Source of the DNA: Ascidia mentula
Taxonomy: Eukaryota > Chordata > Ascidiacea > Phlebobranchia > Ascidiidae
Length of the DNA stretch: 64,000 nt
Direction: 5' to 3'
NCBI GenBank assembly: GCA_947561715.1
Contig: OX387204.1
Coordinates: forward strand, 3,787,001 to 3,851,000
In this document: piece after piece, positions 1 through 64,000 of the stretch
How the letters are laid out: every line of letters starts with the position of its first letter
Numbering within the stretch: the stretch's first letter is position 1
The notes under the pieces: model-generated
Database searches by the model: none
Told to the model about the DNA's origin: nothing
The model's input: the letters and a program-made list of their open reading frames with translations, nothing else
Program-made: the position numbers and the translations under genes

Positions 1-23
1 GAGAAACGCTTGATGTTTCTTAC

Positions 24-3000
24 CAGAATGTCGTCGATCATGAAGTTTAGAATATCGATAATATGCATAACACGGAGGTGTTTTTCCACCGCTTGTGGCG
101 CACTTGAGTCGGGTTGAAACAAACGTTTTATCGTCTGCTGAGTTGGAATGTTCATGTTTTCAACTCCACCACACCTGGACGAATTGGTTTTGTGTCGCAT
201 TTTATTCGATATAGGTGGAATTTGCCGATTTCCTTTCTTTCAAACAACAGCAACAATCGTACAAATAAGATTAGAGCCCTTGTATGGATTTTGTGAGTTG
301 CAAGATCGTCCACATGGTCGCACCAAGCTGCACTGATGAGACCTTATAGGCCAAAACTGTATGGAGCTCACAAAACATTAGGAATTATGTGAATACGCAT
401 GACTTAAGCCAAATGTTGGGATTTTTATTTTTCTCTTCAGTTTTAACGTCTTTCTCGAAAGAAAAGCTCCTTTTTGTGATTTGGAAGTTAGTAGCCACGC
501 ACATATCCATTACATTTGTGTTTGTTACCAACCACACTGTCACTGATGTCTTGGAATTCAACTCCCTGTTAAGCTTCTCTGACAGGGAGATAATTTGTTT
601 CACGCCGTTGTTTCGATCGGGAAGACATGCAACTATCAATTCCACTGCTATGTTGATCTCCCTTTTGCCTGTTTAAACACGTGTTTTTGATCATGTACTT
701 CGACAACGACATTTCTATACACCCACCCACAGGGTGATTGTTCCGTGTTCACATGGTGTGCATTTTGTTGAGTTTAAGTTGGTAATATTGTTCGAAATAT
801 CTTCAGCGCAAAAGAGCTGATAATTGTACAAATAATTTATCGTTTGGGTAGAAATAAACAATGACGTCATTGGTAATTTATTGACCACCTGTTTAATTTT
901 GTGTTGAAACCTGGGTTTTTGGCATGATTAAACCTAAAATAAACTTGTAAAATTCTGCAATTCCGTTGTCAGAATTCAAAGAGTTCAATTTTAATCCCAG
1001 AAAACAAACGACTTCACCCTCTGCAATAATATTCGCCATGTTTGTATGATTACCTACCTGCGTGGTTTCTGAGGATTGTTGATATTTCGCTTCCCAGCTC
1101 TTCGACTTTAATTGTTGAATTCTCACCGTCGCATCCTCCCTTGTATGTTAAACCGGAGAACCGAAACTTGGACGTTGTGTTGGTGACGTCACACACCACC
1201 GTCCACTTCCCTTCCACTGTTTTCGGCTTCGCGACCTTTGTAGCTCCTAAAATACTCGTTTTGTTCTTATTATAGTGACATAATGTGTGTCATTGACATG
1301 GTTTTGGAAGTCAAATTGTCACGCAATGGACAGTCCAGAAAAAGAATATCGTCTGTAGTTAAGCTTTATAGTTACGTTTTGTGAAACTTGGTTACATTTT
1401 TTGAAACAGTCACTACTTTCTGCAGTCAATAAACGCTTTAAATTGCACAGTGTCTGTTGTATTTCAAATGCAAATCAACCTCCTCCGTTCAGATAGAGTT
1501 TTTCGTATGTTTGATATCCGAGACAAATTTCCGCTTTGTCGTTTTCCTTCGCTCTCAACAGATGCTTTGTCTTGTAAACTTCATCATTAGTAGCAAAACC
1601 TGACGGTGTCAAACCTAGAACTCCTAAATTTTACGATAAACAAGAGTTCAGACTTTTGAAATTAAGTTCCGCATCTTACCGGTCATTCTGTTACTGGCGA
1701 ATGTTTTTGTTTGACTTTGTTGTTCTCCGGCTACATTTTTGTCTTCTTCTTCTGATTCAAATGAAACCAGACTTTTCTTGGTTAACTTAGGAGATCGACT
1801 CTTGCTGTTGCTTCTCAGAAGCTACAACAAAACACCAATGGCACAGTCAGACGCAAAAAATTTGACCGACCGCAATTTATGTGTAAAGAATATTTTTCGC
1901 GGTTTTGTATTTTTATTATTGGTTTTCTTAAAACCGTTGCTGTTAAATCAATTGTAAGTATGATCGGGGCTCGAACCACCAACCTTTCGCATCTCCTGTC
2001 GCAATCCCACGACGTATTGGTCACGCTCGTAGATACCGTTGTTCACGTGATCAGCCAGGGACGTCATGTTAATTTGAAAGGCGTTGAACAATATGAAGTG
2101 AGCTGCATTGATCATTGTTTGGTCACAAGTAACCGACACGTTTCGTACTTTCTCCAAGCCGCGAAATGCAAGTCCTTGTATATCACTATAATGTTGGGGA
2201 AAAAAATAAACTTTGAATTCTATTTGGCACTTCATGCGCCTGTCGTGTCGGTGTCACCATCGTATTTGTGGATATCTTTAGCGATTCGTGTATATTTTTC
2301 TGCAACCACCTATGGCATGCCGTAGAAAAACATAAAAAAGGAAACTTGCCAGATGCAATCTCTAATCGCTTCCCGGATTATGTCTTCCACGGCAAGAACC
2401 TGAAGTTTAATGCCAGCTCTGTGGAGATTTGTGAGCGCCCTCTGGTTCACATAGTGGCATGGATGAGCGTATGATACACGGAAAACCGCACTCTGTCCGA
2501 CTTTGGCCCTCAACTGACGGTAAACTTGAGTAAACTGCTCAGCGCTGATTATGCTGAGACTCTTGTTGACGATAATCTGTGCGGTAAAGCATCGGTTTTG
2601 CATAAAAGTCAACCGTTGCGCTGTTTTGTAAATAAGAGAGCTGTGAGTCGTCGACAGTTTAATTTCTACTGAGTTTTGTCTTGTTGTTGGCCATTTTTCA
2701 AAAATATGCACATTTTTAAATATATTTCATCATCCTTGGGCTATACTGTGACACCATGAACAACAACAACAACAACAACAGTTATAGTACTAAACCTTGC
2801 GAAACACAAGCGCGTATAAGTATGTACGTTGGACCACAACGCATTTCACCTACATTAACAGCACAGTCCTTTTTAGCCCATGGTCGATCGTCCGACAAAA
2901 TCGCTTTGAGATCTTTTGCCACCTGAAGTTCTGCATTTTCCCCTTTGTTCTCTCCCCCTCGTAATACCTTGCTGAACCTGAGGACGTAGAATGCGTTGTA

Positions 3001-6000
3001 ATTAATCCCACACTACACTGCGCTTGACTCACCGCAGTTGGCCGTCGTACATTAGATCGCACTTCACTATGATTCTACTCGCGTTTACGTCACTCGTACT
3101 CGTTTCGAGAAAGAATTCTAAATACTCCTGAAGGTTGATGGTGGCTGGGTGCACCGTCTTGTTCATGCTGAAGGTTATTAGAAGTTCCCTGACAGAGGGA
3201 AGCTATAATGTGCGCCTGGTGCTCTTATAATTCGACTCTGCCACTCGGACTTTGTCGCTTGCGCGGCATTTCAAATTTAATTAATTCGGTCATGTTGGCG
3301 CACTTTGTATGCATAATTTAGGAGACGCGAAATTGCCTCTTCACTATTAAACCACCTTCTCCCTTGTGTTTGCTCATGTAAGAAAGCTGTCGTGTTGTTT
3401 TGTGTAATAGCAACGTATTGTAGTACCAAAATACTTTGATAAAGTACCTATATATACAAGGAGTATGGATGCAAACTGTATACTATATTAATACTGCATT
3501 AGCGGAACCAATCACATTCAAAGATAAAACAGTCGTTGTGCCGTGTTTCACAAGAGTGTTCAATCCCTATGCATTGTATAACCACCGCACGGTATCTTCT
3601 CTCTCTCGAAATCATCGCAAATCATTTTTTGTTGTAGAACAAGATACTTGTCAGTCAGTTAAATCGGAGTAATCGTCGGCGAACTCGGTGTTCATTGAAT
3701 AAGTCTTCCCGCTTCCAGTTCGTATTCTTATCGCCTTGTTTAAAATTCCGAGTGCTCCGGACACAGATGCCTTATCCACGCGAAGATTCGCTCCTCTTCC
3801 GAAGTCTACCTCTTCCAGGCGGTTCATGTTGTCTTCCAAGTCCTCCAGCATGTCAAACAGGATGTCTTGCATATGAATGCACTCAGTGGTGACCCCGACT
3901 CTATCGATGCCGTTGACGTTATTCAAGGGTGCAGTTTGCTCGTTCAGGTTCATTGCGAAACGGATGCGTGTTTCAATGTGCACCTGTGTTAGAAGCGTCT
4001 TTTAAGGTTGGCGCATATGTTTTGGACTGGATTCAATTGAAAAGATGTTTAAATTCGGACCAATGGCGTTATTTAAAGCTATGGTCATATTTGCAGCTGC
4101 TGCGTGGTGGTTATAACTTCCCTATGTTAGCGAAAATGTAGCTTAAAGAAACTCTGATCTGAAATTACCGAAATGTCACTTTTTTAAATGTACCTTGTCA
4201 AGGGCAGCCTCTTTCACTTTCCGTGCGAGTTTTTCATGCAGAGCTCGGACAGTAAGGTTCCAGTCCATGCGGTCCGGATATTCGCTCACCACCGCCGTTA
4301 TTCCCACCAATATCTCGTCACTGTCCACCAGTTCGCTCATTGTGACGTTTTCGCCAATCTGAGTGAAAATAATGAAGTTTTATTGGCAACGCCATCTTGT
4401 TTTTAGTGAATTATTCATGTCCGCTAGAACGGCGTCTTTCTTAATGAGGTTGTTTTGACTGCAAACTTTGCAAAGGTTGTTAAACCTCCACTTCACACGA
4501 AGAGTTTTGACAACCATCGTCCTGTCGGTCGATTGTTTGGGTTTGAATTTTACAAAAATGTTGAAACGAAGTTCGGGCCAGTTGAAAATTATTATGTACG
4601 CGATCAACCTCGTGTATAGCAGCACATGCTGAGTGAAATAGCGCAATATTCACAACGCCCATGATTCTTGACGCATAAATATTGGTAAAATAACACTAAC
4701 CAGGCGCCAGATGGTGTCAGTCAGCGGTTGAAGTTGAGTTTTTGTGTTGAGTGGATCCCGCACCTGTGTGTTGTTTCTTCCATGCTTGGACGCCTTTGGT
4801 CCGGGCACGTTGTAAACTCGCACGAACAACTGTTGATCCTGTGTATTGTTGCTGGTGTTAAAACCACGCGAACTCCCCCCTTTGTCAACCCGTATTGTTG
4901 GGTACGAACACAAGGAAAAGACGTTTAAAAAACAACAGTGTGTTCGGCATCCACGTAGAACTTGTACTCACAAGTTGCGCATTCATCTAATTATAATAGG
5001 TTGGCCAAAATATACGGCTTTATGGTAAGCCACGTATATACATGATGCACTTAGGTGTGTTTTGAAACTCCGTCCAGGCAGTTCCGTATGCATTATTTAG
5101 GGTTTGGCCAGTTTGGTCATGTTAAGTATATCGCAATTACCCCAATACCTGTGACACCCCATCGCTGCTCTTTGATAGATCGACTTTTAGTTTGACCCAA
5201 ATCTCGTCGCTGTTCTGTAGCAGGAAATAATCCCGGTATGTAGCGAGTGAGAAGCTGGTCGCGTCTTCGACAACTTTCCTTGAGTGGTTCTGGATGCGAT
5301 TCTGGTACCCTAAAACATTTTTCCTACATGTTCAATTTCGATTTTTTCCATGCTTGCAGCCGACACTGTCAAACGGTATCGACAATGTTTGTAAGATAGA
5401 AGTGATCGTCATTCATCATCGCACCCATTTTGTTCATTACTCATCTCTTACCACATATCTCATGCAGCTTTTCCACGTTGTCCTGGAAATAGAAATCGCT
5501 TTTAACGTTGATCGCGTCACGAAATCTCGAGGCAGCGCGTTTCAGCATATTGTAGTTGATCACAATGGTCCCTCTGCTGGTTTGCAGCTCGTCCAGTGTT
5601 TCAAGCGTATCTTGTACGTCGTTCAGCATCATGTTGATTCCCTGCTGCAAGCTGTAGCAAAAGTTGCCTTTGTTCAGTACAGTGATTCCCAACCTTTTTG
5701 TGGTTGCGTACCACTTGGGAGGTCAAATAATTTTGACGCGTACCACCTAGAGTGTTTCAAAGTAACCTAGGGGGTGAAGTAACTAACGTTTTGAGAACTC
5801 TTACGCTTTTTTAAACTCGAACTCAAACTGCAAATTAAGGGAAAGGTGCTCGCGTACCACCTGGAATGCCGTCGCGTACCACCGTTTGGAAAACACTGTT
5901 TTCGTATGTGATGCCCAACTGAAGCTTGGTACATATTATTTGATATTCTGCTTTGCTGCCAGCATGAAAGTGCTTTGGCATGCGTATGATTCAAGTTACC

Positions 6001-9000
6001 CACTTTTTTAAGGCTTGTAAATGATTGAGATGGTTCTGTCTCTGTGTTCGCTCGACATAAACCGTTGAAGGTTTTGCATAAAACCTATACTAATTGCGGT
6101 TAGGCGGTACTTACTCAAGGGGTTTCAACTTGATTCCTTTTGTGAAAAGACTTTGTAGCCCTTCCTTGTTGTATTTGTTATCCCACGAATAAGGGTGGGC
6201 GAAGGTAAATTGCACCGAGATCCTGATAGAGTTCCTCTTGCAATGATCCAACAGACGCTAAACAAACAAAGCAGTTTTGTGGTCATATCCCCAGCAAACA
6301 CCCCATCTTTCACACTTGTAAGCTTGATTTTTTTATCTCTATCAGTCAAAACACACACACACACAGACACACGCACAGACACACGCACCGATAAGCGCAG
6401 ACGAAGTTGTCGCGTTTTTAGTACAGTCAATATCGCCCACCTGCAGCTCTTCGGATCCAACGTTGCTCGGACTTCGGCTGGCGAGAATCTCAACGCTCAC
6501 TGAACAGTTCCGTGGTAACCTTTCGTCGTTGTCAACCTCCCTCGTGTTTCCACCTCGCCTTAATCCAGCACCGTTTGACGGGTTCCCTGTAACATAAATT
6601 GTTTTCATTCGCTGGATCCTTGATTTTACCAGAATCTATCATTCGACTGAGCATTGTCATTACTACCAGCGGCACCAATTTATTCCGAAAGGAAGTCAAT
6701 AATTTTAAATTTTCAAGTTTCAGGTTGAAGTCAGGTGGTTTTATTATACACACTGAAAAATCGATTTCTTTTGCACGGGCATCCTCAGTTTCTTATTCAA
6801 ATAGAATTGTTGTCATTTATATACCCTAAAACTCATGGTTCAGCATTTCATTCCGTTATTAATGAGGAAGCCACATAATAGACAATTTAGGTGCAAAAGT
6901 GTGCAACATTTTATCGTAATGCAACTCAAAATCTGTTTGTTTTGGTGCTAGTTTTGTTGTTTGCATGGGATATGCACAGCATTTAGTACGTCCTTTATGA
7001 CGTTGCACACCTGGCAAAACGCTGACTACATACCCTATTCTTGAAACATCCCTATTACTAGTATGCCCTGGCATATTACTCCTTTTCCACTTCAGTAAAC
7101 GCGTTACCCACCCGCGCTTCCAGTCATATCATGTACAAACTCCGAGACCGGATCGATGTTTTTTGATGCGGCGATTTTCCTGCTGTAAATTACTTCATCC
7201 GTGCCATCGGGGCCGGTCTTGTACACTGTGGCAAGCAGCATGCGTTGCTGTGTCGATTTCGTCTCTTTCACATCCTGCGACTTGATTTCTGCCGCCGCTT
7301 GGTGCTCGCTTGGTTTCAGGAGATAATATTTCAAGTACTCGTCTATTCCGAGCGTAGCCGCCATGCGTGGTTTCGCTATTGCGGTGGAACTACAAAAAAA
7401 AGTATTTAGTAAAACAAAGAAAATAACATCTGTATGCAGCTTACACAAAAAAATAACATTTTGTGACTGATTTTAAGCCATTTGGGCGTTTTCATGAGTT
7501 TCATTGTCACTCTTTGCCATTCGATTAAATTTAAACTTTTTTTGTTTCGCGTTTAAGATTTGTCAAACTTGAGAAGAAATGAAGTTTAATTCAAACAAAC
7601 CGAAGCTTTTTGACTATCCCTTGTTACCAGTCCCTGAATACGTTCTATGTTTTATAATGCAACGTTAAAATTCACACTAACTTATAGCATATACGTGACA
7701 CAACTAAGCTGCGTGCGCAACACAGATTAAAACCTTCCCTTTACACATAGAGACTATTTCGCTACTTCTAATACTTAAAATGCGTTAGGAAAGGCTTAGG
7801 GTTAGAAGGTCCTTAACCAACCCGGCGTACCTTATAGCGCAACTGTAATATTAGAGGGTTGCGTGCCACAACTTCCTTGCTAGATTTCTTAGCGCAAGGA
7901 AACCTGCCTTTTATGCTAAAAGTCTCCAATCGCTCTACCTGAAGTCAGACTTAACTGTGCTTGTTTTCTCCAAGCTGCCACTAAGCCTGGTTGTACTTTC
8001 GCTTCCAACTGCACCCCAATATTCATGTAACTTGTGTTTGGATTAGGACGATGTCGGACCCGCTGATCTGAGCTTCCCGTGAATGTTCGTTAATGATTTG
8101 CTGAGACGACTTGGCCCGAGGTGGCGGCGTACTATATACCCTGACGGCGTAAACGTGTATAAATAAATTTAGGTCCTCATCCTTTGCACTGGCAACGTGC
8201 CCGTCGCTTTTATCTTTCTAACGCAAAACAGGGCAGTAACTTCTATCTTGCATGTACTTAAGTATTTTGCACGTTTTTGTTATTATTTTAAATCTTAAGG
8301 TTTCTACCTAATATAATTTTTAGCTGTCTCGGCACCCGGTTTCACAGCTGAAACTTATTGATAGTTTGACGTAAGGTACAAGACACAAAAATAAAATCCA
8401 CAGGAAATCTACAAGTCGTCAATGCAACGAAATCCTCCTGCTGTAATCACAACTTTGCCAACACTGTCTGGCGTTAATTCAAAAGCACTGCAAGACGCAA
8501 GCATTTACTTTAGCGCACAAAAGCTCTACGCCCTGTCCTTCCAGTAATGCGATAATGGTTTGGGCCTTCACAGCTTGCCACCCGCTGTGCTCGGTTCGAT
8601 TTTTCCTTCTCACGGTTTATTGTTGTCTGATTTCTCGCTACTTTGCTCTACTTTCTCCGGGGCCAACCGGATGCTGTGGTAAATTTGTATTGTAGTTAGC
8701 CACCGTGCCATGGCGAGGAAGGTTTGGTTTACCTTTCATGGCTAAATAAGCAATCAACGAACGAACTGTCGCTTTTTCCGATAGCGTTAAAAACAATAAC
8801 GTCCAAAAAAACGAAATTCCTACAAACTTTCTTCATGTTTGAAGTTATTACATACGTCACAATCTTACTACACTGCGTCAAATATCCCCACAACTACGTC
8901 TCTACAGCACCTTTCGCCAACTGTAGGCGCCGAACGTGTGTAACAACCGACATGTGGCGTCCGTCTTGTGCCGTAATAATCCCATTCTTTTCATATTTTT

Positions 9001-9217
9001 CTCGATTTGTTTGAAGCGTTCTATTATCATGGCGCGATTTCTGTAAGGCCGTCATCGACTTATTTCATTCATTCCCTGTTTGTCGAGTCGCGCCGTTGGT
9101 GTTTATCTGCGTAGTTCGTCGTTTGCGCTTTGAAGCCGCATGACTCGACAGGCCACAATGGGTTGGCTGGTATGAGAGCGCGAGCGGTTATTTTCATCCA
9201 ACTTACCATTTCGACAT
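24..9217 (-). CDS. Large unrecognised gene of repeated alpha/beta plus helical modules (5' part; runs off left edge)
   Basis: I do not recognise this gene by name. Exons that join in phase are 9217-9207 (tentative start ATG), 7389-7112, 6586-6441, 6257-6115, 5651-5452, 5309-5149, 4838-4701, 4628-4497, 4358-4194 and 3983-about 3700. Less certain exons follow at about 3202 (or 3167)-3033, 2930-2860, 2680-2350, 2185-1984, 1623-1482, 1246-1058, 668-about 440 and 137-24. About 1000 residues are visible. The product is four copies of an alpha/beta domain of roughly 190 residues separated by helical stretches of 65-90 residues. No signal peptide or clear membrane segment is seen at the inferred start (MSKCSTAIAK). 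Each alpha/beta copy begins with a short helix of related pattern (EYLKYYLL, TYRDYFLL, EYLEFFLE, TYEKLYLN). Predicted element order is that of the cytidine deaminase fold, without its zinc ligands. The repeat is seen directly; the fold assignment is inference. Exon borders from 3.2 to 1.0 kb are the weakest. Confidence 0.7.
318..372. repeat. Dispersed repeat fragment, copy A
   Basis: Counterpart of the stretch at 15955-16016, here in an intron of the unrecognised minus-strand gene. Class of element not determined. Confidence 0.5.
390..1623 (-). other. Alpha/beta repeat 4 of the unrecognised gene
   Basis: Exons near 1623-1482, 1246-1058 and 668-about 440. Elements: helix LGYQTYEKLYLNGG, strand KWTVVCDVTN, strand KFRFSGLTYKGG, a helix starting VEELGSEISTIL, strand INIAVELIVACLP, then DRNNGVKQIISLSEKL, strand SVTVWLVTNTNV. 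The ACLPDRNNGV stretch sits where an active deaminase would have SPCxxC. The next exon (137-24) begins the fourth helical module, with the peptide MHIIDILNFMIDDIL, before the window ends. Confidence 0.5.
2350..3202 (-). other. Alpha/beta repeat 3 of the unrecognised gene
   Basis: Exons near 3202-3033, 2930-2860 and 2680-2350. The clearest parts are helix INLQEYLEFFLE, strand SRIIVKCDLMYDG, strand CFTAQIIVNKS, helix SAEQFTQVYRQLRAK, strand SAVFRVSYAHPCH, helix VNQRALTNLHRAG, strand IKLQVLAVED and a following helix. YAHPCHYVNQRALTNLHRAG matches repeat 1 FAHPYSWDNKYNKEGLQSLF closely in pattern. The middle exon is uncertain because two frames give plausible peptides. Confidence 0.5.
2757..2780. 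repeat. AAC trinucleotide microsatellite
   Basis: About seven AAC units in an intron or exon border area of the unrecognised minus-strand gene. Confidence 0.9.
4194..5309 (-). other. Alpha/beta repeat 2 of the unrecognised gene
   Basis: Four exons (5309-5149, 4838-4701, 4628-4497, 4358-4194), all joined at phase 0. The module has helix SLATYRDYFLLQ, strand QQLFVRVYNV, a helix ending LTDTIWRL, strand LRFNIFVKFK, then KQSTDRTMVVKTLR, strand ILVGITAVVSEYP and helix WNLTVRALHEKL. It aligns element by element with repeat 1. The intron after VVKTLR falls where repeat 1 has its intron after SEELQ. No cysteine pair is present at the position of the deaminase zinc ligands. Confidence 0.55.
5452..5651 (-). 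other. Helical module 1 between alpha/beta repeats
   Basis: One exon with good acceptor and donor, in phase with its neighbours. It encodes a predicted alpha-helical stretch starting LQQGINMMLNDVQDTLETL. Related stretches occupy the same place after the other repeats: 3983-about 3700 (MQDILFDMLEDLEDNMNRLE), 2185-1984 (DIQGLAFRGLEKV, then a hydrophobic helix) and 137-24. Alternation of these with the alpha/beta modules is what defines the repeat unit. Confidence 0.55.
5680..5898. mobile_element. Short hAT-like MITE
   Basis: A 219-base element starts CAGTGATTCCCAACC and ends with the near inverse GTTTGGAAAACACTG, the terminal inverted repeat style of hAT-superfamily non-autonomous elements. 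The motif gcgtaccac occurs four times inside. The flanking 8-mers (gttcagta, ttttcgta) match at only 5 of 8 positions, so the target duplication has decayed. It lies in the intron just upstream of the exon at 5651-5452. Confidence 0.65.
6115..7389 (-). other. Alpha/beta repeat 1 of the unrecognised gene
   Basis: Three exons (7389-7112, 6586-6441, 6257-6115) join in phase. Reading order: helix LGIDEYLKYYLLK, strand RMLLATVYKT, strand EVIYSRKIAA, helix DPVSEFVHDM, strand CSVSVEILAS, then SPSNVGSEELQRLLDH as a turn and helix, strand ISVQFTFAHPY, helix NKEGLQSLFTKG and strand IKLKPL. In AID/APOBEC proteins the segment at SPSNVG is SPCxxC, and the helix after the second strand begins with HxE; here they read SPSNVG and IDPVS. 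The segment FAHPYSWDNKYNKEGLQSL has the shape of the APOBEC segment with aromatic residues followed by xxGLxSL. Confidence 0.6.
6352..6388. repeat. AC dinucleotide microsatellite
   Basis: An (AC)n tract with interruptions, in the intron between exons 6586-6441 and 6257-6115 of the unrecognised gene. Confidence 0.9.
7390..9206. other. Long putative first intron
   Basis: No convincing exon of either strand was found here. On the minus strand it would be the first intron of the unrecognised gene if the tiny first exon at 9217-9207 is right. It could also hide 5' exons of HMMR on the plus strand. Confidence 0.35.
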
Positions 9218-9789
9218 GACGTCCTGTCTTCAATTCTTCGTCCCAGTTCAAATTTTTCACAATAGAATAATATATATTTACCTAAAAGTGTTTCCTAGAA
9301 AATCTATGCTTAAACTACAGTGTTCTGGTAAACCACAACATTTCTAATAGTGTTGCATCATTTTGTTTCTTCTAAAAGTCTTTAATCGTCCTTATAATGC
9401 AACGTGTCCAGATTTGCATCGTCCTCGTTCCCTTGATACTACAAATGTTATTTCTTAACAAGTCTATTACAACTGCATCGCCCATCTAAGCACAATTACC
9501 AGCCAGTGCAACAAAATACAGAAGCTGCGTCAGCTGCGATCTGCCTCGCTAACTACCGTTCACTGCTCTTGTTGTCTCACTCAAAACCGACTCAGGAATG
9601 TGCGCGATTCGACCGAGTTTTAAAACCAAACAAATCGTACTTAAGCCGGTTCGCGCGCCCTCTCTTTCACACGCTCAAGTCCAACACCGATGCTTGATTT
9701 TGGTTTGGATACAGAAACCTAAACGCTATCTTGACTATGTTTTGTTTTTGTTACCTTTTATTATTTCCAGATCTTATTGTTTAATTCAG

Positions 9790-11590
9790 GTTTTCGCAAG
9801 AGCGCGACGCGGAGTTGAAAACGTTGAAAGAAGAGCTTGAAAATGTCGCCTCCTCTTTTGGTGAATACAGCCTGTTTTCAATTAACCGCTTTGTTATTTC
9901 AAGCCACGCTGTGTAGTATTTGCCGCCTTCCAGTGTTTTGATATCTCACTTCTCGCTTTTTGAACGGACAGAAAGCGAAAGGGAACAGAGAGCAAGTTTG
10001 GACGAGCGCCTGACGGAATATTCAGAAACGAATAAAGCACTTCAGCGTGAAGTGGGGGAATTGAGCCACTCCAGGGATGAATTAAAAACCAACTTAAACA
10101 AAGCTGAGGTATCACAACCTGGACCCCAAATTTACCACTTTTTTGCGCTCCCTGGCTCTAATATTTTTGCACACTTTTCAAAGTTAACAAATGCATTTGG
10201 GTAAAGTCTGGCCTGTGTCTTTGAAAACTGTTTTCTAAAATTTAAATAATGTAGTGTCATGATTTTTCTAAACTTCACAGATTGAAATTGAGAAGCTAAG
10301 CAGTAAGGACTCTGATAACTCAAGCCAACTTTCATATCTGGAAGCAGAAAACAATGCACTTCACGACAGAATGTCTGAAATGGTCACAGAACTCAGCCAG
10401 TATGTCATAAAAATTTTGCAATATGCATAGCAAATTCTGTAACTATCGCTGAATAAAATATAAATTTTTGTAAATTTTGTAGACGCAAGGCAGATCTAAC
10501 TGCTGTCGAGGAAAGTGTTGATGCCATGAGACTTGATGCAGAAAAATCCAAATACTTAGCCCAAGAAAGACTCGAAAATGAGAGATCTCTGCAAACAACC
10601 ATTGATATGCTCAAACAAACAGCAGATGAAGCACAGAGTGCCAACCAGGCCAAACTGAATGAATTTACAAGGTTTGGTGAATGCTAATGTGGTTTAACTT
10701 TGCATGGCAAATATAAAATTGGTTTCTTTTTTGTAGAAGAATACTGGAAACACAGAAGAAGCTTAATCAAAGAGACAGCGACCTAAAAAGTGCAAAAGAA
10801 GACATCCAGCGTGCAAGAAGTGAATTACAAGAGAGAGACAATCTGCATCAAAAAGTTTTAACTGAACAAAAACAGCAAATAAACAAGTGAGTGTGGAATT
10901 ATTGTTGTGGTGTCCTGTTTTTGCACTAGCTAGGGTTTTCATTTTCAGGTTGCTGACAAACAACGCCCAGTTGCAAGAAAAGTTGACGACGACTGAAATT
11001 AGTTTGGAAGAACTCAGCACCAGGCCTGCACCTGAGATGGACGAGTCAGAAATAATCAGGTAATCGTTAGGTTTTGGGAAAAAAAAAACATGGAATTCTG
11101 ACACATTGAATTTAATATCAGGTGGAAATCATTGTATGAAGAATTGTTGGAAAAAGTGAAACCGTTTCAAGTGAGCGTAGTTTGTTCCACAAATAGAACA
11201 CAAATTGGAAAGTATTACACCTTCATTTTCAGAGTCAACTAGATGCATACTCGCATGAGAAGTCGATGCTTATGTGTGAGACGAGCGCTGCCCAGGCTGA
11301 ACTCTCACAACTGGGTAAAAAGTATGCTGAGCTACTCGGACACCAAAACCAGAAGCAAAAAATCAGACATGTCGTGAAAATCAAGGAGGAAAACCTGGGC
11401 CTGAAACAGGTTTGCTGACACTGTTTTGTAAAAAGCTTCCATGAAATAGTCAAAATTTGTTTAGGAAAACATGAAGTTGAAGAACCAAGTCAGTTCTTTA
11501 CAACGTCAGGTAATTGAAGGCAGAAAGACAAAGTTGGATCCCACTAAAGCATTTAACAACCAGAAAGAAAACACCAACCCTAACAAGTAG
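9790..11590 (+). CDS. HMMR: HMMR (RHAMM) homologue, C-terminal part
   Basis: Hyaluronan-mediated motility receptor is a coiled-coil protein of spindle and centrosome that binds microtubules and hyaluronan. Exons 9790-9860, 9972-10108, 10281-10399, 10483-10671, 10737-10886, 10949-11059, 11122-11170, 11233-11409 and 11465-11590 join in phase to about 375 residues ending in TAG. Nearly all of it is heptad-rich coiled coil. The identification rests on the C-terminus: KYAELLGHQNQKQKIRHVVK followed by an NxxLKxE-type segment and DPTKAFNNQKEN, which match the vertebrate HMMR end ([33 protein letters not shown]). The first exon seen begins mid-codon, so at least one upstream exon exists; I could not find a start or an N-terminal match. 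It converges on LRRC51. Confidence 0.88.
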
Positions 11591-11958
11591 TAATATCCCC
11601 CATTTAAACAGATGGGTTTATAATTTGTTATTATTGATATATTGCTTGTATTTTCTGCCTTTTATGGTGCTCTATTTCAAATGTACCCATTTTACTTGCG
11701 CCTTTTAACCTGAATTCCTTTTCATTAACTGCAAACACAAAGACAGTTAGAGAACTGGTAAAAATTATATTTGTGTTTTATTTGAGTGTGTATAAAAGTG
11801 ATTGCACTAGTTGCCAAAGCAAGCAGATAAATGGAAAAAATCAAAAATACTGCTGTTGAGGGAAATGCACTTTGCAAGCTAGGTAAAATGGTTAAACTTA
11901 TGCAATAGAAAATGCACGATGTCACAAACAAGGTTCTGCACAGTAGAGAGCTACAGAG
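11591..11958. other. Convergent 3' intergenic space
   Basis: AT-rich stretch between the stop codons of HMMR and LRRC51, presumably both 3' untranslated regions. No other feature seen. Confidence 0.6.
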
Positions 11959-13036
11959 TTAGTCGTTGGAGCGCTTTCTCTTCTTGGAGGTTTTTCTGTT
12001 CATTGCACTCCATGTCTCGGCAGTTGAGCGGTCTTGCTTGGTCACCCCACTGAAGTCCAGTGTCCTCAGAGTGGGCAACACGGATAGAACAAACTGCCTG
12101 GATAATTTATACATTTCTGGTATGGTCAACAATCACATAGGCAAATAATTTTTTTATAGGTAATATTTGACAAGTACAACAAATTTAAACTCAATACAAA
12201 TACATTCAACATTTACGAAAAGGAAAAACTTGTTATACCTGTAACCGGCCTCTGCTTCTATGGGGTTTCCATGTAGAGTGAGGTTTCGTAAATGCGGGAG
12301 AGCAGCAAGTTTTCTGACATCCTGAAGTTTCTCAATTGAGTTTCCATGCAAGTACAACACTCTGATGTTTTTGTACTTTGTTATCACCTAAGTAATACAT
12401 ATATATGTGGTTCTTAACCTATTATAGTGTAAGAGACAAATTTTGAGTCAGTAAAGAGATGCATAAGAACAGCATACATAATTAAAACCTTAAAAAAGAA
12501 ACAATAGCCTTCAAGACAAGGTAATTTAAATGTGAAACAATTATTCTATGGATAAAACTGCAGAAAAATTTCATAATAAACTGATGGGAGGCAAAAGAAT
12601 TGTGGTTGAGAATTATTGTTTTGAAACCATGCTTAGCAGCAGCCAATGTACCTCATCTATGCTGTGAACTTCATTGAAAGATATGTCCAACCAGGCGAGA
12701 TCTTCTGGTTTCTGCAACATTTCTTTAAAACTCGCTTCAATGCCCTTCCAAGTGGAAATAGAATTGTTGTTCAGACGCAGAGCATTGCAGTGAAATTTCT
12801 CAGTGGTTTCTGACAAGTGTAAGTTTGGTTGATCATGCAACTTTGCTTCTTCGGCAACTTCTGCACATGAAAATGAACATTTTAAAGCAGCCAAACCAAC
12901 AAGAATTCTAATTGTTATTACCTTCAAAGCTCAATAGGCATTTAAAGGACATATCAAGTGGTGGTCCATGACAAATCTCCGTAACACTTTCTTCGAATGC
13001 CCTATCTTCCCCGTTTGACCCGTTGGCCACTGACAT
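11959..13036 (-). CDS. LRRC51: LRRC51 leucine-rich repeat protein
   Basis: Four exons, 13036-12922, 12860-12652, 12387-12239 and 12097-11959, join in phase to 203 residues, close to the human length of about 192. Diagnostic segments are PPLDMSFKCL near the N-terminus, LRLNNNSIST, PEDLAWLDISFNEVHSID, VLYLHGNSIEKL, LTLHGNPIEAEAGYR and TLDFSGVTKQDR, each with a direct counterpart in LRRC51 (the LRR half of the LRTOMT locus). The protein has a few LRRs and a cap. Vertebrate LRRC51 is associated with ciliated tissues; its biochemical role is poorly known. The C-terminus is basic (KTSKKRKRSND). It is head-to-head with UBE3A, about 690 bases apart. Confidence 0.92.
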
Positions 13037-13725
13037 GTCCAATTAGCTGCAAAGCATTCGAAAATTTAATAGTATTTTTGGAATTTGGTTATATAAGGTA
13101 CCACTGGTAGACACTTACGATGATAAGCGGCACAGACAAACCAACATGCCTTGAAAGCTTTCCCTTACCGCCAACTTTGCAAGCTTTTGCAAAAATTAAC
13201 CGGTAACCATAACAACACGCCACCATGTGATGATTAATCTATTATGATTATTGAACACTGATGTCTATGGTCACGTAGAATATGCTACCATAGTATACTC
13301 TTAGAGTATGCTATGATGCTACCTTTTTCTGTATATTGGTTTAAATATATCTAGCATGTTGTTTAAATGAGCGAATAGTGCGAATATTGTAACTTTTTTG
13401 AAAAAGAACTATGTAGTAAACATTTTGATTTTAATGTGGTAAATGTAAAACTAATTACACGTGTTAAAATGTAGAAACAGTGTCGTATATATATATTTAT
13501 ACACCCGATGAACCCAAAATTTACTGTTCCGCTTGATTTGAAGTCAATCATGCAAAAAGGTGATTGTTGTGCATTGTGAAAAGGATTCCAAAGGTTTGTA
13601 TGTATTTATATGCTGCATCCATAGTTGAAGGCTTGCGCCCATTTACAGTTTCATGATCGATCTTATCTTGATATAAAGCACATGCAATTTATTTTAGTAC
13701 AATGTTTATTCTTATTTTCAGCAAC
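13037..13725. promoter_or_regulatory. Putative bidirectional promoter region LRRC51/UBE3A
   Basis: The two start codons face away from each other across this AT-rich space, so it should hold both promoters. It contains an imperfect hairpin at 13290-13314 (atagtatactc, three-base loop, gagtatgctat). A good acceptor (ttattttcag) ends at 13721, only four bases before the UBE3A ATG. No core promoter motif was assigned. Confidence 0.4.
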
Positions 13726-16700
13726 ATGTCTAAACGAGCTGCTGTGAAGCTGTTAATCCAACAGTACTACTTTCAACTAATTGAAGGTTGTGGCAAAGCA
13801 GATTGTTCCAATCCGGATTGTGCATCCAACTCCTCTTTCCCGAAAATTTCCGAAAATGAAGCTGCGGCCAAGGCGATCACATTGTACACAAAGAAATCCA
13901 TACTGTGTGAAAAGCATCCAAGTAAACATGCTAGAACTGAAACTGAAAAACAGGAGTCTTCAAATGTGATGGACGTTAGCGATGCTACATCAAGCAATGT
14001 AATTTTGAATTCTACTAAAGATGGGGATCCATCAGCAAGTAAGCATATTGATCATATACAAGTGCAGCCTGATTTGATTGTTGCCCATGGAAATGCTTCG
14101 ATGATACATGGAGTTTTGCCATCTGGACCTGAAACAATAAACAAACAACTAAAAAATGTTTCTGTCAGCGAAAGCAATGGTAGCCGTGTGAATGAAGTAC
14201 AAGAAAAGGAAAACCTTCACAATTACGGTAAGCTGTGATTAATGGCATCATATGCTATCTGGACTATGAATACAAAACACAACAAAGTAATAATATAGAT
14301 ACTATACTTTCATCCATCATAATCTGAAATTTTTTAGCAAGAACTAAAAATGTGTTAATTGCTACATAAAACAAGATAGAAAATTTCACAACTAATAAAA
14401 AAGCTGCATATCTGAGTATCAAAGATAAATTTTCTCAATTTAACTTGCAGAGGAGGATTATGATACGTTATACAGTTTGGAGAAACTGCTTGATCAACCA
14501 GAAAATGGAACTATGTCAAGAATTAAGAGTGCTGTGTGGAAAGTTTTTGCCAACATGGACAGCCTGAACAAGTATTTAAAGCGCCCGCAGTTGTTTTCTA
14601 ATTAAAATTGAAAGAAAAATTGTTACAAATTTTCATTGTGTTAATTATGATTTTACCAGAAAGGTCATCTGTATATTTATATTATTATGCTTGACAAAAT
14701 GTTATCTCTTATCATTTTGTCTTTCACAGCTTTGCTTTGCATAAAGAGAAAGTGAAATCCCAGGAGGCCAAAGATGAAGACAAAGACATTGATGAAACAA
14801 ATAGCATGGATACTGATTCAGCGGACAAAGAGCCCCCAATAAACAGTAAAATTATACCATGTGTTGCTACCACCTCTACAACTGCCCTACCAGGCAACCA
14901 AAACTGTCCACCCCCTACAGTAAATATGGGATCAGTTAGGGATTTATACAAAGTATGTTCGAAACATACTGAGTTGGAAACAGTTATGTACAATGCAATT
15001 TCCTTTTTAATCGAAGACACAAGGACTCAATTAATTCGTAAAAAGGACCTCTTTAAGGACAAATCAAATTATTTAAACATGTTTGTTGTTTTAATGGAAA
15101 ATCATTCTCTGCACAATCCAGAGGCTTACGCCAAGACCTTTCCATCATTTTGCAAAGTCATGTCACTTTTACCTGTCAAAGCTCAAGCCGAACTTGCTAA
15201 GTTTTGGTCAGAGTATGATGTGATACACTTTCGAAATATAGTGGAATCATTGCAGCAACTCATCACAATCAAGGTCAAGTAATATATCATATTGGCTATT
15301 AAAATATGTCAAGGTTATTTTTGAAAGAATGTGGATATTAATGCATTATCATTTATGAAACATTATTTGGTATAAAGATCAAGTATTCTTTTCAGTTTTT
15401 GCACTAGTACATTCCCCTATGTTTAATGTTGCACATTTAATCTTATTGAAAGTTTTCACAGGTCGTGACAGACTTCAGTGACGACAAAAACAAATCTGTG
15501 GAAGAGGATGACGGCATAACTTCAGCAGCTAAATGTCTCAACATTTTGTTTTATGCCTCTATCATTGGTGGTGAAATGGACAGTTGTATTGATGAGGTCG
15601 GTGCAGCTGTGGTGAAAAAATCCAGAGCCGAAGCAAAAGAAGGCAATGAAGATGACATGGATATCATAATGCATGACCCTGGTATATTGGATTTGTTTTC
15701 ATGTTCAAATGGTAGAAAATGATAAACATTGGAAGTTTTAAATCCAGATTCCAATTTGGAGTTCCAATGGGAAGACAAACTAGCCAAAGAATTGAATGTT
15801 AACAGACTGGATAGTCTTGAGCCCAAAATTCCTTCGAGTGAATTTGTAAATGAAGCTTTAAATGATACGATTCAGGTACTATATAATTCCCATTTGAGTA
15901 TGTATTGCATGCAATCAATTTTTTTGCGGGCTATTTAGCTGGCAAGTTTACCACTGGTCCCCAAGCCGCACTGATAAGACGTAACAGGTCAAAACAGTGG
16001 CCCTGTCTACAGCTCACTCAACTAATACTTATGTTCACAAACATTATTATTGAAATAAATATATACCGGTTATGTATTGTAAAGCAGTGTAGAAATTGTA
16101 CATACGCAACATAAGCCGATTGCACGTATGTACAGGATGAGTCAAAAGTACTTTTTTTGTTGACATTAGATGGATGAGGACTATGCAAATTACAAGATAA
16201 ACCAACATGGCTCAACAAAATTTTCCTTCCTTCACTACCCGTTCCTGTTAAATACAGTTAGCAAGACTGGCTGTTTATTCTATGACAATCGATTCCGTAT
16301 GACAAGGTGAGGTATTTGCTAATTGCATTGTACTAAATTTAACTGTTGTATTCAAAAATAAATATTCAAGACCAAAACTCCTAAAAATACTACGCAACAG
16401 GATGACAAATTGTTTGTCTTATGAAATTTGACTACATGTGCTTGCAAATAGGTCAATGGATTTTGTATATTGAGTGATATTTTTGCAGTGAAAGAAGAAG
16501 AACTTTTTTGACCAGTTTTGTGCAAGGATCTTTAATTCACCCCTACCTAAAAATTCACGTTCGCAGAAGTCACATCATTAATGACACGCTTGTGCAGGTT
16601 GTAATCTTTTGTACTTTCCACACTTGCAACATATGAACTTAAATCAGTATATATTTTTTTATGTAACACTACAAATAAGGTTACCATTTGCATAGACCCC

Positions 16701-19700
16701 AAAATATGCATGCTGTTTTTGGATGCTGCATTGATTAAAATTTAGATTTTTGTCACTTGACTTTATTTTAGAGGCTGTTATTAATGACGTCAGAATGGTG
16801 ACCTTTGATTCGATACATACATGATACATGATACAACCATAACTAGTGATCTGTATTTAATCTAAATATTCATGTTTATTTGGAAAAAAATAGAGCACAC
16901 AAATCAAAAATAAGCACAAATGTTAGAAATAAGTACAGTATTGCAATGCTGCCTATAACTGGTAACTGGTAGACATAAAAGTGGTCAAGTAAAATGTAAA
17001 TTACTTCATATGCATTTAATGATGTTATTTTCCTGCTTTCAGCTTGAACTAGCAGCAGAGGACAGTTCAAGTTTCAAGAAACAACTTTTTGTTGCATTTG
17101 ATGGCGAGGAGGGTGTTGATGAGGGGGGAGTCTCAAAGGAGTTCTTTCAATTGGTTGTGGAGCAGATATTCAATCCTGACAATGGTAGGCAAGCACAACT
17201 ATATATCGGACCCCCTTCTTTTGTGAAATATTTTGGTCTGTTTTGATGGCTAAACACACTCTACTGTATTTTTTTGTCGAATCCCTGTGAAAACCAGAAA
17301 CTTTCATTAACGATTACCTAAAAACCACATCGTGCTTGCATTCGCCATTGTTTCTGAACTAAGAGCATTGTTACCGAACACTGGAGGCATACAAGGCCAC
17401 CGCATGCAAAATAGTTTTTATTTGCATGTTTTTTTGATAACGTTAGCCCACATTTGATCCCTTTTGGTTGCAAATATATTCAAGCCCACATGTGTTCCAT
17501 AGCGTTACGCGATTGAAGCCAGGAAGCCACCGTTTTAAGTGACGGATTTGTGCCAACACTGGTTTTCGTATTTCGCAATGCTCAGCCACAATTTAGCTTA
17601 GTTTACACCAGAAAATCTTAGTTTACAGCGAAATTCCCAAAAAATTCGACCCATTCCCCTTTAAAAAATCCTGGATACACCTATGTACAGGGGCGTATCC
17701 AGGAATTTTTAAAGGGGGGGGTGCAAATTTGTTTAGGGAATTCCCCGATTTTCAAGTACAAACTAAGTATAAACTATTGTGGGCGAGAATTGCAAAATAC
17801 GAACGCCGGTGTTCGCGCCAATCGTCACATAAACGGTGGCTTTCTGGCTTGCGCAATTGTGTAACGCTATGGAAAGTTTAACAACTAAACTAATTGACTA
17901 TCACGCAAATAAACCGCTTGTCATTACAACGTGGCCACTGAAAAACGACGTTTCGTCCATGAACTGACGAAAAATGACACTTGTTTCGTAACAATGCAAC
18001 ATGTTTGGTAACAATGCTCCCTGTTTGGAAACAATGGCGAATGCAACACGATGCGGTTTTTAGGTCAACGTCAAAGAAAAATTCTGGTTTTCACGCGGAT
18101 TTTGACAAAAAATACAGTGGCGTTTGTTTAGTTATCAAAAAAGACCAAAATATTTCACGAAAATGGGGGGGGTCCGGACCCCTCGGACCCCCCCCCTGGA
18201 TACGCCCATGCCTATGTATATATATATATGTGCCAAACAACTGACCCTTTCAAGATTTTTTTTTTAGTTTTGTTTGTATAAAGTATTTTGCCATTTTTGA
18301 TTTAGGTACTGGAAACTGTTTCTTTTTTTTTGCCAAGCCAGTTGCGTCATTAACTGTAATCATAAAACTGCAAAAACATATGTAAACATCATGTGTACAT
18401 TTGCAGGCATGTTTATTCTGAATAATGAAACCAACCTATTTTGGTTCAATCAACACTCGTTTGAGACGCAAGTGCAGTACAAACTTATTGGAATTGTCCT
18501 CGGACTGGCTATTTACAACAGCTGCATTTTGGACATAAATTTCCCCCATTTTGTCTACAAAAAGTTGCTGGGAAGAAAGGCAACGTTTCATGATATGTCA
18601 AATTCCCATCCGGTGAGTAGGAAGTTGTTTTGTATGCCAGCATCAACTAGCAGTTACATAAGTAAGAAAAATGCCCACCAAATGCCAACCTTAATGAGAA
18701 CCACTTAAAATATTTCATGTGCATTATCTTAAACCAGTTAACAACAATGCAGTATTATTCCATGCAATGGCATGATTGGCAGAATTGCCCCACTGTGCAG
18801 GTACTTGCTTGGCGATCGCAGCTAATGTATCGCGATCATGAGGTTTGCAGGCTTGGAAAAAGTGGCTGATCCTAGGCTGCAATGCCTGGGCTACCAAGCC
18901 TGCAAACCAGTTAACAACAAGGTTTAAATTTTATGACCATTCAATCTGTTATCTAGCAATCCTACACATTAACCCCATTGTTTATACATGTTTTAAAACA
19001 AGTTTATTTACACTTTGATAGCAAAAGCATACAATAAAGTACAAAACCAAAAATAAAGTTTTTGTTTAAAGTAAATATATGCACATTTATGCCATTCATG
19101 CATAATACATAGAAAGCTCAAACATGTATTTAAACGTTTCTTGTTTACAGCTTATTTACAGGAGTTTAAATAGCCTACTGGAATATGAAGGCAATGTGGA
19201 GGAAGATATGATGATCACGTTTCAAATTGAATACAGTGATTTATTTGGTGGAAGTCTGACCCATGATTTGAAAGAAAATGCGGCAAACATTCCTGTGACA
19301 AATGAAAACCGACAAGTAAAAAAAAATTGTTGCTTTTATCTCAAACCCATTCAGGAAAATAGAAAGTTTTTTTATTGTGTACTATTAGGGTTTGAAACAT
19401 TTCTGCTGTAATAATATCAGTGTGAACTGCCGCATCATTTTGCACATGTGACTAAAAAGTTTCTTTTGTCTAACCTTGGCAGGAATATGTGGATTTGTAT
19501 ACTGAATGGCTCCTCAATACCTCAGTGGCTGAACAATTCAATGCCTTCTTGTCCGGCTTTGACCTTGTGGTTAGGGGATCCCCCCTGAAATACTTGTTTC
19601 AATATGATGAGCTTGAACTTCTAATCAGAGGGAGTGAGGTATGTTAAATACGTTTTTCTTTTTTATCAAAAAACAATTTATGCGTTATCAATTACCATGG

Positions 19701-21210
19701 CACTTTTGATGGGTATTAGGGGGAAAACTTCAGTTGTTGACCAATCTTACTTAAACGTAGTCAAACTTGCAGTTGTTGACAGATCTTACTCAAACGTAGT
19801 CAAACCCTGTCGGTCACAGGACGATAATGCAGTTGTCATCAGCAACTAAAAGGTTTAGTGCTTTCAGTTCCACAGTTTGCCTGTTTTCAACATCATGAGT
19901 TTAGTTTAAGGATTTGCCTTACTCTTTCACTTCCATGAAAATGTTTCTGTTATAACCCAATCTGGTATCGAAATAATCAAATGCACAGTTTTGGATCGTA
20001 TATTTTTTCTCTCCGACAAAGAAGTTCGTTGATAGACTTTGCATGGCAATTGGGGTAATGAGTTGAACAGCGCAAAATCTGCTGTGACTCGATTGACAAT
20101 CGATTGATTGCGTCTTGCAGTATGCAATGTCAACCTCCAGGGTGGTTTAAACTTGACTTCAAGTCGCTACTTTACGTTGATACTGTATCACTGTCATCGG
20201 TTGTATAAAATTAAACTTGGTACGACCGCTAAGCTTCCAAGAACGAAACTATATCAAATATGAAATGCTAATGTGGTTTGGGTGGTTTTACCTTCCCGAG
20301 CAGATGTACTAAAATATGTCTGCAAGCCTGTTTTAAATTTTCGGTCTTCTAGCTGTGCGTATGTCATTTTAGATTCTTAAACTATTTAATGTGCGTATAA
20401 TACAGGTCGCAAAAAGTTTTGTTTCAGTAAAAACGGGTGTTGATCCGGTTTGGTGAGTGTATTTGCTGGTGCACTAAAATGGTATTTTCTGCAACAGGAT
20501 TACAACTTCCGTGAGTTAGAAAAAACTACCGAATACGACGGCGGATTTGAGGAGAACTCGCTCACCATCAAGTATTTTTGGTCGGTGGCCCACGAACTGA
20601 GCGAAGAAGATAAGCGCAAGTTGCTGCAATTTACCACTGGGAGCGATAGAGCGCCCGTCGGAGGATTGTCCAAACTTCGTTTGGTAATTATGTGGGCAAG
20701 ATTGGGTTTTGCAAGAAATGTGGGATTTGTTGTTGTAAAAACAGAAGAAATGTTTTTTTTTGTGAATAATAAGAATAATATCAAAATACGACAATTTCAA
20801 AACGCCATTTTGAATTGTGGCGAGTACAACTGGGAGAAATGGACTGAACACTGTCATGTTGTTATTCTGTTTTTTTTTTACACATCACGGAGTAAACAAC
20901 GTACAATTAAACGCCATTAGGCCCAATTCCTTCACTCACCCGTTATAGTTCATCGGCATATATTGTTACACAAGTTACTGTAATATACAAGTTGATACCA
21001 TTTTTACGTTTTTTCGCTGCCGTATTTCATATTCACCGCTTACCCAATCTAAACCAGATTATCGCCAAGAACGGACCGGACTCTACACGGCTTCCCACCG
21101 CACATACGTGTTTCAACGTGCTGTTGTTGCCTGACTACAGGGATCTGGAGAAACTAAAAGAACGCCTTCTTAAAGCTATCAAGTACTCCAAGGGTTTTGG
21201 GATGCTTTGA
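13726..21210 (+). CDS. UBE3A: UBE3A HECT-type E3 ubiquitin ligase
   Basis: Exons: 13726-14227, 14451-14571, 14730-15273, 15462-15875, 16170-16306, 16489-16597, 17043-17184, 18407-18612, 19151-19315, 19483-19638, 20498-20683, 21058-21210. All phases agree, giving about 932-944 residues. The N-terminus is an AZUL zinc finger ([14 protein letters not shown], later LCEKHPSK) with all four zinc cysteines. The middle part matches UBE3A (PNYLNLF-like [18 protein letters not shown]). The C-terminal HECT domain has [37 protein letters not shown] and the catalytic cysteine in [10 protein letters not shown], ending KGFGML as in human. It transfers ubiquitin from an E2 through that cysteine. Oddities: TGA-TAA in frame at 15720-15725 unless 15712-15747 is a 36-base intron, and a weak donor (AAG/gtcaag) at 15274. 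Confidence 0.95.
15955..16016. repeat. Dispersed repeat fragment, copy B
   Basis: The stretch with aagccgcactgataagac and agctcact resembles the stretch at 318-372 (aagctgcactgatgagacc, then agctcac). Both lie in introns of unrelated genes, so this is a dispersed element rather than local duplication. Confidence 0.5.
17207..17685. mobile_element. Inverted partial copy of a hAT-like MITE
   Basis: This stretch is an imperfect reverse complement of 17700-18175 and ends with CCTGGATACACCTATG, an inverted-repeat terminus. Its outer terminus is missing. It begins about 22 bases after the donor site of the UBE3A exon ending at 17184. Confidence 0.75.
17688..18210. mobile_element. hAT-like MITE, apparently full length
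   Basis: About 520 bases bounded by CAGGGGCGTATCCAGG and CCTGGATACGCCCATG, which are inverted repeats of each other with one mismatch. This is the terminal style of hAT non-autonomous elements. No transposase frame is present. With the neighbouring inverted copy it forms a foldback of about 1 kb inside a UBE3A intron. Confidence 0.8.
18748..18903. mobile_element. Small insertion flanked by 17-base direct repeats
   Basis: The sequence aaaccagttaacaacaa occurs exactly at 18731-18747 and again at 18904-18920, enclosing 156 bases. A target duplication this long suggests insertion by LINE-type machinery, as for a SINE. Part of the insert can fold (aggtttgcaggcttgg at 18841 pairs with the end of the insert). 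No tRNA identity or poly(A) tail was recognised. Confidence 0.55.
19731..19806. repeat. Two-copy tandem repeat, unit about 38 bases
   Basis: cagttgttgac followed by tcttact-aaacgtagtcaaac occurs twice in a row in a UBE3A intron. Confidence 0.75.
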
Positions 21211-23665
21211 AATAGCAGCGACGTTTTTCAGCATACAGAGCAACAACACCCGCAGCGGAGTTCGCTGAATATTCGTTATTTTACGTTAAAAAAACTATCA
21301 AGCTATTTAACAAAAAATCGCAACCTTAAAGTATAAGTTTTTAGTTGCACCCTGCACTGTGGTAATTAAATGTCCATTAACTTATCTGTATTTGAACAAA
21401 TACACTTGGTTTTATTTTACTGGGTTTCGAAAGTTGGCCGTGCGATCTAGTGCATGGTACCTCGTCAAATATGTCTATGCACTGTTGACTAGTTGCAAGT
21501 GAACTAGCTTAACTAGATGTTAACTCCATAGTGGTTTGTTGCCCACTGCGTATGTCAAGTTCAATATGTTGCGGTATGTGGTGTTATTGTTTTTTTGCTT
21601 GTTTTGTTGCCATCCAGGCATTGTTCGTCAAATAATTAACGCCACTCGCATATGCCCGTATAAGATAGCGATTACACCGCTTGGTTTTTTGTGCGATTTG
21701 CTTGTAGTGCTGTACATAAAGCTTATATCACTCACATTTATTTGGTTTAAACTATGGGTGGCAACAACCTTGTCTGCCAATCAGGGTACGTTTGCGAAGT
21801 GTTTTAAAACTTTTGCCAAAAACAATTGTTTGGGCTTCTCCCTCATAGAAAAGCACTAATAGTTAGAGAAAGATGTCCCATTTCAGACGAGGATTTTCCA
21901 TCTCTGGAAATACAAATTTGTGGTGTACAAGCCATGCACAAAATCACAAAGATAGATGCCGAAGCCATGTGTAGTGTTTGCGAGGAACGAGGTCAATGTC
22001 TACTTCATAATATATGACTCTTTTCATAGCAGACGCAAATGTTTCCAAGTTTGTTCGAGGGATGTTGGAAGAAAAGAATGTGCTAGGACACATGGCCGGT
22101 CGCAGAAAATGGCTGGAGTAAAAATCCCAGCTTAGGTTGGTTGCCTCGAACGGAGGCAACACAATTGAGTAGGCATTGGGATGTTAAACATGATTTCAAC
22201 TAACATACTTTTCCAAGCTTGTCATGTTGCAGCACATTTTGGTATTTCAATCCCCCTGCTGAAGGCTAAAATTGCTTGAAATCAGTTTGAAATCATGCGT
22301 GACGAACAAAGCAAAAGGAATCTGGAAAGACTCGAATTCAGGAACCAATGCGTTGGGTTCACGCAGAAATTAAATTAACTCTTTCGCTTAACGGAACCTT
22401 TTCCAGGTAGCAAGTATATGTTTGTGACTTAAAGTATTTGTTTTTATCCGATTTGTAGGTTTTCGTGTTGTCCTGGCACTTACCTTGTTGTTTGAAATCA
22501 AATATATACGGGATTACCGGAATACCGTTACATTTACATATAATGTGTAGCCTACCTAATACCTGGACAACCTCAGCCCCAATTTTTTTTTCTACAATAG
22601 AATATAACTTTTGGTTATGTGACTATTATATGATATCATGTAGTTCTTCTTATGTTTACTTTAGCCTATGTTAATTTCAAATTTCGTTCAACTGCCAGTC
22701 CAAAAATATACAATAGGCCTTAATTTTTATTTGGCCTTGTGGCAAGAGATGTTGTGATCAAGGAAATATACATAATTAATTTTTTCAATAAATTCAAATG
22801 GCCAAAGTTAAAAGCAACTGCGATACAAAACTGACAAGTGGTGATAAGCAATTTTGTGATGGATGTATGGTAAATATGCTCATTGAAAAACATGTAATTT
22901 TGTTGGGATTGTTTTCAATGAATTTAGGTCAGACAGATGGTGCGTTGACGTTTTCTTATATTTAATGTACTGGTTTATTTTTTCTGTATGGAAACAGATG
23001 ACTCTTTTCTTTCAAAACACGACATTGTTTTTTATCCGGAATATGCTGTGAAACAATGATCTGTCACAGGCTGAACACTGATAACTATGGATATAGTTAG
23101 ATTACTATGACTGTATTAAAAAAACAGCTGCATAGACATCAACTGCCTTTACATATTTGACTGGTCAGATAATAAAGTGCCGAGTCATAATGATGCAACA
23201 TGTATTCTGTCTGTTTTGGTCCTTAAGATCTTAATTTCGATCAGACATACTGTTTTTTATCAGTCAAATGAAGTTATTGGTTGTTAGCAGTTGCTGTTGT
23301 GAACCTGTAAATTATCATATACAAATGGTACATAGATTTAAAACCACGTTGAAGAATGAAGTTAGCTAGGTATGCACACGTTCAACCTTATGTATTGTTG
23401 TGTTCGGGGATGACTTGACGCTTGTTTCCCTCCCCTGACATGGCTTCCGTGTTATTGTTTGTCTATTCACATGTGTGTTCCTTTTAATTGTCTTTCACCC
23501 AACTGTGACCTAAGTACAGGCAGTGTTGTTTAGTGTATGTGAGGTTGCCGTGCTTTGGTGTGTGTATGTATGCTGATGGTAGGATAAACATGTCAATTTA
23601 CCCTAAGTAAACAGTTGATGCCTGAGAATGTTGGGTTTTCATATTTGCCATAAGTTTTCATATTT
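21211..23665. other. Intergenic space between UBE3A and the PP2C gene
   Basis: AT-rich sequence without a convincing exon on either strand. The first few hundred bases are probably the UBE3A 3' untranslated region; the rest may hold 5' untranslated exons or control elements of the phosphatase gene. Short open frames here have no recognisable domain. Confidence 0.5.
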
Positions 23666-23692
23666 GTGGTTCGTGTGCCAGTGCAGTGCAAT

Positions 23693-24151
23693 ATGCCTTC
23701 AATGCCTGTATCGTCGACAGCTAGCCACAGTTTACCGATAAGTAGCAGAAATAATATTAAAACTACTGCTTCATGTGATGCTGCCAAGGTATCTTGCCTG
23801 AATCATTTTCTACAGCAGCAACTGCTGCAAGAGAGAGAAATTCGAATAACAGGAACCAAGTCGGCCAAACATTGGCCTATGCGGGCAATTCACCTTGGGT
23901 ACGCCAACAAGTTTCACAAAGTAACTGGAATCACAGCCACCAAAGCTAACCTATACCTAAGGAAGCCAACTCAAAGATCACTAAGTTTCAATCATATTAG
24001 ACAACCACCAACTAGTCCAAAAGAAGATCACAAAGATAAATTTTATTCAAGAAGGTATAGCCTGCCTATCTATACAAGCATACAGACTGTGTACAGTGAA
24101 AGACTTCACATTAAAGTTAAATTTTCATCCAGTTTTGGTTCTTATACAAAA
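23693..24151 (+). other. Open frame upstream of and in phase with the PP2C start
   Basis: From 23666 the frame stays open without a stop for 162 codons until it reaches the conserved PP2C start MGQTLSEP at 24152. The first ATG in it is at 23693 (MPSMPVSS). The peptide is rich in Ser, Thr, Lys, Arg and His and matches nothing I know. It may be an alternative N-terminal extension, a separate short coding exon, or chance in untranslated sequence. Confidence 0.4.
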
Positions 24152-27100
24152 ATGGGCCAAACTTTGTCAGAACCGGTGACCAAGAAGGAAACCACAAGCG
24201 ATGAAAACCACACTCTCAAAGTTGGTGCTTCCTGCATGCAGGGATGGAGAATTAGTATCTTTTATCACTTGCATTGCTTAACAAAACATACAGCTAGCAT
24301 GGGAATTTAAAGTATATGAATACGGTTTTTTTAAACGTTATATAAAATAACATTTTTGTAAACTAAGGTATGTATGGGTTTGCAATTGTCTCCTTAACCT
24401 TTGTTAAAAAAAGCTATGGAGGATGAACATGTTCACAAACTCTGTTTGAATGATGAAAAAGACTCACATTTCTTTGCGGTGTTCGATGGTCATGGTGGGC
24501 AGGCAACTGCACAGTTTTCTGCCAAACACCTTGATAACTGTATTGTCAACCATTCTGGATATAGTAAGTTTCTATTTCATGTGTAAAACATTCCCTTAAT
24601 TTTTTTGGTTTAGCCCTTGCCAATGTTCAAGCCTCTGTCATGTGCTATTGTAAGTTGTAATGGGTTATGCTGCTAACTTGTACCCTCCTGTGTTTAAGGG
24701 TCTGGTGAAATTGTAGCTGCCTGCAAAGGTGGTTTTCTGGCAGCCGATGACCTACTGTACAAGGAGTCACTCGGCAAAGAAGACTCTTCAGGAAGCACTG
24801 CTGTGTCTGTACTCATTAAAGGAAACAAACTATATTGTGTAAGTACTAATATTTTGTCATGGTAATTCCCTTTAATTAGGCTGTAACTACTGTGTTGTTA
24901 TGCCCTTGAAGACAAATCCCTGTTGTGCAAGAAGTAAAATTGTTTTATTTACATTTAAAAGTGCGAAATAATTTGAAATTTGTTTCAACACAAATGAACC
25001 TTGGTATTTTTGTGGCAAACTCCAGCTAGATAATAAAGACGGCTGAATATCCGTTGGTTCTCGGTAAGATCTGGTGTCAGACAAAGACAATAGGCTTTAC
25101 CCCATTTCAGATATGTGAGTTTCAAGTTTCAGTGGTAATTGGATGATACAAAATTTTGAAGTAACCGGTGTTTCGTGCAGCAGCACACGACCAACGCTAG
25201 GTTGTGCCTCTTCATACTCCCCTGGTGGCCTTTTCCTTTGTTTCAAAGTATTTTTTGCACATAAAAATAGTTTCATTTATGTTTCTGGACTTTTTATGCT
25301 GCAGTGCTGTTTTTGTGCGAAGAAAAAAGATTGGATAGAAGCACTGTGATGTTATTCGGTATTACATAAATTATACACTTTTTGCATTGTGTAAACACAC
25401 GCACATCTCTTTGTGCTGATTTGATTCTCCCAGAGTCGGTGGAAACACAAAGCTCATTGAATACAGACAATAGGATGTCATGAAGGGGTTTGGTAGAGCA
25501 AATATTAGTTGCTGTGTTTGTTGTGATGGGAGTTGGTCATGTTGTCCCTTTTGTCTCTGGTTGTTCTGTTCAAAGCATCGGGCATTACAAAAATTGATCT
25601 TTAAATGAATGAATGTTGCCTTTTTGTTTAGTTTATTTTTGAAGTGAATGCATTAAATAAAGGAAAGTTTTTGTTCTAAAAAAGTTTTATGCTATGTGGT
25701 GTAATTGCGTAAAAATGGGTTTTTCTTCTTGTTCAGTTTTTCTGTGTTATTATAAACGAAAGTGATTTTTACCTATCCACTGCATTTCACACAACCCTTT
25801 AAAATTAAATTCCTCTGTTTATGAAAGTCGGTTGCACAAAGATGTGTTGTGTGTTTAATCCCCATTTTTATTTTATTAGGCAAATGCAGGTGACTCGAGG
25901 GCTGTGGCAAGTGTTCGTGGTCATGCTCAACTTTTGTCGTTCGATCACAAACCTAACCATGAACGTGAAATGCAGAGAATTAACGCTGCAGGTGGTTTTG
26001 TTGAGTTCAATCGCGTTAATGGAAATCTTGCTTTGTCTCGTGCACTTGGAGACTTTGTTTTTAAGAAAAACGACCACTTAAACCCGGAGGAACAAATTGT
26101 AACAGGTGAATTGAAACTTGTTTCTGTTGTGTGTGGACCAACGCAAAACAACCAGATGTATGGTTCCACTTTAAACACATGGTTTCATCAAGTCAGCTGT
26201 GAAAAATGCTATAAACCTGATGGACAAACCTATAATTCATGCAACAATTAATTTTCGACTTCCACATATATATATTTGACAGTGCTTTTGATAAACTGTG
26301 ACCCAAACAATTTATTAATCACCATTTGAACATTTCTGTTCCTGATGCTGTCAAATAATAGACAATGATTGGTTAAAACTTGTTTCTGTTGTGTTAGTGT
26401 CATGTATATTTTTGGCTGGGGACTGTGGAATTTCACCTGAAAAATACAACAGATATACAAAAAAGGAACGTAAAAAAACTAGTCTTTCATTATTTTCCAC
26501 TGTCAACGAGCCTGAAGTCCTTGAAAGTTGCCATATATATGGCCTTAACATGAGTTTTTGTTTTAGTCGACCCTGATGTGATATGCAAAGATATTACCAA
26601 AGATCATGAGTTCATAGTGCTGGCATGTGATGGAATTTGGGATGTTCTGTCCAATAAAGATGCCATTGAATTTGTACGAGAAAAACTGGCGCAGAAAATG
26701 GAACCAGAAATGGTTTGTTGTAAATGTTAAATGTTCAACATGTTACAATGTGGTGGCTTAGGCCTTCAAGTGCCTCAATAAAATAGTTACATGGTTTTTA
26801 CATGTTAAAGAACATGAGTTACTACATGCAAATCAAGTTTGTGAAACATAGGTTGTGTAAGAAAAAAGTGTTACTTTGCACTGAACAAGCATTCTTAACA
26901 AACCTGTTTACAAGTAATTCAACAAATACTCTGTTGCAAAAAGGTCACTCTAATCCCAGTGTTTTTCAAACCTTGTTGTCTACAACTACTTGCCAAGGTA
27001 GTTCATTAGTTATTAGTTTTTCACAATTTTTTCGTTTTGTATTTGTTCTCATATGTTTGTTGACCAAGGACTAGGTATGTGTTCAACAGTTTCTGTCTAA

Positions 27101-27408
27101 ATTTGTATTGTAGCTCATGGAATAAACCTACTTTGGGAATTAATGTTCTTAATTTCTGTCAGGTCTCAAACAATTTTCCGTTTTTATAGATATGTGAAGA
27201 GCTCATGGACAAATGCCTTGCGAGTGAATGTGCAATGGGTGGTGTAGGCTGTGACAACATGACAGTTATCATCGTTGCTCTAAAGCAGAACGGCTCCTTT
27301 GATGAACTGTGCAAAAAGTGCTCTATGCCTAAACGTGACCCTATCCCTCCATCTTGTTTGTTGGCTTCCTACCCTGACTATGTCAAGGGTGGCATTAGCT
27401 GTCTTTAA
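24152..27408 (+). CDS. PP2C-family Ser/Thr phosphatase (PPM1A/B, PTC2/3-like)
   Basis: Exons 24152-24254, 24414-24563, 24699-24838, 25880-26105, 26567-26712 and 27190-27408 join in phase to 327 residues. This is a metal-dependent protein phosphatase removing phosphate from Ser and Thr. Visible PP2C motifs: CMQGWRITMEDEH with metal-binding Glu-Asp, [59 protein letters not shown] and [10 protein letters not shown]. The start MGQTLSEP is conserved with PTC2/3-like phosphatases of nematodes, and the Gly at position 2 fits N-myristoylation, as in PPM1A/B. The length of the catalytic core is normal; it lacks the long acidic insert of PPM1G. PPM1A/B versus the invertebrate PTC-like subgroup cannot be separated here. 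Confidence 0.93.
26133..26375. mobile_element. 243-base insertion flanked by 19-base direct repeats
   Basis: aaacttgtttctgttgtgt occurs exactly at 26114-26132 and 26376-26394. The enclosed sequence has a diverged relative at about 28780-29030, so this looks like a mobile element with a long target duplication, as made by LINE-type machinery. It lies in the PP2C intron, starting just after the donor of the exon ending at 26105. No promoter boxes or tail were recognised. Confidence 0.65.
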
Positions 27409-28779
27409 AAAGTCCAGACCCCTCTGCAATCCATATGTCCACTCCTAGCCATGTAAAAGCTACCTTTGTAACGTTAAACGACTACGCACATGACAAGGAT
27501 GCACAGAGGTGGAAATCTTCCTGTTTAGTTGGTGTTTGTTAAAACAGAGTTTGATTGTAGGTTTTGATACCAGCAATTTCTTAGCACAAGGTGCCTAAAA
27601 AAAATTGTCAAGCATTTGAAAAACTAATATTTTCATATGGTCGATGGGTGTTGGAATTACGTTTTGAAATGCTATACCACGTATCTGCTCAAAAACTAAG
27701 TCCAATATGAAGCTAGGTGTTTAAAATAAATATCAGCCAAGCTCTAAATGAGTGCCTTTGCATAATATAACTGTGGAACTAGTAACTACTATTTAATATC
27801 TCGTGAAAGTTCATTCCTAAATGTTAATTGTGCATGCAGATGTAGCAATGTGTCCCATTCAGTGCTGTAAGAGGTTTACTATTTTTGTTGTGTTCTTTCA
27901 TTTGCTGCTTTAGGCATTAATTTTCCCCACTTTTTGTGTTAAGCAAAACCCCTGAGTTTGTTTGAGCTGGTTTGGTTTTACCGTGTTGATTTTGAGCACT
28001 TCTCAAACACAGTGACTTCATTTTTCACCACTGTCTGGTGTTCAGATATTTTCATTCTTAGGTTCTAAGTGGCCCTGCACAGGCTGTACTCTACCCCCCT
28101 AGTATCTGGCACTAATCACTGTGAATAGTGACTGCAAATATGTACATAGTGCAGCAATGGCCATACAAAAGAGATTCTTCAAACAATGTGGCATGCATTC
28201 AGTAACTCTTGCCGAACTTTACTTGTTGACAAATGACATTTGTGCACCACTGCTGTCATTACATGGCACCTCGTTAAATGTTTAACAGCAAACACTCTAT
28301 TTGCATTGCCCAACACTGGCAGAATGAATAAGCATTTGCTTTTACCTCCTAATTAGTGGCAGTGTGGTTGAATCAATATGCTAAAAAAGCTTAAAATGTA
28401 CTTTTGAATGTCAAATTTGTTACCTTGCGAACATTTTGTGTGCTATGTGTAGAGACAAACTTGCGATCAAGGCAATGAATTTGCATAAACATGCCTCACA
28501 CCAACCCATGCCTAAGGTGTCACATGCTGAGGTACAAACTGGTGCTCCACAGACACTGTTACTATGTGCATTTAGTTTCGATCGAGCACTTACAATTTGC
28601 CTTGTCGCAGTGCAAGCATCTTTGTCAGTGGTCGACTGTGAAAATAAGAGCGTATTTTCGTTTTCCCTAAATAAGTTTGCGCGTTTGCATGCAGTTCATC
28701 ATTTACATTTGGAATTGTCAAATATTTCATTTTCCACTAAAATTCACTAAATGTTTTTTAAACCATAAGAAAACTTGTG
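27409..28779. other. 3' region of the PP2C gene, no gene seen
   Basis: Probably a long 3' untranslated region followed by intergenic sequence. Short open frames are without domain features. Confidence 0.5.
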
Positions 28780-29030
28780 CGGTTGCATTGTTCCTTCTAT
28801 TCCAAACAACATGATGTATGTTTCCACTTTTAACACACAGTTTCATCAAGTCTGCTATGATTAATGCTGTAAACCTGATGGATAAATCTGTAATAGATGT
28901 AACAATTGAATTTTCAACCTTCACATACATATAATTGACAGTGCTTTTGATATACTGTGACCCGAACAATTTCTTGATTGCCGTTTGAACATTGTGTTTC
29001 TGATGCTGTCAAATAATACACAATGGTTGG
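28780..29030. repeat. Second, diverged copy of the 243-base element
   Basis: Shares with 26150-26375 the blocks tttcatcaagt, aaacctgatgga, ttgacagtgcttttgata, and gatgctgtcaaataata in the same order. No flanking duplication was found. It lies downstream of the PP2C gene. Confidence 0.7.
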
Positions 29031-29292
29031 TGACTGTCTGAAGTTCAGTAGCATCAGCTGCTTTTTCAGTGTTCTCTATAACCTGTCCTTCCCTAGACCC
29101 CTAACCTATTTAAATGTCCTTACGGCTGTCCCTTGTATTCCACCTAATAAACATTTTGGTTGAACTGTGTGTATTTATTTTATAATGCACAGCCAGGATA
29201 TTTGTGTATAGCCCATTCATCACAGGCATACAACTCATCAGAAGAGTTATAACAATACCTATTGGGTATAAATGACCCAGTAAAAAGTACAT

Positions 29293-31236
29293 TTAACTAG
29301 CAACAGATTTATCTTGTTGAGCAGCTGGACGCTCTGGTACATTTAGGCGTAAAAACAAAGGCTTTTTGTTAGTACCGAAAGGCCTTCCAGCATTTTCATC
29401 TTTTTTGCCATTCAAGGCAGGAAAACTATTTAGTGCATTCTCCCACTGTCTGCTACCATGTGATACACCAAGCTTGTTAAGAGACTCCTCTGCCAGCTTT
29501 GGAATAATAGGTTGCAATAAGATACAACAAACCCGAATGGCTTCACAACAGCAATAAAGTACAGTATCAATGAAAGCCAACTGTTGTGGATCTGACCTAT
29601 CCAGTTTAAACAGTTTATATACAGTAAGAACAATATTCACCCCTTGAACAACATGTATAATTTGTGCTATCGCCCTGTAAAACATAAAATTATCAAAGTC
29701 TTTTTGAATGTAGTGTGGGAGGTTTTTTACACTTTTTATAAGACTCTCAATGTCTTTGCCGATAGAGTACTGTTCAGTAATTGATGAATCTTTACTGTCT
29801 GCTTTCAGTGCAGGGTTTGGGTACACTTTTCGTGGGGCCATTTTTTTAGACATTATTCTGTGTAAGCAGTTCCCGAGATCATTTGCAAGGTCTGTGTTGA
29901 GACCAGTGCACAGTAACCATTCTGAAAAGTTGCAATCCTCTCCTATTACACCTTGTCGCAGTAAGAAGTAGCGAAGTCCTTCTGGGGTAACAGATTTAGC
30001 CATTTCAAATGGATCCACCACATTTCCTTTACTTTTTGACATTTTGCTGTTATCGTACAACCAGTGGGAATGCACAACAATCTGTCTCGGAAGTTCGAGT
30101 CCAGCAGCCAATAGAAATGCAGGCCAATATACTGCATGAAATCGTAAAATGTCTTGACCAACAACATGCACATCTGCTGGCCACATATCTTTGAACCTGT
30201 TCCCTTTCATGTCTGGGTACCCTGCTGAAGTGAGGTAGTTTACTAGAGCATCAAACCAAACATAGACTCGGTGAGTGTCATCGCCTGGAACTGGAATCCC
30301 CCAGGAAACTTTGCTTTCATGTCTGGAAATGGACAAGTCTTCTAGTGTTTGATCAAGATCTTGTAGCAATATGTTTCTAAATTTAACTGGATGAATAGAA
30401 CTTTTGTTTGAAAGCACCCAATCCCTGATGGGTTCTTGAAACTCAGAGAGCTTAAACATGTAGTTTTCCTCTTCCATCCATTCAAGGCGATGGCCAGATT
30501 CCTTTGAAATTCTGTATATTTCACCAGTAATTTTGTCTGTTTCTGTAGCTATCCTGGCTTCAGAGACAAATGCCTCATCAGGTATTGAGTACCACCCCTT
30601 ATAAACTCCTGCAAGAGTAAATATGTGATTAAAATATTTATTATGTTTTCAAGTCCACATGAAAGCAACTAAAATGTTGATAAGATTTTTAATACCTTTA
30701 TATATAAACCCATTTCTCTCAACAGTTTGCCAGAAATGTTGTACAGCATCATAGTGTCGCGCTTCCGTCGTTCTGACAAAGTCAAACACATCGACACCAA
30801 ATTCTTCTGCCATATTTTTAAACCTGACATAAAACAAAGAGTTGATCATATAAAAGACAGCATGAATTAAAAACGAAATTAAATCCCAATGTAAAAAAAA
30901 CACTTGCCTTGCAGAAACAGCATTGCAGAACTCAATAGTCTCCATTTCCTTAGCAACAGCAGCCTTTTTAACTTTCAGTCCATGTTCATCAGTTCCGGTG
31001 ACTAGTTTGGAGCCACTGTACTGATCATGTCCAAGCTTTAATTTTTGCCATCGACAGGAAGTATCAGCAAGAACAGTTGTGTAAAGATGTCCAATGTGAG
31101 GCACAGAGTTTACATAATATATTGGAGTGGTGATATAGTAGCTTTTACTTCGAACCAACACAGAGGTCCAAACTACGTGTTTGCAAAGAATTTGGTTGAA
31201 ATTAATCAAGACTTTATTTAAGTTTGCACAAATCAT
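29293..31236 (-). CDS. MARS2: Mitochondrial methionyl-tRNA synthetase
   Basis: Three exons, 31236-30908, 30823-30696 and 30608-29293, join in phase to 590 residues, the size of human MARS2 (593). It charges mitochondrial tRNA-Met with methionine. Class I motifs are clear: PHIGHLYT (HIGH) in the first exon and KMSKSKGNVVDP (KMSKS) in the last. Other matches to MARS2 are GTDEHGLKVKKAA, FVRTTEARHYDAVQHFW, WGIPVPGDD, VYVWFDALVNYLTSAGYP, RFHAVYWPAFLLAAG and YFLLRQGV. The zinc-knuckle insert of bacterial type MetG is absent, as in MARS2. The N-terminus before SYYITTPIYYVNS is short and basic-hydrophobic, fitting a mitochondrial presequence. The first intron has a GC donor (AG/GCAAGT). Confidence 0.96.
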
Positions 31237-31874
31237 CACCACAAAATAGAGAAACCGCTTTCTGTGAATATAACATATGTTTGCAAATTATGAAAATAAT
31301 ATTCATGGTATTTTTATGCATTCAATTATATCTTTTTATTTAAAATTTGCTACAAAACTTCAAACATATTAAATAAAATGATTGCATAAAGGCGGTTTGT
31401 TATGCTGGTCACGTCGTAACTATTTCGGGAAAGCACCAATTTAACAACCGTTAAACTCTTTAGAATAAACATTTATATACGATTGGTTCCCAGACAGTGA
31501 CACGTACAATTGGCGAAAGTCTACCTGGTGACATGCAAGAAGCTAACGTTGATAAAATACGGCAAAAAACAACAGTAGTTAATTAGAGTTGTAGCATCTG
31601 CAAGTGACATGCCGTAATTGTTGACATTCTCAGATTCGGTGACACGTGCCACACGGTAGTACATGTCAACAATGCGGTAACAGTTTGCTGATTCTCATTA
31701 CAAATAACATGGCAGTTGATTGCATTACTAGTGTCGAATGTCTATTGAAATATGAAATTAGGCAACAAAACATGGCATTTTGTTTTCATGTTTGTTTTGC
31801 ATGTGTGCTGCATATAGTGTAAAAAAAATGTTGAAAGTTTTTTTGTCATAAATTTTATGTTACAGGTTTTCCCT
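31237..31874. promoter_or_regulatory. Putative bidirectional promoter region MARS2/C4orf33
   Basis: About 640 AT-rich bases between two start codons facing away from each other. An acceptor-like cag ends at 31865, just before the C4orf33 start. No specific control motif identified. Confidence 0.4.
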
Positions 31875-32730
31875 ATGAATATGGAATTTGAAATCTCAAC
31901 CACTTGGGATGGAGACAAAGTTAAGCATGACCCAGTGAATATGCACTTGGAAGAATGCACTGCTGGCATAAGATTGAATATAAAGGCCCCATATTTTGAT
32001 GACCCAGCTCCATCTGGCAATCCTGGAGAGCCACAATGGTTGTTGTGGGAATATGAAGGTAATGTCCATGTTGTATGTAAATAGTTTGAAATGCACCCTT
32101 GTTCTCCTTTCAGTTGTTGAGCTCTTTTTTCTGAACTCAAAGAGTGGTGAATACCTTGAACTGGAGTATGGTCCGTAAGTACTAAAATCATTGCATAACA
32201 TAAAATCTTTGTTGGTTACTCTTCATGTATTTTGTGCTATACACAGACACGGCCAACACCTTGGTCTTATTTTCAAGAAATGGAGAGATTTCTGGAAGAA
32301 AAACTTACCACTTGATTTCACTTCAAACATTGACAAGAATGAAGGCAGATGGTCGGGATCCGCCCTAATTCCATGGGATTATCTGCCCCAGGGTGTTGAT
32401 AAATACAATGCTTATGCCATACATGGTGTTGGAGATAGTCGACAGTACCAAGCATTGTTTCCTGTGCCTAAGGGAAGATTTGCTGAGCCTGATTTGTAAG
32501 TATGGTTCACAAATGATGTATATATATTCCGAGGGTGTTTGTACAAAAATGATTCGCTAAATGCCATATTTCGTACTGCAGGTTTTCAGCAAACATAAGT
32601 AAAATTAGACGTTATTTATAATTGTTGCAGTCATAAACTTGAATATTTTGGGGATATTAACCCAAAAGAAGAATTCCCAGGAGGGTTGTGGACAAAGTCA
32701 ACGACCTCTATATGGAACTATGAAGCATAG
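31875..32730 (+). CDS. C4orf33: UPF0462 protein, C4orf33 homologue
   Basis: Exons 31875 (or 31881)-32058, 32114-32174, 32247-32495 and 32631-32730 join in phase to 195-197 residues, matching the human protein of 199. Diagnostic segments: TTWDGDKVKHDPV, APYFDDPAPSGNPGEP, LWEYEVVELFFLN, YLELEYGPHGQHLGLI, IPWDYLPQGVDKYNAYAIHG and ALFPVPKG, each with a close counterpart in C4orf33. The second ATG (31881, MEFEISTTWDG) aligns with the human start MDFKIEHTWDG. The fold resembles carbohydrate-binding beta-sandwich families, but no function is established. An aataaa signal lies at 32849-32854. Confidence 0.93.
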
Positions 32731-32848
32731 ATGCTTTTGTTAATGTGCACTTTTATGATTTCTGCCAAATTTGAGCCTTTATGATTAGTTGCTGCAGCTC
32801 ATCAAGTTTGTGTTGCATGACATTTTGTTAAAAGAATATATTTTTGAC

Positions 32849-32854
32849 AATAAA
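32849..32854 (+). terminator. Polyadenylation signal for the C4orf33 homologue
   Basis: aataaa about 120 bases after the stop codon. Confidence 0.6.
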
Positions 32855-33427
32855 ACATGTGTATACAGTTTTATGGGGCCAATTGCAATAGTACACTATG
32901 CATAAAAACATATGCCATTTACAGACTGAATTGTACATACCTACAGCATATAAACAACATAATCATAATAAAAAAACTGTTTCAAATGCTTTAAAGATTA
33001 CAAAAAAAATTATTGTGTTTTTTGAATCACACTGCAAATAATACATTGATGTACTGCATGAACTTTTGAGGCCTTTGTTGTTTGTGTTCTCATTATCTCC
33101 ATTTTGGCTCACTAGACTTTACTTTGCGCAGCTGTTTGTCCTGTTTTTTCATCAGATGTGCAGCAGCTAAACAAAATCATTGATACATTAAAAAAATATT
33201 GTTCAGGATTTTTGGAAAACCAATGAAAGTATAATTGATGTTTGTAAACATTTATTGACATTTGCTGTTTGACAAGAAATGAATACAAGCAATGATAATA
33301 AAATCTCCTATATATTAGTGATAAGGCATTTTATACTCCAAAAAGCAGTTGTTAGGTAAAAGTGCAACCCAATATAGAATATCAAATACCATCATTATCA
33401 GATTAAAAAACTTATAATACGCTGTTG
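32855..33427. other. Intergenic space, convergent 3' ends
   Basis: AT-rich sequence between C4orf33 and the CCDC158 homologue; nothing else seen. Confidence 0.5.
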
Positions 33428-36400
33428 TCAATTATCAAGTGCACACCAGTGTGTTAGTCTGTAAAAGCCAATCCAAGCCATAGTAACCCCACCTTTATTC
33501 TGTTTCTCCAACTTCCCGCCCATTTCACTGAGTCCTTGTAGACGATCTTGTAGTTGTCTGCACAGTTCCTCAGCGTTGTCCGATATCGCTGCTTTCACAA
33601 ACTTGTCACGTGCACTTTCGCGGTTTATGATGTCATAAACTTCTCGATCGAGCGATTCGACCCCGCTAAAAAGCATATATAAGTGAAAAATGCTGTATGC
33701 GTAAACTCTAAGATGGTTTAACGCATATTGTGTTTCAATGGTGAACTAGTCCCTGCTTAAAAGCCAGGAAAATAAAGCAGAAAATGTCGCACTCTGAAGG
33801 AGTTTGCAGTGATGCTAGATTAGATCAACAAGTTTCAAAATTACTGCTTTAAAAGAAAGATCGTATTTTCAACGGCCGCGTTATTAAAACCGGCAAGGTA
33901 CGAAAGGTTTTGTTTGCATTCTTTCGATGGAATGCGCAAAATCAGCATAGAAATCTCCCTACCGTCAGTATTTTTACATAAATAAACACTCACTTTTTGT
34001 CTCCGCGGTTTCCATACTCCTTGGTGGGGATGAGGCTTCCGTCTCCAGATGCAAGCAAAAGACTAACAGGCGATGGAGGGCGATCACCTCTACCCCCATC
34101 ACCAAACTTCGGACGATTACGTTTCTTTGGCGACGACGTCACCAAGGTACCTGAAAGTTTTGAGGCTGTTTATGAAGGAAACAAGGGACTTTTTGAAAAG
34201 TACCTTTCGGTGATTTCCCTCGAAGCGTATCGTCACTGCATATAGTTGTGCTGACACCTAGCGGATCGGAATGCACCGAGGTGACGTCAGATTGCATGAG
34301 TACAATAGGAAGATCGGAGCTTGCGAAAACATAAATTCGTTATATTTAAACTTAAAATTAAAGTGCAACACACACCATGCCAGATAAAATACCTTTGGTC
34401 AGGAGAAGAAAGTGCCTTTCTCCTTTTGTGCCTTCTCTCCTTTCCCCTTTTTTTGCTTTCTCTTGCTGGAGACCGAGATACCTCTCTCGTTGCAAGTTGG
34501 TCACGAACCTCTGACAGAAGCTGCAAAATAAAACCGAGTTTGGATAGCAAAAATTAAACAATTATGTAGTTCACGTGCGGTATTTAAGAACCAAACATTA
34601 CCTTAAATATATCGTTGGTTGTCGCGTTTCCTCTGCTGCTAACTGGTGCTTGACCTGCAACAAAAAATTTTGCGATGAAATGACGAAACTTATAAAATAC
34701 CCAGCGATGATGCAACAGTATATTGTAGCTGGGTCCAACATTACCATCAACTTACTGTCGGGAGGCAGAAATTCCGGCAAAGCGGGATTGTCCCGGAGCG
34801 TCATAGAAGACAGGACACGGATGAGTGCGTTTTGGAGGGAAGCGTTTTCATTGGTTGGCATCGGTGAAGGTCTGACACCTAACAGTGGCTCGGGGATCTA
34901 ATATTAACAGTGTGATATTAAAGTATATTAATAATTTTCTTAAATGGTGAATTATTGAAACCCCCTTTAGGCTAGATTCATGAAAATCCTTATTTGTTGT
35001 CACGCAGCATGCATTAGGCACAGGAAATAATAGATAATCCAAAGAAACTATTTTTTTATATTAGTAAAATCCTGGTGTTGTCGCTGTATCTGCAAATCAA
35101 AAGTGAAACATCTCTTTCATGTTCTACCTGCTGTGGTATGGATGTAGGCACCCTTCTGTCAAGCATTTGAAGGCCACGCTTTATACGGTTTTGCGATAAT
35201 TCCTCATCTTGTTTGTCGATAATTGCTTGTGCATCAGCGTTGCGGGACGATGCTTTCTCCAAAGCTTTCTGCAGTCTGTCCGAAGCCATCTTGTACCTAA
35301 CACAGGTGCGGAGGTTGTCAGTTAATTTGCTCAAAAAATGTGTCGGATGTTGGATTTCATATTTGCACGACTGGACATTGTAAAGTTACGGAACCAAGAA
35401 AGCTAAAACATTTTTGTTGAACGTAGCAGAAATGAATTTACCCCTTTTCGTTCTTGGTTTTCTTTCTCAACTCCTCGCTGACGTCATGGAGATTCGCGGA
35501 GAGAAACTCGATCTTTTTTTCGTCGCTCGCGGTTTCCTTTTTCAGCCTCTTGTTTTCTCTCTCCAGGCTCTCGACCCTAAAGTTATTTTGTTGTGCTGAC
35601 AACGTTACCTACAACGGAACTAACTATATTTATATATATTGTTACTGTAGAATTTACAAGGTGAAAAAAGCACGCAAGGTATTTGGCACGTTATAATCTA
35701 AAATTCATTTTATTACATTTAATTTTTGCTGGATCTTGAACCATTTTCTCCACAATGTAACGGCGTGGAAAGTATAGCTGTAGTAAAACTCACTTCTACG
35801 GCAAAACCTTACTTGTCGTAAACTTTGGTGACTTCCGACTTCAGAGAATCGATGACAGCTCGCTTGTCTGTTAGTTCCTTCTGCATGGCTGAAGCGATCT
35901 TTGCTGCTTTACCGTCAACGTTTTTGGTGGTGTAGAGTATGTCCTGTGAACACCCAAGTATTTATTGAAACCTGAAGAATCGTATTAACAAAACGACAAT
36001 TACGCGGACAAAATTAAAAACTAATAAGTCATGTAATCTATTTTTTCTTAATATTATTCTTATGGAGCAATTTGAAACAAAAAACAAGTAACATTTCGCT
36101 CGTGCAGTTATGACTTTCGCCGAAGGTGGATGGAACCTGTACAACTAACTCTAAAGCGGAACGAATTTTACCTTTGCTTCTTGAAGGTCTCTCGTTTTAT
36201 GTCTCAACTCTCGTTTCAGTGTTCCAGTGTCGCCGTCATATTGTTCCTGTAGAATTTTAACGTGCTTCGAGAGTCTGTCGCGTTCGTCTATCAAGTGTGA
36301 CACCTGAGAATATAAAAAACAATCCAATTTATTCTATTAAAACGTTAAACGGACGACTCAGGATTATTGATAATCTGCTTTTGAGTCTCCGTTAGCCATA

Positions 36401-37331
36401 GAAACAACAGGCGATTCGAAGAGAACAAACTTTCACCAACCCAATTAAAAAGGTAAGCCATTTAATAGTTTCGTTTACACTCCAAACAATTGTACTGAAA
36501 TATAGTTCCGATGCTATAGATTTGTAAAGAGAAATCATCAAAGCGTGTATTTAGGCCTATAAATCCTATACTCCAATTAAAAAAAGAACATTTTTTTCGG
36601 GCAACATACCTGGAACCTCGCTTCCCTCAGTTCCTCCTGCATTTCATCTTTTCCTTTAACGATCCGAGCCACCTCCTTCTCGATTCCACGAATATCATCC
36701 GCGATCTTGCCTTTCTCCTGGACAAGATCCGAGATGCGACTTTCGTAATTCTCAACCTCCGCCTCCTTCTCCTTGTACTGCTTCTGCAGCTTCTCCACCT
36801 CCTGCTTCTTCTCCTGCAAAATACATATTGGGATATGAAACGTCATATTTAACATCATACGTGTACATTTCATGCATCGCAACAGAGTATGACACATTTT
36901 CCACGAGTTCATTCCAGTGTTTCTCGATGAATTTCGTTATATTTTCGGTGGTAAAAATTGTAATGCCCACGCACTGCCTCATTGATTTAGCTTCGCTTTT
37001 TTTTTGGTTTCAAACACACTTTTCGCCTCGTTTCATGGCCCCTAGAAAAGTCTACTAGCATGGAAATCATATAATTCTGTCATAAATATATCTTTACATT
37101 ATTTCGTAGAATGAACACAACACTTGGGTGCGAAATATCTGGAGTCTGGAGAAAAGTCTAAAAAGGAAAGCCAGAGCTAAAATGCTGTTTATCATAATAA
37201 GTAGACGTTTCGAACTCTTACTGGGTTCATCACCATTATAGTACTGATTTAGTTGATTATTTTAAATAAAGCTATCGAATTGTTTGTTAACAAATAGAAC
37301 AACCATACAATTGTTGCAAATATAGTTTAGA

Positions 37332-37363
<32 letters not shown>

Positions 37364-40300
37364 TACATCACAGTCTGAGTCCAACCTTTAATTCCATTTC
37401 GTGTTTTCTCCGTTCGTCCTCACTTTCCTCCGCCTCCCTCCCCAAACTCTTCGCTTCCTTGTCTTTGGATTCCAGCTGCATGCGCAGTTGCCTGGCAACG
37501 CGTTCTCGGTCGTCCGCCACTGTATGTGCCCGCTCAAGATCAGCCTTTGCGTTCCTCAATTGCGTGGTAAGTTCGCTGTTTTCGCGGTCGAGGCTGCGCG
37601 AAATAGTTTGATGGAAAGTTGGGAACATAACACGTGGGAATACAAAAAAAAAACAGTTTAAATGTGTTCGTCTCAAATTTCGTTTCGGTTGTATCTATAC
37701 AATACAAAAGCTTTGACCACTACCTGCCTACAAAGAGTGTTTGGTGATACTGATGCAATTTTGTTTATTGCTGTTTTTTTTACCTCCCGCAAATCGGACT
37801 TTTTTTAAGTCATTTTAAGGCGTTCGAACGTGGAATCAATTTGTTTTTTTTACACATTTATTCATTGGCCATCAGCACAGAGACACAACCTTACTGCGAG
37901 TTTTGAAACCTAGTGAACTTACTTTTTCAGTTTCTCGTCGAGAGTCTTTTTTGCTTCGGTGGCTTCGATCAATTTCCGGTCGCTCAAACTCAGCTGGGTG
38001 GTCAACCTTTCCACCTGAACAATATGTTACGTTGACTTATTCTGACACAAAACAAGCCTTTTTTTTCATGGTCTGACTCTGTAACCTTATGGTTTTATAG
38101 GTGCCCATGATATTCAATTTCTTTTGCGTATTGTTTATCTGCGTAGTTGTATTTTGATACACATGATTTGATTTTTAGTTTACAAGACTGCTTGTAAGAG
38201 TGATTTCGATGATTTCGTCATGACATATGGTGTCCTTTGCGTTTAGTAGCGGAAAGTGCGTTAAATTTATCAACCAGAACCACAGGTCAATCTAAGCACA
38301 ATGTATTCACGATACCTGTTGGTCTTTATCTTGTATCATGTGCATAGCTCCGGTTCTTTCAACCAACTTATCGGATATTTGTTTCTCCAAGGCATCCACG
38401 GAGGTTTTAGAACTAGCGAGTTCTTCTCTGAGTCGCGCATTTTGCCGAGAAAGTTCCGATAATTTTTCTTCATCCTACAACATACGGTTCGATCAGTGTG
38501 AAAAATGGTTGATTCCGTGTAAAACTGATCCATGCATGCATTCTGACCTGACCATAAATGTAAGGTCATCCATGGAAAAAAAAATGCTACAGCAGAACGG
38601 TTCGGAACAGACAGAATTAGTTTGCCATCAAGTAGCGCTAAAGGTATGTTTTGTGTACGATGAACCCAGTGCAAAACATACCCGACATACAGCGTTTAAA
38701 ATGTTTAGGTTCGCATTTTCATGTTGCATCGCCAAACATAACTTGACATTTCTAGTAACCAACGACCACGTTTAATGTTATCAAAAACTGTGTATAAGCT
38801 GAAGACAGATGGCCACTGTTTCAACCTAAAACGTCTCAAAAGTGCAACTGGTGTGACTATCAGACGACTTTGCTGACCAAACGGCAAAGCAAAGACTTCC
38901 ACCTTGTGGTGACTATACAATCACCGTCATCCGTTGGGCACCAAAGTAGGTGCAACCTTACGGAGAAAACAAGGTGGAAACACTATGGCCAAGCAAAGCT
39001 CAACCAATAGTGCCGTCAGGCCCCGTGTCACAATATTCAAAATCATTCATATTATTGGTTCCACGTTAGTTATCAAAAACTTGTAATTAAGCAATCACGT
39101 GATAGTTGTTGGGCGTTACCTTGATTCGTTGGGCATTTTCGGCGTCTTTTACTTCCCTGGCAAGTCTAGTATTGAGGTCTCCCCGCAGTTGGGCGGCAAT
39201 TTCACGCAATCGGGAAATCTCCAAATTCTTTTCCTCCAGCTGGTTTCTGTGATAATGGTGTGGGAATATTTTCAGCACAGACAAAAGCTCCCGTTGTAAA
39301 TTTATTAAGAAACTCTATTCTTGTGTCGCTTTTGATTTGCCGAGCGCCTAACTTCCAAACGCATTGACAATTTTAATAAAGTGCTTTTTTCGCTTTGACA
39401 ATGTGTATACAAAATGACAAAAAAACGGCCTCTGCAATAAAGGTAAAAGGGTTAATTCTCAGGTTTGGAAAACACTGGTAGTACCTCATCTCCCCAAGAT
39501 CTTTGCTAGTATCGGTTTCTTTCATCCATAAGTTTCTGCGTTGTTCCCTTTCACTTCTCAGTTCCTCAGTGATTCGATTCAAACTATCTCGAAGGTCGGA
39601 TATACTGAGGAATTTTCAAGTTTGAACGTTTTGTTTAGTATAAAAACACGGAATAATAATGACGATGGAACAGATAGGCGATTTGAAACGTTTCAAGGAC
39701 AATTTGCATAAACTGATATAATAAACTAGTACTATTGTTTTAGTATAGTTCAAGACAGAGCACACCATGGAACAAGAGCTTCTATGTCCTCACACCTTTT
39801 CTTTTGTAGTTCAGAATCCGTTTTCAAACGGGAGTTTTCTTCGTTAGCAAGTCTCAAGTCGCACTCTGATTTCAACAGTTTAGTTTGCAGGTCGTCTTTT
39901 CCCGTGTCGTAACTTTTCCTCATCTAAACGTTGGTTATGTTTGATTTCAAATCAGTTCGTTTGTTAAACATCTCAAAGTGGAACTGCTTTAACGCCCATA
40001 GCTGTAACTAAGACGCCGTCGTTTGTGTACAATTAATCAAATACTTCTATTTAAACCAATGGTTTCACAATATTCTTAGAAGTTCTACTAGCAAGGCGGT
40101 AAAATATGTTTAATCGCAATATTGTCATGCTTCGGCCAGGTTAATCGCAAATACAACAAACTACGAATGAAAAAAATTGGTTCCCTTTTATTGGCATCTA
40201 TTACCAACCTCTTCCATTTGGTTATTCATTGCCAAAATGCGGTCCTGGGCACCAGAGAGCAGTTTTTCTTGTCCACTCGATTTGGTTTGGAGTTCATTTA

Positions 40301-42206
40301 ATTGGTTATGAAGAGAGCGAATCTTAAAACAGATAAAACAGGCATTCTGCTTAACAACCACAAATCACATGACGGCGGTCCTTTTAAGTATATATAACTT
40401 GGTATGTGGCGGAAAAGGTTACACAAACATAAGAGTTGTAAACTGACCTCGTCTTCGGCTTTGTCTTTGTTTGCTTTTGCCTCGGAAAGTAATTTGTTGT
40501 GATGGCTCTTTAAATTCGCCAGAGCTTCACTTGCATCGCTATTGGCAACCATACGCTCAGCTTCATATGTCTGTGGAAAAATAAATGATTTGTCAGAAAA
40601 CCTTAAAGGCAAAGTTCAATTTACTGAGCAACCACAATAGTAAACTAGTTTTGGAATCTTAAACTTCTTGTTTTACAATCAACAATAAATAAGTACAAAT
40701 ATTTTCACTGATTCAAACCTGATTTGTGGCATTGATTTCAGATTCAAGCTGCAACACCCTATTTCTTAATGAATCAGTTTCAGTTTGTGTTGTTGTAATG
40801 AAACTTTCCAGGTTGTTGATGAGAACATCTGGTATAAACTCAGACACTCTCTCAATGCTGTAAAAAAGGTTGCAATCCATTGCTTGTTACATTATAGAAA
40901 AACACAGAATATAAAATACAATTCTTGGCAGATTGACATAAGCTTATTTTGTCTTTTGTAGTCAGTCCTATAAAAAAAATTACTCTTAGTAATGGCATAT
41001 ATACTTGAAAGATTGTGAATTGCTTCGGTTTTCCTTCTGTAATGCTGAACCGAGCACCAGTCTGACTCGAGCCAGTGCTTGCTCATTGGTTTGTGTTTTA
41101 TTTTGCATTATTTCCATCCGCTCATGGGCATCAAGCAATGCCTGCTCCTGAAGTTGATTTGAAGCTGCCAACTCTTTCAGGGTGGTCTTTGGAAATAATA
41201 AAAGTGACATTCAGAACTCACAAAAATAACTTGTAGTTTTAAACAAATCCACATTACTTTTCCACAAGAATATGCTAAAAATATGACACCTCAATGCAAT
41301 GCTTTTGTAGAACTAGGTAATACCTGCAACTTGTGTATCATTTCTTCTTGCTCTTTCATTTCATGGTGTCGCAGGTCAAGTAGTTGTTTTCGACCAGCTA
41401 CTGTATCTTGAAGCTTCTTTTGTAATTGTTCTATGGCTGTCCTGAATTGTTCTTTCTGCTTTTCGGCCATCTCCTTAGTTTCATCTAGCTTTTGACTCAA
41501 ATAGTCCACTTGAATCTGTGGAAAATGTACAGTAACAAATATTGTAAAACATGTGCACATAAATGATAGAAATGTTTTTATTGCTGTTATGAAACTGATA
41601 AGAAATATGGATACAAAGATCATATATGCTATATACTTGCAAAATAAAAAAGTGTTGACATTAAAATATCAATAAAATAACACTTGACTGTAAAGTTGGT
41701 GAATATACCTGGGAGTCCTGCAAAGCATTTTCCAGGTAAATTTTAGTGTTTGTCATTTCGGCCATCTCGCTTGGTCCAGGACCAAGATTGAGAACTCTGG
41801 GTAAGTTTTCACTTCCAACATGATCAAGTGTCGGTAGTCCAGCCATATTGTTGCTGTTGTTTGTGTTATGATTCCTCATTGAAGGTATTGGTTGAAAAGC
41901 TGATGAAAGCTTAGGGTTATAAGTTGCTGTGTTGAAAGGAGGGTCCCGTGGAGATTCATACGGCCTTTCAAAGTTTAAAGCTTTTTTGGCTGGTTGCTTT
42001 GGTCCATCATCTAAACAACATGAAGATATGACTAATGTTTTGTAATCATATGTTTACGCTAATAATCTCTACATATAGTTGGTGTTAATGTCATCAAGCG
42101 CTTTAAAAAGTTGCATTTACTGACCTATCGTTGGACCCGAAGCACCGAGCTTCGCTCCTTCTTGAAACAACTTCCGAATTTTTTCATCGTAATCATTGCT
42201 TGACAT
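33428..42206 (-). CDS. CCDC158: CCDC158 homologue, long coiled-coil protein
   Basis: About 22 exons from ATG at 42206 (MSSNDYDEKIRKLF) to a stop at 33428. The firmest are 42206-42125, 42010-41709, 41515-41324, 41186-41005 and 33665-33428; others are near 40.8, 40.5, 40.3, 39.9, 39.5, 39.2, 38.4, 38.0, 37.5, 36.7, 36.2, 35.9, 35.5, 35.2, 34.8, 34.5 and 34.1 kb. The product is almost wholly coiled coil. The N-terminal part (LSQKLDETKEMAEKQKEQFR, LRHHEMKEQEEMIHKLQ, LARVRLVLGS) follows human CCDC158 in order and spacing. A middle match is RRNLWMKETDTSKDLGEM against the human KRLWDRDTGNS segment. The low-complexity C-terminal part (RSPARESKKRGKERRHKR) is less conserved. CCDC158 is testis-rich in mammals; its role is unknown. 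Middle exon borders are approximate. Confidence 0.8.
37333..37362. repeat. CAGC tetranucleotide microsatellite
   Basis: About seven units of cagc in an intron of the CCDC158 homologue, right beside the exon ending near 37388. Confidence 0.95.
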
Positions 42207-45200
42207 GCTGTATATAAAACTTTGCTTTATACAAGTTTTTTATGAACTGGCTACTGTTAATATGTCTTCCTGTTAACACTTTTTCAGATGCTGATCCATA
42301 TTTTGAGAAGACGCCTTGAAAAAGTTTTACGACATTGAACAACAATTCATGACAAACGAACTGTTGACACTTCACGCTTCAGTGGTTTTTGTAATTGTGA
42401 TTTTGAAATTGCCGGCTTTGTCATAGAAAAAGTAAAACCGGTAGACCAAACACTATAGAAAATAAGCAACAGTTTTAAATTTTGAAAATCAATTACACTA
42501 CACAGTTATAAAAAAATATTTTTTATTTTGGAAAGTTGACCCAAAGTCCCTACATAGTACATAGAAAATCAGCATTGACGTGAGTTTTAATTTATTGACG
42601 TATAAATGCAAATACGAAGTTTAAGTCCCCTACATGCGCCTTATGCTGGAATTGTCAAAGGAAACGTCACCCGTGATAACAACAATAACGGTGGGTTGCC
42701 GCCAACACCAACCGAAATTGACTTAACCGCAAACAAATTTAATGTGTAAGGAACCAAAATACTTCTGGCAAGCAGTGTGAATACCCAAATGCATTTCAAT
42801 AATCGCGCAGTATTCTCCTCTGTAGTGCGCAGGACGTTGTCATGCGATTATGGCGCGACGGGGCACACGGAGACGAATGGCTTTAGTTTCCTGTGGGTTG
42901 CGTCACACAGAAGCCCCGACTTACGCCCCTGAGAGGGAAGACAGTGCCCTTCTCCGTTGTTGATACGGAATGAGAAATTAGAAGTACCTACGGTGTTTAA
43001 TAATTCATGGCTGACGTTCGAGGTTGTGGCGCTCTGAAATGGCGAAACTTTTCATATTTGTAATTTTTTATTGGTGGGTAGTTTCAGGAAGATAACGTTC
43101 GGTAAACGTTTATATATATATGTCCATTTCTGGAAAGGAGAACGATTTGCTTTCTGTTTGTATCAAAAACCATAGCAATAACATTTTGAAAGGTTGTTCA
43201 AGTCCCATTTTTAGATATTGTACAGGATTTGATTTTCTAATTCTTTCAGCGAAAGCAAATACGTCACAGATATTTATGAAACTTGTGCCAGTGATTGAGG
43301 AAAAAATCTTTCGCCCAGACGAAATACACATCAGAAAAATAATTGGCTGCCAAAGGGTAAACACATTGTTGGTTTTCTGCAGCAATTTGTATGTGTTTTT
43401 CGATATGCCCTCTGAGGTGTTTTGTCAGCAACACATTCCACCCATTTTCTTGTATTAAAAATCCCTCATGTTTCACGTTAAACTTAATTTATGTCGATTT
43501 TATGAAATATTTCAGCTGGAAAATGTTGAAACTTTTCAACCGATTTGTGCTGCTTGGATCTGAAATACACATGTGCTTTCTTGCCGCTGGAAGAGTATTC
43601 CAATTCCCATCGCACTTACGATTAGACCGAAACGACCTTTGCCTTCATAAAGAAGCAAATGGGAGATTAGAGTGCTTGACACTGTCTTGTCGTTGTAACA
43701 GATGTGCTTTGGTTTCTTAATTGTTTTTTTCTTCCTAAGAGGTCTACAAGAGCTTTGTATTTTAATTTTTAATTACCAGCGCATAATCGGTGACGCACAA
43801 CCAGATGACGATCATGTCGTGTTACGAAGAGCACGTAAAAAGATCGTGTAAATTTGCGAAGTTGGGAAGGCCATTGTCAAACCCCAATGTAGAATAGAAT
43901 TCAACATCTATCGATTTTTTGATGAAGCAAATAGAAAAATCTGAGCCTATTTGTGTCTGACGGACTGACTGCTGTATACTTGGCTGCAACTGGACAACGG
44001 TTTCGAAAGTGTCGCAGGTTGTTGCAAGGATTGTTCATCAGCTGTCAGTGTGGAAAACGTGTTTAATGCGAGTAACATATATTTTCGGTTGTTACAATAA
44101 CTTCATTTACTGAAATTTATTACGGGAAGTAAAACTACGAGAGGGAGTTTTAAACGGTATTTGCTGCTGCATTGCAGTAAGGAATCCTTTGGCTGGGACA
44201 GTTTGCCGCTGGCCCATTACTTTTACTTTCTGGGAGTGACAACAAGGAATAAGTGAAGAATGTGGGCGATGTATTAGCGGTTACAAGTTGCGCCACAACT
44301 GCAAAGTCATTTCTTTTAACGTCCTCAGCAGTTTTTCCTTGCCGTCAACCCTCTTCGAGAAAATTAACTCAAAGACAGAGATTTTGAAACTGCACACCAA
44401 TGTTATGACTTAGTGCCGCGGGCCATATATTACGCCGCCAAAAATACCTTCAAATCAATTGATGGATGCTTGTATTCCGGTAGCAGTCGCTAGTTCCTTT
44501 GACAATTTGCAGTCTGTGCAGTTACGTAATGAAGAAAAAGAGTGTGTATATTGAATGCGGTTGGTTTTTGTGCAACTTTTATTAAAATAAGCTACCACAG
44601 TGGCGTGCCTTACAGCGTACAAAAAAAGTACAAAAAATGACCAAATCGTACAAAATAGTCTCAAATACGTCGCTTTGCAGTGTTTCACCAAATAGTTGAA
44701 CAATAAAACCAAACAAAACTTTTACATCTTTGCCACAGAATGCAAATTTAATTTCGCCATTGACGGCCGTTGGGACCTCTTAACTCATCAGTTGGCTTGC
44801 TTTTTGCCGGACCGGCGGTACTCGTTGAATTATTCATCGGTGCACAACTCTGATGCGGCCCCAGACGCGCCGTTAATTTCGAAGTGATGTCGCGCCGCAA
44901 ACACACAAATGTCGCAGACTTGACGAATTGTTAATATTGGAAGCAATTTTATTTTATTCAGGAAGCACAGGAGAGCAATTTATTGATCTTATATGACAGT
45001 TTTATTAGTTTGGGTCTGCAGAAAGCAATATTTTGTGTATTGTAAGTTCATATTTGTTTCAGGACAATTGGATTCCAAAACAGATTGCTTTGTTTGCTTA
45101 TGAACATTTTCTTTTAACCATTTCTTGAAAAGGTGTAAATTTATTTTAATTAATAATTCTAACGTAATGCCTGTTTCTCGATAGGCCTATCCTCTTATTT

Positions 45201-45244
45201 AGCAACAAGCAGCGTTTTTTGTTTGTAAACCTGAGAGGATAAAG
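42207..45244. other. Intergenic space CCDC158 / transporter A
   Basis: Three kilobases between divergent genes. Overlapping open frames of 91-112 codons on both strands near 43.1-43.7 kb have no domain or splice support, and I do not call them genes. Rest is AT-rich with nothing recognised; promoters for both genes should lie here. Confidence 0.5.
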
Positions 45245-48200
45245 ATGACGGAAGAGAGCAATAGCTGCTGCTCCAACTTTTTGCGCAACATCTTCCGCAA
45301 GAAGAATGTGTCGGAGGACATGATGAGGCGGGGTAAGTTGGCTTGGATCATTTGGAAACTTACTAAAAAGTTTAAATGTGTAAAAGGCAGACTTTTTGAA
45401 ATTTATTACTATTATCAACTAACTTCCCACTAAGTGTACCAGATTACTATTATTGTCTTGTTCCGATTTTTTCCTAACACATAACTTATATGTGAAATTG
45501 CACTTGAAATTTGACAAAATGAAATGCATCCTGATATCACTTAAAAGAAACAACAATGCACAAGATTTGTTACCGTTCTCGTAAATCCACGCGAATCATT
45601 GGGATTTGCGACATTTTTACAAATGGAAGTGCCGCCTGTTAAAGCTGGGTAATCCCACTGGAATGAATGGACATAAGACCAATGGACTGTCCCTGTGGAC
45701 ACAAGCATTACAAGCTCTAACAGGTCTTAATGCACGTGTCCTCTATTAGCGCTCAGTCTCTTTGCGGGTCGATATTTCCTGTGTTCTGAGGGACCGATCG
45801 AAATCCCACTTCCTGACGATGATGACTCGGATTTTCGATTTTTTAATTCCGCATTAGTGTTTAATCGACACAGATTCACCGAGAATCTGCATCTCGTTAT
45901 TGTGTTTTGCTTCCAAAGTTTTGTCGTTGCATATAAAAAAGACCAAAGAACAAATTAGGTACAAACTGTATATCGATATTGTGTAAGCATATTATTGGCT
46001 CCACTTATTATATCGATATATATTACTCACGCCTAAATTGGCATCGTTTACGTCACTTTGGAGGTGTAACAGAGGGTAAAACCCATTGGTCCCCCGGGAA
46101 AGAAAACCACAAGTCCATGAAATGAAGGACAAGAGCAATATGTTATGACACAGAAACATTGGGTTGCGTTGGTTTATATCCGCTAATCCCAACAATTATG
46201 TTGATTAATTCAGGAACAAATTCATCTTCGCGGAGTCTGTAACGACCCAGGATATTAAACTAAACCCACTGTCTTTTTGTTAAGATCTTCGCCGATGCTT
46301 TAACCTTGGAGACCTCACCTTTCTGGCCATCAGCGGCATGATGGGTTCGGGCTTGTATGTGTTAGCTGGTACGGTCACGCGCAACATCACGGGACCTTCC
46401 ATCGTTATCAGCTACGTGGTGGCGGCTTTTGCTTCGATTCTGTCTGCCTTGTGCTACGCCGGTAAGGCTTATGACCTTCGGAAGAGAACGTGAATGAATT
46501 ATGTAGCTTACTGTAGGTTTTATTGCCTTTAAAGAGTATAACATGTGTCCAATACAATTTTGTTAACTAACTTGAAACGATGATGTCATGTAGGTGCGAA
46601 TCATACATTTGACAAACTGCTGTTTAACAATAATATAGATGACCAACGCTCCGAACGCTCTTTAGCAAACAACCTCACTTTCTAAATCATTTCTCTTCAT
46701 TGGTTTTGCTTAACCTAATACAGTATCACAGCATAGAAAATTCTATAGTTGATGAAAATCGACTTGTTGTTATGTACACAGAAATGCTTTAGACATTTTT
46801 GTAACCCCGAAGAGCGCAAACCGAAATACAAATTTAAACACTTCGGTTACTTCTTCTTCAGAGTTTGCGGCCCGAATTCCTGTGGCAGGATCTGCATACC
46901 AGTTCACTTACCTGAGCGTGGGAGAGTTCTGGGCTTTCATCGTCGGCTGGAACGTGGCCCTGGAACACACGATTTATGTGGCGGCAATAGCGAAGACGTG
47001 CAGTGGGTAAGTGGCCTGTGCAAATACGCATAGATAGTGTGTTGTCATTGCAACATATCGCAGGCAACTTTTTTTTTAAAGTGTCATTTTTTGTAGCACT
47101 GCTGGCCCCGCGATGGCAATTTACTCTTTTATATGAAGAGTTGACTAAAATAAATTAGAATGTAAGAGAAACAAACAAATATAAAAAAGCTTCATTTTAA
47201 GGCAGAGCACCTTGTCCCAAATTGGAATTACCATTTTATTTTCAATATATTAGAATATAATTAGAGTCCACTCTATTGTGAGTACTTGAGTCCGAACGAA
47301 TGTATATTGGCACCAGTGCAGTGCACGCTGATCGACAGTAGGGCCCTTACAGAATCACCCAGAAACTTTTATCAAACAAAACTTTAACCACACATATTTT
47401 TATTCTCGCTACAGATATTTGGATGGTTTATTCGGGATGGCAATAAGCAAATACATGAAAGAGCACGCACCCATGCCGGGAGGGTTTGTTGCCACCTACC
47501 CCGATTTTCTTTCTGCTGGCCTCATTCTGATTTTTGCCCTTGTGCTCATCGGCGGTGTCAAGCTCTCATCCAAGGTCAACATCGCCATAGCAACTCTTAA
47601 CGTAGCCGTCATTACCTTCATCATAGGTAAGAGATTTGTAGCAGAGAGAGGGCTTTAACATTCTTTGGTTCACATAAGTAATTCAAAATGTCGTTTTGTG
47701 TGTTGACTTAACAAGGACACACAACACTTATCATTTATGTCATATTCTAACAAGGACACACAACAGTAGAATTTAACAATTACGTCATATTTTCTATTTT
47801 TGTAAAAATGTCTCCTTTTCGAATGTGCAAACTTACCACATCGGCAAATGTTGACAATAAACTTATGTGCCCACAGTGACTGGATTTATTCTGGCCGACT
47901 GGGACAACTGGTTCAACGTAAAGGGGGGTTTCTTCCCTTATGGTTGGTCGGGGACCATCAGCGGTTCAACCACCCTCGTTTATTCCTACGTGGGATACGA
48001 AGTTGTGGCCTCGGCAACAGAGGAAGCGGTCAACGCCGGAAAGTAAGTCTATAACAAATCACTTTATTTTCTAAGTTTGTGGATAAAGGTACAGCTTCGC
48101 AGCATTGGAAAAGCATGGGTACTTTAAGAATCAAATAATCTTTAAGTAAAACGCATATGGCAAGCAAAATGCAACCGTCGGTATGTTTAGTACCCCGTCA

Positions 48201-51200
48201 TAAATCAACAAATTAAGCCGCAAACATGCTGAACAGGCAGTCCCGTACCTTTCTTCGTTTCCCCTTCAGACAACGCTCTAAACCAGCTTTAACCCGAATT
48301 GTTTACTATGTTGCAACCCTCTATACCACACGTCACACAATCAATCACCCCCCTAAACGCCCCTCTGGGTTGAAAGCTTCCTGAGCATCACGAGGGTGAA
48401 GAATATTTCTCATGGGGATTTGAAACGGTCGTCGCCTCGGGTGGTCACGTGCACGTGGTTCGTGACACCGGCATAACTGAGGACGTGATAAACTGCGGGT
48501 TGGGCATGGGAGCGTTTTCGAAATACAGCGACGTTCTGGTCATTGAAACTGCATTATTCTGTCACATAGCTAATATTCTAGTAAAGTAATTACAACAACA
48601 TTGGATGAGTAAGAAACAGAATGAAACAACATCACTGTAAAAGGGATTTAGGGAATAAAAATGCAATTTTCTCTGAATATTGCTCAAATGCTACATCGAC
48701 ATTATATTCATAAAAGTGGACCCTATACTCGAGTTGTAGGCTAGTAGACAATTGTCGGCATTCGGTTGCGTTCCATGCTAACACTTTACGTTTTTTTCTA
48801 CCAGGGATATCCCGCTGTCTCTTCTCGTCTCCATTATTGTGGTGGTCATTGCGTACGTTGGAGCTTCGGCTTCACTGACACTCATATCTCCATGGTACCT
48901 TGTGAGCGTTGTCACCCCCTATCCCACCGCCTACGCGTACAGGGGTTGGTACTGGGCTCGATATGTTGTGTCCATCGGTGCTCTGGCAGCCATGCTGACC
49001 TGTCTTCTGTCTATCTTGTTCGTGGTGCCGCGCTACTTGTTGGCCATGGCCAGGGACGGGTTGCTGTGGAAGTTTTTCACAATCCTTCACCCGAAAACAC
49101 AGGTAACAGTCGAACTTTGCTTTGATCAAAGATATTTTTGATTTGTGCGACTGATAGGAATACTCTTTGACGTAGCACTTCTTTTCAAGTTCACCCCAAA
49201 GTCACGATTTGTTTTTTGAATAGAAGTGTAAATGTTAAATGGTAAAATTCATTTTTATTCTCAAAGTTTTTGGCAGCAGTCAGGTCACATGTTGGTACGT
49301 CAGCGGCGGAAACTTTAGGGCGTGCGTTGTTTTGATTAAGTGTGGGAAACGTGTTGTTGCAAATAAACTGTCAGGTAAGCGGTGTCAGGAAGAGTGCTGA
49401 CTACTTTTAGTAAACGAAATGACTCACAATCACATGGTGCGTTGTTACCCACCACCTGCCCCCTTAGTTTTGAGCTGTGATCACGTCCATGACAATTGAT
49501 TAGTTGTAAGCCATGTAAAGAAGTATACGAACATTAAGTTTCAGCTTAAAACTAGTAGTTTTAACCTTGAATTGAAATAACATTGCTTCTGAAATCGGGT
49601 TAAAGTATTCTTTTTAATTGTTTATTCCGAAAAAATGAAATTGCAGAAAAGAAAATTCCAACCTCTTGAAAAGCACTTCATAAAATTTAACTTAATATTT
49701 TTCTAAAAATTTGTTTGCTTAAACAGGTTCCATACGTTTCCACACTGATCGTTGCTGCCATCAGCATGCTTATGTCAATTATCTTCAGTCTTACGACCTT
49801 GGTCGAATTCATTGCCGTTGGCCAACTTCTGGCTTGCACGTTTGTTGGCATCTGCGTCATCAGGTTACGATATTCTCCAAATGACATATCAACGTAAGTG
49901 CAGATTGGAATGCATTTTATCACGACTTTTTGCTTGTGACCGGATTGTAGTGTTTTTGCCCAGTTGTGCTCATAGTTCAGTTTTTAGTGTGTGTGACAAA
50001 AATTGCACGAACGCTTTGCAAATCCCTAATCGCTCGCTTGTTTTCGACGTAGGTACAAACGAGCTGACCAATGCGACGACGACCCCAACGAACTGAAGAA
50101 AGTTTCGACCGAACCGTCGGGTGATAAAGACGGTGCAAGTCTATCGAGCAAGGGCGATACTAACAGCACAACTTCCACTGTCAACGAGAAGTCGGCGCTG
50201 TGCAAAACACATCAAACCACGGAGGCCGGATGCAGCTCAAGCGAGTCTGGCGGCTCCACATCTTACGATGCCATTACCACAGACGAAACGACCGGGTTGA
50301 TGTCGTCCGCAAACTATGGAACCCTAAAGAAGACAGTCATCAACTCATCATACGGGTTTCTCTTCGCTTGGGCCCAGAAGTACGAAGCAGGCAACGTGCC
50401 CTTGTACAGCCTTCTTCTGGCCATATTTTGCTCTACTATCGCTTCCATCATGCTCCTTTTTGCCTCCGCCGCGATCGGTAACTGGTGGTTTATCCTTATA
50501 CTGGTTGTGCTGATTCTAACGTCATTTTGCAGCATCACTCTCATCACGTTCTTCGTACAGGACGACTCGATCAAGACTTTCAAGGTACGGGCATCGGTAA
50601 ATGAAGGAAGGGCGTATATTTCAGCTGCAGTTTAACCTCTATTCATATTGGCCTCTTTTATGTCCCCTACATGTAAACGTCGTGGCTACTTGCCCAATTA
50701 CCCACCAGTATCGTTTTTTTAAACGTTGCCATGGAACATAAACAAGTGGAGCTTCGTGTGGTACAATATGAATTAATTTTGTTTTAGGTTCCGTTCGTTC
50801 CATTCCTGCCATACTTAAGCATCATCATCAATATTCTTCTCATGCTGAAACTCAAGCCACTTACATGGATCCGTTTCGGTGTCTGGATGGTTTTCGGTAA
50901 GTGGCAGTTTGAAAGTTGTCACATTGCGGTATTGATGTGAAACAACAGTTTTGCCAGCGAGTGTAGTAAAATCGGTTCAAGCATGTTGTTTAATTATGCC
51001 AAAAAAACATACTTCTGGGGCTCGGGTTTTCATGCGCCCTTGAAACGTTATTGTTGCCCACTTGCTATATTCCAGAACATATCACTTAATATAAATGTAC
51101 ACTGGAGGACGAACGTTATTGAGTGGTGGATAACTTAATTAGAAACGATTAAAAGCCGGAAAAAGAAGTTGTCAATCAATCAGTATTTGCCTCACTAAGT

Positions 51201-51387
51201 TTTCACCAATAGACCAATGAACCAGTGCACGTGTAGGGGCAAATGGGACAGGTTAAACACGAACTTTAGGCCTATAAAAATCTATCTGAAAACAAATAAC
51301 AAGCATGTATTTACCTCTGTGACAGGCCTAATCATATACTTTGCCTACGGATACCGGAACAGCAAGGCGAGAGTGAAGGACGACTGA
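45245..51387 (+). CDS. Cationic amino acid transporter A (SLC7 CAT family)
   Basis: Ten exons, 45245-45332, 46285-46461, 46862-47006, 47415-47626, 47877-48042, 48805-49102, 49727-49893, 50053-50584, 50788-50896 and 51326-51387, join in phase to 651 residues. SLC7 CAT proteins import Arg, Lys and ornithine across the plasma membrane through about 14 membrane helices. Seen here: [11 protein letters not shown] in helix 1, [20 protein letters not shown], the Tyr-Glu-x-x-Ala-Ser-Ala-Thr-Glu-Glu motif ([12 protein letters not shown]), [21 protein letters not shown] and the C-terminal helix pair ending [10 protein letters not shown]. The loop encoded by exon 8 is the longest of the three paralogues and is rich in Ser, Thr, Asp and Glu. 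[12 protein letters not shown] and ARDGLL are family hallmarks; exact substrate is not deducible. Confidence 0.93.
47708..47795. repeat. Two-copy tandem repeat in transporter A intron
   Basis: taacaaggacacacaaca occurs twice about 38 bases apart, each followed by a related stretch with gtcatat. Confidence 0.75.
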
Positions 51388-52407
51388 TGTAAAATGTTGT
51401 TCACTTCCTACGACGATCAACGACGTGTAAAACGAGCAAGCAACGAACAGGCGTATATATGTGTGTGTGTATGTCGTATGCATTTTCAAGCCATTACGAA
51501 AAACGGCTTATGAGACACGTTTTATGAATTCCATAGATATTATGTGATGTACATATATTTAGTTCGTTACAGAGGTATTACTAGTTTGAATTTTTTTTTG
51601 ATTTCTTCAGTTTTTGGGTATGTTCAAAGTGTGACCAATTCACGTGCAGAAGCCACAACATAAATTTGTTGTAAACAAATGCGCGATGAAATAACAGCAT
51701 GTGTTCAAAGTGCAATAACATCATAGACACTGTTTTATAGGAACTGTTTGAAACATAAAAAAGTGAAAAATGCAAGAAAACGCCATGTTAACTTTAAAAT
51801 CACATTCCTGCAAGTTAAGTAGATGCTTTTTAGATTTCGGCCAAAGTTATTTTTCCAATGTAAGCACCATGCAGTGTCTGCACATTTTCGTTATATCCTC
51901 ATTTCTTCAAATGCTTCATTGCCCCATTTTGGCACGTGGCCAAGAGAGTGTTGGTGTCCGTTTCAAGTAGTTTTTTATGTGAACCCCCTTAAGTTTCGCT
52001 AGAAGTGTTATATTTCTACTTGGGTTCTGTACACTTTTAATTATGCATCGTCGACGCGTATTGTCCCTGTTTTTCACGTGTCGAAAAAAATATGCTTCGT
52101 GTAAATTATAAAGAAATAAAAAACAAGAAACAGCAATGCAGATTCCAGTGAATAAACAAGTCCCACAACCCGCAACACACTAGCACACAACTGTTGAAAC
52201 ATTTATTTGTCTGGAAAATAAAAACTTTTTATATCAGAGGGATACGAATTTAACAGTAAACCGTGGCCCAACTTAAGCACATTGCAATAACATACTAATA
52301 GACAAGATAATACGCCACTGCTCGAATATATATTTGGATGTCGTTGAACGTCGTTGTCTCCAACCAAATTACTTCCCTTGGACCAGTTGCCCAATGTTGA
52401 TTTCCAC
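51388..52407. other. Convergent intergenic space between transporters A and B
   Basis: Holds both 3' untranslated regions. A gtgtgtgtgt-like tract lies near 51460. No other feature seen. Confidence 0.5.
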
Positions 52408-55400
52408 TCAGAGGTATTCACTGACCTCCGTCTTTGCCTTACTGTGTCTGTATCCATAACCAAAGTAAATCACGAAACCTGCAAAGACGAGGAATTTTAT
52501 TATTGAAAATAAGCAAACTTTACTGAATCGCAAATCATACCAACTAATATCCAAGCCGCCAATCTGATCCAAGTCATCGGACTCAGCTTTAAAATAAGAG
52601 TAATGTTGATGATAATACTCAAAAATGGAATAAATGGCACCAGGGGAACCTTTAAAAAGAATTGGATTTTACAAGCTTAACCTGTACGTTCATAAAGTTT
52701 ATAGCTAAAATCTAGTCCTGCCGAATTATTGAGACTTAAGTCATTCAACCTAATGGGTCTTAATTACAATCACATTAATTTTGTAAGTAAGCCCAATATT
52801 ACACACTGCATATCCAGAGACGATTTGGCTTATCAATAAAGATGTTCACAGATGCAAAAATGACAGCGAGAACCACCTTATATGTTCTCATTCCCTTGTC
52901 TTGCTTGAAGGCTGTAATCAGTAACAGAGATGTGAAGCTGACCAGAACGAAAACAGATACAATCACACAACTCCATATCTCCGCCATCCACGTCTCTCGA
53001 TATAAAACCAGTACTATGGCAGCCGACGACGTCGCTATGCTCAGCATCAGCAGAAAAAAGGGTATTTTTCCTGGTTTGAATTTCTGTGTCCACCGCACCA
53101 AGGTCTTCCACGAGGCAAACTTGTCCTTTACGGTCCCGACCTCAGATTGTGAAGAACAAAGTAAACGGGTAGTCGAGGTTGAAGGAGCGACATCGCTTTG
53201 AGAAACTAACATTTGCATGGAGTTCGTCCGTCGCTCATGTCTAACAGAAACATGAACTTTAAAATAAAATTAACAGTACAACACACATTTTACCGTGGTT
53301 TAATTTCCATACGAAACACACTGTTGTTGCGATATCATTTTTGGCGTCCATTACTTAACTTTTGTATTTTCATGCACGTTCTACAATATTTACAAACATG
53401 CACTCTTGAAAAAACAGTCGCTCTTATAGAACTTGGCATCCAGCAGAGCTAATCTTGCCTAGATTTGTCCAGCAGATGTTGGATTTATACTTACTCGGAG
53501 ATGACGTTTGGGCTGTACCGCAACTTAATGACGCACATGGATACGAAGGTGCAGGCAAGAAGTTGTCCAATGGAGAGAAGTTCAACCAGTGTTGTGGTGT
53601 TAAAGACGAGCGCGTTCATGGCACAGAAAATTCCACTAACAACTGTGGCGATTACCGGAACCTGCCCAACAAAAACAAGCAGATATTGAATAAACTTCAT
53701 TCATAAGGGTATTTTTCCGACAAATCTTTAATGGTTGAAACTTTAACCAAAGGTTAGCTAATTTTATGACTTTTTGGTTTTGCCCACCTGGGTTTTGGGG
53801 TTAACCCTGCAGAAACATTCCAAAAGCAGGCCATCCCGAGCCATAGAGTAAACATATCGCGGAATAACTAGCATTCCACCCAACATAGAACTCGACATTG
53901 CAGCAAGGGAGCCCACAGTGATGATGTACTGACACCAAACCCATCCCTTGGTCTCGTAGGCGGATGGAAAAGGAGAGTAGTGGTTTACGGTGTACCATGG
54001 TACCATGAGTGTAAGAGCAGTCGTCGCAGAAACGTAAGCTATCGCTGCTATCAGCATAGAAACGAAGAGTGCTATAGGAACGTCCCTACAATTTTTGTAA
54101 ATGTGAATAAATGGATATGCAATTTCATTTTGAGCCCGCTTTTAGTTAAAGTATAAAGACTGTTCTATAGAAAGATAATGTTTGTTAACGCTGATGACCT
54201 GCAGTTTGGCCACGCTGACTTAACTTTATTTCGTTGGAAATTTTTCGTTTTTTTTAGTAGTTTTAAGCTCAACAGGTGTAATATGCAACCTACACTGCAG
54301 TTGTCTACTGAAAGTTAAAATTGTGCTGTAAAAACCTGTGAGGATTGATCGATTCCTCGGTTGCAGATGCAATTATTTCATAACCCGTGTAGGAAAATAT
54401 TAATGTTGATGTAGCGGCAAGAGTTCCAGATGCGCCGTGCGGAAAAAATCCACCCTGCACGTGTGTCCAGTTGTTACCTTCGGCCAGATAAAACCCAGTG
54501 GCTGTACAAGAAACATTCGTTAACAATGTCTGGCTCTACTGCAATCAAAGTAAGTCATGCTTGGAAAGAGCCACAAAAAGTGTTATTTTGCGGGCCAAGT
54601 GGTCCTGGCGTATGTAGCATGGGAAAATTTATACAAACTGGATGGTGGGCAGAAAATACAATGCCGGATTTAAAACTTCTCAGATAAAACGGATCTGCGA
54701 ATGGTGATATTTACGAAGTCCTGCTTTCGGTTGATATTTTTTCTTCAGATTTCATAGATAAATCATATTTAATGTTTCTAAATAACTTAACACATGCTCC
54801 AGACAAAACACTTTGTTTCGAGGCACTTTTCGAGTAACTAGCTCTTCTGGCCAAAGAAACACTTGTTTGTTCGAGCTTTTAATCACTAAGTAGTATGCCT
54901 GGCAGCATCAGCAACAAACTATTTAAAGAGGCACTAACCGCTGATAAAGACAATGACGGCGACGTTGAGAATTGAGAACGCCATGTTGACTTTGGATGAG
55001 CCCTTGACGCCGCAAGCCACAATTATTGTCACAATCAAACACAGAACAACAGACAAAACATCTGGGTATGGGGCGATAAGTCCCCCCGCCATCGGCGCAT
55101 GGGAAGCAAGATAGTCCTGCATTTTGTTCCCCATCAGTTGATCTAAATAACTTAAAACAGATTTCGCAATAATAACTGCAAAAAAATGCTTGGAAGTATT
55201 ATTAATTACCAGGGCCACTATTTCTTTACTTCCAATTTTTTCTTTCTCAGGTGAAAGTTTTTCGTGTTATAGATTAAAAAATAATGGCCATACTCATTAC
55301 CATTTAAGTTAAGCCATGATGGCACACTTTGTAAGTTAAGGTGGTAAAGCTCAAATTTAGATCTCATTGGATGTAAGAGCACGATTATTTGTACTCGTGC

Positions 55401-56229
55401 GCAGAGCAAGACCACCAAGATCTTCATTAATTTATCCCCATGTTATTGGGTGCTATTAGTGATTTGGTTTACAGTAAACTTACGCACTCCATGACCTTGC
55501 AACAGCGGACACTGCAACCACGTGTTCGTACGCTACGTTCCAGCCAATGATGAAAGCCCATATCTCACCCACGCTGATGTAAGTGAACTGGTAGGCGGAA
55601 CCCGCAATCGGTATCCGAGCAGCAAATTCTTTAAAATACGGCTTTAAAACTATCCCCTTTTGCTTGCATAATATGCATGCAAAAATATTCTTTAGGTCTT
55701 TAGGCAAACATTTAGTAACAAGCACTGGACGACACTTAGTCAACTTGTAAGCTTGGAGAAGAACACGCAGTTGAGCAACATTAAAAGTAGTCGCTTAACC
55801 CTTTAAAAACGTATTGTTTTTTTAAATTTAGTCAACAGTTTGTCAATTATGCAACGATAAAACAGGCAAAGGAAGTCACACATTTTTCTTTGTTTTTGTT
55901 TTGATTTACCTGCATAACAAACGGCAGAAAGGGCGGATGCGATGGCTGCCAACACGTAACTGATAACGGTTGAGGGCCCAGCAACGTCTCTTACGATGGT
56001 ACCGGTCAATACGTACAACCCTGAGCCAAACATAGACCCAATAGAAAGGAAAATCAGATCAGAAAGTCGAAGGATCCGCAAAAGTTCTGCGAAACACTCG
56101 GTTATAAAAGACATGGAAATCTTAGCAACAATTTGAGATTAAGTGAACTCCACCTGTGCTTTGTAGATTTTGGGCCACACCCTTTTTCCTCACAAGGTTG
56201 GCAAAAAAGTCCGCCAAACAGTTTGGCAT
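52408..56229 (-). CDS. Cationic amino acid transporter B (SLC7 CAT family)
   Basis: Ten exons, 56229-56154, 56086-55910, 55628-55484, 55150-54939, 54501-54336, 54085-53788, 53661-53495, 53240-52877, 52649-52541 and 52478-52408, join in phase to 594 residues. Motifs: N-terminal [87 protein letters not shown] and C-terminal YFGYGYRHSKAK. Exons 2 to 7 and 9 have exactly the lengths of those in transporters A and C. Exon 8, encoding a cytoplasmic loop and the following membrane helices, is the shortest (364 bases). It is convergent with A and lies downstream of C on the same strand, so the cluster arose by local duplication with one inversion. Confidence 0.93.
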
Positions 56230-57375
56230 CGTTTTTTTCTGCTTTTGTCCGTAATCGCCTTCGAGTATAACTTGGAAAGCACGGCAACTTTAATACACGG
56301 TTGTTATGTCATAGCTATCAGCAAGAGACAAGAACAAACTACATTAACATCAAAGCTCTGATTATACTTATACAAGAAATTACAACCGCATGTGTGTAAA
56401 AGTACTGCTGCTGATCACTTCAAATTAAAAAAATACTGTGTTAAATGTTACCTTGAGCTCATAGTCTTAGTCGAAGTAGCGCACCACTCATAAGTCGCGT
56501 ACCCACATGTCAAAGCACGAATTGTTCAGGTATGATTAATTTGCGATTGATTCCTATATTTCCGTTTCCATTGACACGATAACATGTTGCTAATTTCACC
56601 GCTAAAGTTTTATTAACAACATCACATTACAGTTTGTGTTAGTATAGTCTAAAACAAATGCAAAGGCTTGCACAAATCTGTAGCTTAAGACACCAGTTAA
56701 GCAAGCAGTTCTTGACCTTTTCCTTGTCGGCACTCATTTTAAGTCTTCTCACATATATGTACTGAAGTATATTTATATACAACCGACCCTGAAGCTTTAG
56801 TCTCCACGCAACCCGTAGAAATTCCCCTGTGGGTACGAGCATCGGCCATTTTCACTGAATTAAGGTAAATGAAACCACACTGTTATATGCGTTTTTCCGA
56901 AAAAAATCTTGCATAGCTAATGCCCTGTTCTAACTCCGATGGCAGGAACACGTGTCAAATTAAATCAATCAGGCGTAGCCTAGTATTGGCGAAGTTTCCT
57001 CATTTTTCCACCGGTTAATGGTTCGACCCGCGAGCGTTGATGTCCTACAGTTCCCGGTAAAGCATATAAGTAACAAAATCAGGACAAAGGTTTTTTTGTT
57101 GTGATTTACTGCAAAGAAACATCCAGCCTGTGATATTTTGGCGATCACATGTTTTCAATATTTGTAACATCTCCATTTACTAAATAACTGATTTTTATTG
57201 TCGCAAAGTTTTGTTAATTAAAGTTTATTCACGGGGTCAGCCTCGCATTATTGGTGGTGAGCCATCTCAGCAGCCCAGGATAACGTCTCCCGAAATGTGC
57301 CCTTTCCTTTCAGCATCATTCTTACAACAAACGTACAACCGCATGCACCCTGCGCCTTTTTCCGCGGACTCACTT
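56230..57375. other. Intergenic space between transporters B and C
   Basis: Should hold the 3' untranslated region of C and promoter of B. Nothing else recognised. Confidence 0.5.
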
Positions 57376-60300
57376 CTAGTCCTGCACTTTCAGTTTACTG
57401 TGGTTGTATCCATAAGCAAAGTAGATTATCAAACCTGCAAAACATGCATCGTTAGTTGTACAGCTAGGAGAAATGAAACATTATTTTGTTGGGCTAAACA
57501 GCACCCACCTACGGCCACCCAAACGGCAAATCGAATCCAAGTGAGTGGAGATAGTTTCAATATTAAAGCAATGTTGAGGACGATGCTTAAGAAAGGAATC
57601 AATGGCACCAAAGGAACCTAGAAATAATACCCTTGGTTACACAGGGTTAAAAACTAAGACGAAAAAGAATATATTTTTTGAGAATTAATTTGTTGAAGAG
57701 GATAATTAAAATCATAAAAACAGAATTTGGGTTAAAAATATGGCAAAAATTGAATATTCATATTTTACAAACACTACACACCTTAAATGTCTGCATCTCT
57801 TCATCCTGAGTAAAACACGCAATTAGTCCCACGCTCACAACAGTTATTAGAATGAGCGCACCCAGTGGCAGGAAATACCAAGGCCTGGCGATCCACTTTA
57901 ATCCAAAAAGCAACAGTGCCGAAGACCCGGTTGACGTCAGAATGGCAACCAGCAGAGTGTAAAAGGGAATTTCCCCGTTGCGGTAATTGCGTGTCCAGGC
58001 AAACAGGCAACTATAACGAGAATGTGCGATTGATTTCTTTAGGGTTCCGGCCTCCACGAATTCCTGCCCTGGTCGCGTAATGCTTCCATGGTCTTCCACC
58101 TTCCGGCTTGTGCATTGTAGCGGTGTCTCTTCGCTATTGGCCACGTCGGATTCGGGTGCGTTCGAATCGTAATTTACTAAAAGACCGGAAACTTCGCGTT
58201 CATACCTTGAGTAACATTATAATCGTTTCAATCTGTTGCAACATGACTTTTATGAGATACTAAAGCTTTCCTAAAACCATTATTCTACGGTGAAACAATC
58301 GATGTTGTGTCAAGTAGCTTATATGCCACAGGCATATAATATAATATAACGTGTTGCTGGTTCTGCTTTTGTTGTGGTCGATATTTATTACGTTACGGAT
58401 TTTCACATATCTGTTAACTTAATTTAATTCCTTTTAGTTTCCGCCTTCCAGCTGTCGATTTCCGTTACGTAAGATTTAAACCTACAGGTTGATTTTGATT
58501 GAAGCTTGCAAAATAGTTTATTACAAACGGTAAAAATATCGATTTCGTCTGCATCGTCTGTTTCTCATTCAAATGGAATAAGAAAAAGATATATTAAAAT
58601 AAATTGATGGCGCTGGTATTGTGACGATCTGTGTATGAGGGCTGTATATTGCAATAGAAATAAAGAGCTAATAATACTTACGTTGATATTTGGTTTGGCC
58701 CATAACGAAGCTTGATAACACAGATGGAAACGAAAGTGCAAGCTAACAGTTGGCCGATAGATATGAACTCTACCAGCGTGGTGAGGCTGAAGATGACAGA
58801 CAGAATTGCAGCAAAAATTCCGCTTGCGACTGTAGCTCTCACAGGGACCTTAAAACGATACCGGGCCCCGTATGAGTATAATGCTATTTATATTAGTTTC
58901 GTTTATGGGTCAATGCCCTTTTCCGAAACTGTTGTGTAACTTATGTGCGATATTTTTCCTGGGCCTCTGGCAATTGTGATTCATAAGAACATACAAATAA
59001 AAGTTGCCACACTTGAAATAAAAAGGTTTCGTCGTTTAAAACATGTTTGTATACCCTACGTATATCTCACCCCTGTGCGATCATTGACGATGTAGAAAAA
59101 ATTCATCAAAATTCCGTCTCGGGCCATCGAAAAGATGTACCTCGGCACGACCATCATCATAGAAATCATGGCGGCCGACATGGCAGCCAAGGCCCCGATG
59201 GATATGATGTATTGTGCCCACACCCACCCTCTAGCAAGGTATGCGCTCGGGAACGGTGAATACACGGACACAGAGTACCAGGGAACCATGAGCGTTAGAA
59301 CCGCAGATGCCGAGACGTAAGCAGTCACCACAAGTAAGATGGAGAGGAGAAGAGACAGTGGGACATCTCTGGAAAAATGATCGTTCAACTGAACGGTAAT
59401 TTCGCAGGTAAAATTGGTGGTGCCGACTATGTACAAAACCATTATGCACCTTTATTTGATTAAGTGATTGCTAGGACTGACCTAGATTATTATACAGAAT
59501 CATCCAAGATACTGGTTTACAGAATATATATGTTTCGCCTATACGGCATCATCAGTATTCTTATTCAAAAAGTTCTATTCAGTCCTAGTAATCAAACAAA
59601 AATTGGTTTTTGCATAACCTTGTTTTTACAGTTTCGCTTGAATGAATTCAACCCATGCACAAAATGTCAATTTCAACAAAGTCGTTTCATTAGAATGCTG
59701 GTCCGAAAAACATACCTTTGAGGGTTAATGGCCTCCTCCGTTGCGGAGGCGACAACTTCGTATCCCACATAAGAGAAGATAAGTGTAGCAGCACCGCTCA
59801 ACGTTCCCGAAAATCCGTGTGGGAAAAATCCCCCCTTGACGTGTGTCCAGTTATTTATGTTTGCCAGGTAGATACCAGTACCTATGAAATGCGAATGTTG
59901 TACGTTAAAATTTCACATAAGTTTAATGCCAAAGACAAATAACACAGGTGAAACAACTACTCTTCAATTCATTATCAAACGTTTCGATTTTGTCCACAAC
60001 CATTGTCAATGCGAAATTTATAAAGCCGTAAGTTGTGTTCCTCATTTTATGCACAAAGTTAACGGCATTTAACGTGACAACAAATCAAAGATAGATTTGG
60101 TTGAAATACCGCATATTTTATCAGGATCAAACCGTTTTTTTTACATTCGAAACATTACAAAAATAACAAAAGATTGAACGCCTCAACTCACAAATTATGA
60201 ATGTAATAACGACAAGGTTGATGACGGCAAAGACCAAGTTCGATTTCGAACTGCTCTTTACACCGCTGGCGACAATAATGGTCACGATCAACACAAGTCC

Positions 60301-62014
60301 AACCGCTAGGAAATCTGGATACTTGGCAAGAAGTCCTCCCCCCATAGGTAAGTGTTTCGTCAGGTATGTTCGCATTGGATGACCAAAAAGCGAATCCAGA
60401 TATCTGACACGTAAAAGCAGCATTGTAAATCGTAAAAGTAGCATTGTAAAACGGAAAACTTTTTCCGAAATCTATCATCTGTCTTTTGACGAATTATGTA
60501 ATATTAGTAATGTGGTTCCTGGATTGCCAAGCGTATTTACTCTTTGAGGATGTAACGAATAAACCTATATATTTCTACGCTTATACCATTCAAAAAAATC
60601 ACTGTACAAGTTTAAAAGTTCGTTTTGTCTTTCACTTACCCACTCCATGCACGAGCCACGGCGGCGACCCCCACGGCGTGCTCCAAAGCCACATTCCAGC
60701 CAATGAGAAACGCCCACATCTCTCCGATTCCGATGTAGGTGAACTGATACGCGGAGCCAGCAACCGGAACCCGAGCTGCCAACTCTGTAGATTGGCACAT
60801 TGATTTGCAAACATTAAAATAAAAAAGGTGGTATTTTTTTATGCAGCTTGCAGTTTCAAAAGTACCCCCATTACAACTTTATAATGTCTGTACGTTTCTC
60901 ATTCCAAACTTAAAAACATCTTTAAAACTACACACGTATTTAAAACTATAGTACTTTCGGGTGCACTGTTTTTATAAGAGACTGACTGTTAAACAGTTGT
61001 GACCAATAAAATGCGATAACGGCGCTAAAAAACAAGAAAGAAAAAACGCACGAAGAGGTAATCACTTTTGGTCACTTTGAGCCCTTGGCATCTTGGTGTC
61101 TACAGTGACTCATAAAGCCCCAGTCTCTATTAAGACCGTTAAGACCAGTTTTTAAAATTGTTTTAAATTGTTTGAATCGAAAACAATTTTACGACAGGCA
61201 TATGCATTCGTATACCTGCGTAGCCCAAAGCTGATAATGCAGAAGCAATCGCCGCCAACACGTAACTGATAACCGTGGAAGGTCCAGCAACGTCCTTTAC
61301 GATGGTCCCGGTCAGCACGTACAACCCCGAACCGATCATGGACCCAATAGACAGAAAGGTAAGGTCGTAAAGCCGAAGGCCTTTGACCAAGTCTAATGAA
61401 ATGATGCAAATAAACATATTACTTTCCAGCACTCTTTGAATTAATCTTAGTGTTTTGTACTTGCATTTATACATACGAAACCAAAATTGTACCTAAATCA
61501 GATTTGGAAAAGCCTTTCATTCGGTTTGTAGTATTTGGCTCAAAGTTGTGTCACAAAATGAAAATCATATCGACCCGCAAACGCGATTTCAACCGATTGA
61601 TTAACTTCCCCCACTGCGCCAAATGAGATTGGTACTAGAAAGGTCACATTACACGTTTTAAGCGTGATAGATAGGTGGCATGTTTGCGATGAGTGATGGT
61701 AAACATTAAGCCAATCACCATTTATCTTTCCATTGCAATCACTTTGAAGTAATACTTTTGTCAAAAAAACATCATACATTCTGTGGTCGTATCCGTTGCG
61801 TTGGGTCTATATATTTTTAAGTGGCTTTATAAGATTTTATACATGAGTTATTCAGTTTGGTTGCAATTTGACGATGAGCATTGAGACCAAAACGTTTGCA
61901 AATTTTTATGCAATTACCGGCGCTTGACTCACCTTTACGTTTGAGATCCTCAGATACTCCTTTTTTCCTTGATATATTCGCCCAAAAGTCAGTAAACCAA
62001 TTGCAGGATGGCAT
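57376..62014 (-). CDS. Cationic amino acid transporter C (SLC7 CAT family)
   Basis: Ten exons, 62014-61933, 61392-61216, 60784-60640, 60403-60192, 59881-59716, 59368-59071, 58848-58682, 58205-57782, 57617-57509 and 57434-57376, join in phase to 612 residues. The exon 8 start at 58205 was chosen because it keeps phase and gives TYEREV, like TYKRAD in A; a nearer acceptor breaks the frame. Motifs: [91 protein letters not shown] and [12 protein letters not shown]. Closer to B than to A in the N-terminus and in helices 1 to 2 ([20 protein letters not shown] shared nearly exactly). Confidence 0.93.
60411..60451. repeat. Two-copy 20-base tandem repeat
   Basis: cgtaaaagcagcattgtaaa is repeated with one change, just upstream (on the minus strand) of the exon 4 acceptor of transporter C. 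Confidence 0.8.
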
Positions 62015-64000
62015 TTTTCCTAAATGATTAGTTCTAAACCAAAATAATAACTATACTGGCAAAGAAAGTCACCATAGAAAAAAATGGTGGCCTTTGAAGA
62101 TGCAAACCAATTTCATGTGTTCCGCCACTTTAAAGATATGGAGTAATTATAAATATCATCGTTAAATCTAAATATAAGAACATAACTGGCGGTTTTGCAA
62201 ATCTATAATACAAACAAAATAGCCAATATAATGGTTGAGAACTTCATGCTACAGACGTTTCGATTGTTTTCTACAATCATTTTCAGTGTAAAATGCAGTA
62301 TCGTGAAATTCTCGACTATTGCATCAGCTATTTTGTCGGCTAAATCTAAATACTTGTCTAACCTTAAGCAATATAGCTTTCAAGTAATCACAGGCAAGAC
62401 TAAATGAAAACTGCAAACAATCTACCGGTTGAAAATTAGGAAACGACCCACGTCCATTTACTGTCTTGCAATTCTATACTGTACTTTACTCACGCTGGTA
62501 GTGCTGCTGGCATATACACTGTACTGGGTGTGAAAGGCAACAAAATGATGGCTGTCATGCATTGCAGTGCGGCATGGTTGTTCGGCGGATGCTTAAAGGG
62601 CGACAACTTCCACACCACATTTATCATGCTGTTAATGTTGTGGAAATGTCGAAATATTCAAAATCTTGACATAATTTTATTGGGTTTATGTTAACGTTCA
62701 ACCTTACGACCCCACTCGCTATAATTCAACCCTTAAGAACGGAGAGCACATATCTGTGCCCCAAAATGATACATTTTTCCATCAAATGATACATCAGACT
62801 TGTTAAACACTCGCTCGGTGTCAAAATTTATCAGCAAATGGAGCAGAAAAAGAAAAAGAGGGAAAGCAATGTTTGATGTCTGCAATACAAAATCCAATTA
62901 CTTGAATAAAATCTCAAGTTATGCAAGACATTAAACGTTTCTACTCGGGTATTTATATGAAGGATGGAGTTACCGGGACTGAAAATATTCATTTTACTTG
63001 GAAAGGAGTGGGTTGCAAATGTTGGTTGAAATATTAAAAAAAAATTTAATATTAGCATTTCATACCAAAATCAATTTGAACTCCAATCGCCTTTGAAGCA
63101 CAATCGTGAAGCCATTCCGAACGTCGTATTTTTGTTGACAAATGGCGGTCACGTTTTCATTTAACGGCGCGATCAGAGCAAACAACGGACTCACAAGCCA
63201 TACGGCAACGATGAGACGAAAATGCCGAACCAGCTAGCGTTAGGAAAAAGTAACAATTTTATGGCTTTTAGTGTTGATTAGTTGGAAGGTAAATGCGCTA
63301 TAAATGTTAGCAAATGCAAAGCTGAGCACAGCTTAAAGCAAACACGTTTTGATTGTTTAGACATTTGTATATTGTTCAGTCCAACATAACAACACAGCAA
63401 GGATTTCTAGCAGTTTTGCTCCACAGCAATCGCACACCCTCTAAATTCAGTAGTGACGCACGTGTATTGCTTCCGGGCTCGCAGCGCGCTGTTGCCGAAC
63501 TGCGTATAAACGTTACTTCAATCGTTTCAACCCAACGCAAGACGGCGTGCAAAAAATCGAACGACTGAAGCGTGACCGAAGGAACAGTGGTCGGAACTTT
63601 TCTACAGCAGCTGTATTGTTGTATTGAATGGGCGTCGGTTTGCTCAAATCAGGGTATCTATTGTTGGTGTAGGCAAGTGTACGTTAGTGATAGCGGGACA
63701 TTGGCTGATATTGTAGCAACACGCATGTTTTGCTACTTAATTCTTCTGGATTTGTTCAGTTCAACATCTTAAACTAAACTTTGTGTTGATCACTAAAAAC
63801 GCCTCAAGCCGCATTCCGATAAGCAGTGACGAGCCACGTAAAGTCAATATTCTAAGTGCTAGGTATTTTGTATCAATGTATGTTTTTGTACATAGGCGTA
63901 CCATCCAAATGAGCAATTCTTACAATTGTAATGGAGCACAGGCCATCCTCGTCAACATATGTTTTTACTTCAGTATTAGGAAAGGCGTGCATTTCCGCTA
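62015..64000. other. Right-end intergenic region
   Basis: Upstream of transporter C. No exon of either strand could be supported; short open frames at 63.3-63.8 kb show no domain or splice evidence. A dispersed motif (acgtttcg) lies near 62256. Confidence 0.5.

Follow-up and report, generated by a model that had tools for sequence, protein, structure and literature searches.

Two tandem ascidian genes predicted to encode double-domain, zinc-free relatives of the AID/APOBEC deaminases

Two tandem genes of the ascidian Ascidia mentula probably encode catalytically dead, double-domain binding proteins derived from AID/APOBEC deaminases. On the minus strand, 19 exons, all but one of them inside the window (the 64,000-nucleotide stretch of DNA that was analysed), can be joined by hand, in phase, to give 1,067 open codons; splice sites are GT–AG throughout save one GC–AG, the gene structure is hand-made, and exon ends were picked with open frames in mind. 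The exons are best read as two head-to-tail genes, A and B, of two units each, rather than as one gene of four units, and the models predict products of 503 and 564 amino acids. All ten peptides quoted in the original prediction are present on the minus strand of the region that it described, and its ascidian attribution agrees with a COX1 that uses AGR codons as glycine, the ascidian mitochondrial code. Both genes lie antisense inside an intron of HMMR, between 5′ exon pieces at L001:5428–9129 and 3′ pieces at 9791–11587 on the plus strand of the window; the roughly hand-joined pieces match Pfam HMMR_N at 5.4e-25 and HMMR_C at 9.3e-37.

Gene A opens with exon 1 (9207–9217, minus strand, as are all the exons below), which starts MSK and has an in-phase GT–AG join; translation might instead begin at an ATG within exon 2, at about 7361. 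Exon 2 (7112–7389), also hand-joined, carries the first part of unit 1, would contain α1, β1, β2 and α2, and can be aligned to unit 2 and to the beginning of unit 3. Exon 3 (6441–6586) supplies β3, with SRSPSNVG aligned at the position of SWSPCYDC in AID, and exon 4 (6115–6257), located by a six-frame genome search, runs from α3 through β4 and α4 to β5 (FTFAHPYSWDNKYNKEGLQSLFTKGIKLKPL). The helical C-terminal part of unit 1 is assigned to exon 5 (5452–5651) by its join and a four-way alignment. Unit 2 starts in exon 6 (5149–5309; ATYRDYFLL, DEIWVKLKVDLSKSSDGVSQ), placed by the alignment of units 1 and 2, which none of 1,000 shuffles equalled. It continues through exon 7 (4764–4838), which holds the strand LFVRVYNV and whose donor is uncertain (end at 4764 or 4701), and exon 8 (4194–4358), which spans β3 and α3, has SEYPDRMD at the zinc-loop position, and aligns with gene B exon 8 and with unit 1. 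The original prediction had paired LFVRVYNV with MLLATVYKT; the alignments of units 1 and 2 place it instead opposite the FVHDMTG stretch. Exon 9 (3651–3983), assigned by the alignment of units 2 and 4, completes unit 2 with β4, β5 and the helical part, ending in a TGA at 3653–3651.

Gene B begins with an ATG at 3166 in exon 1 (3033–3166), which also holds the start of unit 3 (LQEYLEFFLE) and, like exons 2, 5, 6, 7 and 9, joins in phase. Exon 2 (2854–2977) covers unit 3 from α2 (ENAELQVAKDL) to β3, and exon 3 (2350–2576) extends from β3 to α5 (YAHPCHYVNQRALTNLHRAGIKLQVL) and is followed by the GC–AG intron; it is 40% identical to gene A exon 4 in an alignment that is partly misplaced. The helical part of unit 3 falls in exon 4 (1984–2185), by its join and the four-way alignment, and exon 5 (1680–1821) links units 3 and 4. 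Unit 4 starts in exon 6 (1480–1623; QTYEKLYLN) and comprises exon 7 (1058–1246), presumably β1, β2 and α2; exon 8 (397–668), β3-α3-β4 with ACLPDRNN at the zinc-loop position according to its join and alignments; and exon 9 (24–137), β5 and a helix. The gene reaches past the start of the window to L001:9662, where exon 10 occupies L001:9662–9808 on the same strand.

The original prediction described one gene of four domains. Splicing of A and B into one message would be compatible with the domain reading, and only 484 bases separate the gene A stop from the gene B ATG; a donor at 3684 (GTTCGC) would skip the TGA if spliced to an acceptor at 3188, which keeps the phase and has a pyrimidine tract before it. 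That donor is weak, however: it scores −1.1 on a matrix built from the 16 GT donors of the same hand-made models, 9 of which score at least 2.9 and 2 of which score lower (−1.3). Because an in-frame TGA and a fresh ATG lie between the genes, and units 2 and 4 each stop shortly past the same last helix, two genes of two units fit better, and a single four-unit gene is unlikely.

The repeat itself, four copies joined in phase in which a helical part comes after an alpha/beta part, was correctly perceived, as the join, the four-way alignment and shuffling tests confirm. Judging by the alignment, each so-called helical module seems to be the C-terminal portion of its unit instead of a separate domain. 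Smith–Waterman scores of unit pairs were tested against 1,000 shuffles. The pair of units 1 and 2 scores 74 over about 155 residues, and units 1 and 3 score 69 (0/1000 shuffles for each pair); then come units 2 and 4 (54, 9/1000), 2 and 3 (46, 21/1000) and 3 and 4 (45, 31/1000), while units 1 and 4 are not significantly alike (39, 162/1000). A profile of units 1 and 3 scores 37.9 against a profile of units 2 and 4, and 40 column shuffles gave a mean of 13.1 and a maximum of 17.8. Among single-sequence profiles, each judged by 60 nulls, units 2 and 4 (29.5) exceed the null maximum of 20.2; units 1 and 3 (28.5) fall below theirs of 29.5, which counts against the preferred explanation, and the remaining four pairs lie close to their nulls.

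In MAFFT alignments, units 1 and 3 are 23% identical, as are units 2 and 4; one MAFFT alignment, which misplaced the start of gene A exon 4, was set aside for folding purposes. Such low identity, together with the missing zinc motif and APOBEC4 as the best profile, might point to a decaying ascidian relative of APOBEC4 that has no selected function and is becoming a pair of pseudogenes. Against decay stand 1,067 codons in 19 exons that are open, free of frameshifts and spliced in phase, bearing in mind that exon ends were chosen by frame, and a GC content higher in exons than in introns (0.494 versus 0.407 in gene A, 0.451 versus 0.364 in gene B). We regard decay as quite improbable.

The relationship to AID/APOBEC is supported for unit 1, which exceeds the curated cut-offs of two Pfam models: APOBEC4 (PF18775; 3.2e-12, 46.9 bits, cut-off 27.2, unit residues 120–191, covering gene A exons 3 and 4) and, next best, APOBEC_N (PF08210; 3.1e-6, 27.7 bits, cut-off 25). 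Seven more AID/APOBEC families match below cut-off, and no unrelated Pfam family appears at E ≤ 10. Exon 4 suffices for the match. Unspliced, in the six-frame search of the whole genome, it reaches 32.9 bits with APOBEC4, and as a 48-residue peptide, its last residue supplied by the join, 2e-8; exons 1–3 without it match no family at E ≤ 0.01, a result that weighs against the preferred explanation. So does the failure of the alpha/beta parts of units 2, 3 and 4 to match any Pfam family at E ≤ 10. Whole gene B finds just two weak, unrelated Pfam matches, and gene A matches no NCBIfam family. A five-sequence AID/APOBEC profile singles out unit 1 (24.9, Gumbel p 1.8e-3) and unit 3 (25.8, p 1.1e-3) but not unit 2 (17.3, p 0.06) or unit 4 (13.3, p 0.5); with units 1 and 3 added, the profile misses unit 2 (13.1), unit 4 (10.0) and the combination of the two (17.8). 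All units align weakly with single AID, APOBEC2 and APOBEC3G sequences. Sequence searches of the PDB gave nothing for unit 3 and one unrelated match (E 5) for unit 1; alignment searches gave nothing for units 1 and 3 together and two RFC5 entries (E 1.6) for units 2 and 4. Gene B exons 3 and 8, folded as single exons, have mean pLDDT values of 46.4 and 45.5, too low to give a usable fold.

The proposal of divergent AID/APOBEC-like domains is supported directly for unit 1, whereas homology among the units is the sole link for units 2–4, whose deaminase-type fold we infer. Units 2–4, or all four, might instead represent a different alpha/beta domain, the unit 1 score being misleading. Pfam is blank for units 2–4, and a 60-aa frame at L008 scored 0.001 against APOBEC4, so weak matches can mislead. 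But the unit 1 match is far better, two models exceed their cut-offs, one exon is enough, and the units are related to one another; an unrelated domain has a slim chance of being correct.

The zinc motif HxE...CxxC is absent from both predicted proteins. A passage in PMC8962628 words the AID/APOBEC active-site motif as HxE-x23-28-Cx2-4C, and neither A nor B contains a stretch of this form; the motif of the presumed zinc-binding domain of APOBEC4 is likewise missing. The sole HxE in either protein, HIE at A395, lies within a strand of unit 2, and the residues aligned with SWSPCYDC of AID are SRSPSNVG, SEYPDRMD, NKSLSIIS and ACLPDRNN in units 1 to 4. Since the motif is missing from every unit, cytidine deamination by the known mechanism is not expected, and any active deaminase implied by the original prediction is not borne out. 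An active enzyme of the same fold, deaminase or otherwise, might work with a remodelled metal site, and a glutamate may survive near the HxE position in units 3 (NAE) and 4 (KVE), where alignment is poor. But no C-x(2-6)-C occurs in A or B, which leaves no close cysteine pair to bind zinc, and this reading is very hard to credit.

Searches of the A. mentula genome with parts of the units returned little beyond their own exons: 3 of 4 matches for unit 1 (139 aa), the fourth (C69, E 5.2) being read as chance, and 3/3, 3/3 and 2/2 for units 3, 4 and 2 (184, 177 and 165 aa). Family searches gave no match for APOBEC3 or APOBEC_N, one for NAD1 (0.8), and four for APOBEC4, with gene A exon 4 alone above cut-off. 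The L008 frame was taken as chance; it lies opposite a frame that we take to be Gemin7-like and that scores 0.053, below cut-off, against Pfam Gemin7. The better of two APOBEC2 matches (0.26) was set aside as ADAT2-like by eye, with HAE and PCxxC, and lends slight support to the sensitivity of the search; control genomes gave no match above cut-off for the searched families and so do not vouch for it. Scanning the DNA for SWSPCxxC and close variants of it gave 25 matches, against 32 for a reversed control, and none of the 25 looks like AID/APOBEC by eye. In viral contigs 14 stretches match a short pattern, with no relative among them. Exon-by-exon searches thus found no further AID/APOBEC exon in the genome, though a diverged intact member could escape them.

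We infer that A and B are expressed, as two messages rather than one, and that their products have a binding role. A two-unit gene was probably duplicated in tandem, and each protein would consist of two AID/APOBEC-derived domains, all without the zinc-binding and catalytic motif. Most likely the fold would have been kept as a putative binding surface, either for a partner protein or for single-stranded nucleic acid; the C-terminal helices and the second domain would contribute to binding or dimerisation. The predicted isoelectric points are 5.9 for A (acidic) and 9.2 for B (basic). A bolder reading, which we hold tentatively and somewhat short of probable, is that these genes are the only AID/APOBEC descendants left in A. 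mentula: catalysis would have been lost, the fold doubled and retained for binding, possibly as an acidic and basic pair from one locus.

Antibody diversification and antiviral editing both depend on AID/APOBEC enzymes. The passage of the family through the early chordates is still debated, and A and B are a testable pair of genes in the sister group of the vertebrates. If a tunicate does possess only zinc-free doubled members, the fold can persist without catalysis, which would bear on why APOBEC2 and APOBEC4 have, according to a passage in PMC5956068, no clear activity assigned. The text of PMC5956068 does not contain “tunicate”, “urochordate” or “Ciona”; passages from some of the open-licence papers on APOBEC and Ciona report no tunicate AID/APOBEC, and no open-licence paper was found on APOBEC4 in ascidians or tunicates, or on APOBEC4 and deaminase evolution in amphioxus.

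Among known systems, APOBEC4 is the top-scoring family for unit 1. Sections of PMC4889046 describe vertebrate APOBEC4 as having undetectable deamination and weak binding to single-stranded DNA, and mention a presumed zinc-binding domain, a polylysine stretch, and E95 and C134 mutants. In contrast, A and B lack the zinc motif, contain by eye no run of four lysines, and hold two units per protein. The latter trait recalls double-domain APOBEC3G, which also has two AID/APOBEC-type domains per chain; its domains retain H-x-E and PCxxC, as none of the four units does, and its direct sequence similarity to them is weak. Unit 1 also resembles the invertebrate AID/APOBEC-like deaminases (NAD1 6.6e-5, SNAD4 2.9e-4, both below curated cut-offs). 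The sea urchin and Lingula family is described in part of PMC8962628 as having enzymatic activities similar to those of the vertebrate family, whereas A and B lack the motif; some sea urchin paralogues were inactive in the assay used, according to a passage in PMC5956068. Together with APOBEC4, these paralogues are precedents for a lack of observed activity, which count in favour of a non-editing role for A and B.

The first unit of gene A (U1) is a true relative of the AID/APOBEC family, as the original prediction proposed. In Pfam, the 201 residues submitted for this unit match two families above cut-off, APOBEC4 (3.2e-12) and APOBEC_N (3.1e-6), and seven more AID/APOBEC families under cut-off. 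Eight families are matched by the whole of gene A, seven of them AID/APOBEC; the eighth, H-kinase_dim at 0.009, lies under cut-off. The whole of gene B gives only two weak unrelated matches (0.029 and 0.18), and zero Pfam families are matched by the second unit of A (U2) or the two units of B (U3 and U4). Exon 4 of gene A was recovered unspliced as APOBEC4 by a six-frame genome search (genome-wide E 1.2e-5, above cut-off) and scores 2e-8 against that family as a 48-residue peptide whose last residue is completed by the join; exons 1–3, with slight read-through, match no family at 0.01. In hhalign comparisons with a profile built from five AID/APOBEC sequences, U1 scored 24.9 (p 1.8e-3), U3 25.8 (p 1.1e-3), U2 17.3 (p 0.06) and U4 13.3 (p 0.5), with 150 shuffles per unit for p; the controls, an ADAT2-like sequence and an HMMR piece, scored 23.0 and 13.9. 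Together with the profile matches, these scores constitute direct evidence of AID/APOBEC kinship for U1 and, more weakly, for U3.

A profile built from the five family members together with U1 and U3 failed to detect U2 or U4, which are tied to the family through the other units. The U1–U2 alignment is beaten by none of 1,000 shuffles, that of U2 with U4 is matched or beaten by nine of 1,000, and the U1U3 profile scores 37.9 against the U2U4 profile (null maximum 17.8 in 40 shuffles), with matched columns mainly from β4 to the helical part. The predicted fourfold repeat is real.

The zinc site is a different matter. The family motif is given as HxE-x23-28-Cx2-4C (PMC8962628). Neither protein contains C-x(2-6)-C, and their sole HxE is HIE at A395, within a strand of U2. 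SWSPCYDC of AID aligns opposite SRSPSNVG in U1 and NKSLSIIS in U3; SRSPSNVG in turn lies opposite SEYPDRMD (U2) and ACLPDRNN (U4). Alignment is poor around the first ligand (HxE). Given the absent motif, the known zinc-dependent chemistry would not be expected in any unit.

Both genes were joined by hand from the minus strand: gene A from 9217 to 3651 (nine exons, 503 residues), and gene B from 3166 to L001:9662, in sequence beyond the window start (ten exons, 564 residues). All 17 exon joins are in phase, but open frames alone are weak proof of the models, because they and the repeat pattern guided the choice of exon ends. Independent support comes from the Pfam match spanning the exon 3/4 join of gene A, from the U1–U2 match spanning several joins, and from the higher GC content of exons than introns. 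Sixteen introns are GT-AG and one, directly after exon 3 of gene B, is GC-AG. Exon 7 of gene A may end at 4764 or 4701, and the gene may start at 9217 or about 7361.

The units had been assigned to one gene; two genes of two units are considerably more probable. A TGA at 3653–3651 closes gene A, and gene B opens with an ATG at 3166. When profiles are compared, U2 pairs with U4 (29.5 vs a null maximum of 20.2); the next-best pair is U1–U3 (28.5, below its null maximum of 29.5). The same helix lies near the ends of U2 and U4, shortly before each terminus. Duplication of a two-unit gene would be expected to give this pairing and common ending, but the highest raw alignment score, 74, belongs to U1–U2 within gene A and counts against such a duplication. 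A single gene would result if the donor at 3684 were used, which is in phase with the acceptor at 3188 and similar in strength to the weakest donors of our models. A good-looking 3′ splice site, ctctgtcag (3167–3188, minus strand), lies 22 bases ahead of the ATG of gene B and about 460 bases past the stop of gene A. Spliced-leader trans-splicing occurs in ascidians, and the two genes could form an operon processed in this way.

Genes A and B lie antisense within a plus-strand HMMR gene, between its last recognised 5′ piece (to about L001:9129) and its first 3′ piece (window 9791), a gap taken as a single intron of about 10.7 kb. Roughly hand-joined exon pieces of the host, at L001:5428–9129 and 9791–11587, match HMMR_N at 5.4e-25 and HMMR_C at 9.3e-37. 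Adjoining HMMR, plus-strand teneurin-like frames at L001:1734–3256 match TEN_YD-shell (1.7e-5, under cut-off) and end in a Tox-GHH domain (1.2e-20, above cut-off). Exon-by-exon searches of the same genome (196 Mb, of which the contig holding the window is 19.7 Mb) found no further copy of the units and no other AID/APOBEC exon. A peptide match to APOBEC4 (0.001; L008, C67:8239493-8239588) was a false positive, its frame lying opposite a Gemin7-like frame. An ADAT2-like gene, named by eye, at L021:1345-1872 carries HAE and PCxxC and matches the APOBEC2 profile at E 0.26. The open frame of mitochondrial COX1 contains 18 AGR codons, of which 16 lie beyond the MSTNHKD start region, and several stand at glycines of GGFGNWL, GGGGDP and LPGFG, motifs that we take to be conserved; reading AGR as glycine indicates the ascidian mitochondrial code (table 13), so that the DNA very likely comes from an ascidian.

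The sequence comparisons point to two double-unit proteins whose first unit is AID/APOBEC-related and whose zinc motif is absent. A four-domain enzyme is less likely; two genes of two zinc-less units are the most likely layout. The fold has probably been kept as a binding surface. Protein A is acidic (pI 5.9) and protein B basic (pI 9.2), values that would suit, as a guess, a B that touches nucleic acid with A as its partner. AID/APOBEC deaminases carry the defining HxE...Cx2-4C motif, whereas A and B lack it, and for that reason we class both as AID/APOBEC-derived rather than as member deaminases. The family nearest to U1 by profile is APOBEC4, whose vertebrate form is described as having no detectable deaminase activity and binding single-stranded DNA weakly (PMC4889046).
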